From Tubulanus polymorphus (taxonomy: Eukaryota; Nemertea; Palaeonemertea; Tubulaniformes; Tubulanidae): 64,000 nucleotides of DNA. The notes under the pieces were generated by a model that made no database searches, was not told the DNA's origin, and saw only the letters and a list, made by a program, of their open reading frames with translations. The position numbers and the translations under genes were made by a program. Position 1 is the first letter of the stretch, and each line of letters opens with the position of its first letter. Below, one piece after another: positions 1 through 64,000 of this stretch. The DNA is taken from the NCBI RefSeq assembly GCF_964204645.1, contig NC_134027.1, forward strand, positions 18,650,485 to 18,714,484. Direction: 5' to 3'.

Positions 1-99
1 CCGCTTATTTTGAAACGACCAGCTGCTAGCGCCACCTTTAATAAATGAAGAGCTGTGATTGGCTGATTAATACGGCGCTCGAGGCGACTGATCGTCGTA

Positions 100-288
100 C
101 CCGGACACACTGGGCGATTCTGTCGCCGGCGACGAAATCGCCGGCGACAGAATGCAACATGTTGGATTCGGGCGATTTCGTCGGCCGACTAAATCCCCGA
201 AGGCGATTGCCCGGACACACTGGGCGATTTTACCGGCGATTTCGTCGGGTGACGAAATCGGCCAACGAAATCGCCCAGTGTGTCCGGG
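100..288. repeat. Foldback (hAT-like) non-autonomous DNA element
   Basis: The 20-bp end at 100-119 (CCCGGACACACTGGGCGATT) is the exact reverse complement of 269-288. A second direct copy of the left end lies at 210-229, so the element is a compound palindrome. The interior is GC-rich with repeated GCGATTTCGTC/GACGAAATCG motifs, unlike the AT-rich surroundings. It encodes nothing convincing. The hAT label is a guess from the style of the ends; I did not find a clear 8-bp target duplication. Confidence 0.7.
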
Positions 289-299
289 CCTTTAGTGAG

Positions 300-1050
300 C
301 ATGGTGTCCCTGGACCCTAGTTAACCATTTTGAGGGAAATTTTGAAGACGCATCGATCAATTACCTTGATCTTTCTTAAATATTTGAATCCTCCAAGGGT
401 CCATCAGCATAAGAAAAATTGGATCGATCGGACTCAAGATGGCCCTCCTTTGACTATTTTTGTACCCAAAAATGTCAATTTTGGCCCGAATTCTGAGTCC
501 TGTAGCTTTCTACTGGTTTGCCATATCTTATTGCAATTTGTGATGTTATTCTTTGGAAAGGAATGTTTTATACCTGGGACAGGTATTTTTGATCAGCCAA
601 TTATGACACAATTGGCAGCCATCTTGGAGTCACTCAGGCAGTCACTCTTTGTAGGCAGAAAAAAGTTTTTCTACATTATATTGATACCTTAGTATATTTT
701 GTTAGCACAGTCAGTTGGAAAATTGTAGTGCATAACCTGTTCTATGATATTAGTGAGTTTATCAACTGCAAAGTTGTAGCCCATGACATGTTCTATGATT
801 GTGGTGAGTTTCAAGGTCATTGGGTTTTGCATACGGTCGCCAGTGGGCCTTGAATAGTAGAATAACTTAGTATTTCCATATTAAATTGGTAATGAGGCAT
901 ATTTTGTTATCACAATCATGACATGCTCTATGATTTTTGGTGAGTTTTAAGGTCATTGATATATGGTCACCATGGGCGTTGAATATTGAAATTGGTAGAT
1001 TGTTGAGCATTTGAAACCACTTCCCAAGTGGGCATGGCATCCCTGGACCC
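300..1050. repeat. Dispersed repeat family R1, composite copy
   Basis: Diverged copies of the same text (phrases such as TGGACCCCTAG, ATGTTCTATGATTGTGGTGAG and CAAGGTCATTGGGTTTTGCA) recur at 16135-16310, 21540-21930 (inverted), 31330-31640 and 46255-46760 (inverted). Within this copy the ATGTTCTATGAT module appears three times, so it is internally repetitive. Open frames here lack homology to known proteins and look incidental. Class is unknown. Confidence 0.6.
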
Positions 1051-1497
1051 CTAGATCTGAAACTGGGTTCAGAAGTCTGGATTCCACTTATTAATATTTC
1101 AACATTTTGTGAGACAATTCTTTCTTTAAAACAGAATAGTGAAATGGCCTTTCCAATGACCTTCTGGTTACCACCATCTGACATTGCGTATTTGTGTCAA
1201 CCTTGCAGAATTCATTGTGTATTCAACATAAGAAGGTTGTATGTGACATGGTCCTGGCTTTTTCTTCTATTTCCCTATAATTTTTCATGATTCATTTTCT
1301 GTACTTTCCTTATCCTTATTTAAAGCGTTGGTCAATTTTAATGGAAAATATAATTGTTTGCTATGAGGAACTCATCGTATTAAAAGGCAAATGCCATCAA
1401 ATTATTCCTTCTTAAACAGAACTTTAATAATAGAAATAAATTATGGTGATAAATTTGAGAACAAGGCCTCAACAGTTCGCCAAAAATTTTGATTTAG

Positions 1498-1830
1498 ATG
1501 TGTGCTTTCTGCAACTCTCTGCTAATCCTATGTCATCTCTGTTCCAGTTTAGAATTTGGGCCCCACCTTTTACCTGTAACTAGATTCTGTAACCTCCCTA
1601 ACCAGATAAGGATTTGTCCAACATGCAATGTTCTTGGGGATGAATTACATTTTCTTTTTGATTGTATCCTATTCGCCAAAACACTCCAAATTTAAACAAG
1701 TATAGAAATTTGATATAGCCTATTTAAAGCTCCAAATTTTCAATTAGCAAAATTTATTAAAGATGATTTAGATATGTATAGGCCCCTCCTGTAGTCATTA
1801 GTGTACGATAAATACTACATGTAAATGTAT
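1498..1830 (+). pseudogene. LINE (non-LTR retrotransposon) ORF2 C-terminal remnant
   Basis: The frame from 1498 reads ...LPNQIRICPTCNVLGDELHFLFDC..., the zinc-knuckle-like tail (CxxC...DExHFLFxC) common downstream of the reverse transcriptase in RTE/CR1-type LINEs. The next frame continues with a residual LAKFIKDDLDMYRP-like segment near 1745-1790, as in LINE termini. Stops and frame changes show it is dead. Only the last ~100 codons remain; the reverse transcriptase itself is absent. Confidence 0.6.
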
Positions 1831-1849
1831 ATATTGTGAATAACCTTGT

Positions 1850-2510
1850 AACCTCTTTACAATGTTTTTAATTTTTTCTCTTTATTTTAATAGAATTGTA
1901 AATGTAATTTTTAGCGAACCTATGGTTCGCTTTTGCTATCACTAACTGATGACGTCATGCTTCCAATTCATTTGCCTATCGCGAAAAATTTTAGTAAAAC
2001 GGGTGGCACACTTTTTATCTAGATGGTCCTGAGATCTGATTTTTTCATCAGAGGTGTCATATAGTATCTATTTTAGGATCTGAAAATTTCATATAATTAC
2101 GAACTCGTATTTTTGTGAAATAATCAAAAATATGCCAAAATCGAAACAAATTGCTGTGAAATCAAAATAGTACTGCTAGTACTATAAAGTTTTGGCTGTT
2201 CAAACATTTTCACATAATTTTCTCTGAAAGAACGTCTAGATTTACCGTTCAAACGCAGGGGTCCGACTCGCGCCTAACTCTCTAATAACGTGGCTCGACC
2301 TATGAACTATTGTTTCTTGGATAGATCCAAGAAATATGCTAGCCTATTAGGAACATTTTCAAAATTCAAGTGTGGACAGAATGCGCCGAATGGTGGATTT
2401 TAATTTCAATCGAGATCAAGGTTAAATTTTGTTTCATAATATTTCAGTCGCAATGTTGACATTTTGTTTCAACAGATCAAAGTTTCGGTTTCTTTGAATA
2501 CATTTGTGAA
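1850..2510. other. Non-coding stretch with two short hairpins
   Basis: I see no gene here. Two perfect short inverted repeats are present: GCGAACC/GGTTCGC at 1914-1930 and TTTCTTGGAT/ATCCAAGAAA at 2313-2334. They could be ends of decayed elements. No promoter or coding signal is evident. Confidence 0.4.
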
Positions 2511-2518
2511 TGACCGCG

Positions 2519-2609
2519 ATGCATCTCCGTGCGCTAGAGACATCGCGCAATACCGCGCATTTCCTGGTTTATTCACATGTGTATTACACGGTATTTCTAC
2601 TTATTGAAG
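2519..2609 (+). other. Possible 5' exon (non-coding or uORF-bearing)
   Basis: An ATG at 2519 opens a short frame that runs into a good donor (GAAG|GTAAGA at 2609/2610). Joined to the candidate exon at 2790 the frame stops after 43 codons with no recognisable domain. This could be the first exon of an unannotated transcript or chance. Splicing into the open frame of the 2790 exon would require reading through an in-frame TGA, so the two do not make a longer protein. Confidence 0.25.
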
Positions 2610-2789
2610 GTAAGATATTCTATGAATAATGATTGTCATTGGTCCTAAATGCCCTGAAAATGTCAACTGCAGCAAGATGTTAGTACGGGACGGACAGAAT
2701 ATCAAATCCTCTGTCTATTACGATGTGATTGCAATTCAATTCAATGCAATTTAATTTTCACTTTATTGATCTTACACATTGTTTTACAG

Positions 2790-2877
2790 ATACCGTTACC
2801 CCAAGAATGAATCACCACCTCGACTCATAGAAGCAGGAATTATCGATATTTTCAAAAAATACGCTTCAACTAATATT
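2790..2877 (+). CDS. Candidate internal exon, possibly of IST1
   Basis: An 88-nt segment sits between a strong acceptor (TTGTTTTACAG) and a good donor (ATT|GTAAGA). One frame is fully open and ends in phase 0, matching the phase-0 start of the IST1 exon at 4937. Its peptide includes ESPPRLIEAGIIDIFKKY, which loosely resembles the EAPPKILVERYLIEIAKNY helix at the end of the IST1 domain. The resemblance is weak and the flanking residues do not match, so membership in IST1 is speculative. Confidence 0.3.
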
Positions 2878-3129
2878 GTAAGACAAAACTTCTGATATGT
2901 TGTAGGCCTAGCTCTGCCGTATCTTTTGATATGAAAATTATTATCTGAAAATAAATATGATTATTGAAACAAGAGTTGCTGATTGATTTTGATCGCTCCT
3001 TTAAAGGTTTAACGATCTAATAGCCGATTTCTTCTGTACCGGTATTTTAACTTCCGCGGCCAACATTGGAAGAGGTTTCCAAGACCCAATATTCAGCCAC
3101 CCTCTGATATGTGACATCATATGAATTTT

Positions 3130-3460
3130 AGGCCATCCCATATTAATGGTCTGTTTGCCGGAACCCGACCGACCCGACTTCAAAGGTACCGAGTGAAAAC
3201 TTTTTTTCTGGCATTCATTGAAATAACTTTTATTTTTGATAAAAACGGCCGACCGACCGACCCACTGCCGACGTATGAGCTACGTATGTTTGAATTCAAG
3301 TGTGCATCGTGTGAAAACATGCCTTGACATGTGGCCTAATTTAAGTTTTCCAGGAAACTGGCAGTGTTCCAATAAGCTGCCATTCTTTCTCATAGTGACT
3401 ATATTAAAGCTGGTAACATAAAAGCGCGCACTATATCAATGTATTGTTTCATTTTTAACA
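3130..3460 (-). repeat. TIR-element family R4 copy (inverted orientation)
   Basis: This is the reverse complement of 15174-15643 and 19597-19866. Shared landmarks are the terminus AGGCCATCCC...GGTCTGTTTGCCG, the GACCGACCCGACTTCAAAGG block, the ACGTATGAGCTACGTATG block and TTTCCAGGAAACTGGCAGTG. The open frames over it are artefacts of the repeat. Only one terminus is recognisable here. Confidence 0.7.
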
Positions 3461-3469
3461 CAGAGATGA

Positions 3470-4740
3470 CGCTCTGGATGAAGTTATAATTTTAGAAGAA
3501 TTCTCGAAATCTATGCTATTAGACAATTATTTATGAATTATTTTGGAATGGCCTTATTTGAATATTTTTTTCATATTGTGAAACATATTTTTTTTGAAAA
3601 TATAATAGTTTCCCTGCCGCGCCTACCTGTACCCTGCAAATGTATATCTTTCGTCTTATTTGACTACAAAATATTTCTTTTAAGAAAGATAAAATACAAT
3701 ATAAACTTGTGAAACTTTGAAGTCACGAATTAAAAAGATTTTTCAAGCAATGCCCTTATTCCAAACAACCTCTAGCTTTCAAGGTAAACTACACTTTGCC
3801 CATGGGCAATTTATTTTTTACTTAAGACTAAGCGAGTCGAATTATTTTATCTCTTACATGTACATGCATTTGCATAAGATAGAAATACAGTTAAACGAGC
3901 GGAACGCCCGCTCCTTCTCCATGACTAAATTCACTTCTAGTTTTTTCTTGTTATTTGGTGCCGGTGACAATTGTCATTTGAAAACATTAATATGCTGTCA
4001 GTAGGTCATAACTCGGGTCTTTCCCTGCCATTTTATATCCATATTTGGAAATTTCAATCTTCTTCTTTCGTAAAAATAAAATCCTGGCTGCCGGGTGCAG
4101 AGTTTCCACGAATCTGTTTTTTTTTATAAATGAATAAAAAAACACCAGCCTGCCTGGTCACTTTGGTGAGGAGAGAAGGTGGAGAAACAAGGTATAATAT
4201 TTTTCAGCGTTATAGGGAATGGTGTGTAGATGTTCATGTGTAACCTGTTTGAAGATCGCATCCAAAATGGTCTACAGGTAGCCATCTTGAATTTGGTCTG
4301 AAGAACTCTTAAGACTATTGGTGTATTTGATACAAGTTATGTGAAGTTCACTTTATTTACGTGTTGAGCCACACCAATGTTCCACCATAGTTGGAAAAAA
4401 CTTATTGCCAAAATTCTTCCTGTCTTTTAACCCATTAGCATTCAGGAATTTCACTATGTAGTGTTAATTACTCCTCAGGACATTTAAGGGAAAATCCAAG
4501 TTTATCACGATACCAAATAGCTCATTTGCTGTTTATTTTCATGCACTATAAGTTGGTGTTATTTTGTAGTAAATAGTCAAGGCGTTCTTATCATGTATGA
4601 TTTGATGAGGTGGGCCATCAAAATCATGTCATTTTGGCCCCCCAAAATTCATCCAAACACTTGGATTTGAAGTGAGCGCTCGCCCAGATTTGTCATGTTG
4701 TTACTCCAAATACTCGAGAATTTCAAATAGGTAGATGTTG
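3470..4740. other. Gene-free stretch left of the IST1 exon
   Basis: No exon, RNA gene or clear element boundary was recognised. Base composition is host-like and ORFs are short and without similarity. It is probably intronic to IST1 if that gene begins upstream of the window. Confidence 0.4.
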
Positions 4741-4749
4741 ATTTCTTTA

Positions 4750-4840
4750 CGTTATTTTGAGGAGTTGGGTGTCTAGTTTATCATAAGCTATTGGGTTCGA
4801 ATCCCACTGTAACCGTACATGTATTTGTGCAGCGTACAAA
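4750..4840 (+). repeat. tRNA-derived SINE-like fragment (pol III box B)
   Basis: GGGTTCGAATCCCAC at about 4794-4808 is a near-consensus B box with the T-stem palindrome. The region about 40 nt upstream (GGTGTCTAGTTTATCATAAGC) resembles a degenerate D-arm and anticodon region. No full cloverleaf or acceptor stem can be drawn, so a SINE head is more likely than a functional tRNA. Confidence 0.4.
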
Positions 4841-4936
4841 AAAAGTGTCAGGCTTGAGTGCTTATGGGTTAATTAATACACAATTACTGCATTTGTTTGA
4901 TATTTTTCTCAATCTGTGAGTTTTCTTTTACTTCAG

Positions 4937-4988
4937 TTGCCTGATTACAGTTCACATCCAAGAGCGGACAAAGAAGACCCACCCCCAT
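4937..4988 (+). CDS. IST1: IST1 penultimate coding exon
   Basis: The exon is bounded by TTTTACTTCAG| and |GTGAGT. It starts in phase 0, encodes LPDYSSHPRADKEDPPP and ends with a single T. That T completes a Tyr codon with the first two bases of the terminal exon, giving ...DPPP-Y-SSMPYQPN... This proline-rich linker composition is what IST1 carries between its N-terminal ESCRT-III-like domain and its C-terminal MIM. The exon is assigned by phase and context; the linker alone would not be diagnostic. Confidence 0.65.
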
Positions 4989-7892
4989 GTGAGTATCTCA
5001 TCCTCTCGTCTAAATGTGAGGCATTTTGTTATACTTACTGGTTATACTTGATCAGTATAGTTTATGAATTCTCATGTTCAATCAATATCCCTCCAACTAT
5101 AGCATGATTCAGAAATTTTCTTGTATCTTTTGAGATAAACTTCTCGGTGCCCTCTATTGTAGACTCAAGTCGACCTCAGTCCAGGGAGATGAGTGTCATT
5201 CCTATTGGTGAGGATCTTACAACATTCCATATTGGAAATTCTTTTACACCAATTCTTTTTACACCAAAAAGTATTTGACTATATGTGTATTGTTAGTAGA
5301 GGAGCAGTGAAGCAGAAAATAGACAGATTTGCTCTACTTGAGATATATTTAGAGCCTACAATCCAATAGGACACCCCTGCTCAAGTATGGCAATAAGTCA
5401 GGGGCACAATAGGGAGTATGAATTCATGTTTTCACGCAAGAAAATGAAGACATTCAAGGTTCCACAGCCATACATTGGATGATTCACAATTCATGCATTA
5501 AGTTTATTAAAATTGTTAGTTTTTATGAGAGAAAATGAAGCGTTGAAGTTAAACAACTCAACTGGTATTCGAAATCATTTAAGACAAGCGAATGAATGAC
5601 TATTTCATAGTCTCACTTGCCAAATGTCAATAAACCATTCAATTCTAACCAAGATGTTGGAATCCCCAACCCATTCGATTTGTTGTTCGCCCATGATTTT
5701 ATGATTCCCAGAGAATTTATACCATGAGATTCCCAAATCAAGCTGTTTTTTTGTCAACTTCACATTTACAAGTACTTCGCCAATTCATATTTTGATGATG
5801 AATACATGATTTCACAAAGAAATTTGTTGATTTATCAGTTCATAAAAAACGTATTGTTCCCCTGATATGGCAATGAGAATAGCCTATAGCTAAGATTAAC
5901 CTGGCCTGCTCTTGTACAAAAATTATTTTCAAATTACATTCCAAAAATGAGTTAAACTGCCATCTGTAAAAATGCCAAATTCACCTATCACCAACAATTT
6001 GGCTATGAATGTTCATTAATATCATATTTACGCCTTGCACCCCAATGCTGTATTTCTATGAAATTTCACTGGATAATTCGAAAGAGAAGCTCGTTATTAG
6101 CCCCAACGATATCATCCAGATCCACAGTTATGAGTTGATATTAACCTCTCTATTGAAAATGATGCAGCTGTCTATCTGCTGTCTGTATCCCCCCACCTCA
6201 GACTATGGACAGACTATGGTTATCGAAAAACTGATTGTCAAGACTTCGCCATATCACAGCAACAAGATTCGCCAGGATATAACCAATATGCCAAGGATTT
6301 CAGGCACAGACCATATGCAGCCTATCACCAACATCAAGATGATATCCATGACAGACATTGCCAGACATCGTTCAGACTATTAAAGTTTAAAACATAAGCC
6401 TCAGATTATTTTGGTTTGATCAAATTGGCAAATCATTTTGAAATGTTGGTGAGAGTAAGATATCTACAAGTTTAACATACTAGCAGAATGGATGAGAGGC
6501 CTACTCGAGGGCAAAGCAAAACTGACATTAAAACAAGGGTTATTTCAAACATAGACAGCTCTCTGGAGCGTTTCACTTAGACTGAGATTTCTTTCGTCTA
6601 CAGTGAGCAGATAATGAAAGCTATATCATGTTTCTTGTATTTATGGGATGGCGGACAGTTGGGAAAATACCTGATTTGACATAATTACAAACTTCACACA
6701 TATTTTCAGAACTCATTGTACCGTAGTATCACATGTGCATAAGGTTCGAATCATGTTAATAATTATGTACAAATATGTTATCGACACTATTATAAAATAA
6801 GATCATATAAGATAATATAAGATCGCACGGACAGATTGTCATTTCAGTGACAATATGTTTGACAGGCATTCGCCATCCTGCCCTAGTTCGAAATGCTAGA
6901 CATTCAACATCCAAATAACACACCTTTCCACGTGTTTTTGATAGGCATTTGTCATCCCGACAAAAACTGATTGTCATGACATCGACAAGGTCGGCGTCGA
7001 TCATCTGAAGGGATGGGTACAGATAGCAGATTGACAGATGCATAACTATTTTGACTCAAGGGTCAAACAGTTGTTTTAACTGAGTGCTGGTGTGCCAAAA
7101 TGTAAGAAGTTGAACTATTCGATTAAACATGAACCATTTTTCACGGCAGTTCTAAGAGAGGAATTATTCAAATTTGCCTTGTCCTAAATGACTGACTAAG
7201 TCTAGTTTTAGTTGTAGTAAGGTGGTACTATGCCAAAAATTCCAAAATCATACGTTTATTTTATCAAGTGAAAACTAAAAACTTTGAGTTTTATTTATGA
7301 TGCTATTTCCCTCGCCTAGTGGTTTTAAATATTTGTCATAAATTGCAACAAGGTAGAATTAAAATGTGCTATGTAATGATGATGTTAGCTGATTACAGCA
7401 ACTTTTGTTTTTCCGATATGTTATATTCAAGGACAATTTAGTTGATTTGGCTGATTGTGACCAAATTATTTTTACGGTATAAGTAATCTAAGTTATTGAA
7501 GATACGGTTAATTCATTGTTTGGGAAAATTGAAAGGGAAATATTTGGACTAAAAACTAATATGATAAAAGTTAATCTACACTAAATCTAATGATGTTATA
7601 CCCGAGGTTTATTGTAATAATCTGAAATAACAGTATACAACATTTCGTCAAGTGTAGGGAGCTATGATCCCACACAGGCCCCCTATCAATTGTTCATTGG
7701 CCATAAAAAAGGTAGCCTTTACAGAATACCTATCAAAATCTGGGATACAGCGGAAAACCGGTCTGTCCATACCTGTCCAACTGGCTTAAAACAACTTCCC
7801 CACCACCACCAGAAAACACCCACTTTTCCCAATAACAACTGCATTTGGCTAATAGCGCTAAACATCTGAGGTAAAGTTTAATTTTATTTTAG
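4989..7892 (+). other. Last intron of IST1
   Basis: The intron between the two assigned exons is about 2.9 kb. It contains an imperfect inverted pair (about 6155-6260 and 6955-7050) but no conserved coding block. The 124-codon open frame from 6009 lies wholly in this intron, resembles nothing known, and overlaps the inverted repeat. Confidence 0.55.
6155..7050. repeat. Imperfect inverted repeat in the IST1 intron
   Basis: The left arm (ATGCAGCTGTCTATCTGCTG...) and the reverse complement of the right arm (ATGCATCTGTCAATCTGCTA...) align over roughly 90 bp, including CTGATTGTCA/TGACAATCAG motifs. The ~0.7-kb interior is anonymous. It is probably an old TIR-bearing DNA element. Confidence 0.4.
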
Positions 7893-8083
7893 ATTCATCA
7901 ATGCCATATCAACCGAATATATCATCAGTGGCTCCAGCACCCCCTGGTGTTGATACATTACCTGAATTACCATCAGTTCCTGGGAATTCTAGTTTCTCTA
8001 CATTAGACAGTTCTGCTGGAGGTGAAGATGTGGATTTTGATGATTTAACCCGAAGATTTGAACAGTTGAAGAAAAAGAAATAA
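7893..8083 (+). CDS. IST1: IST1 terminal exon (MIT-interacting motif)
   Basis: Acceptor TTTATTTTAG|, stop TAA at 8081-8083. The peptide contains DTLPELPSVPG and ends in VDFDDLTRRFEQLKKKK. This matches the extreme C-terminus of IST1, where LPELPSVP is followed by an acidic run and the (D/E)IDFDDLxRRFExLKKK helix. In the family this MIM helix binds MIT domains of VPS4, LIP5 and spastin and couples ESCRT-III disassembly to AAA ATPases in cytokinesis and endosomal sorting. The DFDDLxRRFExLKK core is intact, so the end of the gene looks functional. The N-terminal IST1 domain (about 190 residues) is not seen and presumably lies left of the window. Confidence 0.9.
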
Positions 8084-8160
8084 ACAATCCGTAAGATTGG
8101 AACTTGATGATAACAACAATGATTCATTGTGAAGATTTCGAGAATGGTTGAGTTGTGAAT

Positions 8161-8166
8161 ATTAAA
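8161..8166 (+). promoter_or_regulatory. Candidate IST1 polyadenylation signal
   Basis: ATTAAA lies 78 nt after the IST1 stop codon in an A/T-rich stretch. It is the first canonical-variant signal downstream. The cleavage site is not determined. Confidence 0.35.
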
Positions 8167-8272
8167 ACAATGTACAAACTATTTATTCAATGGACATGTG
8201 ATATAGTTTACCAAGGATATGATATTGTCAGATAGATTTTAAAATCATTTATTTCAGCTTGTCCTGCAATTT

Positions 8273-8303
8273 TAGCCCACTTTGGGGCAAAGCCAAAGGG
8301 CTA
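8273..8303. repeat. Hairpin at the edge of a dispersed repeat
   Basis: TAGCCCACTTTGG pairs with CCAAAGGGCTA across a short loop. Neighbouring text (GTTGGTCCGTCTGTGGATGG) is of the style seen in dispersed invertebrate repeats. The full extent is not resolved, and I see no gene through about 9480. Confidence 0.35.
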
Positions 8304-9587
8304 CATTGTATTGTATTCGTTGGTCCGTCTGTGGATGGAATTGAGATGTCGTCTTGATGTTTTGTTTATACATGAAAAATCTGTTTCACCAATCACAAGA
8401 TAACCATCCTTGACCCTTTTTCGTGGCAAAAATAGGCCGTTTTTGGTCTAAATTCTGAGGCTTGTAGCTTCTTTACGGTTTACCATCAAAATTTGTAATA
8501 GGTATACTAAGGGAAGGGATTATGTGACGATGATCGCATTGATGCAGTAATTTTACCAGTCCTTCTAGGCCGAGCCTTTCAATACAAATGGATCAAATTT
8601 GAATGTTATGGTTTTCAGATTAAAAGGCTTCCAGGTTGAACTCAACAACTGAGCATATATATTCGTACAAATTGTGCATTAAAGCATTTCCCCATTCTTC
8701 GATTCTTTAAATTTCATGAAAATTTGATTGCAAGAATATCAGTTCCCAAAAAGAGTGAAGTCTCCTCTCTGATCAGTTAGCTGCAGATCAGCAGGTGTTC
8801 ATGTATAGGCGTGGTATAATTTGTGGTTGACTATTAAAATTTTAATATCTAGGTTACCTTATTAAGATCCCTGGGATCCCACACATATTAACGTAGAGAG
8901 TTATGTACGGTCGATGTACAGTCAAGCCCACTTTAGTTGAAATCAACAGGCCAAGAGAATGATACAATACCTAAATAATATGGGTTCTCCCCCAGATAAT
9001 TTTGAAAAATTTAAAGGGCTGAGATGACATTTCCTGGGTTTTGGAAGAAAAAAATCCTGTTTTAATATGGGTACTTTTTTCCAAGGAATCAGCTAAGTCA
9101 AGTCTATCCATGAAATAAATAAAATGTTGTTAGAGGAAAAATGTTGACTACCGCATTAGCGGCAAGTGCGGTAGGCTAAATCCGCCACTGGGGACAGTAA
9201 GAAAGGCTTTTTCCCTAAATCTAACCTGGCATGGAGGCTGTAAATAAAGTTTTTAATGGCAAATAAATGGCTTGTTTTTGCTGATATATTTACGAATCGG
9301 GGAAAATCCAATACCTGATGGGGGATCAGGTGATCAGGTGATCAGTTATAATAACGCAATAAGTGATCTTAATATCCATGAATGAATGATGACTTTCATT
9401 GGAAATCCCCATGCAAATCAGTTGATTGTGACATGTGATCACATTCATGAATGGAGTAGAAACACAAAAAAAACATTAGTGCGTACAGTCAAACCTGCTT
9501 AAGCCGGATTGGCTTAATCCAGATTTTGGCCTAATCCAGACAATATTTGCAGTCCATTTGTTAACATACAAGGTAATGACTTATACA

Positions 9588-9835
9588 GGGTCCGATCTAA
9601 AGAATGAAAGCCACTTGCCCGGGGGCAAGCATATCTGAAATTTCGCTTGCCCCTCCAAAAGCTACTTGCCCTACAAAGGCAGTCCGATCGGTGGCACTAT
9701 CATCCGTTGTATCGAGTGGGAAAAAAGTTTTTTGACAAAAAATTGCACTAGATCGGGGGTGATAAATGATAACCTACTTGCCCTGATGAGAATATACTTG
9801 TCGTGAGCAATGGGACAAGTGCTTAGATCGGACCC
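9588..9835. repeat. MITE inserted in an older transposon-like sequence
   Basis: GGGTCCGATCTAA at 9588-9600 is the exact reverse complement of 9823-9835 (TTAGATCGGACCC). Internal GGGGCAAGC and CTTGCCC tracts extend the palindromic character. The 248-bp element splits a sequence resembling a pogo/Tigger-type end (CAGTCAAACCTGCTTAAGCC at about 9486, GCTTATAATCCGGATTCCC after 9836). CTTATA on both sides may be the target duplication. Confidence 0.65.
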
Positions 9836-9849
9836 GGCTTATAATCCGG

Positions 9850-12690
9850 ATTCCCACAAATATGACATAAACATAATCCCTTTCCCTTTGCAGGATCTTG
9901 GTACTTATTTTGATTGACTACCATACCATACCATACATATATCTTGACAACCCTGCTCCCACCCACTTCAAAATGGCCATCATATTGTCTGACTTAACCA
10001 AATTATAAGTACACATGGCAAATATTTTCTACGAGACGCGACCTACGCTCAATCCTATCACCAACATGAGGGAATTAATATCATTAATAAGAAAGTTTAG
10101 TTAGAGTTGAGTTTAGTTTAGTTATAAACCATGGTGTTCTCATCTATGAAGTACATAGAGCTTGAAATAAGAGGGGCAGATGTAGGGATGGTCTAGACTC
10201 CTGCCTACCCATTGAGATTGCCCGTTTCGTCGAAAAGAAAGATCATTAAAACCTGCAAATTTGAAACTCATCCTTGCAGAAATTGCATATTTTCTGATGT
10301 GTTTCTTCAAAAATATCTAATACCGTGTAGGGACCTTTGTGACGTATGACATAACTGCCATCTTAAAAGTCTTTTCTTCTGGACCCCTGCCTTCTAGATA
10401 TCCCAGCCACTCAAAGGTGTATGTATATATACTTCTGCATCTGTGAACTGCATGTCACGGAGGTAAAAAACACTTCCAACTTAGATTGCATTAAATAATC
10501 AAATTGAATCGCTATTCTACTGCGATAAGTGATGATTTGATTGGAAAGAATTCAAATCAGTTTTTACTTTCCGATCATTTATTGCCTTCGTCATTAGATT
10601 GTTAACTGTATTTGCCTGAATTTTCATTTGTTTTTAAAATCTTCACCTTATCTCTTTTCCTTTTAGTGTGGCTAGATTGTATTTAATTATACTCAAAGGC
10701 TGTAAACTAATAAACACCTATGTTATGTATATTTATACGTATTTGTACAAAAATCATTATTGATGAAATGTTAAGGAAAAATATATCTGCTTTTAATTAT
10801 ACTAGTATTTTTCTGCTTTTAATTATACTAGTATTTTTCAATGATGTGAGACAAGATTGTTTCTTCCATCCCTCCTACCTGCAGGCCTTCTCTTTTCGCA
10901 TAGGCCACATTCTGCTTGCAACTCAGCCAGCAGAAGATTGTAATGATAATGTTTACAGGAACACGTCTTTGAGTGAGGATACAACTCAGGCCGAAGCCCT
11001 TTACTTAGTAAGATGTAGGACATGCTCCTTACCAGATTCATCTATTCTTCACGAATCATGTCACTGTGAGTTCTTCGCTGTATCATTTATGTATTAACTA
11101 ACTGTACCTATATCATCTTACTATTATATACCTATTTTTGTATGCCTTCACTGTAGCAGTAGAAAATCATGTGTAAATGCGAAAGTATGAATGTGTGGGT
11201 GAGGGTGAAGTGTGTATTTGGGTACCTGTTGCTACAAGTGAAAACTTTTAACAGGTTCACCCTGCTAATATATGTTTAAAAAAAAAAAATTATGTAATTT
11301 ATATTTAATTCATGTTTATTAGCAAAAATAGAGAATGAATATATATTATGTACTGTGAAATTACAAAGTGTACCGAGTGACAATCTATCCGATGATACAA
11401 GACTTTTCCATAAACAATCAATAGTCTGATTCTACGAGTCTAAAAATTGACATATAACAAAACATAAAATTAGATGTAACTGGTTTATTTGGTGTTTAGG
11501 AGTAGAATGTCTCGTGGTATAATAGATATGATATGTAAACATAATCATTTTGAAGTGACAGGCATCATAGATAATTAATTAACGAGTTCAAGTATACATA
11601 AATAGATTAATCTTGGCCTATATTCAAATATCTAAGTTAACATAAATTAGAATGTACAAAATACATAGATGAAAAAGCAAAGACAACCTAAAAATTGACA
11701 AATAACAAAACGTATATAATTAGATGTGACTGGTTCATTTGGTGTCCAGGAGTAGAATGACCTAACTTGATCTAAACCACAGGAAGATGATTTCAGGCCA
11801 CTCCCCTAATGATCAGTCAAAATACTACCATACGATTGGCCAGTCTTAGTTTTGCAACAGTGTGAATTGACGCTAAATTGTTTGTTTTAATCATAGAGCC
11901 ATAAAGTCTGTAGCCTTTGTCTACATGAAAAACTAGTTTTAGTCGATGGTTTTTATGAAAGCTATTTGCGCTTATATTCAATAAGTGTTGATAACATGTT
12001 TATGAGACTAGTGTATATTTTGCAAACAAGTTACTTAGACAACAAGAAACTTTGAATACTGAATAGTTCTACTACTGCGCCATGAAGTAAAAGGCCCCTG
12101 GCCTTTTGTTCACTGATTTCTAGGACCAATATCACACCCGGTATCTAACTATTGACCCTAGCTTTCTCCGCAACTTTTGGTTACCAAGATGCACCGCCCT
12201 TAGTCAAAAACTCTCACAATGGGGTACTTGCATGGCTACCGTGGCAGGCGAGGATCCGCCAGGTTAGCTAGTAAATCATTGGTCGTCCGCGTTTGATTTC
12301 TTCTACATTTCAATTATTAAATCTAAATGAACTTTTCTCTTAAACGAATCAATTATTTATGAAAACTTTACGAAGTAGAGGAATGAAAGTATTGTATATT
12401 TGGGGGTGTTGTGATAATATATGGATTGAGGAGTCTAAAAATCCAGTTCAATGTTCATAGAAAATGAACTAATTTTGAGAATGAACGACCTACTGCTTGT
12501 CACACCACCTGGCGGGATAGCTGGTTTTGCGGGTACCCCAGTCTTACTGATAAAAAAATCAGACAAGTAGGTTTCATGTAAAAAAAGGTGCAATGTATGT
12601 CGAACCAAGGTACAGTTTCATCAAAAATTGTGAAAACTGCACAATTTTGTTGAAAAATTTCGTATTTGATGGAAACCGAAATTTTTTTGA
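9850..12690. other. Intergenic stretch with short duplications
   Basis: No gene is recognised. Notable items are a perfect ~27-bp tandem duplication at about 10786-10838 (CTGCTTTTAATTATACTAGT unit), a short A-run at 11278-11289 and a ~75-bp imperfect direct repeat (about 11437-11513 and 11685-11760, AAAATTGACA...GGAGTAGAATG). AAAAGGCCCCTGGCCTTTT near 12090 forms a hairpin. The 125-codon frame from 10720 covers the tandem duplication and matches no family I know. Confidence 0.4.
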
Positions 12691-12699
12691 TTGACAGTA

Positions 12700-12943
12700 T
12701 GGTACTGCTTAGAATTAACTGAACATCGTTAACGTTTACTTCACGTTTCGTTTACGTTTAAAACGGATAATGATTGGTGTTTTGGAAAGAAATTTAACAC
12801 GTACCATACATCGTTGTATCGGTTTTAAAACGCGTTTTAATCGCATGTACGATGCATTTCAAATGGAACGATAAACGAGAACGTAAAGCGTTCAACAAGC
12901 AAACGATGCGCAATTCACGTTACGTTAATTCTAAGCTGTACCA
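12700..12943. repeat. MITE with 20-bp TIRs and TA target duplication
   Basis: The left end TGGTACTGCTTAGAATTAAC (12700-12719) and right end GTTAATTCTAAGCTGTACCA (12924-12943) are inverted repeats with one mismatch, flanked on both sides by TA. The interior carries several ACGTTTACG/CGTAAACG blocks, so much of the 244 bp can fold. A TA duplication points to a Tc1/mariner-superfamily transposase acting in trans. Confidence 0.8.
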
Positions 12944-13329
12944 TATACTTCCAGAATGAAAACTTGAATGATTTTAGTTGGACCTAACTGAATAATTTGA
13001 TAAATTTCACACTGGACAAATGACCATCAGTTATATGAGACAGATTTTCCATTCGCCGGAATTTCGTTGGAACAAAGTTCCACTGAAGAAAGTATAATGC
13101 CAAGTACAAAATCATATCAGGTCTAGACCACAGATATGAGAACGTGTCAACAGGCTCGTTACTTCTTTATTAATTTCTTTGATAAAATGGAGGATTTAAA
13201 TCCGGAGACATAGAAAATGAACAAAAAAATGGACAGTCAAAAGGAACAGCTACGTATGTCTAATAGTTGATTGGGCACATGAACCGCATGTCGATGAGAA
13301 AAATGCCTTGATTTCAATCGTCAACAAGA

Positions 13330-13725
13330 AAATATATACAATGGAACCCTGTTACAGCAAACTTCACGGGACCAGAAGATATATTTGTTATAACCGATAG
13401 TTTGTTATATCCAGTATGAAAATAATTAAATTGTCTTATTTGGGACGAAATTCTATATTTGTTACATGTGATGAATCACTGTATCTGAGTTCGTTATAAT
13501 GAGGATATACACTTAAAGATTTGTGGATGATAATAACGCATAAAATCGGATAAAATGTTCATTTTATTAGCATATATACCGCCCTCCCATATACCACCAT
13601 CCCCACCTACCTCCAGGTTTTTTCAATGTACATCTCTATACAAATAAATAGTAAAACACCCCCGATATACAGCCACAATATTTTTGCACTGATGTGGGCG
13701 GTATATCAAGGGTTGACTGTAATAC
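13330..13725. repeat. Pogo/Tigger-style MITE fragments
   Basis: GGAACCCTGTTACAGC near 13342 followed by GTTATAACCGATAG, and GGGCGGTATATCAAGGGTTGACTGTA near 13696-13721, resemble terminal motifs of pogo-like MITEs. The second motif is shared with the better-defined element at 47545-47693. Boundaries are uncertain and two elements may be abutted. Confidence 0.4.
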
Positions 13726-14885
13726 TTGAAGGTAGGAATAGTATCAACTTAAACCTAGATGTATATTTTCAATCTGAAACAATAGCACTGATCACACGGA
13801 GCAATTTGGCCCAAGGGCAAACCGGCCCATGTTCTCGTTAACACATTCTATCACTTACTTTAAAGCTATCAAAATGATGCTGTGGCAAGCATAATGAATG
13901 CATTCAAATTCAAGGTTGTTGAGGTAATGTTACAAAAACCATGCATTCTTTATTTTTCTAATTCCAATTTAGCCCATTAGGCATGAAAAAATAGTCTTTG
14001 TTTACGGTTTCCTGGCTGACCCATCAAAAGTGCTGACTTATGGAACTTTTATGGAAAATTTTGTAAGATAAAAATTAATCTGCTAATTTGAATACAATTG
14101 TATCTGAAAATATAAAATTATCTTTGGTGTTTTGTTCTATATCGCAACATTTTCATAAGACACCAGTGTTCTCCCCACACTCATCAATAAACATGTGCTT
14201 AGTGCATTTATTCCTTCCCACACATAAATCTGCAGCTAAAGCACCTACCTGCCAATCGATTGGATCAACCCCCAGCTCATCAACTCAATTTTACATAAAA
14301 TAGTTAGGACAAAATTCTTTTAAATAGTGCTTAACTTTCTCGTCCATTCACCTTCATTCGATGTGTTTCACTCAGGTCGACTACGACTATATTTTCGCCG
14401 AGTCTCAAAGTCTTGTAACGCAAAACTCATTGCTGATTGGCTATGACGATCGGATCAAAGAAAATAGAACTTGTTCTATCCTTGAGATTCAGCTTACCAT
14501 TGGTCTGCCATCAATCAACGCAGTCATAAGTGCACCAAAAAGGTGCTGCCGATTATACTAAGTCGCCAACTCGCCTCATTCCGATCAAATGATCCGATCA
14601 AGTCGTAAGTCGACCTGAGCTTAGCATTCTTGCGGTTACAAAATATGCATAGGTACCAATATAAATAGAAAATTGTATATAATTCAATATTTAACTCCCC
14701 TGGTAGCAAGAACTGAGAATTGGGTGATTCCAATCCATGTGAGGAGATATATCTTATGACAGTGCTAATGATAATCAAATATCAAGACTTTAAGTTAAAC
14801 CTGTTGATATTTTCCTATAAAAACTTTTTTCCATCAACGAATGAGTACTGTTCAAGTTGAATATCGAATTACATACAATCTATTC

Positions 14886-16113
14886 TCAGGGTTCATTGTC
14901 TCAAGCTCAGGTGAAATTCAAGCCATTTCAAGCTAGATTTATACCATTTTCAAGCTATTTTTTAAGGCACGTTTGAAGCAATTTTCGATAGTCGCAGCCA
15001 ATTTGCCTATTTTTAACAGGTTCGTATAAAAATGTTAAAAAAGAGGTAAAATTTTTATTCCAGTGGAACCTCCGAGTTGATACGATTCTGTTAGAGATGA
15101 AACCCGTTTATCACAATGATTTTCAGCATTTCCTAGCTTAAATATTCATATCAATCAAGATTTGGATATTAGGCCATCCCAAATTAATTGTCTGTTTTGC
15201 CGTTACACCCACTAAAATTTTTGGGATTAGTCAGTAGGAAGGTAGAATCATTTTTTTTTTGCAAAATTTTGGGGCAAAAAGAAAAACAACAAATTTATCA
15301 TCACCTCTTTTAGTTGAAACAATATCCTAAATCTGTGTTCAAAATGAAACATTAGATTGAATATATGCACGCTATAACATTACCAGCTTTAATATAGTCA
15401 CTAAGAATGAATGGCATCTTATTGGAACACTGCCAGTTTCCTGGAAAACTTCAACTATAGTCGAGGCATGTTTTCACACGATGCACACTTAACTTCAAAC
15501 ATACGTAGCTCATACATCAGCAGTGGGTCGGCCATTTGTATCAAAAATAAAATTTATTTCAATGAATCCAAGAAAAAAGTTTCCACTCGGTACCTTTGAA
15601 GTCGGGTCGGTCGGGTGACGGCAAACAGACCTTTATTTTTGGAAGGCCAAATACGAAATTTGTAATGTTCAATGACTTTGACTAGGTCGCGGTGCCTTCA
15701 ATATGGCTCTCACACCGGGTGTGGGATTTCAATGCCATTTTACATCAATGCTCGATAACATGCATGACTGAAATTTCCCCATATGTTCAAGTCTCCAGAC
15801 ACCGGAGAGTTTCACCACAAGTCGCAGTGCAAGCGAGTCTCGCGATTCAATACAATTCAATTAATTTCTTTATGGATGCCTAAAACATGATGCACGCGTA
15901 GAAACAACTCAAGAACATATTCTGTCTGCGATTTCATCGAAAAAAATTCGTGAAGAAGAAAATTTGTGATAATCAAGCATTTCAAGCCATATCTTTTTAT
16001 TTCAAGTCAAAAATAATTATTTCAAGCTTTCGATCTATTTTCAAGCTGTTTTCAAGCGCTTGAGTAGTATTTCTCAAATTCAAGCCATTTCGAGCTTTTC
16101 AAGCACCGCGACG
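14886..16113. repeat. TIR element rich in TTCAAGC motifs, host of a nested element
   Basis: The left end CAGGGTTCATTG and right end CGACGAACCCTG are inverted. Both flanks carry many TTTCAAGC/GCTTGAAA heptamers (14900-14990 and 15975-16105) that are complementary in sense only across the centre. The R4 element (15174-15643) interrupts the interior. No transposase is present. Confidence 0.45.
15174..15643 (+). repeat. TIR element R4, most complete copy
   Basis: AGGCCATCCCAAATTAATTG...TGTTTTGCCGTTAC on the left is mirrored by GACGGCAAACAGACC...TTTTTGGAAGGCC on the right, giving TIRs of about 35-40 bp around ~470 bp of non-coding DNA. Partial copies are at 3130-3460 (inverted) and 19597-19866. 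The 62-codon frame inside is incidental. Confidence 0.65.
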
Positions 16114-16134
16114 AACCCTGTATTCATTTATACT

Positions 16135-16310
16135 GATAGCATATTTTGTAACCAAAATCAATTGCAAAATTGTAGCTCATGATATGTTCTAATTGTGGTG
16201 AGATTCCAGGTAATTGATAACTGTATTTGATCCCGTGGGCATTGATTAAAGAAATTATGAAGCCAAGTTTACCAAGTGGGTATGGTCTCCCTGGACCCCT
16301 AGTTTTATGA
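16135..16310. repeat. Dispersed repeat R1 copy
   Basis: Shares GCATATTTTGT, CATGATATGTTCTAATTGTGG, AAGTGGGTATGG and CCCTGGACCCCTAG with the composite copy at 300-1050. No coding content. Confidence 0.55.
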
Positions 16311-17102
16311 TTTTCTGGGCTGAATCTACAATCATTCATATTTCAACATTTTTTAAGTTGATTACACTGCAGGTGGTGAGTGTACAGCAGTCTAAACACA
16401 ACATAAACCAGATACTGACAATATACACCAAAAGCAGGCAAAACCGTAAAGTTTCCAGTGTTTCCATAAGTGTGTTGGTAAATCGAATAAGATGAGAAAT
16501 CAGTCTGATACACAGGAATTATGACATATGTGACTTCTGATGACTCCATTGAAGTGTCATTAAATTTTCTTTTAGGTTTGAATCCCAATAATACTGATCT
16601 GATTTCAGCACTACATATATATCTATCGGATTGATGAAGTAGTATATATATACAACTAAAATGAGATGAAAAATGATATATTATACATTTAATAATCAGA
16701 ATATTCACACTTGATTCCTTCGGCACAATTTTATAATATATACAGTATCCATAAATAAAGAATTACATTGATTTATGCTTTATCAATAATGTGAAATTTT
16801 CTTTTATGGTCTTAGCTTTTACCTCAGAAGTCGCCTACCTTAGACAAAATTTCACGGTCCTGTAAGATCTGAGGTAAGCAAGGTCAACAGTCTACAGTAT
16901 TTGGCACATGTGAGCGATTTGCCCAGCCCAAATTAATATTTGGCCCAGGTCAAAAATGCTTGTGTGATTGCAACTTATTTTCATCATTTATCAATGGATG
17001 AGACGGTAGATTTACTTCAATTTGTCTATAAAAGCCAAGACACAATACATTAATTTTTGTTCAAAGTTTTTCTGTATTCCAAAAATTTCCATTTTTACTG
17101 GA

Positions 17103-17373
17103 TCAACTAGATATCTTTCGGCATTGATGACACAGTTTATCTAATGGATACCTAACCACTGCTGCACTTAGATTGTAACGACTGGTTGTCATTGGTGATA
17201 CTGTCTGCCACTGTTTGTTGTTAGGGTGATATTTTTCAACAGTGTTCGTATCGTTTTTACCATCAAATCCTCCGATAGCAAATAAACAACTATGGTATGA
17301 TACGAGACTAAATCCTCTTCTCGGGTTTAATAATGCTGGCAATATCGTCCACTGATTTGTCGCTGGGCAATAA
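17103..17373 (-). CDS. KLHL exon 9 (Kelch repeats 5-6, stop)
   Basis: Acceptor TTTTTTGTAG|, stop TGA at 17105-17103. Encodes residues 507-596: YCPATNQWTILPAL, LFAIGGFDGKND, TVEKYHPNNKQWQTV and MTTSRYNLSAAVV, then a short unrelated tail. The last blade is cut just after SAAVV, where family members often continue, so the propeller may close with fewer C-terminal strands. Confidence 0.94.
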
Positions 17374-18705
17374 CTACAAAAAAATAATCAATTAAATTTC
17401 CATTAAGACATACTTTTGCAAGTCTCACCTTTGCAAAAATGTTGTACCATACGTAGACTCAGCATACCTCGAATTTCTTGGGACGGACTTACTTTGTTGG
17501 AGATATTCTGGTTGGATTTTAAAGATCAAGTATAGCCCACTCATCAAAATGCTTATTATGAACTTGTTCAATTAATACCAAACCCATAATCCAGCAAAAA
17601 TGTTATTTCTTCGATGAACAATGAACTCGAATAAATATATGGGTTTGAAAAATAAATGGCACGTGGGTGAATTTCAAAGCGTGCGCCACTTTGCTATGTG
17701 CATGAGTTTTTCCTACTCGATGCCAACCGAATTCATGATTAAGTACCGTATTGGTATCGTCATTATTTTCATAATATATAACTGTTATCATTTCAATATA
17801 ATCAAGATATGACACAATTTTAGTGGGTCTATTGTTATGGCTTTGCACCAAAATAAAACAAGAGGCCCACGGGTCTTGTACCTTCATGACGCAGTAGAAG
17901 AAGAATGATTCAGTATTCAAAGTTTTACAGAATGATTTACATTGTAACGATGTAACAAGTTTTAAAATAGTTAAGAGGTATAGGCTATGTGGCGATAATG
18001 TTCATTTTCTGTTAATATATCCTTAAGACAAACCCAATTTAGCTGCCCCAAAGAAAAAAGCTGCTACATGAAAAAATGCATCAAGAATTGGTGTAGGCAT
18101 CGTGCTGAAAAGAAATCCAAGATGGATGGCAACCCTGGTGGCCATACTCAATTTTCAATAAGGGGTAGACATTTCACCTACCAAAATTCTTACACCTAGT
18201 ATCATGAAAATGCATCAAGAATTGCAGGCCGTTTCGTGCTAGAAATTCAAGATGGCTGACCTGGCGGCCATGTTTGATGACCCCTTATAAAAAAGGCATG
18301 TGTGACCGGCTGGTTTTTGTATCGGCAGGCTGGCTGGGGAACTAGCATTTACACTAGCGGTACAGGATTCCATCCATCAAGAACAACAAGGCAGTTAAAC
18401 CTTATATGTACAATCTTTATTGCATCCCGGAATGAGAATCATTATCATAGCTTTACATAGGCTTTATATACAGAATCATGAGTATAATGTGAGAACTAGG
18501 TGTCAGCCAAGTTGTAGACATCAGGACTCACAAACAAACACCTAGTGACATGTTTGAGAGACATTAATTAATTATCGATGAGCACTGACTATAGCTAATT
18601 ATTGTGAAAACATATTGAGTAATGTCACATGTTGATTACGACCTTAAAGCACATATTGACACTATAGTCATAAGTTATATTATATTATTATTATTATTAT
18701 TATTA

Positions 18706-18748
<43 letters not shown>

Positions 18749-21700
18749 CATTATTATTATTATTATTATCATTATTAATATGTAGTAGAGCTATGAAATG
18801 TTATGAACTGTTCGATATGACATTGTAGATCTATATGATTACGAAATATGCAAATTATATCAGGGTGACACATGGACAGCTTGACCCTGATCCTCGCACC
18901 AAATTTTGTGGAAATCCATCAAGAATTGCGGGCTGCATCGTGCAAACAAGAAATTCAAGATAGCCACCCCAATGGCAGCCATATTTGATCACCAATGACA
19001 TTTTTTTACAATAGGGGTGTTTTTCATTAGGCGTTTTTCGAGTACCGGCACCTGAGGCGTTAAAAAAGCAAAAAATCCTTTTGTCTGAATCTCAGGAATA
19101 ACATACCACTTTTAGTATTTATTGCAATTTGAACATTCCCTGTTTAGAATGTGATGGTTATTGAGTCATGTTTTTGAGCCGTTCTTTAGCCCTTTTCTGA
19201 ATTTTTGGTAATTCAACGTGCTCTTTTTTACAATTTAATGTGTCTTTCAGGAATTCTTTTCAATTTGAACGTGCTTGTTATAGAATATATGATACTCATT
19301 GAGTAATGCCCTTCAGAGCACTTCAGTAATATGATTGAATGCACCCTCATTTTGGAGATAAATTCTGCCCTTAACAGGATTTTTCAAACTATTTTTTGGA
19401 GCCCTTATCTAAATTTTTTGGCAAATTAATGTGCCCTTTTTGACAATATAACGTATCCTTTTTTGCAATATAATGTGCCCTTTTTGACAATATAACGTGC
19501 CCTTTTTGGCAATTGATTCAATATAACGTGCTCTTTTTGGCAATTGATTCAATATAACGTGCCATTTTTGGCAATTGATTCAATATATTAGTGGGTTAAT
19601 ATAGCCACTACGAATAAATGGCAGCTTATGGGAACACTGCCAGATTCCTGGAAAACTTAAACTAGGCCATAGTCGAGGCATGTTTTCACACGATGCACAC
19701 CTGACTTAAAAGATACGTAGCTCATACATGGCAGTGGGTCAGTCGGTCGGCTGTCTTTATCAAAAAATAAAATTCATTTCAATGAATCCCATAAAAAGTT
19801 TTCACTCATTACTTTTGAAGTCAGGTCGATCAGGTTACGGTAAACAGACCATCATTTTGGGATGGCCTGATAAAGATAAAAATTGAGATCGTTCTTGTTT
19901 ATTATGTCTGGGTAATCCATGTGTCAATCACAGATGCACGCTTTATAGAAATAGCAGCCGTGGCATGTTATAAGTGGCCCTAGCAAATGGCATTTCAGAT
20001 TTCAACATGTTGTCAGAGCAGTTATTTTCTTGGTTTAAATAGATCAGATTGCGTCTGAGAGCATGAGAAAATTCAAAAATTTTTCTGGTGCTCGCAGGGC
20101 TGGCAAACATGGGTATTCATTTTTTTCTTTGAATAAATCGTTTTAGAATTTCGTATAAAAATTTGTGATACAAAATCCTATGAGAGATACAATTTTTGGA
20201 ATAGGCCTAAAACTAAGAAGTTGAAGGATTTTGTACCCTCAAAAATAGATTTTGGATTTTGAGGGGCTGTAGGAACCCTATCTTTCATTAAAAACAAAAG
20301 CTATTATGGGCTACGCTTGATCTTCGAATAATGTGATTCGAAAATTATTTGCTTGATCGAAATAGTCCAAAAACAACATTATGCACTATTTCAAGGTACG
20401 TGGAGTCTACTCTGGAGTCTGCAACTGAAGTTTGTATCAGGTGTGAACACCACTATGAAACGTATTTGAGACTGTTAACAGCTTACCATTCGGCTGACTG
20501 TAAAGTTACTTCATTTTCACCTCCGCTAACATAAATCAAACCATTAAGACTGACAGCACCAAAATTTGCTCGAGCCGTTAACATTTCACGAACTGTCCGT
20601 AAATTATTTGATTGTGGGTGGAATCTTTCTACACTGTTTAAATATTCATTACTTTCTGCCAAAGGCCCTCCTATGAAATAAAAAATATAACACCCAAAAT
20701 GAAACATAATACATGATGCTAATTTCATTTAAGCCGACTTGTGGGGGTGTTGTGTTCAACTTTTGTTCAAGCCTCCATTTTCAGTATTTGATGGCTGATA
20801 ACCTCTATTTTGAGAAAGGGTGGACATCCACCTACCCCAATCCTCACACTGAATTACATGAAAATCCATCAAGAATTGTAGGCCATATCCTGCAAACAAG
20901 AAAGTTGAGATGGCCAATAGGGGAAGGAGCTTAGCTGCCTCAATTTTTACACCAAGTTTCATGAAAATCTATCAAGAATTACAGGATGTATCACGCTGGC
21001 AAGAAATTCAAGATGGCTGTCCTGACATCCATATTTGATGGCCGATGACCTCTATTTTCAAGAGGGGTGGACATCTGACCTGCACTAATCCTCACACTGA
21101 TTTTCATGAAGATCCATAAAGAATTGAAGGCTGTATCGTGCCAACAAGAAATTCAAGATGGCCACCCTGGTGGCTATGTTTGAAGGCCCATGACTTCCAT
21201 TTTCATCAGGGGTGAACAGCCCTTACCCTAAACCAAGTTTCATGTAAATCCACCAAGATTTATAGGTTGTATTCCTCTAACAATTAAGATTCTAGAAGGC
21301 TGCCCTGGCAGCCTTGTTTGATGACCGACTACCTCAATTTTCGATAGGGGTGCATATCTCACACATGTCCATCCTAACCCACCCACTTATTTTCATGAAA
21401 AATCCACCAAGAATTCTAGAATACATTGGCGTAACAAGAAATACAAGATGGCTGCCCTGGTGGCTATATTTGATTGCTGACAAGCTCCATTTTCAATAGG
21501 GGTGAACATCTCACTAGCCCCAATCTTACATTAACAGGGATGAGAACGCCGACCTATAAAATCCGCGATATTTTTTCTTTTAACCAAATTTTTCTTAAGC
21601 TGATGGGCCCTTGGGGGATAAAAATACATGAGAAAGATCAAGATATTTGATTGAAGCATTTTCAAAATTTGCCTTGAAAACTTCAAAAATGTGTAAAAAG

Positions 21701-24700
21701 AGCTGATCTGGCGAACAACAATGGCCACAAGTCGGCCCTCTTGATTCTGACTGGGCCAGTTTTTGGGCTGAAGATATGTCTAGGGTAGATACATGTGTAA
21801 ACCGCACATCACGATGCACATCACGATAATCGATTGAAGCGTCTTCAAAACTTCCCAAAATAACTGGATTCGTTCTACGGATGGACGGTCCACCGAACGA
21901 AAAGCAAATACTCAAGTCGCAAATGGGTTAAAAATTGAGGCTATCAGATATAAGATGGCCATTTTGGGTTGCTTAATAACATTCAAGAACTGAAAAAATT
22001 CAAAATAGCTTAGGGCCAACCAGGAGTTTTCACTAGCATGTTTCCAAGTCTAACAAAGTATTCAATGAATACAGGTAGACCTTATTGCTTTGAATTGAAG
22101 TATTATTCAATCCACTTGATTTTAAATAAATAATTTTCAAAAAGATTTTACAGGTGTTGTAAAAATTCAATAAAACTGGCATAGGAATTTACAATTGGTT
22201 CCAAGCTCTGATATATCCAGAAAATACATACCCGCTCCACCAAAGATGTAAATGAACTCGCCAAGACTAACAGAACAGTGCTGCCCCCTATGATGCATCA
22301 TGCTGGGTTTCGAACACCACGTGTCACATCGTAGGTCGAAAACATCTATTTTATTAAGATATAATGAGCGATCACAACCCCCGCTGATATATATCTGGTA
22401 ATCATGAATCGTTGCAGACATTCCGTGTCGGGTGTGAGGGAGTTTAATTGGTAAAACATGCCACGAGTTACTGTGCGAATTGTAAAATTCTACAGAATCC
22501 TGCAGTTCCCAACAGTTCACACCTCCTATAAAAAGAAAATGTTAACATCAGTGGTAAGACAGTCATGGAAAATACACACATTTGAATAGACAAGGAAAAG
22601 TCAGTAAAAAGTCAATAATTGACTTTAGGGAAGCGTTCTACTTGATCTTCTTGTGAGCTGAAAGAGTGACGATAAATGATGCCTAAGGGATCCATCATAC
22701 ATTCAACATGTTTTAGTGTGTGCAGAAACCATGTGTATATGAATCAGGTTCTGGTTTTAAGAAGATCGTCACTCACCATGGCGCAATACACAAAACACAC
22801 TCTCAGATAACTGAAGCCGATATTTTGGATACACTAAATGAATGAATCTGATGTCTTGGAAAGAATGATATTAGTAATAATGATGGCTGGACCGATGATA
22901 TGAATTTTGAATAACCAAGTTGGGGTTCAGACCCTGAAGGTGACTCCCTAAGTTGGCCAACTTGAAATCATTTGAAAGCTTGTGGAATGAGCTTTCAGAA
23001 AATGTATGGTCATATCTACTTAACGGGTAACTGACACTTTTTTAAAGATTTTCTACTTTTCAGCTCCGCTGTGACCGAAGGTCAGCGGAGCTAATGGGTT
23101 AGGGGGTGAGCCGTTGTCGTCCGTCCGTCCGTCCGTTCATGCGTCTGTCAACTTATTCTTCAAATTGCTACTAGTCTTACAGTTTTAATCAGATCAATTC
23201 CAAATTTAGTATGAATGTTCTATGGACCTAGGCTCATAAAGTAAAAGAGCCATTTTTTGGATTCGTCCACCAGGGGGCGCCCCTGGGGGTGGAGTTTCTA
23301 TTTCTTCAAATTGCTATTAGTCCTACAGTTTTAGGTATACAGCTTCCATTACTTCAAATCACACAGCGGAGCTATATAAGCCGATAGGCTCCTTGTTACA
23401 CTAAACGATAAATAATAGTATACAATAAGGGTAGCTGATTTCATGATTGGAAAAATCTTTTCAATCTAGTCAGAATTGATTTTTGATGTTCGCGCACCTC
23501 TTCAGTGTATACATTGCTTCAGCGGAACGCGAGGTACTGTGTCTATTAATAGAACTACGTCACTTAAGTGACGGCTCGGATAATGATGTCTAAAGAAATG
23601 AATAGGAAATAAGCTACAAGAGCAATTTGACTTAATTTTATATCTATTTGGCATTCAAATTCAGACAAAATTCCTCTTGATTTTAAAAAGTCTCCATATC
23701 AATGGTTATAATTAGCTGTTGAACGGACCACATCTGATCAAATTAAGCGCAAAAATAGGATTTGAATAGAAATCCATGGCATTTTCTAGTAGACAGCAAG
23801 GAACATGGATGTATAAATCATCGTTTTGGATTATCATTTAGTGATAGTAAGTAAGATCATGGTTAGATATAATACCGAGGATATTTTGACTTATGAACTG
23901 ATGAATCTTAGACAGAATTGGCAGCAGGAATAATATCAATTCTTTGCTTGAAATACACCTCGTATCGGTAGCGGCTTTGGTCACGAAATTAGAATATTTC
24001 CTCATCCATCCTATTTCAAAACTTAAAAATAATGATTGTGAAAGATTTGTGATGTAATCTATCAAAACTCTTCTGCAGCGTGAAACTTGAATCGAAAAAA
24101 AAAATTCCTTTGAATATTTGCTGTAAAGGCTGTAGAAATCTATTGAAAGTTTTGTAGAGTTTTGAAGTGATAGTTTTCAAACTACTTAGTCTTAAATGAT
24201 TATGAAAAATATGAATTTATTTATTCTTTAGTGAGATCGAAATCTGTGAGTGCTTATAAGATACTGTATAGTATGCTTGTGATGCTGAACTATAGGTGAA
24301 CTATGGAACAGCAGTAACAGTGCTGAGAGCTTAGCATAGTGTACTACTTTAATAGCTTCATAGTGGATTGAAATCTGCATCTTTAATTTGATCGATTTAG
24401 CCTATTCAAATTACTCATTGATTCTTTGAAATAGGTTTATACAATAGACAATAGATCCTTCTACCTCCCTGGCCATTTTCAAAGCTGTAAAACAATCTTG
24501 CATTGAGATATAACAGAAAACACGCTATTTCTCAGCTGTCCCTTTAATGACATTGCAGCGCGCATCTGCTGATTTAGGCGATGCTGAACAGTTAGCGATG
24601 CAAACAACGAAAATGAGGTCAAAAATCATGTTACAAATTGTGCGTAAACTAAAGATTGGTTGAACAGAACGGTTGAAGATGAGTGTAGGCCTATAGATCA

Positions 24701-27700
24701 TATTTTGAAATTTAAAAAAAGTGTCAGTTACCCTTTAATTATAATTCAGTTACCCTTATGAAGTCCATACTCAGAGGCGGGCTGAAAATATTTTCCGGTT
24801 AAATGGTTGAATTATGTATTGAAATATAATGATAAAATCTTCAACATTAAAACCCAAAGTATGTAACTAGGTATTGTCACCCTGATATGGTTGTAGGTAA
24901 AAATCCCTAGGTAAGTATCCCCTGGGTAAAAATCCCCTAGGTAAGAATCCTCAAATATTCAAAGCAGGTAAAAATCCCCACTTGGTGATTTTCAAGAAAA
25001 TTTCAAAGCAAAATGTTTCTCCAATTTTATTCATTTGCAATGAGACTGAAATATGTTTGAACTGCGCAGTGAAATCCTTCATTGGGATACACTACATTCT
25101 GAAGGAGGGGGATTTTTACGTACTTAGAAGAATCGGGGATTTTCACCAAGGGGATTTTTACCTTGGGGATTGTTACCTAGGGGATTTTGACTGACTGACT
25201 GACTGACTGACTGACTGACTGACTGACTGACTGACTGACTGACTGACTGACTGACTGACTGACTGACTGACTGACTGACTGACTGACTGATGCGTTACTT
25301 CCCGTCGCTGACCCACTGTCACACATTTTATAATCATATATATCTACAATACTGTAACAAGATTTTCGTAATATTCTAAATCTCTTACGACATGAAAACC
25401 TTAATTATAATTAAAATTATAATAATATTATGATATTACTCAATGTCAATAGGTGTTAGTTTGAAAGTCCTGATGTCTACAACTTGTCTGACACTTATTT
25501 CTCACTTCATACTCATTATTCAGTATATAAAGAGGAGTATGTAAAAATACAGCTGCGATAACGGGTTTTCTGCACAGCCTTGTTCGTATTCTTGATGTAG
25601 TCTGGAAAATGTGTCAGCCACGAATGCGTGTATGCTGATGCAGCCCCACTATGCTATGAAAATGATGGGAATTTAGAATCCTGTTCAACGGTCAACACGG
25701 TTTTATAAAAGGAAGGTCTACAAAAAGTCATTTGGGCTTACTTGAAACCATGGATGATTGGACTAGATGGTAATTTAACTCTGGAAATTGATTTTTAGGC
25801 CTTAATAAGCTGAAATGGATTTCAAAAAAGCATTTGATAAGGTACTACATCAGCGATTACTAAACAAGCTATGAGAAATGGTATCAATGATCTTGGGTCG
25901 CTTAAATGGTTCAGCAGTTTTCTCCGAACGAAAAAAGGTGGCCGAAATCAGTGAATTTCCAAAACGACCTTAACAAGCTGTGTTCCATACATGGTCAGAA
26001 ACATGGAAGATGAGCTTCAACAAAGAGGCTGTTCCGTTATTAAACGATGGGTTTGTTTGTTCACTTGCCTTGTGACTCGGTCAATACACCTCGAATTAGC
26101 AGATTCCCTCGAAACTGATAGTTTCATGCTAGTTTTTCGTAGTTATTTTAGTAGAGGTGGTATGCCTAGGGAATTGTATAGCGACAATGGAAGCAACTTC
26201 ATTGGTGCTGAAAGGGAATTTAATCCTGTCTTTCGGAATGGAAACAGTCAATTATTTCAAATTTCTAAGTGGAAAAAAGGCACGAAGTGGATTTTCATGC
26301 CTCCCAACGCGCATCATTTCAGCGGGGTATGGGAATGTAGTTAAGTCTGTTAAGAGAGCTTTGAAATCAGTACTTGGGGAGCAATGTGTTTATAAAACCA
26401 TATTACGCACTACCCTTATAGAGGTGGAGGGTGCTACCAACAGTAGACCCCTTACAAATAACAGTTCAGACCTGAATGATCCAACACCATTAACGCCTAA
26501 TCATTTTCTCCATGGTGGAGCATCTTCAATAGTCTCATTTGGTAAGTTTGAAAACAAAGAAATCAATAGCTGTAAAAGGTGGCGGCAGTGTCAGGTTCTA
26601 GCGGACCATGTGTGGAGGCAATGGATCGTTGAATACTTGCCTTCCCTCACTGTAAGAGGTAAGTGGACTGACGAAAACTCTTAACTTAATAAAGGATCAA
26701 TGGTCGAGTGGCTTGCCAAACTGGTTTGAAGTAAAAAAATCTGTCACGTAGGCTACCGGTATGCAAAAAAACATTTCATTAAAAATTAAACTTGAAAAAA
26801 TATATAAAAAAGGACTCATTTTTGGCCAGTGTGAACTTATAATGATAACTGACTTATAACGATAATGAAATCTTCGAATAATTGGTTATGGGCCTTTGTC
26901 TGAACAAATGTTCATAATTGTAATATATCCCTTGAATGATGTAAAACCACTAAAACTATGAGTGACCCAATAAGATACGGTACTAACTTGGTGAGAGCCT
27001 GGGTTTCATCGGGGGTTTTTTCATTTTCATCATACTGACCAATCAGGACAGAAGCTCCCTAGTTCTTCAAAATGAGGCCAGCCACGGACAAAACAAAGTT
27101 ATCGACTGACATGATTTTTGATAATTTCACGATAGGATTGCTTACATCTTCACTCAGACAAATCGTTATTACTACACCGTGGCGCGCGTACTCTATAACT
27201 GATACATACACGCAGTGAACACGAGAATATAAGTCTATATTGCTTACGCGACTGTACACGACTGTTTTCAACGCGAACGCTCAACTGTGCCGCAGTTAAC
27301 AAACTAATACAAATAATCAGGCTCCAAAACGGATTGCTAATGTGAACGTTAATAAAATGACTTCAATTTACGATGATAAAACAAGTAGTGTTCCAGTCGT
27401 GTATATATCAGACTCATCCCTAAAAATCCGCATTTTGAAACCACATTTTCGTCAGATATATTTGTGCAACGTTACGTTATGCATGGGATATCAAAACTAG
27501 ACGAATCTTTGAACACATCGCACACATTTAATCGTTACATCATACGCCTTGAGTATTCATGCTAGAAATGATGGATATCAACCTATTCAATCGTGCCACC
27601 ATTTTGTTTGTGAAATAACGCGCACCAGCTGATCTACCTCGTTCAATGTTATGACGTCATGATGGAAGTCAAAACCGGGTCAACACAAATTTTATAGAAG

Positions 27701-30700
27701 CAAGATTTCGAGGGGTTTCGTCTTCGAAAGCCCATAACTACCGAACAAAGCGGATCTTGGCGATATAAAGTTGTTATATCGCAAATAGCATTGAATTTTC
27801 ACATGTGTAATTTTGGACAGCTAAAGATGCTGCATAAAAAAACGTGCCCAATAAATCGAATTTTTGAAACTTTTTGGTAAATTTCTCAAAAAATATGAAA
27901 CCCACAGCTTTGCGCACCATAAAGAGAAAGCAATTACGAAATATATTTTTGCTTAATCCGTTCAATTCTGGATGTTTCCGGCCTGACGGTGCTTTTGTGA
28001 CGTTGATTCATCACAATACGCAAGGAGTATTTGTAGATCGAAGTGAGCTGAAGGATATCATATGGATTGTATCAGCAACAGCAGTAAGGTAACAAAGCCT
28101 ATGTTCTTTTAGTAAAAATAGCATGGAATAAAATAATAACAAGAGGCCCACGGGCCTTGTACCTTCATGACACAGTAGAAGAAGAATGATTCAGTATTCC
28201 AAGTTATACAGAATGATTTACATTGTAACGATGTATCAAGTTTTAGAATAGTTAAGAGGTATAGGCTATGTGGCGATAATGTTCATTTTCTGTTAATATA
28301 TCCTTACATGAAAAGACAAGCCCATTTTAGCTGCCCCAAAGATCACACTACATGAAACTAGAATGAGGCAAAGCCTCGAATGCCCCCGGCCTGAAATTTA
28401 CAGGCATATGTGAATTTACAGGGTTTGTCCCTGGGATTATTTCATAACGGGCTTCCTAGCCCCTATTGTCAACTGTAGCCTATAGAGGACAGATACCCAG
28501 ATGGGTTCTACCCCAAGTGATACCCTAGTTGTGTACCAAGTTTGAAAACAATCGGTCAACAACGGCCTCTAGACTGTTAACGTGGTTTTTCATGTCGGCC
28601 CCCTGGTGGCTAAAATTTAAATCGAATCGACCCAATTCTAAATAGGGTTCTACCTCAAGTAATACCCTATGTGTACTTAGTTTTAAAACAATCGGTCAAC
28701 AATTACGGCCTCTAGATTGTTAACGTTGTTTTTCATGTCAGCCTCCTGGTGGCTAAAATTTAAATCGAATCTACCCAATTCTAAATAGGGTTCTTCCCCA
28801 AGTGATATCCTACTTGTGTACCAAGTTTTAAAACAATCGGTCAACAATTGCGGCCTCTAGGCTGTTAACGTCGTTTTTCATGTCGGCCCCCGGCTGGCCA
28901 TAATTTAAATCGAATCGACCCAATTCTAAATAGAGTTCTAACCCAAGTGATATCCTACTTGTGTACCAAGTTTTAAAACAATCCATCAACAATTGCGGCG
29001 GCCTCTAGGCTGTTAACGTCGCTTTTCAAGTTGGCACCCCTGGTGGCCATAATTTAAATCGAATCGACCTAATTTTAAATAGGGTTCTGGCCCAAGTGAT
29101 ATCCTACTTGTGTACTAAGTTTTAAAACAATCGGACAACAATTGCGGCCTCTAGGCTGTTAACGTCGTTTTTCATGTCGGCCCCCTGGTGGCCATAATTT
29201 AAATCGAATCGACCCAATTTTAAATAGGGTGCTGGCCTAAGTGATATCCTACTTATGTACCAAATTTGAAAACAATCGGTCAACAATTACGGCCTCTAGA
29301 CTGTTAACGTCATTTTTATGCCGGGGCATAAAAATGCATCAAGAATTGGTGTAGGCATCGTGCTGAAAAGAAATCCAAGATGGATGGCAACCCTGGTGGC
29401 CATACTTAAACTCTATTTTCAATAAGGGGTAGACATTTCACCTACCAAAATTCTTACACCTAGTATCCTGAAAATGCATCAAGAATTGCAGGCCATTTCG
29501 TGCTAGAAATTCAAGATGGCTGACCTGGCGGCCATATTTGAAGGCCGATGACCTCCATATACAAAAGGCAAGGACAGCTTGACCCTGATCCTCACACCAA
29601 ATTTTGTGGAAATCAAGAATTGCGGGTTGCATCGTGCAAACAAGAAATTCAAGATGGCCACCCCAATGGCAGCCATATTTGATCACCAATGACATTTTTT
29701 TACAATAGGGGTGGACATCTCGCCAGACCCAATCTTCATGCTAATTTTCAAAAAGATTCATCGAAAATTACAGGCGAATTACTTTGTCGAATTCAATTCA
29801 ATTCCAGAGGCCTGCCTTAGGCTTATGTAATTGGAGTCAATTAAGATTCGACTTTTTGAAAAACCAGCACAGATGCCCATTCAAATCACATGTAATTAAA
29901 AAATTCAGTGCTATTAGTTTGATGTCCCTGTTTTCATCGCGCACGTGGTTAAAATTATTGTTTACATCGAACGTCTTCAACAACTAATACGACCGCACCC
30001 GCGTCTGTCAATCATCTTAATTGATTCATTTACTATGAAAAAAACTATGCAGTGGATCAATCCGGGATTTTTCAGTAGAATGTCAGACACTAGGTACCTT
30101 TCTTTAAAGGTTTATTTGTTGTATGTCATTAACAATCAGTTATATAATACTTTATTCATAAGTTTCAAGCGGCGCGCCGACAGCGAATGCTCAAGCAAGG
30201 TCAGTCACGTAGGCCAACGATAACACGAAACAGACCACGGTTTTGCCGATTAAGAGCGTCTCTCCACATAAACTAGAGGGACTGTTATGGACCATTTGTT
30301 GACACTAACCTTTTATAAGCTTCGTATGGATAAAATCAAGATAATTCCACCCTATAATTCCACTATTCCATGATCGACACGCAGCTTTAACATGGCGTCA
30401 ATACGCTAATCACGATGTATCTCACATCAAAATCACACTTGATTTACAAGTGTTGACTTATGAGAAACGATTGAAATCTAGCAAGTTGATTGGGAAAATA
30501 GCAGCACTATAGTTGAAAAAAGTTGATAAACCACCTCCGACTGTCTAATCATTTAAAAGCTTCGCCTTCACATGGAACTATTTCCGCCATATCACAGGTG
30601 CACTCTGCCGCCGTGATTCGCCCAATCAACGATAAAAACTTTCCCATGGTCTTACTATCGGCATTTTCTAATAATTTAGGGAAATATTTTTAAAAAGCGA

Positions 30701-31828
30701 AATTTCACAATAATTATTTAATAAGATTAAAGTATTTATTTGTTTGACAAATCTTCCTCTGAACTCCCACCAACAAGTTATAAGTGGCGAAACGAAAAAT
30801 GACGTCATCGACTCCCTACAATCTACTACGTCATGAAGGTAATAATAAGAAACACCCGAATATCAATAGGATTTTCTGTGAAGAAACAGAAAACCCTAAT
30901 TAAGATTATCATTCACATTCCGGGATGCAATAAAGATTGTACATTTAAGGTTTAACTCTGTTGTTGTTCCTGATGGATGGAATCCTGTACTGCTGGTGTA
31001 AATGCTAGTTCCCCAACCAGCCTGCCGATACAACCTCCAGCCGGTTACAGTATCCAGGGATAACATGCCCCCTCGGTATACCGATCTTTCAATATTCGAC
31101 ACCCCTATACAAAACTATATACAAATAGGAATGACCTTGAAACTTACTAAAAATCAGAATAAGTAATGAGCTAAAACTTCGAAATGATTTGTGTTTAGAA
31201 CAAGAGCCTTCAATACTATATAACAATAATATATGTTAGCCTATACGTTGCAGAACTGAGCTACTTATTTTCGTACCTTACCATTCATTTTACTAGCATT
31301 AATGTCATAGACGTCAAGCTATGCTTAAAAGTTACAGGACAGCCATCTTGCGTTCAATCCACCAAATTTTTCTTTTGATCATAGGCCCCAGGTGGATACA
31401 TAAACATCTTCAAAATTTCCCATGAAAACTTATTGATATCATATTAAATATTAGTTTCAGAGACACCAGTCAACCATCTGACCAGGCCAATTTTTGGGCT
31501 GAAGATGTGTATGACCATGTGTAACCAAATATGCAGACAATCCATTGAATCACTTCAAAACTTCCTTAAATGATCTTGGCCATGATCAAAACTCGTTTAA
31601 AATAATCATCCCCGATACATAACTTCCCATGACAACTAGACAAAAACGGGGCTGCCAATCGCGAAAATTGTTTTGAGGGAAAAAGGGTCCCCATCTTTCC
31701 GGAACAGCCATCAATTTTCAGGGACATCCTAAAATTTAAGCAGTACTTTTTCCCAAACCGCTAAAATAGCCAACTTTCCATTGAAAACATTGAAATTAAT
31801 AATAAAGGACCATGGATCCAGCAGGATG

Positions 31829-31860
<32 letters not shown>

Positions 31861-34800
31861 CTTTATCTTTTTTAGGATCAACAGGGGACACTAGTTTTGA
31901 GCACAAAAATCGATTGTTCTCGGATTTGCAATAATGTAGAAACAGCTGATGACGATGAAATCATGGTGCAATGTGTAGTAAGCTTTTTCAACTTTGTCTT
32001 TGATGATATACATGGCAATGGGTTTTCCCTATGAGTAACAAGTACATGGTAGAACATTCCTTGATAATGATGTCACAGAAAGCCCTTCTAGAGAGATTTC
32101 CAAATGATGCCTTTCTGAAGGGCTTTTATGGAAGGCGAAAGCCACCAAAACATGGTTATATGTCATTCGATAATCAAAAGGTTTGAATAGATGATGAAAA
32201 CATATAAAACATGAAAAACTGTCAAAAGGTGATAAAAGGTCAATTGATGGTATTTTATCATATTTTCATATTTTATCACCTTTTCATTATCTTTCAACGG
32301 TTGCCAATAGCAACCATTCGATGATACTACTAATGCCATCTGTGCATATAGAGGCTATCAATCCATCTATTTCTGGTAAAAAGTAGATATGAGTTCCAAT
32401 GTCTCTACTCCGCACTCTGTTGTCGCGCTATAATCTTCGAATCCCAAACAAATTGAATATGATCATGTTCGAGTCCCTTATTTACATGTATTTCCTAATG
32501 AATTTTGATCATTTTTTGTAAATTTATCTAGAATGCCTGGATTCTGAGGCATTTTTGTTCCATTCATGACTTCTCGGGGTGCCTTTAATATTAATAAGAA
32601 AATGCTTATTAATTTTTCTTAAGAAAAACATTGCGTCAACAATTGTGATGCCTTACTCACTCTTATTAGACTGTTGTGAGAATTGTATGTATCACATATT
32701 CATAAAATTTTGAAATTCATGAATGACTCAGGAAAGATACTAACTAATCCTTTCAAAAACTGACAAAGTGAAAAATTCATTATCCTTATTGATTAACAAG
32801 CAAAATGATTTATGAATAGAATTGATAAATTTATTTGGACAATTCGCTTGTCAGCAAACAAGTGAAGGTTTTGCTGAAAATTTAAGATCATTTGCTATTT
32901 GACATTCGAATTCGAGACTTAGCTTAACTTAGTCTTGACAAATTGTCAGAAGACATTTCCCGAAAAAAACCTAATAGCACGCAACCTAATAGCTACGAGT
33001 AATCGAGATGATTGCCCGTAGCACGCACGAATAAACTAGTGCAACTGGCGTTACCAAAGTTCATGAAAATATGAATTTTCTCCTGGACCTGAACCCAAAA
33101 GTGCGATAAAACCTACACAAATACACATGTCATGACGCCCACACATTCAACGATTTCTCGACTAAGTTGATTTAGGCTACCCAAACCTTATTATTACGCG
33201 TGTGTTTGAGTTGTCCTATCTGCTATTCGCCTGAAATAGATGGATTGACGCCTCTATATGCCGATAGATGGCGTTCATAGTATCATCGAATGGTTGCTAT
33301 AGGCAACCGTCGAAAGATAATGAAAAGGTGGTGAAAGATGAAAAGGTGATAAAATATGATGAAATACCATCAATCGACCTTTTGAGAGTTTTTCATGTTT
33401 TTATCACCTTTTTATATGTTTTCATCACCTTTTTATACATTTTCATCACCTTTTTATATGTTTCATCATCAATTTAAACCTTTTTATTATCGAATGACAT
33501 ATAACCATGTTTTGGTGGTTTTCGCCTTCCATAGGCTTTCCCTGTGATGTCATGAAACAAGGTCAAGCATTGATTAGTAGAATGAGGGAAATTCATCGAA
33601 ATTTTGCAGTTTCTCCCAGCACTTCCAAACAGCTTAGACCTGATGGACGAAACTTGTCATATCAATTCCTACACCTATTTCCCTCCTAGTGACAATATAT
33701 CGGCTGTGTATATTCATTGGTTACAATTTGTGCCACCAAGAGGTAACAGATAGTTTCTCCAGTTTCTACAGTTGATCCTAAAAACTGTGACATTTTCTGT
33801 GAAAAAAGCAAATTGTTTGAAAATCAGGGACATTTTAATGCTTCACAGACAGCGGGACTATGAAATTCCATAACTGTCCCGCAAAATGTGTGATGGTTGG
33901 CAGCTCTGTGAAAACTAAAAGCAATCCAAAGTGGGCTAGAAATTTACTGCGAGACTTAGCAAGTACATGAAAATAGTTCTTTTACGAAAAGACTTACCAA
34001 AAATATAGACGCCTTTAAGGGTTTGTACAACAGACATAGCAGAACGAGGTTGAGTTAACTGAGGAACTGAGTTTGAAGGACGCTGCATAAGTGCAAACCA
34101 ACCATCACCATCATATACCTCACAGGATCTTAATGAATCGCCGCATCGCTCACCACCAAATACCATCAATACCTAAACAATACATTAAATGAGATAGAGT
34201 GAGCTAGAAAAGCATGACAAATTCGGATAATAAGATAACACTAGACAAGTATATCGTAGAAGCCTGCAAATTCATTATCATAGTTCTATCCTAAAACCAC
34301 AGCTAAAACCATGGATCAAGTTATAATAAGATTGGTCGGAAACTATAGACTGTAGAGCAGGAAGAAGAAGTCACAAGAAAATCAATCAAAAACCGAAGAC
34401 TGGAGAGCGGAATAACATCAGCCCACCCGACAACAATACTCCTCGCATCCTATGGCTGAGGGGTAAAAACACAGGCCTAACACAGCGTATGCACGGTATA
34501 TGGCATAATAAACGACCATGGGTCCAGTAGGATCAACAGTACAGTTCACCTTTGAACATAAAAATTGATTTGTTCTGGGATTTGCAATAATGTATTAAGA
34601 TGAAATCATGGTGCAAAACACTACTGTAGTAAGCAGGTTCAAATATGGTGATATGTGGTAATAAGTTTACCCCATGAATAGCACAGGGCAGAACAATCAA
34701 CAACGATTAGTAGAATGGGAAAAAATTGAAAATTGAAATTTTGCTTATTTTTTCCAAGTACTTCCTAACGGCAAAAATCTGACAGATAAAACTTTCCATA

Positions 34801-37800
34801 TTAGTTCCAACACCTATTTCTCTCTTAATGACAAAATGTCAGCTAAGTATACCCAGTGGTTACACTTTTTGCCACGAAGAGCAGTTACTCTCAGAGGTTT
34901 CCCTCAGAAATTTTCATACACTTTCGTGAATTATTTCGATTTATGGAATTTGAATCATATTTTCACCATCTTTTATTCAGAGTACTTTTTTTCACAATTC
35001 GTCACATCAATCTGACCACTTCATCTCAATGTGTAGCAACAGTTGTCTATTAGACAAGAGCAGGTTGATCAGGGCATAACAATTGATTTCCTGATTGCAA
35101 GAATGTTGTGTTTGTTATAGGCCTAGTCAACAGATTGTGGCTAATACACAGGTCAGCTGGTGATGCAGGGCCCCAGGAATTTCCATGAATCTAGAATGCC
35201 ATCTCTCTAAGTTATAAATCTTTGTACTCTGGGTTGGAATGCAATCATACCTCTTTCCATTTGCCTCGATTCAATTCACATATCTGTTGATATTTCTCAC
35301 ACCGTTGCATACACATACGAGGAATAACTTCTGATGTTTGTTGTTTTAGGAAGTCATGTAAATGCGATCGAATTGACTCCGACAATCGATCCATATCTAC
35401 TGAATTCAATAGATACACTAAATTCATCTGTCGATTCATTAAATCATACTTCACCCATTCCATTATTAACTACAAAAAAGACATTACATTACATTTGGTG
35501 GTTACTCCTAGTTTCGAACAAATCTACATATTATCTCTAAATAATAAAATGCGTGGATCTACCTTCCTTACAAAGCATAGTGTAATCGCCCAGACATCCT
35601 ACCCACCCTTTTTTCCATAATGGTATAGTCCACACGTTAACCAATGAAACTGTGTTCTGTGTGTGTGTGATACTTCAATGAATGAATGAAGTTCATGTGA
35701 CAGGCTGAGGCACTACTACTTGTAACGGCAAAGACCACATGATAACATAAGAATGGACTTAAAATTGCTCCAAAAATCCTCAAAACTTCCCCCTTTGGGC
35801 TTCGCCTGATGTGTTCATCTGGGCACGGACACACGCTTTTACATTTTTTCCCCCAATAAAGAGTAATGGAAATTTTTTTAACGATTACGGAAACTCTGCG
35901 TATCTCATTATATTTTTTTCTACTATCGCACGTCGAACAGTTTATTTTTCATCAGTCAACCTGAGTCGGCCTTAGTTAGCAGGACGCATCCGATTATCTG
36001 GCCGCGTGTATATAGCACTGCTGTCTCTAGCCTACTACATGTCAATGATTGAATGAATACTATGTATTATCAACGTCATTAAGTGGATCATGTATATACT
36101 GACACTGGGTCCATATATCCCTTGTATGTAACTGTAATTAGTCATTTGTTTCATTTATATCGTTATTCTATTTTATCTTCTATCTTTATACTCTGTACAC
36201 CTCAATCCGTAATGGATATAACAGTATAATAAAGAGTCTTTATAATAAAGAGTTTTATTGAATTGTACTAACTCACTCGGGGTATTCCCCTAGAGTACAG
36301 CACCTTCGCATTACTGGTAATTTTCATAAAGAAAATCCCTCACTCGCAGTGCTTCAAGAAATAAAATCCGGGCTAGCAACGAATCATGCAGAGACAATAA
36401 TCTACCGATACTCTCCCAGTCAGTGTAAACCACGAACTTCGCAGTTTCTATGAACTACTTACGGATGTATCAGTGCGCAAGCACCTATGAGGATAAAGAT
36501 GGGGATAATACTTCATTGCTGGGAAAACCGATATAGACAATTCACTGAAGCTAAGCCCTTCATATTCAACATGATTAATTCAACATGAGGTTTGGAACAA
36601 GTTCATGTTCAAATATTCAAATATACAACCAAATCTTACCTTGACTAGATCATCAGGTGTATGAATACACATCTCCTCAGAGTAAAGTAACTCTTTTAAA
36701 TCGGGGTAACACATCTCCAGCAATTCATCCTCCAATAACAAATATGGGAAACACCAGATAGAGAATTCATGAGCGGTATGGTACAACTGTTGACATCCGA
36801 GATGTTTGGCAAATACTCGAATTCCTAAACAATTACTGGGGTGCAACTGTTTACTGAGAAACTGACAACATACAGATTTAACACTGTCTATCTCCAATAA
36901 ATCAGCAGTCATCAATAACTCCTGTACATTATTGATATCAATCTACAAAATAGATAGTCATATCAATAACTCTAACATGTTATTTGTGAGCAAAACGCTA
37001 TAATAATCAAAACCATCGTAAAATATTATGTAGGCCTACATTTGATAATAGCCGTATGAATTGATATCAATAAACAAGTTGTATTACAGTTGTATAATGC
37101 AGTAGGCCTTTTTAAGTGTAATGTAATTAAAAAATTTTGCAGTCAGTAATCTGTTTTCTCAGTAAGGACTTGAAATCTAATGAAATGTGTACATTTCTAC
37201 TTGTACTACAAATGTTATTCTCACTATATAGTAACTTATAATTCTACAATTCATATGTATATTAATAGTATTAAGCTCATGCAACACAGAGTTGGTAGTG
37301 GTTAGCTCCAAGTCAAATAGTGTTTAGTCAAGGTTTATGCCACACCGAAAGAAAACCCTGTTTCTCAGGCCAAACCGACCCGATATTTCATCCTTACAAA
37401 TAATTGTTTTCGAAATAAAATTGCCTCCTGACCCTATTTCTAATAAAGGACCAATGGTCCAGTGGCTCACTAAACTGGTGAGTAGTAAAAAATCTGTCAG
37501 AATCGGCTACCCGTCTGCAAAAATCCATTTCATTGAAAATTAAACAAGAAAAAAAATAGGGCCTATAAAAAAGGACTCAATTTTGGTCAGTGTGAACTTT
37601 TAATGATAACTGAATTTTAACAAGAATGAAATTTCGCAAAACTGATAAAGGGCTTTTTGTCTGAACAAATGTTCAAAATTTTAATACATCCCTAAAATGA
37701 CGTAAAACAACTAAACCTATGAGTGATACGTTAAGATACGGTACAAACTTGGTGAAAGCCTGGGTTTCATCGCAGGTTTTTCATTATCATACGGACCAAG

Positions 37801-40800
37801 CAGGACAGAAGCTCCCATGTTCTTCAAATTTGAGGCCAGTGCCAGTTACTGTTGAAACAAAGTTTATCAACTGACATAGTTTTTAATAATTTCACGATAG
37901 GATTGCTTTAAGTAGCTAACATCTTCACTCAGACAAATCGTCGTCACTTGCGATATACACCGTGGCGCGCGTTATCTTTAACTGACACAAACACGTAGTG
38001 AACACGAGAGTATAAGGCGATATTGCCTAGGCGACTGTACACGACTGTTTTCAACGCAAATGCTTATGACTGTGCCGCAGTTAACAATTTAACACAAATA
38101 TAGAGGCTCCAAAACGGATTGCTAATGCGAAGGTCAATAAAACGACTTCAATTAATGTTGTTACCTAGTAGGAAAATTAGTAGTAACTCAGGAGCTACAG
38201 AGTGAAAACTGTAAGAGATAGAGCTTTATGGTAATCGAAAGGTTTGTAGGGTAGGCCTATGACCCTTCGAAAATTTTGGTGATAATTTTTCTTCCTGAAA
38301 GTGATGTCTTATGGAAATGAGCTAATTTGCATAAATCATAGTTGGTAACCTACTTATTTGATAACCCCCTAAATTTCTGGTATAAAAATGATAAAATTGG
38401 GTATCTGGCCTCAGCTAATGACTGACATTGGAATATTTTATGTCTATTGTCAGAAATATAAATTATATAGGTAATTATAATTATTATTATATAAAAATTA
38501 TTATCATTATTATAATTAGAAAATCAGCTTTTAATTAGATCACATGACCTCCGGATCGGTACCCGCTACTTTCAAACGGAAAAACTCATATTTTGAATTG
38601 CAACACCACAAAAACGCAGCATGAAAAAATAAACTAACAGGCGCTGCTGTTTAATCAAGCCATCTAGGGGCAGGTTCCTCTGCTGAATTCTAAACGAAAA
38701 ACTAAAAATAAAACTGCTATAAGAAATGTCGACAAAAGTCGACAGGGCACTGTACGACCTGAAAAAATCTGTCAACAAAAGTCGACTGGGCACTGAAAGA
38801 GTTTACTGGATATTTGGTCCTAAAAAATTATTTGCGGCAACCTACCAATAAAACCTTCCATACAAAGAAAAAAATTCCCTGCTTACCTACCCATTTTGGT
38901 GATTGTTCCATCCGAGAAACAGGATGTTTTTGGTGTGGCGTTACATACATCCTATTTTGTATATGACAAAGGAAGAGCACAAGGGAAATTCTAAATTTAC
39001 CTGAATTTCAGCAGTATAGGCAAAATCTATAAGTTGTTTTAGAGACAATGGGTTTATGTCTTTCATTTCCACTTGGTAGACAAAAGTTTCAGCCATGCCT
39101 GCACAAAACATTGCCCTGTAATATTAAATCAATATATCCTGTAATAGTATAATCCATATATATTAGGCATAGGCCTACAAAAAAACTTTTTTTTGACAAT
39201 TTGAAAATGTAAAAAAAGAAATATTAACCTATGTGCCTACTACAATTAGCAGGCTTTGAGGTGGTGGCTTTGAATATCATCACAAAAGCCTGGTACCTTT
39301 TTACTCAACCTCATTTATGTATAGTGTATGCATAACTTCATTCAAAAAGAATATCAACCGGTTATTTTAGGAAAGAGCCTATTGTAATAAATTAATTCAT
39401 TGGTTAAAACTGTTGAGAGGGAACCCTGATATCCTGACCCTCGCCCATGGAGAAGGTATTCTAACACAAAACTTCAGGTCCTGGTTTCATAGACTGGTAT
39501 TATCTTTCACCCAGGGGTTAGGCCTAAATCAATTGCAAATAAAATAAGTTAGCCCCTGAGTTAAGGTTAATATGGAGATATTTGAAATAGTTTATTTCTA
39601 ATACCAAACTCAGAAGGACTTACATGGCATACCGTAGAAATACTGTCAAAATGAATCATCAAATTTACCAATCAAACTTTAATTATTTACCCATCTGACC
39701 TTGGATGTCCTGTCAAAACCAAATCACTATCGCTGATATTCAAAAACTAAATGTTAATTTCACGCATGGCTATCATAGATACTCAAAATTAAAACTGCAC
39801 AATTGCCAGTCACCCATCAAACCATCATATCTTACCCAACAAACAGTCATTTTACCCATCAAAGTAACATATTTTACACATTTCATCAAATTTTCATATT
39901 AAATACATCATTTCTCCCTGTGAAAATATGCATTTGGAGAGGGTATTCACTCATCAAATTATGTATTCAAACTGAAATCCCGAATGTTTGTCTGGATGCA
40001 CAAATGAGTCCAAACATGTATTTTGACAGGCAAACATGGTGTTTTAAGTTTAATAGATTACTTTCAAAATCCTAACTTCATACTTTACTCGACAAATACT
40101 ATGGGTGGTTGTTTTGAAACCTATAGAATGAAATTGAATTTCGATAGTCTACGATAGCAATTTTGACGCAACAAATGAATATTCAATTTTGACAGAAAAT
40201 CTACGACAGTGATTTTGAGGTGTCCAATGAATTTTTAGCTTTGACAATATATATAAGATAGCGACTTGGTTTAGAAAATGAAGCCCTATCCAAGATCAGA
40301 TTTGACAATATTACAATTTTTGAAACAAAAATTTGTATTTCCCGAGTAGCACTTACCCTTTCCTATGGCTTTTGCCAATGCGGGGCAGGTGGGCGGGATT
40401 CCCACCACAGGAAAGGGTAAGTACTACTCGGAAATACAAATTTTTGTTTCAAAAATTGTAATATTTCCGTCGAGTACTGTACCCTTTCCAATGGTTTTTG
40501 CTAGACTAGCCTAGCACAAGGATGGTGGGAAAGGTTGATAGAACAACCACCGCTCAATCGCAAGGTAAGAGGGAAAAAAGAGAGCACTCACCCAAGCACG
40601 GAATGAAGCACTGTAGCACAAGGAAGACCAGTTGGCTACAGTGAGTCCATCCAGCTCAGGGGCCAATGTTATGACGTCATGAGGGAAGTCAAAACAGGGT
40701 CAACACAAATTTCATATAACCAAGATTTTGAGGGGTTCCGTCATTGAAAGCCCATAACTTCCGAACCAAGCATCGGATCTTGGTGATATAAAGTTCTTCC

Positions 40801-43800
40801 GACGCAAATAGGATTGAATTTTCACAGGTGTAATTTTGGACGGTTAAAGATGCTGTATAAAAAAGCGTGCTCAAATGAATCAAATTTTTGGTATATTTCT
40901 AAAAAAATATGAAACCCCTTGCTTTCAACTTTGCGCACCATTAAGAAAACCAAAAACGAAATATATTTTTGCTTAATCTGTTGATTTCGCTCATATGTAG
41001 TGAAATTACAGGCTACAGAAATTGCGTTGAGTTCGATAAAAATAGCTTTGAGCGTAGTGTATTAAGCATATGAATGATTATCGATCGGCCAGACCGTTGA
41101 CATAGGCTCACTTATGCGAGCCAATGAGCTGCCAGTCATGAGCGCCGAAGGCGCGAAGTAATAATGGGGGGTCTGGGGTCCTCCCTCCGAAAATTTTGAT
41201 TTTTCACACCGTCTCAGATCGTTATTCAGCAGTTTTCACATTGAAATTTCACTCAGAGAATCAAACAACATTGTCCGATGTTTTACCGTTAACACACTGC
41301 TAGTTCCAAGACGAGCCAAGATGCTAATCATCTATTTATTTGCATGAGAAAAACAATGTAGGCGACACCACGTTACGGGCCGCAGAAGCTGTTTTTCAGC
41401 ACTACATGCCAGCAACATACCTATATCCACAGGCACATGGTCGGGCAACAGATAGATAAAACTTTGTTAACGAAAATGATTGCATTTAAAAATAGATCAG
41501 GAAAGGCTTTTATGGTCATACCAATCTATCCTTAAGATGTCATTATCTTCAACGCCGCCCCCCATTCTTTTCAACGGATTTGTATCGATCTGAGAAATAA
41601 TAAAAATTGATTGAAAAGACGGAAATCCGCCGAAAGGCAGAAAATTATCATCCCTGAATAACTGGCTCTGCCATTTAATCAAGCCATCTAGCGTCAGGTT
41701 CCTCTGGTGAATTCTACATAAATAAAAATAAAACTGCTATAAGAAATGTCGACAAAAGTCAACAGGGTACTGTATGACCTGAAAAAATCTATCAACAAAA
41801 GTCGACTGGGCACTGAAAGAGTTAACTGGGAATTTGGTCCTGAAAAAATTATTTACAGCAACCTACCCACTGTCAGAAAATTTTTTTCCATAAAAATAAA
41901 AAATTCCCTGCTTACCTACCTACCCATTTTGGTGATTGGCAAGAAATCTCGGAGATTTTGGGTGAATTGGAACCTGAAAGGTCATCTTTCAGGTCCAATG
42001 AAGCTGCCCATTGACCCGGACGGAGCCCTCCAATCAACTCCCTGGGTTTGGTTATTCGGAACTTTGAAATGTTCAGGTGCCAATTGAGGGACGACAGACC
42101 TATCACCGTCACCAGGTTCTATCGCTCCCTTCACGGCCAATTCCTTGAGAGCCAGAGAGATTTAGGCCTCCTGACCTGTTTTTTATCGCATGTCGGGAGG
42201 TTACTTCATCAGGCGCGGTAGCTACGTGAGACAACCAGGGAGGGCCAACTGTCTTCGAAAAGGTAGGACCAGTGGGTGGCTGCCTGTTGCAGACAACCTG
42301 CCACTGGTCCCGAGAATTCATTTCGAGTTTTTCTAAAAGGTAGAGCCCTTTTTGGAGCCTTCCCTTGTCCCAATACGAACTGGAACTGTTATGACCGGAC
42401 GGGGCTTGACGCGATTGTTGGAGCATTCTCCAACCGGCATTTGTAGCCGCTTGAGAAGGCGCCGAAGCTTGAGTTGGTCCTGCATGAGTCCATGCCAAAC
42501 ATTGCGCGGCCGGAGTCGGATGAGAACACTTCTTCCACGGAGTTCGCATGATGGACTTGGTTTGGACCAGCCGAATCTATCTCAGTTCGGTGGAAACAGG
42601 AGCGCACCAACCGGAAAAGAGACGCCAAGAAGTGCCCAATGGAGCACTCAACAACGAATTAGATACCATAACCGGTAGAGGAACTGTCCATAACTGACAT
42701 AACTGGCGGGAGGCTAACACAAGATTAGCCTGACCCCAAACCGACAACTGAAAGACATGTGAAACAGACCGAGCCAAGGATTGGATAACCACGGTCTATT
42801 CCCTCTAATTTTAGGCCAATTGACTCTGGGTCGGAGCCCCCATGGATGGCAGCAAGAATCTCGCAAAGCTCACCCGTCAACACCTTAACTGCCAAATCCT
42901 GTAACAAACCCCTTGTAAGATTGTCCAGGATTGACGTCATCACCACCAAAGGAAAACGACTATCAAGCCCACTCTCTTAAAACAGCTGATGATTCACGTA
43001 AAGCATTTAAATCAGAGTCCGGAGGGTGATAAGCTTCCATTGACTCACAAACCTGAGTATCTGCCGAGGGCTTAGAGCGAGTTCCCTAATGTTTGACAAA
43101 AAACTCATTCATCATTGCGCTAAATGGCATGTCCCTCGCGAGTTTGGATAAAACTGAATGGGAGGGAGATACGTTGCAAGCCAGGGAAGTTCCCATTGCG
43201 TGGGGCAACCCAAAGCTGCTTGGGGAAGGAATGACACCAGAAGGAATTGCCACCTCTGGGGACAGATCCTCATTGAAATCAGACCCTACCCCAACATCCA
43301 GGAATTCAGTATCAGAATTCCGAATAACTGAGTGGGCTGATGAACTCCTAACCATACAATCAGGAATAGGCTTACCTGTAGTAATTCCGGAAGCTTGCAA
43401 CGACGATAACAAGTCTAAAATCTAATCCTCAAATACACGGAATTCCTTCTGAGTCAGGAATTTCCCGTATCACAATGATCATGGCAACTTAGGTGATAGT
43501 CCCTCGAATGGGATCATGACCTACTAGAATCGTCTTTGCTAACCGACGTTGACGCCGCCGACGAACGATGAGGCGACTGACGGCGGAACTTCTGACAATA
43601 TTGATCGTTATCTCTCTCGCAATCTATCCTCGACCTGTGTGAAGGAGACCTTGCGAGCTTACTATGACAATGGTATCTGGTGGAAGAGTGACCTCTACCC
43701 AGAGCGACGATAAGTATGTTTTGAATTCGAAACGTCAGAATCTAATGAACCGTTCAGAACCGGGTGACGTCTGGACCGGACCTGTTCCGGGTGGTTTGTG

Positions 43801-46800
43801 CCAGTATCTCGAATATCGCATGCGCTCGGTTCAGAACCAGTAGTCAGAAACTGAACTGGTTGAACCGGCTGAAACGGTGATCGACCAGCAACGGGTGATT
43901 GACCGGCGACCAGTGTTGGAGAACTAGCGATCCTCCTCAGAGAAAGGAGTTGGGAAGCCGCCATGCCAGTACAGCCGATGACCGCTCCGCTAAACGATTT
44001 GAAATAGAGATGTCGGTGGGCACGCCGGCCGAAACCCTACTATTATTAATGCAACGACGATTTTTTAGTTTTCGAGACTTATCAGCCTGAATCCATAGGT
44101 CCTCCGACCAACCCTCGCAAATCTTGCAAGGATAAACGCACACAAAATTTGGTCGTCCCAGGCTCCAAACAGATGATCGCATCCGTTCCCACCAAGATGC
44201 TGACCTTCAGGAGGGGCGGCATTATTGCATTCTAATTAATCTATCAATTGATTATGAATTAAATTAAATCAAATTATTCAGATAGGCCTAAATAAAAAAA
44301 GACAAGGGACAGCCCCCAAACAGAACGGACTCACCGTTACGAGAGCGAAAAGTCTCTCGACTTCCTAAATCCCAATAAATTTTTCAATAAATTTTTTGAT
44401 GAAAAATGATGGCAGATTTCGCCGGTGGCTAAATGTAATACTGCAGGGCCGGGTCGTATAGAAAAACCATTGGCGATCAATCCAAAATTAGAAAATATTG
44501 GCAAAAACCATAGGAAAGGGTACAGTAATCGATGGAAATATGATGTTTCCACGATAATTTTACAAAATTGACGCATCAATTTGATTCTTAATTTTGACGG
44601 AAAGCAAATTAAAGTTTGACAAGTAAAATATGAAAGTTTGACGAGTAAATTGACGTTTCATTTTAACGGGTAAAAATGGTTTACCATGGTTTAATAAATT
44701 TGGACAAATAATCAACCTGGAATTGTACACTTATGAACCTGAAGTTTTTTCAGGCGTTTGTATTTACGAAGGCTGAAATAAAGGTTGAGGACACATATGC
44801 CTAATAATTCACAATGTCATTGATTTATTCTTCCATGAATTAGGTCTAGATTTTCATGATTCAAGCTTCTATATGCATGAACCCATTAGCTATGTATGGC
44901 ATTTACACAATTAACCTACAAAATCCACATAGATCATTCAGGTAACATGTGCTATGTGTTTGCATAGCTAACATCCTAAAATAGTACTTATTTACCACAG
45001 TACCTATTTTGACAACAAAGACTGTATGCCTTTAGAATAGAGCACACTTGCTGCAGTCTCAAACTGAATTATGAACAAAATCTGGTACTTTCATGTATCC
45101 TCCAAATTATTGGAGTTTAAATAAGTCACAGGCGATACAATATATCATGAAATGTAAAGCCCCATATTTTTTCATCGACCAATAAAGGTTTAAACGTTTT
45201 TTCTTATTCTGTGATGTCTCTAGAAATGGCCACTAAAACTACTTTCCTAGTATAGGCCTAACAAGTAAAATGCTTTAGGACAAATAGGTTTTTTATTTCC
45301 AGTTACTAAGTAGTAAGTACTATTCGCATGATCCTTGAAAACCAGTTCCTAGTTTTTTCCTGGAAAATCCGTAAACAGTTGGATAAACATCTTCAAAGAA
45401 GGTTAGAAATGGGCCAAGGTCACAATCAACAAATTACCTGAAATAAGGACTAAATGCTGCTAAGACACAGCGATGTGCCAATATCTTTGTATTATCCACC
45501 AACAATTCAACGTCACAAAGAATCTTATCATTTCTAAAGCTCTGCAACATCTGTAAAGTGCTGTCTCTTTGTGAACCATCACGAAATACAAATACACATC
45601 TGCAACACATTATTTAACAAATGAACAATAGAAAAAAAACAAGTTCTAGTTGTAATAATCTAGTTGACTTGGCTAAAATGCTTATGCTTCTTAATTTCAA
45701 TAAGTTATCATAAGGCCAGTATGCATATACATGCAATTAACCATTTGTACAGATGCTAGTCTCAATTTGTTAGGGACTTAAGTCTTGCAGTGTTGGGTCG
45801 TATTTCCTCATTTCTAATAAATATTTAGGCCTACGATGCAAAATTTATTACATTTTACTGGTCCTTTAATGGATTTCAACAACTTACGCAACATTGCGAG
45901 TCCTTAATTCTAAGTTCAGCCTATGTATAATTCATTTCATAAATTTACAACAATATGAAATGTCAGATATGTAGAAAAATTACAGTATTCAACTTTCAAA
46001 TAAGGAATTCTTAAAAATAATTTTCAAAAACCTTCAAACACTTTAGAAACTGTGTGCACAAAGGCCCCAAAATGATATGAAATTTAAAATTTTAAATGTC
46101 TTGCGAGTTTTCATTTCACTGTGACGCAACTAGGCCCTATATTGATATTCTGAGTGCTGTTTTCTAATGCATAAATTTACATCTAGGCCTACAACTTTTT
46201 CATTTACACAATACTTAAATGTGAAAAAGATTTAAATTGATAGTTTAAGGTTTAAATATCATTCAGTATATGCCTAGGCCTAAGTCTACAATTTTGTAAT
46301 TGATTGTGATGACAAAATATGCCTAGGTACCAATATAATATGGAAACACTTAGTTTTTCTACTATACAACTCCCCCAGGTGACCATATGCAAAACCCAAT
46401 GACCTTGAAACTCACCACAATCATAGAATGTCATGAGCTACAACATTGCAATTGATCATGGTAACAAAATATGCCTAGGTACCAATAATAAGGAAATACT
46501 AAATACTACGAGTTTTAAAGATTCCTTTCCAAAGAATACCCATCACAAATTGCAATGAAAAATGGCAAACCATTAGGAAGCTATAGGACTCGGAATTCGG
46601 GCTAAAATTGACATTTTTGGGCACAACAAAATCATAGGATGGCCATCCTGAGTCTGATCGACCCAATTTTTCTTATGCTGATGGGCCCTTGGGGGATTCA
46701 AATATATACAAAAGATCAAGGTAATTGATCAAAGCGCCACACTGGGGGAGCTAGAAGTTTTTCAAATTTCAAGTGATCTCACAGGATTCTTACCAGGAAA

Positions 46801-46993
46801 TTTTTTTACCAGGAAATTTTTCAAAAGGAATTCCTTAAAAAAAATGGAAGTCTTACATCTCTGAATATTGGATACATACAAAATCTTATGACATTTATTG
46901 CGAGCAAACAGAAAAAAATACTTACAATTCATCATCACTATTGGAGGATTTGAATTTAGAATCATGATTACCAACATCCCGCACAACAGCCAT
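17103..46993 (-). CDS. BTB-BACK-Kelch (KLHL-type) protein, complete, nine coding exons
   Basis: Exons in transcript order: 46993-46926, 45599-45438, 39115-39001, 36942-36640, 35469-35251, 34172-33998, 22525-22232, 20670-20487, 17373-17103. All junctions are GT-AG and all phases join, giving 1791 nt and 596 residues, the usual KLHL length. BTB is at about residues 45-150, BACK at about 155-270, and six Kelch repeats at about 290-590, each with a hydrophobic-GG signature (VFGG, IFGG, ISGG, IFGG, VSGG, IGG). In this family BTB binds CUL3 and the propeller binds the substrate, making an E3 ubiquitin-ligase receptor. The C-terminus after repeat six is a short divergent tail ending CHQCRKISS. I cannot name the vertebrate orthologue. 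Introns are large (up to 11.5 kb) because of transposons, while the coding sequence is undamaged, implying selection. Confidence 0.93.
17856..18300 (+). repeat. Dispersed repeat R2, uninterrupted copy
   Basis: Begins near AACAAGAGGCCCACGGG and matches 28138-28345 joined to 29325-29560. It lies downstream of the KLHL stop. This copy lacks the ~1-kb insert of the other one and so acts as an empty-site reference. Confidence 0.7.
18304..18450 (+). repeat. Repeat R5, inverted relative to 30905-31050
   Basis: The phrases CCGGCTGGTTTTTGTATCGG, GAACTAGCATTTACAC, AGGATTCCATCCATCA and CTTTATTGCATCCCGGAATG appear as reverse complements at 30905-31050. The two copies are about 12.5 kb apart. Confidence 0.6.
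18676..18780. repeat. (TTA)n microsatellite
   Basis: About 105 bp of TTA/ATT repeats with a few C interruptions. It generates an artefactual poly-Leu open frame on the + strand. Confidence 0.95.
18870..19596. repeat. Repeat R3 piece plus short tandem units
   Basis: 18870-19020 is a piece of the R3 family (TCAAGAATTGCGGGCTGCATCGTGC). At about 19425-19590 units of roughly 20-40 bp containing TGCCCTTTTTGACAATATAACGT recur at least six times with drift. No gene. Confidence 0.55.
19597..19866 (+). repeat. TIR-element R4 partial copy
   Basis: Same orientation and text as 15388-15647 (ATAGCCACTACGAATAAATGG, TTCCTGGAAAACTT, CATGTTTTCACACGATGCAC) ending in ACGGTAAACAGACCATCATT. Right terminus present, left one missing. 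Confidence 0.65.
20487..20670 (-). CDS. KLHL exon 8 (Kelch repeat 4)
   Basis: Acceptor ATTTCATAG| and donor GAATG|GTAAGC, residues 446-507. Contains NSVERFHPQSNNLRTV and MLTARANFGAVSL followed by IYVSGG, a canonical blade although the usual Trp is Leu here. Confidence 0.93.
20750..21535. repeat. Repeat R3 array (~150-240-bp units)
   Basis: At least four diverged units, each with a 'TTTGATGGCTGATAACCTC' type start, 'GGGGTGGACATC', 'TTCATGAAAATCCATCAAG' and 'CAAGAAATTCAAGATGGC'. Related pieces are at 18870-19020, 18080-18290 and 29330-29780. Lies in the KLHL exon 7-8 intron. Non-coding. Confidence 0.65.
21540..21930 (-). repeat. Dispersed repeat R1, inverted copy
   Basis: Reverse complement of R1 text: AACCAAATTTTTCTTAAGCTGATGGGCCC matches the 360-430 block, and TTTTTGGGCTGAAGATATG matches 31485-31510. 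The two - strand open frames over it have no known homology. Confidence 0.5.
22232..22525 (-). CDS. KLHL exon 7 (Kelch repeats 2-3)
   Basis: Acceptor TTTTTATAG| and donor GAGCGG|GTATGT, residues 348-446. Shows two blades: SVEFYNSHSNSWHVL with PHTRHGMSA, and IDVFDLRCDTWCSKP with MHHRGQHCS, each preceded by a GG motif. Separated from exon 6 by an 11.5-kb repeat-filled intron. Confidence 0.94.
23024..24734. mobile_element. 1.7-kb TIR element flanked by TTAA
   Basis: The left end GGGTAACTGACACTTTTTTA (from 23025) is the inverse of the right end TTTAAAAAAAGTGTCAGTTACCC (to 24733), about 23 bp with one extra A/T. TTAA lies immediately outside both (23020-23023 and 24735-24738), the target site used by piggyBac-type transposases. 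The interior has no transposase, so the element is non-autonomous. It contains a second TIR sequence at 23053-23376. Confidence 0.65.
23053..23376. repeat. Nested TIR repeat with (CCGT)n tract
   Basis: CAGCTCCGCTGTGA on the left is mirrored by TCACACAGCGGAGCT on the right. Inside are CGTCCGTCCGTCCGTCCG and paired ATTGCTACTAGTC/ATTGCTATTAGTCC modules. It interrupts the TTAA-flanked element just inside its left end. Confidence 0.6.
24895..25187. repeat. Foldback element with GGTAAAAATCCCC arms
   Basis: The left arm repeats GGTAAAAATCCCC/CTAGGTAAG (24895-24975). The right arm carries the complements GGGGATTTTTACC and TTACCTAGGGGATTTT (25110-25187). The ~130-bp centre is anonymous. The right arm ends directly at the CTGA microsatellite, which may have grown from its terminus. 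Confidence 0.6.
25188..25290. repeat. (CTGA)n microsatellite
   Basis: About 25 uninterrupted TGAC/CTGA tetranucleotides with no visible imperfections, suggesting recent or ongoing length change. Confidence 0.97.
25670..25960 (+). pseudogene. Non-LTR retrotransposon reverse-transcriptase fragment
   Basis: One frame reads NGQHGFIKGRSTKSHLGLLE...DWTRW, and shifted frames continue with FKKAFDKVLHQRLLNKL and a weaker GxLxWFSxFLxxRK-like stretch. QHGFxxGRST...FxKAFDxVxHxxLLxKL is the RT block 2-3 signature of jockey/CR1-type LINEs. At least two frameshifts and stops are present. Lies in the KLHL exon 6-7 intron. Confidence 0.75.
25991..26690 (+). pseudogene. BEL/Pao retrotransposon integrase fragment
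   Basis: Frame one carries FTCLVTRSIHLELADSLETD, ELYSDNGSNFIGAERE and MPPNAHHFSGVWE, the DDE integrase core of BEL/Pao elements (RxxHxE, SDNGxNF, PxAPHxGGxWE). After a frameshift near 26340 it continues VKRALKSVLG...EGATNSRPLT...LTPNHFLHGG...RWRQCQVLADHVWRQW, the typical C-terminal block. The segment ends ...RGKWTDENS with a stop. No LTR is visible adjacent. Decayed and intronic. Confidence 0.88.
26690..27375. repeat. Repeat A, copy 1 (second copy 37441-38160)
   Basis: About 690 bp beginning AATAAAGGATCAATGGTC aligns throughout with 37441-38160. Shared blocks are AAAAAAGGACTCA, GTCTGAACAAATGTTCA, GTTATCGACTGACAT, CACCGTGGCGCGCG and GGCTCCAAAACGGATTGCTAA. Divergence is modest. No coding potential. 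It directly follows the BEL fragment, so it could be retroelement 3' or LTR sequence. Confidence 0.7.
27640..27960. repeat. Repeat B, copy 1 (second copy 40667-40985)
   Basis: Starts AATGTTATGACGTCATGA and matches 40667-40985 over about 320 bp, including CAAAACCGGGTCAACACAAA and TGAATTTTCACATGTGTAAT. Non-coding. Repeats A and B lie in the same order and orientation in both places. Confidence 0.7.
28138..29780. repeat. Repeat R2/R3 copy split by a ~145-bp tandem array
   Basis: 28138-28345 and 29325-29560 together equal 17856-18290. Between them about 980 bp is inserted. The insert begins near AGAATGAGGCAAAGCCTCGA and ends GCCGGGGCAT, and holds six units of about 144-148 bp marked by CTGTTAACGT at 28576, 28717, 28862, 29008, 29156 and 29300. 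Each unit has AAACAATCGGTCAACAA, TTTAAATCGAATCGACC and a CCTGGTGGC motif. 29560-29780 continues in R3. Non-coding. Confidence 0.75.
29785..31330. other. KLHL intron 6 segment, no gene
   Basis: Nothing coding was recognised. 30905-31050 is the reverse complement of repeat R5 at 18304-18450 (TTCCGGGATGCAATAAAGAT, GATGGATGGAATCCTGTACT). TTTTCTGTGAAGAAACAGAAAA near 30873-30894 is a small hairpin. Confidence 0.5.
31330..31640. repeat. Dispersed repeat R1 copy
   Basis: Contains GGACAGCCATCTTGCG, ACCAAATTTTTCTTTTGATC and CCAATTTTTGGGCTGAAGATGTGT shared with 21590-21790. Non-coding. Confidence 0.45.
31800..33790. repeat. Repeat R6 copy interrupted by a long-TIR element
   Basis: 31800-32045 and 33580-33790 are the two halves of a repeat whose uninterrupted relative is 34510-34880. 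Shared left text: GGATTTGCAATAATGTA and GATGAAATCATGGTGCAA. Shared right text: GATTAGTAGAATG, CACCTATTTC and AAATATCGGCTG-like phrases. An (AAT)n tract lies at 31829-31860. Confidence 0.65.
32055..33570. mobile_element. Long-TIR DNA element, ~1.5 kb
   Basis: 32120-32375 and 33228-33530 are inverted copies, roughly 260-300 bp each. Shared in opposite sense are GGCGAAAGCCACCAAAACAT, GGTTATATGTCATTCGATAA, TTTCATTATCTTTCAACGGT and ATAGATGGATTGACGCCTC. The ends carry ATGATGTCACAG (left) and CTGTGATGTCAT (right). The right arm has an extra tandem TTTTTATATGTTTTCATCACC module. The ~850-bp interior has no transposase. The long arms could form a large hairpin RNA if the KLHL intron is transcribed. Confidence 0.7.
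33998..34172 (-). CDS. KLHL exon 6 (Kelch repeat 1)
   Basis: Acceptor TTGTTTAG| and donor ATTTTTG|GTAAGT, residues 290-348. Opens with VLMVFGGERCGD and contains CEVYDGDGW and LTQPRSAMS, the GG, Y and W/PR positions of a Kelch blade. Confidence 0.92.
34510..34880. repeat. Repeat R6, uninterrupted copy (empty site)
   Basis: Runs from GACCATGGGTCCAGTAGGAT through GATTTGCAATAATGT and AACGATTAGTAGAATGGG to GTGGTTACACTTTTTGCCAC without the 1.5-kb insertion present in the 31800-33790 copy. Lies in KLHL intron 5. Confidence 0.6.
35251..35469 (-). CDS. KLHL exon 5 (BACK end, linker)
   Basis: Acceptor TTTTTTGTAG| and donor AAAGAG|GTATGA, both phase 0, residues 217-289. Begins LIMEWVKYD, the conserved end of BACK (xxWVxxD), then a basic, Cys-containing linker (RMCMQRCEKY) leading into the propeller. 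Confidence 0.9.
35590..36500. other. KLHL intron 4 segment, possible solo LTR or LINE tail
   Basis: The region carries GGATATAACAGTATAATAAAG and a second AATAAAGAG about 20 bp later, followed by TTTATTGAATTG. This looks like a retroelement 3' end with polyadenylation signals, but no matching partner or terminal dinucleotides could be fixed. No coding sequence. Confidence 0.3.
36640..36942 (-). CDS. KLHL exon 4 (BTB end and BACK)
   Basis: Acceptor TTTTGTAG| and donor GTCAAG|GTAAGA, both phase 0. Encodes residues 116-216: VQELLMTADLLEID...CCQFLSKQLHPSNCLGIRVFA, the BTB 3-box helix followed by BACK helices. This is the standard transition (LLxAAxxLQ...C..FL...L.P.NCLGI..FA). Confidence 0.94.
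37441..38160. repeat. Repeat A, copy 2
   Basis: Second copy of 26690-27375, same orientation, with ~10-bp indels such as an extra TAAGTAGCTAAC stretch near 37911. Lies in KLHL intron 3. Confidence 0.7.
38640..38930. repeat. Repeat C, copy 1 (second copy 41670-41960)
   Basis: Shared text includes TTTAATCAAGCCATCTAG, AAATAAAACTGCTATAAGAA, ATGTCGACAAAAGTCGACAG and GTCGACTGGGCACTGAAAGA. The + strand has an open MSTKVxRxLYDLKKS start in both copies, but it does not extend. Copy 2 lies at the 3' edge of the DIRS-like remnant, so this may be retroelement sequence. Confidence 0.6.
39001..39115 (-). CDS. KLHL exon 3 (BTB C-terminal half)
   Basis: Acceptor ATATTACAG| and donor ATTCAG|GTAAAT. Encodes residues 77-115, AMFCAGMAE...QLIDFAYTAEIQ, matching the BTB strand-helix segment (AMF...L...IDFAYTxxI) that contributes to CUL3 binding. 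Short (115 nt), so easily missed by ORF-length filters. Confidence 0.93.
39116..40300. other. KLHL intron 2 segment without recognisable features
   Basis: AT-rich, with short low-scoring frames on the + strand. It includes mildly repetitive TCACCCATCAAA/TTTACCCATCAAAG phrases (39810-39900). No exon or element boundary was identified. Confidence 0.4.
40305..40469. repeat. Strong inverted repeat, ~58-bp arms
   Basis: AATATTACAATTTTTGAAAC... through ...CACTTACCCTTTCCTATGG on the left pairs with AGGAAAGGGTAAGTACTACT... through ...TTCAAAAATTGTAATATT on the right, with only a few mismatches and a ~45-bp GC-richer loop. It is attached to the putative left terminus of the DIRS-like element. Confidence 0.85.
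40667..40985. repeat. Repeat B, copy 2
   Basis: Second copy of 27640-27960, same orientation, opening CCAATGTTATGACGTCATGA. Lies within the putative DIRS-like unit. Confidence 0.65.
41670..41960. repeat. Repeat C, copy 2
   Basis: Second copy of 38640-38930. The shared part ends near the RT fragment of the DIRS-like remnant. Here the + frame opens for 113 codons, but that extension is antisense to the RT fragment and thus not a real gene. Confidence 0.55.
41912..42112 (-). pseudogene. DIRS/Ngaro-type reverse transcriptase fragment
   Basis: The frame reads TVIGLSSLNWHLNISKFRIT...GQWAASLDLKDD. This matches the DIRS-group RT start (DLSxLNxxLxxxKFRM...GxWxxSLDLKDAYFHI). The motif breaks right after DLKD by frameshift or deletion, so the catalytic YFDD region is missing. 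Confidence 0.7.
42113..44210 (-). pseudogene. Decayed gag/N-terminal pol region of the DIRS-like element
   Basis: GC-richer than its surroundings, with several overlapping - strand frames (e.g. 42109-42549, 43086-43412, 43695-43964, 43937-44182) broken by frameshifts. The last contains a Cys-rich FVCVYPCKICEGW segment that could derive from a gag zinc-binding region. No single frame is intact and I cannot assign domains with certainty. Confidence 0.4.
44541..45420. other. KLHL intron 2 segment, no feature
   Basis: Nothing beyond short AT-rich frames was recognised between the DIRS-like right terminus and exon 2. One TAGGCCTA palindrome lies near 45255. Confidence 0.4.
45438..45599 (-). CDS. 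KLHL exon 2 (BTB N-terminal half)
   Basis: Acceptor GTGTTGCAG| and donor TTTCAG|GTAATT. Encodes residues 23-77 including ILCDVELLVDNTKILAHRCV and AAFSPYF, the classic BTB start (CDVxLxV, HRxVLAAxSPYF) with the dimer-interface His and Asp in place. Confidence 0.95.
46255..46760 (-). repeat. Dispersed repeat R1, inverted copy
   Basis: AAACCCAATGACCTTGAAACTCACCACAATC is the complement of the 800-830 block. GAAAAATGGCAAACCATTAGG, GGCTAAAATTGACATTTTTGG and CCAATTTTTCTTATGCTGATGGGCCC mirror 380-530. Inside KLHL intron 1. Confidence 0.65.
46926..46993 (-). CDS. KLHL exon 1 (start codon)
   Basis: Starts MAVVRDVGNH and ends at donor GAATT|GTAAGT in phase 2. It gives a 22-residue acidic leader ahead of the BTB domain. 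The ATG is the first in this frame and leads directly into the BTB exon. A possible acceptor (TGTGTACAG) lies about 80 nt upstream, so the start probably sits in an exon preceded by non-coding 5' exon(s). Confidence 0.85.
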
Positions 46994-47134
46994 GTCTAGA
47001 CTCTCAGATAGTTGCACCAATCATCCAATAAAAATGTTTCACGAAATTGCCAGTAAATTTTGATCTGCTGTACACAGAAGAATTAATGCCACTGTTGATA
47101 TTGTGTAAGGTGTAACTGGTTTGGTGACTTTTAA

Positions 47135-47270
47135 TCAGACATTGATGACCCGGTAACTGATATGTCCTGACTTGACATACATTCCAAAGTCCAGAGTCAA
47201 AAATGGGTTCTTAACATCAACATCACATGAGCAATGTGAAACACCAACAACAGCTAGACTGGATAGATGC
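47135..47270 (-). other. Possible terminal or 5' exon upstream of KLHL
   Basis: On the - strand an acceptor-like TATTTTCTAG| precedes an open frame of 45 codons (GVSHCSCDVDVKNPFLTLDF within it) ending in TGA. It could be the last exon of an upstream - strand gene, a non-coding 5' exon of KLHL, or chance. No partner exon was found. Confidence 0.25.
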
Positions 47271-47544
47271 CTAGAAAATAGAAAAAAATAGAAATAACTT
47301 GCAGTCACGAATCTTGAGTTAAAGCATATGGAATAAAGGGTATGGCTCAAAGCTGAATGAACCTATAAGAATTTAGCCTCAGCTGGACTAAATGACAATG
47401 ACTATCAACTTTTCTTTGCAGTTTTTGAGTCCAATGCTGAACATTGTTCGTGAGTTAGTGATTTTTCCTCTGGAAAACGGGGTATTTTTCAATTTTGATT
47501 TATTCCAACAAAAATTCGGAGTGATAAAGAAGGAAATGGATGTA

Positions 47545-47693
47545 CAGTTAACCCCCTACTGTTAATAGTAAAACTGTTTATCTATTATAATATTAATACT
47601 GTTTATGTATTTTTATTGAGATGTAAATTGAGAAAACATGGCGGTAGGCGGGGGTGGCGGTATACGGGAAGGCAGTATATCAGGGGTTGACCG
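47545..47693. repeat. Pogo/Tigger-like MITE with TA duplication
   Basis: The left end CAGTTAACCCCC and right end GGGGTTGACCG are inverted and flanked by TA. The internal GGCGGTATAC and GGCAGTATATCA motifs match the right end of the 13330-13725 sequence. 149 bp, non-coding. Confidence 0.7.
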
Positions 47694-47699
47694 TACTTA

Positions 47700-48660
47700 T
47701 AGTAAAAACATGTAGTAGAACTGTGCATCAATCTACTGACCTAATCTATTTCAAAATTAATTGCCCACGCGCTATGTAGTTTAAATTGAAAACTGGAGCT
47801 TGTTTGCCAAAGGCATTGCCTATGAGAAATTAATTTTAATTTTAAAGTTCAAAGGTCTATTCTATATTTTATCCAAAAATCATGAACACACCCAGGGGTA
47901 ACCACTCTATGCAATATCATTGTCCTGCTATTAATGGTTCTTCATGAATTGCATTTACAAGGTTTCTGTTAAAAGACCTCTATTAACCTTGACCTGTGAC
48001 CCACCCTAGAACTCCTAAATCAGTATGGCACATACTCTACCCAGGGATAAACAATCTATGAAATTGTCCTTGGATGAAATTACATAGTGTGATTAGCCAA
48101 AGAGAGATAATTCGCCTCCCTTGCAGTGAATCATACTTTGTAGTAGGCCTATCCTGCAGTCAACATACCTGCATATCAACAGTCCCTCTTAAATGATGTT
48201 CACAACAGGATGTGGACGGACAGAGGCGCGTATCAAGTCCACGCCCCCCCGCCGTGGCTATAAGCTGTGTGGGAGACAAAAATATTTTGGTCAAAAATAA
48301 TTAGGGTTTCTGCTGCTTTCGCAGAAAAACCCTCTTGTAATTCTGTTGATTATTATTATTATAAATTTTCCACTTTCCAGCCAAAATTTTTTCATAAAAT
48401 GTAACTCCTCTCGGATTCGACCACTAACAGCTTATAAACGTAATTTTCATTTCTGTCAGAAATATAACTCAGTGCCAGACCATTTCGAATTTGCATAGGC
48501 TATAGTAATTTATTATGAATTAATCCCGTGTAATTACCGGGTCTAAACAGCGACAAGAATAACGCAAAGCATTGTCATCCATCGATAAAAGTACATCCCG
48601 AAAAGCCTACAAATTACCGGATGACCTCGAGCGTCAAACTCAACCGTAAATCGCGAATTC
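47700..48660. other. Upstream region of KLHL with a terminal hairpin
   Basis: No coding exon. At 48303-48333 AGGGTTTCTGC pairs with GCAGAAAAACCCT. Such a short GC-rich hairpin followed by CTTG is compatible with a Helitron-like 3' end but is not proof. Confidence 0.35.
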
Positions 48661-48668
48661 AGACTTAC

Positions 48669-48740
48669 AATTAGTCCGGATCCGTCATTTACTGCGGACA
48701 AAATGCAGCCAACATGGCGGATGGTTGAAATCATTCTCAG
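48669..48740 (-). other. Candidate non-coding 5' exon of KLHL
   Basis: On the - strand ...CGGACTAATT|GTAAGTCT provides a strong donor at 48669. The preceding 70 nt contain CCGCCATGTTGG and a second short ATG frame, both closing within eight codons, as expected of a 5' UTR exon with upstream ORFs. It is assigned to KLHL only by strand, distance and the need for an upstream exon. Confidence 0.35.
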
Positions 48741-48900
48741 CTTAAATTTATCGCAAATTTATGGCGAGTTTTAGGACTTTAATGAACTATGATCCCTAAA
48801 ATGAGTCAATTGATTAATTCTATTAGTAAATCAATTTACATTCGCTATATTTCCTGAAGATTTCTGGCTCAAATCAACGTAATATGGACAGGAATGGTAG
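48741..48900. promoter_or_regulatory. Candidate divergent promoter
   Basis: The interval lies between the 5' ends of a - strand exon (ending 48669) and a + strand exon (ending 48980). Head-to-head exons less than 300 bp apart suggest a shared promoter. No TATA box is placed convincingly, so this rests on the two donors. Confidence 0.3.
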
Positions 48901-48950
48901 GGATTTTCCTACGGAATTTTACTTCCGCGTTCACTTGACGACTCGGATCG

Positions 48951-48980
48951 ATGACGACAGCAGAGTTTATGCAATTTAAG
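48951..48980 (+). other. Upstream ORF start in a + strand first exon
   Basis: ATG at 48951 reads MTTAEFMQFK to donor AATTTAAG|GTGAGA. Joined to the exon at 49284 it adds LLIVE and stops with TGA at 49299-49301, overlapping the next ATG (49298). It is therefore a short uORF whose stop overlaps a downstream start, an arrangement that can permit reinitiation. Confidence 0.35.
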
Positions 48981-49297
48981 GTGAGAATCCGCTAACCAGG
49001 GAATGTTAGACATGATTTCTTGGTCTAACTGCAGTTAAGGTTACCTTTCCACTGGGTGGTGCTACGATATGAGTACATATGATAGCGAATGAGTACTCGG
49101 CAAAGCAATGATCATTGTTGGCTACCTACTTGCCTAATGCCTAGCTTTTTTGGGGGGATACGCCTAGAATAGATTTAGGCCCTTAATGTAGTGTGTAGAG
49201 CCATTGGAAAGCCTTAGTAGTTAGTAAGGGACTGGTTTACACTTATGTATATGACTATTTAGTTTGATTTACTTTCTTTCCAGCTATTAATCGTGGA

Positions 49298-49408
49298 ATG
49301 AACTGGTCACTACGGACTTCAATTCCTTTGCCGATTCTTGCAGCTGGTGGGAATATATTTAAACCGCAGTGTGCAAGTGTACGTTTCAAATTAAGCGTCT
49401 CAGATGCT
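49298..49408 (+). CDS. Hypothetical small-protein gene, first coding exon
   Basis: The exon 49284-49408 has acceptor TTTCTTTCCAG| and donor GATGCT|GTAAGT. From ATG 49298 it encodes 37 residues, MNWSLRTSIPLPILAAGG then a basic segment, compatible with an N-terminal mitochondrial or signal-type sequence. It ends in phase 0 and can join the candidate exon at 52109. No family is recognised. Evidence is limited to splice signals and frame. Confidence 0.4.
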
Positions 49409-49422
49409 GTAAGTACTTGACA

Positions 49423-49661
49423 TTTTGTGTAATTGTTTTTTTTCTAATGTCATGTTTAAAATATTTGGATCAGCAATCAGTCACGCTAGTGTACATGCAG
49501 AATTGGGTTCATTGTTATTATGGGATGATAATTAACGGACGTTTTGTGTAATTGTTTTTTTTTCTAATGTCATGTTTAAAATATTTGGATCAGCAATCAG
49601 TCACGCTAGTGTACATGCAGAATTGGGTTCATTGTTATTATGAGATGATAATTAACGGGCA
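49423..49661. repeat. Recent 119-bp tandem duplication
   Basis: 49423-49541 and 49542-49661 are nearly identical (TTTTGTGTAATTG... to ...GATAATTAACGG), differing by only about four positions. It lies just inside the intron after the hypothetical exon at 49298-49408. Non-coding. Confidence 0.9.
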
Positions 49662-50559
49662 TCAAGAGTCCTATGATATACCCTTGATATGAAGCTTTTA
49701 AAAGTTTATCAGCGACTCCTTTTGGAGTAAACCGAATAGCCCTTAAAATACCGAATCCACATGGCTTAACGGTCGGTGTCTATGCTCTGCGAGACAGTAG
49801 TAATAGATGTTTCACGACAAACGCACAATTTGAATATTTTTTATACTGTCTTTCACTCCTCTATCATATTACATAACTGAGTAATTCTTACATTAGATTG
49901 CTTAATTACAGGCGGAGAGAGGTCAGATGGCATAAAAATCGACTGTGGCTGACTAAATGACGGGCGCAGATAAAGCTTTGAGGTTTCAAAAGATGTCGCC
50001 AAAATGCTTGTATCATCAGGGGTAGACAAATTATCCAAAGATAAATGAAAACTCCACCTTGTTGATCGTCAGTTGATTTAGCTGTAATTATTTCGTCTGG
50101 ATCAATCGACACATAGGCCTAATTCATTTCAAAATCTGTGTTCAGTAGAATTTCTTACAATAAGATAAGAATCTATTTGTCTAATTTTTTACTAATGTAT
50201 TCAGGAGTGAATTTTAATTGATCCCAAAACCAGAGAAAGCATTCTTCAACAAGAAAATTAACTTTAATAAATTATTTGACGCCTGCGAAAAAATGTAGAA
50301 TTTCTGGTATAAGCTAATGTGGAATTGCAAATTTGAAATCGAAGTTTTAAGAAATTTCGGGAATTATGAGATTTGGCGATTGGGTAGATGATACAGTCTT
50401 CGACTGGTCTAATTCAAAAAAAAAATTGTGAACTTGTGACTTCGATTCACTTTTGCCTCTAAGCTGGTCTGCAACTTCATTGCCTCCATGGTTGAAGAAA
50501 GAGCTCTTCTGATGTCTGCTTCATCGTGACTTTGAGCATATCGTATAGCCAGCCAGCCC

Positions 50560-50777
50560 GGTCCTGGGGCCCGATCTGGCTGTCACTTGATATCCTAGAC
50601 TTGAGTCTGGGTTGAAGTAGACATTGTCATATAATTAACTTATTCATGTTATTCTGTATGAATTACCCGTGTGTCTTGTATTTTCTTATTTCAAAATTTG
50701 TAAATTTATTGATTTTTGGAATTTTATCCCGGAATTTCAGTGTAATAAGGATCAATAAAGTATTGAATTGAATTGTC
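50560..50777 (+). repeat. LINE 3' terminus
   Basis: The sequence ends AATAAAGTATTGAATTGAATTG, a polyadenylation signal followed by short ATTGA repeats, the style of CR1/RTE-type LINE tails. Upstream CCCGGTCCTGGGGCCCGATC fits a LINE 3' UTR. No ORF is attached. Confidence 0.5.
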
Positions 50778-52100
50778 ACCTTATACACATGCCATCAGTG
50801 GACGCGGAGCCATATATGACAGCTATGCTATTATAAATTGCTAATCGCATGAAACCTGCATACGTCTAATATCGAACATATTTTCTAAAACATTTGAATA
50901 TTGAAATTATATGTTTACACGTTTTTATATAGACCGCTTGTAGCCGCCGATGAAATTCACGCCGGCCCAACTCAGATCGTAGATAGCTTCGTCATTCCAC
51001 TAGCATCCCCATGTCAGGGTCTGACCTTTATATCAGACTTCCAAATCGTGTATACATCCGCCATTTAACCGAATAATCCGATTTACTTATCATTTCTATT
51101 TATCCCTGCCGCCCCTGATATAATCATACATCCTTTACTATTACAATACGTCTTCTCATGATATTCGATGCAATATAACATTTCGACGTTCAAATAGAGG
51201 TCATTATATAATCCCAGGGAGCCATTCTACATCTTTATCAATAATATTTTGCCAAATAGCTTGTATGTGTACACATAAACCTGTGACGTTTTGCACATCG
51301 ATTTACGGTTGTCGTTTGTAAAATGACGCTGAATGGTTATCATTGTTTAGGTTTCATAATGGTAACGCTTTATAAGGCGTCAAAAAATCTAGAAAATCCT
51401 AGACTCATAATCAAATTCTGTGAAGTCATTTAAGGTATTTTGCTCAAATCAAGCAAGGGCTCAGGTGGCTAAAATTCAATTACTCACTGTCCCATAATGC
51501 CGAGTACGACGGAGTTTACACACTGAAAAACGTTTAGACTGATCGGAAAATTCGCGTTTGCAAAGCTTGAAGATCGTTAGTTAGTTACCTAATCGTTGGT
51601 GGTAAGCTTTTTATAATCGGATGGGCTTATACCAACGTTAGGGATGACAAGGACCAAAACACGGTTGAAAAAAGTAACACTTCAAAAATATACTTTCTAT
51701 TCACTTCAGTCCACAATTAATGGCTTAATTCACAAACTAACACAGGTACCTTTCGAAATAATCCAATTTTATGTATGTTTCGAGTGATTAATCAACATTA
51801 TTTTGAGAAATTAATTAATTTCTCCACAAATTTCGCCATTGGCCGCCATTTCTCTGTATTGCACATGTGGCATGATAAGACAAGGGGACCCACAAGGATT
51901 TATATAAAACTTCCAAGACGAAACGACAATTTTTATTTTTGATGGTTTTCCAACTTTTATTTCAAGTCTTCGTGTTTTCCATAATAAATAATGAAATAAT
52001 AAATTTCTGGTAAAAGAAAAATGTGAATAAGTGTTGATTTCTTAATTTTTTTAAATTTCGTCGTTTCGCTTTGTTAGTTTGTGCTGTTGTCCTGGCCTCA
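50778..52100. other. Gene-free stretch
   Basis: No confident exon, element or RNA gene was identified. It would be intronic if the 49298 and 52109 exons are joined. Confidence 0.4.
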
Positions 52101-52108
52101 GTCCACAG

Positions 52109-52198
52109 GTGCCAGCACCTCCAGTAATTTTCAAAATGGCAGCTGTTGACTGGACGGAAATTTACTCTCACTTTACGGCCGATTTGCACATGGATTAA
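52109..52198 (+). CDS. Hypothetical small-protein gene, candidate last coding exon
   Basis: Acceptor GCCTCAGTCCACAG| followed in phase 0 by 29 codons, VPAPPVIFKMAAVDWTEIYS..., and stop TAA. With the 49298 exon this gives a 66-residue protein. A donor (GTCAG|GTGAGG) follows about 10 nt after the stop, so alternatively this is a first exon of another transcript whose ATG is at 52136. No homology is claimed. Confidence 0.3.
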   Translation: MPAPPVIFKMAAVDWTEIYSHFTADLHMD

Positions 52199-52199
52199 G

Positions 52200-53390
52200 A
52201 TCGTCAGGTGAGGTGTTATAGGTATCAGACAAACTACGAATCTGTTGTGCGTCGATTACAACAAAAATGAGACAGATATCTTAAGAGACAATGAAATGCC
52301 AGGCAAATTACTCGTCAGTCAAATTGGCTGACGAAGATTTCATACAAAAATGACCTTCCCATTCCTGACTGTGGTTTGTGAAAATATCCGATCGTGAAAC
52401 TAAACCACAGTCAGGTTACTGACTAGAAGATCGTATGGATTAACTAAACAACCGCAATATCCAAAAAATATAGAATGTTTTGCGCATTTAAAGCCCTCGA
52501 TCATCAAAATCGGTGAAGGATTTTGCGCGGAACTCAACGTTTTAAATTTCGAAAAATCGGCAAAAACCGGCGGCATAGCATTTTCGGTCCAGGCGATTTC
52601 GGCCGTAATTTCGCGTTCAAAGACATATAATTCACGAACTATTCATCGGAAGTTAACGGGATTGGTTTCGTTAGAAGCAGGAATCTATTAGCTTTCATAT
52701 CATGATCATTATCATGCCTGGATTATCAAAATCGGATGAGAAATAACAAAATAGTAAGCGACCGAAGTTGAGTTGTTTGTGAGCGTCGTTAGCCCCCTTG
52801 TTATTTACTATATACATTGGATTTTAATAACAGATTATCGTTTTTACATTACCTACAACTCTGATACGGGCCCCTATGGTCCTCCTGGCACTAAAAGTCT
52901 TCAACATGATGAAGTTGGCCAGTAAGCGGTCAGACTAGAATAATAAGATTATCAAAAAAGTACGGTACCTGCCATTCCAAATGTAATATTCTCATTCAGT
53001 GCTTCCTTCAAATCCTCAACAAACAACACTTGGTTTGAGCGTAAAATTCTTTATAATCGCGGTAATAATATCGAAGAACAAGGAATTTAGACTGGTTGCC
53101 TGTCCAATTCTAATTGACCGGTAACCAGTCTATAAGGAATAGACTGGTTGCCGGTCACTACCTTCAGTTAGAGACCGGTTGATCCACAGGCACTCGCCGA
53201 TGGGCTTGGGAAACAGTTGCTGGGGTTTTTGATAGTGTATTTGTGTTTTCACTCGTTATTCTGCAATAAACCCGAGAAAAATCCGTCTTGGTACATCTTC
53301 ACCCGTCAAGGCTGTGCCCCGAACCCCTTGACCTCACGAGTCGTTTGAGTCGTTACTAGCCGACCAGAATCCGGTTGTACACATCACAGC
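52200..53390. other. Left flank of the AT-rich element
   Basis: 53088-53190 has repeated and inverted AGACTGGTTGCC/GGTAACCAGTCT motifs (a small foldback). 53230-53340 has TTCTGCAATAAACCCGAG, resembling a retroelement polyadenylation region. No gene recognised. Confidence 0.4.
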
Positions 53391-53599
53391 GAGTAATTGG
53401 GAAAGTGGGCTTTCAGATCAGAGGTCGAAGGTCGAGACACCACTCATCACCACAAGTAATTTTTTCCCCTAATAGATGGGGGAAAATGAACAACATGAAG
53501 CCTAAATTCCCTATTACTCTTAATAATTTCATATAAACATATGAACATATGAACATTATTTACATGAATTTCATTTATTTTAAAATCATTTATATGTTA

Positions 53600-53730
53600 A
53601 TTACAAAAGTTACGAGTAATTAACGAGTTGATTAAAATTATATTTTTAAACATAAAAGTGACGAGTAATTAACGAGTTGATTAAAATTAGATTTTTAAAC
53701 ATAAAAGTGTGAGTAAAGTGTGAGTGAAAT
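53600..53730 (+). repeat. Left terminal modules of the AT-rich element
   Basis: Two tandem ~50-bp modules, each ACGAGTAATTAACGAG (53612-53627 and 53661-53676) plus TTGATTAAAATTA and TTTTTAAACATAAAAGT. They are followed by GTGTGAGTAAAGTGTGAGTG. All recur inverted at the other end. Position just upstream of the ORF suggests promoter or origin use, which is inference. Confidence 0.8.
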
Positions 53731-53788
53731 AAGTCATTTCATACTAGAACACGAGAGTACGAGACACAAGTATTTTTTTCTTATAAAA

Positions 53789-54412
53789 ATGAAGAACGAA
53801 GAACCCAACTTCAAAATCGAAATCAATGAACCCAATAAATCATTTTCACAGTTTAACATTAAAAATTATATTTCAGCAACAAATTTAGTGTCCGCAAGAC
53901 ATTATAAAATTGATAATATTACTGTAATTAATCAAATATTATTAAATGAAACATATTTAATTACTGAACTAATAGATACTTTAGATAATGGCGCCAAAAA
54001 TCCTAAAATATTTAATACAGTTTTAAATTATAAAGGTAATTTAGATGAAAACATAATAAATATTCTTAAGTGTCCTTTTAATGAAAGAGAAAGTGATATA
54101 ATACTTTCAAAAGGTAATGATAGGATAGACTTAAGAATTGAAAAACGACAATTATATTATTATAATTTTGATAATAAACAAATTATCTATAATGAAAATT
54201 CATCAAATATTGGAATTCAATGTGATTTAGATAATGAAAAATCAAATAAAGATGTTGCAGTTCAATGTAACTTAGATAATGAAATTGTTACGCCTAAATA
54301 TGAACCTAATGAAAAAGTGTTATGTGATTGTGGAAAATATTATACTCGAAGCAATAAATCCCACCATCTTAAATCAAAATATCATAACTCAAAATTAATA
54401 ATTCAAATCTAA
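53789..54412 (+). CDS. Zinc-finger-tailed protein of the AT-rich element, left copy
   Basis: ATG at 53789 follows CTTATAAAA and gives a 207-residue protein. A longer frame from a GTG at 53720 exists, but ATG is preferred in a eukaryote. The N-terminal ~130 residues are Asn/Ile/Lys-rich with no recognised fold. Then come two tandem acidic GIQCDLDNE/AVQCNLDNE motifs and a C-terminal CDCGKYYTRSNKSHHLKSKYH. The CxC...HxxxxxH arrangement resembles the short zinc-binding tails found in proteins of large DNA viruses and Polinton-like viruses (inference). The C-terminus is nearly identical to that of the right-arm ORF while the N-terminus differs. Codon use is extremely AT-rich. Confidence 0.7.
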   Translation: MKNEEPNFKIEINEPNKSFSQFNIKNYISATNLVSARHYKIDNITVINQILLNETYLITELIDTLDNGAKNPKIFNTVLNYKGNLDENIINILKCPFNERESDIILSKGNDRIDLRIEKRQLYYYNFDNKQIIYNENSSNIGIQCDLDNEKSNKDVAVQCNLDNEIVTPKYEPNEKVLCDCGKYYTRSNKSHHLKSKYHNSKLIIQI

Positions 54413-54438
54413 AAATAAAAACAAATAACATAAGAAAA

Positions 54439-54648
54439 GACTTAACAACATTAAAACATCATTTTGATTTTAGCAATTATCCCAAAGATCATGAACTATT
54501 TAGCAATGAAAATAAAAAGATTCCGGATTTAGAAAATAGTAAATCTTTTAAAGATATCGCAATTCAATGTGATTTAGAAAATGAATTCAAAAGATTTAAT
54601 CCTAATGAAAAAATTCATTGTTATTGCGGAGGTAAATTTGACAGTTGA
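54439..54648 (+). pseudogene. Second zinc-finger gene copy cut by the array, left arm
   Basis: An open frame reads LTTLKHHFDFSNYPKDHELFS then KDIAIQCDLENE and NPNEKIHCYCGGKF, parallel to the intact ORF's QCNLDNE...PNEKVLCDCGKY. It enters the 24-bp array within the zinc-finger sequence and stops. It is thus a tandem paralogue truncated by, or giving rise to, the array. No ATG start is visible. Confidence 0.65.
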
Positions 54649-57240
54649 AATGATAAATTGTTTGACAGTTAAAATGATAAATTGTTTGACAGTTGAAATG
54701 ATAGATTGTTTGACAGTTGAAATGATAAATTGTTTGACAGTTGAAATGATAAATTGTTCGACTGTTAAAATGATAAATTGTTTGACAGTTGAAATGATAA
54801 ATTGTTTGACAGCTGAAATGATAAATTGTTCGACTGTTAAAATGATAAATTGTTTGACAGATGAAATGATAAATTGTTTGACAGTTAAAATGATAAATTG
54901 TTTGACAGTTGAAATGATAAATTGTTTGACAGTTGAAATGATAAATTGTTTGAAAGTTGAAATGATAAATTGTTCGACTGTTGAAATGATTTGACAGTTG
55001 AAATGATAAATTGTTTGACAGTTGAAATGATAAATTGTTTGACAGTTGAAATGATAAATTGTTTGATTGTTGAAATGATAAATTGTTTGACAGTTGAAAT
55101 GATAAATTGTTTGACAGTTGAAATGATAAAGTGTTTGACAGTTGAAATGATAAGACAGCTGAAATGATAAATTGTTCGACTGGTAAAATGATAAATTGTT
55201 TGACAGTTGAAATGATAAATTGTTTGACAGTTGAAATGATAAATTGTTTGACAGTTGAAATGATAAATTGTTTGACAGTTGAAATGATAAATTGTTCGAC
55301 TGTTGAAATGATAAGACAGTTGAAATGATAAATTGCTTGACAGTTAAAATGCTAAATTGTTTGACAGTTGAAATGCTAAATTGTTTGACAGTTGAAATGA
55401 TAAATTGTTCGACTGTTAAAATGATAAATTGTTTGACAGATGAAATGATAAATTGTTTGACAGTTAAAATGATAAATTGTTTGACAGTTGAAATGATAAA
55501 TTGTTTGACAGTTGAAATGATAAATTGTTTGAAAGTTGAAATGATAAATTGTTCGACTGTTGAAATGATTTGACAGTTGAAATGATAAATTGTTTGACAG
55601 TTGAAATGATAAATTGTTTGACAGTTGAAATGATAAATTGTTTGATTGTTGAAATGATAAATTGTTTGACAGTTGAAATGATAAATTGTTTGACAGTTGA
55701 AATGATAAAGTGTTTGACAGTTGAAATGATAAGACAGCTGAAATGATAAATTGTTCGACTGGTAAAATGATAAATTGTTTGACAGTTGAAATGATAAATT
55801 GTTTGACAGTTGAAATGATAAATTGTTTGACAGTTGAAATGATAAATTGTTTGACAGTTGAAATGATAAATTGTTCGACTGTTGAAATGATAAGACAGTT
55901 GAAATGATAAATTGCTTGACAGTTAAAATGCTAAATTGTTTGACAGTTGAAATGCTAAATTGTTTGACAGTTGAAATGATAAATTGTACGACTGTTGAAA
56001 TGATAAATTGTTCGACTGTTGAAATGATAAATTGTTTGACAGTTGAAATGATAAATTGTTTGACAGTTAAAATGATAAATTGTTTGACAGTTGAAATGAT
56101 AAATTGTTCGACTGTGGAAATGATAAATTGTTTGACATTTGAAATGATAAATTGTTTGACAGCTGAAATGATAAATTGTTCGACTGTTGAATTGTTTGAC
56201 AGTTGAAATGATAAATTGTCCGACTGTTGAAATGATAAATTGTCCGACTGTTGAAATGATAATTTGTTTGACAGTTGAAATGATAAATTGTTCGACTGTT
56301 GAAATGATAAGACAGTTGAAATGATAAATTGTTTGACAGTTAAAATGCTAAATTGTTTGACAGTTGAAATGCTAAATTGTTTGACAGTTGAAATGCTAAA
56401 TTGTTTGACAGTTGAAATGATAAATTGTACGACTGTTGAAATGATAAATTGTTCGACTGTTGAAATGATAAATTGTTTGACAGTTGAAATGATAAATTGT
56501 TTGACAGTTAAAATGATAAATTGTTTGACAGTTGAAATGATAAATTGTTCGACTGTGGAAATGATAAATTGTTTGACATTTGAAATGATAAATTGTTTGA
56601 CAGCTGAAATGATAAATTGTTCGACTGTTGAATTGTTTGACAGTTGAAATGATAAATTGTCCGACTGTTGAAATGATAAATTGTCCGACTGTTGAAATGA
56701 TAATTTGTTTGACAGTTGAAATGATAAATTGTTCGACTGTTGAAATGATAAGACAGTTGAAATGATAAATTGTTTGACAGTTAAAATGCTAAATTGTTTG
56801 ACAGTTGAAATGCTAAATTGTTTGACAGTTGAAATGCTAAATTGTTTGACAGTTGAAATGATAAATTGTACGACTGTTGAAATGATAAATTGTTCGACTG
56901 TTGAAATGATAAATTGTTTGACAGTTGAAATGATAAATTGTTTGACAGTTAAAATGATAAATTGTTTGACAGTTGAAATGATAAATTGTTCGACTGTGGA
57001 AATGATAAATTGTTTGACATTTGAAATGATAAATTGTTTGACAGCTGAAATGATAAATTGTTCGACTGTTGAATTGTTTGACAGTTGAAATGATAAATTG
57101 TCCGACTGTTGAAATGATAAATTGTCCGACTGTTGAAATGATAAATTGTTTGACAGTTGAAATGATAAATTGTTCGACTGTTGAAATGATAAGACAGTTG
57201 AAATGATAAATTGTTTGACAGTTGAAATGATAAATTGTTT
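54638..57240 (+). repeat. Left 24-bp tandem array with higher-order repeats
   Basis: About 2.6 kb of 24-bp units, consensus ATGATAAATTG-TTTGACAGTTGAA, with a TCGACTGTT variant and occasional short units (ATAAGACAGTTGAA). Being 8 codons long, each unit reads MINCLTVE or MINCSTVE in one frame. Higher-order periods are visible: 579 bp (e.g. 54994 vs 55573, 55325 vs 55904) and 441 bp (56321 vs 56762), with the blocks essentially identical. There are no unique spacers. Confidence 0.97.
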
Positions 57241-57363
57241 AGCTGTAAATTTTATTGTTATTTGATTTAATCATTTAAAAGTTTAATATTTTAAAAATGA
57301 TTATAAAATATTTAATTAAAACAAGCAAATGTTTATAAATTTTCTAATTTCTTTCTTAAATAA

Positions 57364-57582
57364 ATGGATGGTTTCATTCCAACTGGGAAAAGTGATTTAA
57401 AACATTATTTAGTTGCTGGAGGTTTAATTTTAGCTGCGCTTTACTTTTATTATGAAAATATTTCAAAAGATTTAATAAATGAAAATAATAAATTAAGCAA
57501 GAAATTAAAGAATTTAAATACTAAAAATGGAAATACTCATAAAAACGGTAATAATCACAAGAAAGTTGTTGAATCAGATTAA
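57364..57582 (+). CDS. Small membrane-anchored coiled-coil protein
   Basis: 72 residues from ATG 57364. A short polar N-terminus precedes a predicted membrane segment around residues 16-30 (YLVAGGLILAALYFYY), then a Lys/Asn/Leu-rich heptad-like stretch (NENNKLSKKLKNL) and a hydrophilic tail. It lies in the unique centre of the AT-rich element. Small single-pass proteins are common in DNA viruses. Function unknown. Confidence 0.55.
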   Translation: MDGFIPTGKSDLKHYLVAGGLILAALYFYYENISKDLINENNKLSKKLKNLNTKNGNTHKNGNNHKKVVESD

Positions 57583-57673
57583 ATAGTGAATTAATCTATT
57601 AAAATCTTTTTCTAATTAAATGAGTTAAAATATATTAAATTTGTTAAATCTTATTTACAGAAATCAAGAGAAA

Positions 57674-57904
57674 ATGAAATTAATTATGATGATTTCAGGG
57701 TTACTTTCATTTTCAGTTTATGGTTTGAAACAATTGTTTCATTTTTATGATGATTGTAAAATAAAATATATTGAATTGAAAAATAATATCAATTGCATTT
57801 CAGATAGAATGAATAATATTAAAAGATGCGAAATTTGTAGTAAAAATACAAGACGGAAAAAGGATTTAGAAATCATAAAATTGGGCATAAATTGGAATGA
57901 TTAA
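57674..57904 (+). CDS. Small membrane protein with CxxC motif
   Basis: 76 residues from ATG 57674 (the upstream in-frame extension begins with TTG and is disregarded). The N-terminal hydrophobic segment MMISGLLSFSVYGLKQLF is followed by a polar helix-prone region and a CEIC motif next to a basic cluster (TRRKK). It is tandem with the preceding ORF, about 90 bp downstream on the same strand. No family recognised. Confidence 0.5.
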   Translation: MKLIMMISGLLSFSVYGLKQLFHFYDDCKIKYIELKNNINCISDRMNNIKRCEICSKNTRRKKDLEIIKLGINWND

Positions 57905-58004
57905 ATAACAAATTAAAGTAAAGAATTTAAAAAAAATCTCATTTATTGTGTAAAACTGAAATACTTTGAACTACGCCTAAAATTAAACTAAAATAGACAA
58001 CTTT

Positions 58005-58221
58005 GTTAATCTAATGAAATTTTAGTTATATTTTAGTTGAATTGTAACTAAAGTTAGTTGCAACTAACTTCAACTAGAATTTAACTAGAATTGAATAAAA
58101 ATTTAAAAAGATTAACAAGACAGTTGATTTAGTGTATTTTTAGTCAATTCTAGTTAAATTCTAGTTGAAGTTACTTTAATTAAATTCAACTAAAATATAA
58201 CTAAAATTTCATTAGATTAAC
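58005..58221. repeat. Central perfect inverted repeat (hairpin)
   Basis: 58005-58043 and 58183-58221 are perfect reverse complements over 39 bp. Nested inside, 58071-58094 and 58144-58167 are perfect over 24 bp, and AGTTAGTTGCAACTAACT at 58053-58070 is a self-palindrome. All arms are built from CTAGTT/AACTAG and TAGTTGAATT motifs. Cruciform-forming sequence at the centre of an inverted-repeat element could be an origin, a resolved terminus or a recombination junction. Confidence 0.9.
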
Positions 58222-58283
58222 AAAAATTTTTAAAACATTAAACTTTTAAATGATTAAATCAAATAACAATAAAATTTACAGCT

Positions 58284-59452
58284 AAACAATTTATCATTTC
58301 AACTGTCAAACAATTTATCATTTCAACTGTCGAACAATTTATCATTTCAACTGTCAAACAATTTATCATTTCAACTGTCAAACAATTTATCATTTCAACT
58401 GTCGAACAATTTATCATTTCAACTGTCAAACAATTTATCATTTCAACTGCCGAACAATTTATCATTTCAACTGCCGAACAATTTATCATTTCCACAGTCG
58501 AACAATTTATCATTTCAACTGCCGAACAATTTATTATTTCAACAGTCGAACAATTTATCATTTCAACTGCCGAACAATTTATTATTTCAACAGTCGAACA
58601 ATTTATCATTTCAACTGTCAAACAATTTATCATTTCAACTGTCAAACAATTTATCATTTCAACTGTCAAACAATTTATCATTTCAACTGTCAAACAATTT
58701 ATCATTTCAACTGTCAAACAATTTATCATTTCAACTGTCAAACAATTTATCATTTCAACTGCCGAACAATTTATCATTTCAACTGCCGAACAATTTATCA
58801 TTTCCACAGTCGAACAATTTATCATTTCAACTGCCGAACAATTTATTATTTCAACAGTCGAACAATTTATCATTTCAACTGCCGAACAATTTATTATTTC
58901 AACAGTCGAACAATTTATCATTTCAACTGTCAAACAATTTATCATTTCAACTGTCAAACAATTTATCATTTCAACTGTCAAACAATTTAACATTTCAACA
59001 GTCGAACAATTTATCATTTCAACTGTCAAACAATTTATCATTTCAACTGTTAAACAATTCATCATTTCAACTGTCAAACAATTTATCATTTCAACTGTCA
59101 AACAATTTATCATTTCAACTGTTAAACAATTTATCATTTCAACTGTCAAACAATTTATCATTTCAACTGTCAAACAATTTATCATTTCAACTGCCAAACA
59201 ATTTATCATTTCAACTGTCAAACAATTTATCATTTCAACTGCCAAACAATTTATCATTTCAACTGTCAAACAATTTATCATTTCAACTATCAAACAATTT
59301 ATCATTTTAACTGTCAAACAATTTATCATTTTAACTGTCAAACAATTTAACATTTCAACTGTGAAACAATTTAACATTTCAACTGTCAAACAATTTATCA
59401 TTTCAACTGTCAAACAATTTATCATTTCAACTGTCAAACAATTTATCATTTC
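58284..59452 (-). repeat. Right 24-bp tandem array
   Basis: About 49 units of the same 24-bp family in inverted orientation, with variants encoding MINCLTVE, MINCSTVE, MINCSAVE and IINCSAVE. The inner boundary (TTTAGCTGTAAATTTTATTG) is the mirror of the left array's inner boundary, and the identity continues outside into AATCATTTAAAAGTTTAAT. A 396-codon frame stays open across all units because none breaks the 24-bp register. Confidence 0.97.
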
Positions 59453-59530
59453 ATGCTAAACAATTCATGATCTTTAGGATAGTTACTGAAATCAAAATGA
59501 TGTTTTAATGTTTTTAAATCATCGGTTATG
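59448..59530 (-). pseudogene. Second zinc-finger gene copy cut by the array, right arm
   Basis: On the - strand DDLKTLKHHFDFSNYPKDHELFS is directly followed by an array unit (MK-stop). It is the same sequence as the left-arm pseudogene but truncated about 40 codons earlier, so the array has replaced more of the gene here. Confidence 0.65.
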
Positions 59531-59546
59531 TTATTAGTTTTTATCT

Positions 59547-60155
59547 TTAATATGTGTTATGATATTTTGATTTAAGATGGTGTGATTTATTGCTTCGAGT
59601 ATAATATTTTCCACAATTACATAAAACGCTTTCATTAGGATTATATTTAGGCGCAACAATTTCATTATCTAAATTACATTGAATTCCAACATCTTTATAT
59701 GATTTTTCATTTGGAATGTCAGGGATAAATCTCTTTTCTTGTAATCTGAAAAACATAACATAGCATTCTCTGAATGGGCAATAACGTAAGTGTAAAAATA
59801 ATGTTTTATGATTTAATAATGTACTTTCATCATTAAAAAGTGATTGCATTTTTTCTGTAATTATTAAATGTTTATCTATTCCATCAAATGTTGTGAATTT
59901 TGGAATTATTGTATTGAATAAGATTTTATCTTTATCATTCGATAACTCTATTATCAGATAGTGATTTTTAAACACTAATTCAGTAATATTTTTCACTTGA
60001 AAACGAAGACGCGCAGTTTTAATCAAATCTTTAATAGGAATGAAATTTTTAATTGTAAAATATTTTTCTAATTCATTTAAATCGATATCTTTGAACTGTA
60101 GTATCTGTTCATTCATATTTATAAGTAATTTTGTTATTAAAATTGATATTTTCAT
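59547..60155 (-). CDS. Zinc-finger-tailed protein of the AT-rich element, right copy
   Basis: ATG at 60155 directly follows AACGAGTTG of a terminal module and gives about 202 residues. The N-terminal two thirds (KDIDLNELEKYFTIKNFIP..., FHLRYCPFREC-like segment) are unlike the left copy in detail but similar in composition and layout. The C-terminal part (KDVGIQCNLDNE, PNESVLCNCGKYYTRSNKSH, LKSKYHN) is nearly identical. One rather than two QCNLDNE motifs is present. Divergent N-termini with a shared tail suggest different partners or N-terminal swapping (inference). Confidence 0.7.
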   Translation of the reverse strand: MKISILITKLLINMNEQILQFKDIDLNELEKYFTIKNFIPIKDLIKTARLRFQVKNITELVFKNHYLIIELSNDKDKILFNTIIPKFTTFDGIDKHLIITEKMQSLFNDESTLLNHKTLFLHLRYCPFRECYVMFFRLQEKRFIPDIPNEKSYKDVGIQCNLDNEIVAPKYNPNESVLCNCGKYYTRSNKSHHLKSKYHNTY

Positions 60156-60158
60156 CAA

Positions 60159-60480
60159 CTCGTTAATTACTCGTTACTTTTTATGTTAAAAAATAAGAAT
60201 TTAACGCACATAAATATAAATATTCACTGTTTTAAATATGAATTATCTCACTCGTTAATTACTCGTTACTTTTATACTGAAAATAAGAATTTAACACATA
60301 TAAATATAAATATTCAATTATTTAAATATGAATTATTTCACTCACACTTTACTCACACTTTTTATGTTTAAAAATCTAACTCATACAAATATTAATATTG
60401 AAATATGTTTAAAATATATCTAAATATCTATTTAAAAGAGCTCGTTAATTACTCGTTACTTTTTTACTCACACTTTAATA
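60159..60480 (-). repeat. Right terminal modules of the AT-rich element
   Basis: Three copies of CTCGTTAATTACTCGT (60159-60174, 60251-60266, 60441-60456), inverted relative to the left end. They are separated by TTTAAATATGAATTAT-type spacers, with CACTCACACTTTACTCACAC at about 60340 and a shorter copy at about 60465. There is one module more than on the left. Confidence 0.8.
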
Positions 60481-60520
60481 ACACTTTTATATTGAATAAT
60501 CTATCAATTTATATGTTATT

Positions 60521-60551
60521 CGCGGAGCGGAGCGGTAGCGAAGTGGAGCGA
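60521..60551. repeat. GC-rich GAGCGG tract inside the AT-rich element
   Basis: CGCGGAGCGGAGCGGTAGCG... is a 31-bp run of imperfect GGAGCG units, abruptly GC-rich in AT-rich DNA. A short frame over it (AERSGSEVERPIDLI) closes at 60602. It could be a protein-binding cluster or a gene remnant. Confidence 0.6.
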
Positions 60552-60733
60552 CCAATTGATTTAATACAATATGCTTTTAAAATTATTGATATCTTAGAAT
60601 AAATATTTAGTTTTAATATAAAATGCACACGGTTATGAAAATATATTATAGTTTTAAATTACTTTTAATGTTTTGTTTTTAATGAACTCGACCGTTCGAC
60701 CTTTGGCTTGAAACAACATATTCCCTATTACTG

Positions 60734-61740
60734 TAGCGAGAGCAGGTAAGTCCAGAATAGGTCCGCTACAGGTGGGTACGCCTAGGTCGATTCTGCTCCA
60801 GGAGAGGACAGAATAAGGGGTCAATGATCGCCCTAGGAAAATCGTCGAAAAATACTATGTGATTTGCTAACTCGTGAGATTCGATTCGGTTCCCCGCCTA
60901 AACATAACTCTGACCAGTGCAGTCGGTCGAATTTGCTCAAGAACCACAGCCGGAAGTCTACCACTTTCGTTACGTCGGCCATTCGTAATCGCATCGACTC
61001 TGACCGTAAATTCGAGAGAAATAGGCGATCGGTTCCTTCGACTATAAAATTCAAGTGCAGTCTGAATTTTATTCCGGTTTCCATAAGCTCTTATACTGAA
61101 TCCTACTGAATCTCGCGACAGTCATAGGCTAATAAGGCAATCGCATACTAGAATATCATGCTCGAATATATATATACTCCGAAAAATCGAACGCATAATC
61201 AAAAGAAGTAACAATTCATAGTTAAAAATGACATGTATGAATATCTATTGATTTATTCAGGTCGAGAGTCGTGGCGAAATGAACGGGCTATTTGGATTTG
61301 ACTAGGCCTCGGACCTCCGAGCGATCTCGGGTCGAGAGGCGACAAGGGCAAATATCCGACTTCGAGAGAAACCCGCGTTGTTAAGACAACGCAGATAAAC
61401 CGGGCCATGATTCGAGCGAATTCGCTCGAAGCTCAGGCGATGAGTCTTCGCGCGAGAAAAGGTATTGGGCTAATAATCGAGGCGGGTCCACTCGAAGTCG
61501 AATAAACGTTATTTATACGGAATAAAAGGCTATGATGTTCTTCCATTGCAGTGATCCTTGGTCAGATTCTCCTTTGATTTCGGGCTCAGACGAAGTATTC
61601 GAGCGGGAGCGGGGGCCGGAGTTGCGCAAATATATATATATTCTTCTACTCAAGTTTCTCGTTTTGGCTGAATTTATTGTGGGATTTCTCTCGTTATCAT
61701 CATACACGGATATTGTGTATCTTCTCTTCTCACCTGCTAG
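60734..61740. other. Right flank of the AT-rich element, GC-richer, no gene
   Basis: Composition jumps back to GC-rich at about 60733. Contains TCGAGCGAATTCGCTCGA (near 61412) and other CGA-rich motifs and several antisense frame pairs, none convincing. It probably belongs to the element whose 3' part carries the hammerhead-like motif below. Confidence 0.4.
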
Positions 61741-61750
61741 GTCAGGTGGG

Positions 61751-61800
61751 ATGATGAACACCTGACGATGATCTCTAGGGTGAGATCGAAACGTCGTGTC
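61751..61800 (+). ncRNA. Hammerhead-ribozyme-like motif (possible Penelope-like element)
   Basis: CTGACGA (61762-61768) fits the CUGANGA core. GATCTC (61770-61775) pairs perfectly with GAGATC (61782-61787) as stem II. GAAA follows at 61788-61791, then CGTC with a GUC cleavage triplet. GTGT (61796-61799) pairs with ACAC (61758-61761) as stem I. Stem III would be the self-complementary ACGT, workable only between two copies, as described for dimeric hammerheads of Penelope-like retroelements and retrozymes. One extra T (61769) between core and stem II departs from consensus. Confidence 0.45.
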
Positions 61801-61924
61801 TTATATATATTTTAGATTGAATAAATAAATTCTTGTTTTTAAATTATTTTAATCTGTAAATAGTGGATTTTATCTTATTATTCGTTCACCACGTTTGAGT
61901 GTGGTTATCGTTCCCTCTGCGTCT

Positions 61925-64000
61925 ATAAGGCTGATGTTTAGCAGTAATCCTGAAGCCATAAGTGTCGTTCTCTACATTCCAGTAGACACCCAATGCTCTT
62001 TCTGTTGGCAAACCAAAATCTAGACTCTTCAATTCTTTGCAAGATTTAGCAAGTTCTTCTTCAGGTAAACTTTCAATTACAGAACAAAGCCCCTTTCTTT
62101 ACACAGAGATATCAGCTTCATCACAAATTCTATATTTTTACCATCTTGTACACGAGACTTCAAACAGTCATCAACATAGAAGTTTTTCAAGACTGTATTA
62201 GTAACTTCTACTTCATACTTGTTAATGTTGTCAGTGGCTGTCCAGCGTAAAGCCCAGTTAGAACAACTCGGGGATGAAATTGCCCCAAATAAGTGAACTA
62301 ACGTACGGAAAGGTATGGCTTTCTTGTTCAAATCACCATCCGGCCACCATAAGAATCTCAAGCAGTCTTTTTCATCCGGCGCAACCTTTACTCTATAAAA
62401 CATAGATTCTATGTCTGCCACTATTGCTGTCCTTTCTTGTCTGAAGCGTATCAACACACCAACCAAAGAGTTAGTCAAATCAGGTCCTTGTAACAATTGA
62501 GAATTCAACAACACTCCACCATAAAGTGCAGGGCAACCGAAAACGACACGGTGATATACCCCGTGATGAGGTATATACCATATACGACCATTTTCCAAGC
62601 GCAAATCTTCAGGAACCTGTTCCGCATTAGCCTTTAGCCAATATATTGTCTATAAAGGCATTGTAGTCATGTCGAAACTTGTCATTTTTCAACAGCTTAT
62701 TTTTCAGATTTGACAGTCGTTTTTCAGCATGCCGAACATTATTGGGAAACTTCACATTCTTGTCCCGCCATGGCATTGGTAATTGGTACTGACCATTCAT
62801 TATTTTTACATTGGACTCCATCATCGTCATGAATTTACGATCTTCGACTGACCATTGTTTTTTATCTTCAGCAATTCGCCCAGGAAAGTCAAAATCTATA
62901 GCTTCCTGTACCAATTGATCAAGAGAACTCAACAGTGTCGGTAACTATGTCATCATCTTAATCGCCAGATCTAATCACATTCCCGGCGACCCTGCCTAGT
63001 CTGGTTCTGGAAGCATGCGGCGATCCAGCAGGGCCTGTCCGTGATTCGAATGGTGTGTATGCATCCGCAATATTATTGCCAACCAATTTCTGCATCTATC
63101 TGAGGCAATTTAACATCACTCACGTGCGACCATTTACGGATGTCGTCTTCTGTTGGTACATGCAGTAGTGAAACTGGCATCTGCTCTGTAGTATAAACAG
63201 AAGGCATGAAAACTACGTCTTCAGTTTCCAAACCTCTGACTTCTAAACAATGAACAATCTGCGTATCAAGCATTGCAGACCTCACCATGGTGTCGAGATT
63301 CAATCTCACTTTCTTGCCAATACCACCGATCTGCTTCAACAGCGATGAAGTACAAAAAGAAATACTACTTCCAGGATCAAGGAAGGCGAAAGTTATCACT
63401 TCTGGAATTCTTCCCTTCACTTTCACTCTAACTGGAAGTATAGCCATAGTACATAATCCATCTGTCTTCCTTTCACCATCATTTATGACGCCACAGGGAA
63501 TTCCATCTTTCACATCTGATATCGTGTTCTGATTCTGATCTCTTCGTGTCATAATTGTTGGGTTTTCAGGAAGTGACCTAGAATCATCATGCAGTACACT
63601 CGGATGTAACTGTTTACATATATCGCAGTTCATCTTCAATCTACAAATTTCTATTCTGATGTCCAGACCAGAGACAACCCCAACAGAGGCCTTTTCTTTT
63701 AAGAAAAGATATTTTTTCTTCAAAGGCAACATTAGACAGGTCTTTACAATTATTCAACACATGATCGCCAGTACAGTATACACATGGTTTCTTCAATGCG
63801 AGATTAGAGTTTTGTTGATTCGTAACAGAAATGCTCCCCGTCTGAGCAGCAACAGTATTTCGGCTACCTTGCGATATTCGCAGAGACTTTTTGTCTTTTT
63901 TCTGATCTAAAGCAGCAGCCATCATATCTTTGCCAAAAATGGGGTCGTTCACCTTTTTTGACTCCTTCCGTACAAAACTCACCAAGGTGTTCACATTTAT
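61925..64000 (-). pseudogene. BEL/Pao LTR retrotransposon, gag-protease-RT, broken, runs off right edge
   Basis: In - strand order: a gag zinc knuckle CVYCTGDHVLNNC (near 63770) and a second Cys/His cluster ending MNCDICKQLHPSVLH; an aspartic protease core FLDPGSSISFC (near 63370); a connector with QLPMPWR (62627-62932); RT segments IWYIPHHGVYH, LLQGPDLTNSLVGVL, RFRQERTAIVADIESMF and LRFLWWPDGD, then NFYVDDCL (YVDD active site); and finally TERALGVYWNVENDTYGF. The order and motifs are those of BEL/Pao. Frameshifts lie near 63700, 62630 and 62085, and a short deletion after GVYH removes residues before VVF. RNase H and integrase are missing: the sequence diverges at 61925. Confidence 0.9.

Follow-up and report, generated by a model that had tools for sequence, protein, structure and literature searches.

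An AT-rich, inverted-repeat block in the genome of the nemertean Tubulanus polymorphus, lying within the 64,000-nucleotide stretch of DNA analysed here (the window), is best explained as a chimera that has probably lost its mobility and belongs to a family of non-autonomous Polintons (Mavericks), an overall explanation, including the integration, copying and satellite behaviour proposed below, to which we give a probability of roughly 85%. It is taken as a non-autonomous Polinton derivative with gene-bearing arms because its termini are related to those of a Polinton, the family is flanked by 6-bp target-site duplications and the left end is of Polinton type (91%); it is a derivative and not an autonomous Polinton because only PolB fragments and a PolB-like start are present. 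The first-pass annotation had drawn the block at 53391..60733 and described a composition distinct from the flanks, inverted 24-bp arrays and two small genes at the centre. The block proved real, with true borders, from the outermost AGTAAT to the outermost ATTACT (its reverse complement), within 1-2 bases of those positions; GC is 0.22-0.30 inside the element versus mostly 0.33-0.41 outside, the arrays lie in opposite orientation, and the two central genes (S1 and S2) were recovered. From the outside inwards, the arms run from terminus through subterminal repeats, zinc-finger (ZF) gene and PolB fragment to an array of 24-bp units, and the centre holds S1 and S2 in a single orientation plus an AT-rich palindrome (Table 1). 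The palindrome resembles intergenic sequence next to the ATPase gene in the C1 Polinton described below, a likeness that is weak evidence because the sequence is of low complexity. Rfam and tRNA scans gave no match.

Table 1. Features of the window element (positions in the window; ".", no strand).
Feature	Position	Strand	Remarks
Whole element	53392..60732	.	Outermost AGTAAT / ATTACT
Left flank, acagcg	53386..53391	+	4/6 bases as in right flank; possible decayed 6-bp duplication
Right flank, gtagcg	60733..60738	+	
Left end, PolB-bearing Polinton-type terminus	53392..53500	+	Aligned to 53495, ~91% identity, with L037 and L039
PolB-like start, ATGGGGGAAAATGAACA	within 53392..53500	+	Start codon judged by eye
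Remnant, inner half of ZF-type terminal hairpin (ATTCCCTATTACT then CTTAA)	53503..53515	-	By eye
Subterminal repeats, 49-bp period	53605..53716	+	
ZF gene, L type, 207 aa	53789..54412	+	
PolB coding fragment, residues 1542-1580	54409..54525	+	90% aa identity; frame differs from ZF
24-bp array, 112 copies of TTTGACAGTTGAAATGATAAATTG	54637..57240	+	
S1, 72 aa	57364..57582	+	Single hydrophobic span (by eye); dN/dS low among elements
S2, 76 aa from its ATG	57674..57904	+	Relatives ~104 aa, with C2H2-like tail below Pfam cut-offs
Central palindromic AT-rich stretch	58003..58223	.	71-74% alike L039:2662-2833
24-bp array, 49 copies, inverted	58284..59453	-	
PolB fragment, residues 1540-1573	59455..59556	-	91% aa identity
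ZF gene, R type, 189 aa	59547..60116	-	
Subterminal 90-bp repeats	60158..60365	-	
Right terminus, ZF type	60687..60732	-	Outer half of terminal hairpin alone remains (by eye)

The termini connect the element to a large family. Sister elements start with AGTAATAGGG...GGTCGAG between target-site duplications of exactly matching 6 bp, and the terminus pattern AGTAATAGGG...AAAGGTCGA...GTCGAG had 1102 matches in the genome (551 per strand; 0 for the reversed control). Exact duplications were present at six of the seven loci shown (L009, L013, L014, L015, L016 and L023, with ttcatc, cacata, actgcc, gattct, ctcggt and attatt) and at two further loci (L012, cacgca; L026, ggcgcc); among ten terminus pairs hand-chosen from the pattern list by element-like spacing, nine carried an exact 6-bp duplication and the tenth agreed at 5/6 bases. 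The window copy's own flanks agree at 4/6 bases, and L017, the closest relative of its left arm, has no AGTAAT end at the palindrome border. That Polintons can have AGT/ACT ends and 6-bp duplications is already known, as passages of PMC8097293 and PMC12747079 attest: the former gives (AGT)2//(ACT)2 ends and 6-bp duplications for vertebrate Mavericks, and the latter defines Polintons by pPolB, rve-INT and A32 ATPase. The family shares with them AGT...ACT ends, 6-bp target-site duplications and terminal inverted repeats of the AG../..CT form, the window ends being inverted and of two types. Unlike Polintons, the window element lacks genes for polymerase, integrase, ATPase and capsid: neither tblastn with 15 proteins of the C1 Polinton nor a Pfam scan of four element ORFs detected an integrase, ATPase or capsid in the window, and a protein-primed PolB is represented by its fragments and PolB-like start only. 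It differs also in placing ZF genes in long arms, and many family ends differ in being hairpins. The first-pass annotation had held that no single described transposon class fits; the Polinton-type termini and 6-bp duplications do not support this and place the element among Polinton derivatives. Its own suggested readings were partly borne out, that of a Polinton-like virus satellite being the best supported, by termini, duplications, a Polinton terminal gene and PolB pieces.

The same evidence bears on two further explanations. Long inverted arms of short tandem repeats recall Foldback elements, and the window copy, like Foldback-type non-autonomous transposons, combines such arms with the lack of a mobility enzyme. 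Foldback elements, however, have a 9-bp duplication and a MULE-type transposase; here the duplications are 6 bp, the termini are related to those of an element with PolB and integrase, three small genes seem constrained, and the four ORFs scanned gave no transposase match. An origin from a Foldback-type element, or from any cut-and-paste DNA transposon without kinship to Polintons, is thus very improbable and was rejected. Palindromes and tandem arrays are also hard to assemble, and an inverted duplication from misjoined reads might produce a similar layout; since elements of this kind occur at several independent places in the genome, each with its own flanks and with exact duplications, and their arms differ from each other, such an artefact is scarcely credible and was likewise rejected.

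A candidate helper, judged from its genes and ends, is a complete Polinton of ~16.6 kb on contig C1 (L039:1097 to L037:7682; L numbers denote fetched loci). Its 124-bp inverted ends are 99% alike, are flanked by the duplication AAAGCG and are related to those of the family elements. Profile matches include the PolB core (PF03175, E 1.9e-19), rve (E 4.1e-10) and Pox_A32 (E 3.3e-13), with a weak capsid match (Capsid_N, E 0.0017) and an integrase chromodomain both below cut-off; the PolB frame is open over 1687 aa, and in the Pfam search the core alone, not this entire frame, matched PF03175. The C1 Polinton is itself inserted in a ZF element, within its ZF gene. In blastp comparisons the proteins of this Polinton show no resemblance to S1 and only short, weak matches to S2 and ZF (best, ZF with a 439-aa zinc-finger protein, E 0.004). 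The ATPase of this lineage has 1493 candidates in the genome, the best 150 of which are all at least 95% identical. Among the integrase relatives that bear names are a nemertean protein and a fish protein. Another Polinton end, at L022, carries an ATPase, an integrase (56% identical), two more shared genes, an ORF that we take from its motif to be HNH-like and, as its terminal gene, a longer ZF of 277 aa. Since this longer form is terminal in L022, the ZF gene is, on present sequence comparisons, a Polinton terminal gene, minus ~90 N-terminal residues in the short elements. These short forms have lost the N-terminal fingers, and a broken remnant of the missing residues was seen by eye upstream of ZF in L011. 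Directly after ZF, a stretch of PolB beginning at about residue 1540 occurs in L001-L017, L023, L024 and the window, and was not found in L018-L022, L025-L028 or L038. PolB fragments in inverted arms might conceivably yield hairpin RNA that silences Polintons, an idea not adopted here.

With regard to the ZF genes themselves, the annotation's pair of inward-facing genes with a shared CxCG tail stands, both window proteins ending in CxCGKYYTRSNKSHHLKSKYH; the two are nevertheless not close copies: full-length identity is 40-46%, and most of it falls in the C-terminal part. The right protein has at least 155 matches in the same 268-Mb genome (77 contigs), counts that are lower bounds from the 150 scored of 514 candidates, and many ZF copies among the matches listed contain stops or are partial. 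Strong matches of all ORFs to a known family, which the annotation had named as an outcome that would refute its view, were not obtained: a shared-word search of ZF against 5.8 billion proteins returned 38 candidates, none at E 0.001, and ZF, S1 and S2 matched Pfam only below curated cut-offs (best for S1, DUF5057, E 0.0019; best for S2, C2H2 fingers, E 0.0012). A PDB profile search of ZF returned just two chance-level Csm4 sequences (E 0.35-0.39), an AlphaFold2 model from two alignment rows was uninformative (mean pLDDT 34), and viral contigs, from which near-kin records were possibly excluded, held no relatives of ZF, ATPase, integrase or S2, a result that bears on the annotation's adintovirus reading as well. 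Pairwise NG86 estimates gave a median ZF dN/dS of 0.66 over 152 pairs, mostly L versus R type; printed values within one type were mostly 0.3-0.6, with a range of 0.23 to 1.80 whose highest values rest on very few changes.

The small genes yielded lower ratios by the same method, with a median dN/dS of 0.11 for S1 (30 pairs, dS 0.05-0.8) and 0.29 for S2 (42 pairs), from pairs that are non-independent by common ancestry and that, for S1, include some rows spanning only 41-51 residues. The genome holds 338 S1 and 381 S2 candidates, the best 150 of each having been scored; 131 of the 150 S1 matches listed have no stop, and 107 of the 150 have S2 next downstream in the same orientation. The C-terminus of the window S2 is taken to be altered because of its shortness relative to that of its relatives. 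A ZF gene lies within 4.5 kb upstream of 30/150 S1 copies listed, and S1 or S2 lies downstream of 49/150 ZF copies listed; many family members may therefore lack part of the gene set, or their partners may be absent among the matches listed. If the family were an ordinary decaying Polinton deletion derivative, its genes would be relics and nothing about it satellite-like, as the PolB fragments, the truncated genes, the many stopped or partial ZF matches and the loss of N-terminal fingers might suggest. The low S1 dN/dS, the preponderance of S1 matches without a stop and the S1-S2 linkage argue against this account, which we consider rather unlikely. Three features exceed what an ordinary deletion derivative would show: the apparent constraint on the small genes and, as described below, the 24-bp unit shared by diverged elements and the palindromic ends.

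That constraint may, however, belong to another autonomous lineage. S1 and S2 could be genes of a different Polinton lineage, and a distinct possibility, to which we give appreciable weight while still thinking it improbable, is that S1, S2 and ZF are all normal genes of such a lineage, constrained there, with the palindromes as its snap-back defective forms. The terminal position of ZF in L022 is in keeping with this, as is the fact that one complete Polinton only was examined. Against it, neither S1 nor S2 was detected in the C1 Polinton, leaving aside the ZF element that surrounds it, or in the part of L022 examined, and only 6/150 S1 copies listed lie within 20 kb of an ATPase copy, a count that is weak because the 55 ATPase copies, drawn from the best 150 of the 1493 candidates, are of a single lineage. 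Both accounts dispute the satellite part alone and otherwise overlap with the reading of the element as a non-autonomous Polinton derivative.

The inverted arms of this derivative family were compared across loci. The first-pass suggestion of a collapsed head-to-head dimer holds for the convergent gene copies (opposite-strand pairs within 8 kb, convergent to divergent, among the matches listed: S1 23:0, S2 16:0, ZF 25:2, tallied as rows in which broken copies and neighbours can recur) and fails at the centre, where S1-S2 is single-copy in L009, L016 and the window; the elements appear to be linear, with giant inverted arms, and not dimers in full. In most of the two-armed relatives fetched the arms are 93-99.5% alike, in some just 82-91%. 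In ZF trees the arms are sisters at 8 of 11 inverted-pair loci (L012, L013, L014, L016, L017 with support of only 0.596, L023, L028 and the C1 element) and not at L009 (where the window right arm ties), L021 or L027, a count that omits the window, with arms of two types, as well as L019 and L020, where both ZF copies share one orientation. Such homogenised arms fit a scheme in which every round copies one arm afresh from its partner, chromosomal gene conversion being a possible alternative source of the likeness. In the window copy the left ZF is of L type and the right of R type, and the low identity of the two types marks the copy as a chimera; its left end begins with a PolB-side Polinton terminus (~91%), followed by the apparent inner half of a ZF-type hairpin. 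Recombination between L-type and R-type elements, plus the gain of a PolB-side Polinton end at the left, would account for this arrangement, and the copy is likely an old, immobile recombinant.

The arrays are likewise shared. The modal 24-bp unit, TTTGACAGTTGAAATGATAAATTG, is identical in the window arrays, L009, L011, L012, L013, L017 and L023, and is thus common to arrays of diverged elements; shorter arrays occur in L014 and L024, and 8 of 23 ten-kb loci have at least four units, gathered at no more than 5 mismatches to TTTGACAGTTGAAATGATAAATTG and so biased toward it. An independent tandem-repeat run agreed on the 24-bp unit in L014, L024 and the window, and an array 32-mer had 914+733 exact matches in the genome (reversed control, 0). 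Units are absent from L016, L018, L022 and the C1 Polinton. Because the array accompanies both ZF types, and the C-terminal finger is the main part that the two have in common, we would guess that this finger binds the 24-bp repeats as an iteron-like array.

Many family ends are hairpins, built as imperfect palindromes. An inverted inner copy lies 100-400 bp inside the outer terminus at 11 fetched 10-kb loci; a motif search found no hairpin in L009, L010, L016, L024, L026, the L023 ZF element, the C1 Polinton or the window. Across 15 hairpin ends, some of them pairs from one element, outer and inner halves have a mean identity of 0.905 versus 0.811 across different loci, and the best-matching inner half is that of the same or the partner end in 10/15. 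Ten aligned hairpins (one per element, chosen among those of ~150-210 bp) form 66 pairs with 99.4% of cells paired (88.1 when shuffled), 20 pairs changed on both sides (15.0 when shuffled) and a covariation score of 0.313 (0.130 when shuffled; at most 0.085 in slid versions); none of 500 shuffles reached any of these three values, and 8/500 reached the number of further pair types. In eight pairs of ends spaced 16-23 kb apart, 7 of the 16 ends are whole hairpins (L044/45, L048/49, L052/53, L054) and the other 9 have only a 38-45-bp inverted stretch that continues to where the fetched sequence stops; hairpins are present in the 5.3-kb pair L056/57 and absent from the 2.2-kb pair L058/59. Hairpins also occur at gene-bearing ends, namely L022 and L023 (ATPase and orf108 side). 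The two halves, outer and inner, differ in a lopsided way, both in a first set (C to T 57, T to C 0; A to G 14, G to A 4) and in a second (C to T 48, T to C 3; A to G 16, G to A 0), so that G.T pairs are retained on the strand whose 3' end lies at the terminus. This strand folds better in 17/17 hairpins from 11 elements (in L052, -74 versus -65 kcal/mol), although the lopsidedness and the folding bias are not independent, perhaps six positions of common descent underlying them. The covariation could stem from copying of one half from the other instead of selection; the C/T differences, being fixed, make wholesale re-copying less likely.

Protein priming is the presumed mode of Polinton replication, and the way in which the ends are copied has seen few tests. 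Tentatively, and with the odds against it, we propose that hairpin telomeres are common to a Polinton lineage and to the small satellites, with genes of their own, that accompany it. These telomeres would be 100-400-bp palindromes kept by compensatory change with G.T pairs favouring folding of the 3'-ended strand, and such ends may self-prime or close the linear DNA by a hairpin, as parvovirus or poxvirus ends do, instead of or besides protein priming. Parvovirus telomeres are hairpins, and the family's terminal palindromes can similarly fold at the 3' end; unlike parvoviruses, the family has no recognised Rep/NS1 gene, and it gives no sign of flip-flop, given the fixed differences between outer and inner halves. 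The portions consulted of PMC6431247, PMC4028283, PMC8097293, PMC12220804, PMC12747079, PMC6723459, PMC4061559 and PMC5718144 contain no description of hairpin Polinton ends, terminal hairpins of giant viruses being mentioned in PMC12747079 and bidnaviruses, which took PolB from Polintons, being reported without hairpins in PMC4061559. Neither hairpin-ended Polintons nor a satellite family that carries genes turned up in this partial literature, Repbase and Dfam lying outside its scope, and absence is therefore unproven.

A working model of the family may be built on its ends, duplications, hairpins, gene content and low dN/dS. A Polinton integrase would likely recognise the AGTAAT...GGTCGAG end and insert the DNA in trans, given the related ends; a Polinton polymerase would copy the linear element; and panhandle or fold-back copying in each round would keep the long inverted arms alike. 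S1 and S2 might, as a guess, be membrane-associated helpers of replication or packaging, and the hairpins might prime or close the ends. The elements would in this way behave as satellites of Polintons. Virophages are satellite viruses, and the element may work alike, with its small gene set and end signals resembling those of the presumed helper; unlike virophages, it has no capsid gene and is known here from sequence alone.

Finally, a long inverted pair of genes inside an AT-rich block may prove to be a Polinton derivative, which genome annotation should take into account. The covarying hairpin ends offer a direct, testable handle on how Polinton ends are copied and, if the proposal is true, hairpin telomeres would explain the continual origin of inverted-arm satellites. 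Likewise, a satellite with constrained genes would, if true, mean that Polintons have parasites inside a eukaryote genome, as giant viruses have virophages.

Pieces of the coding sequence for PolB, the Polinton polymerase, lie directly 3' of the zinc-finger (ZF) gene at loci L001-L017, L023 and L024 of the genome searched, as well as in the window; these pieces are 28-68 residues long, start at about PolB residue 1540, and accompany both ZF types. L018 is a tandem array of three 2.7-kb copies, in which a ZF gene is followed by an HNH-like ORF (long in the first copy only) and every copy carries a 152-bp terminal hairpin. A 2.2-kb element (L058/L059) has the same terminus as the family and an exact 6-bp duplication, with no hairpin seen at its ends. 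The L017 palindrome, whose arms are 96% alike, lacks AGTAAT ends at its outer borders; a pair of PolB pieces marks its left edge but not its right.

Polinton-type termini cluster mid-chromosome on the 32-Mb contig C1, where, among the matches listed, all except one lie within 12.3-19.9 Mb. Elsewhere in the window, retroelement-like frames were observed, for which an RVT_1 match at 62077-62649 fell under the Pfam cut-off (E 0.018), the frames beyond it being judged by eye only.

Coordinates of the features
Feature	Location	Detail
PolB pieces 3' of ZF	window 54409-54525, 59455-59556	
Retroelement-like frames	window 62077-63753, 25955-26684	
Tandem array	window 28503-29324	145-bp unit, 5.7 copies
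PolB of C1 Polinton	L037:2503-7566	strand -
2.2-kb element	C1:14106088-14108281	
Palindrome	L017:862-9183	

The PolB of the complete Polinton on C1 contains an intein-like insert, with Pfam matches to LAGLIDADG_3 (E 9.2e-6, over the profile's cut-off) and Intein_splicing (E 6.8e-7, under its cut-off). The insert has YFDS on one side and TDA on the other, within what appears to be the catalytic motif. Because 12 PolB rows among the matches listed, this one included, share frames of 1686-1690 aa, the insert may be widespread.
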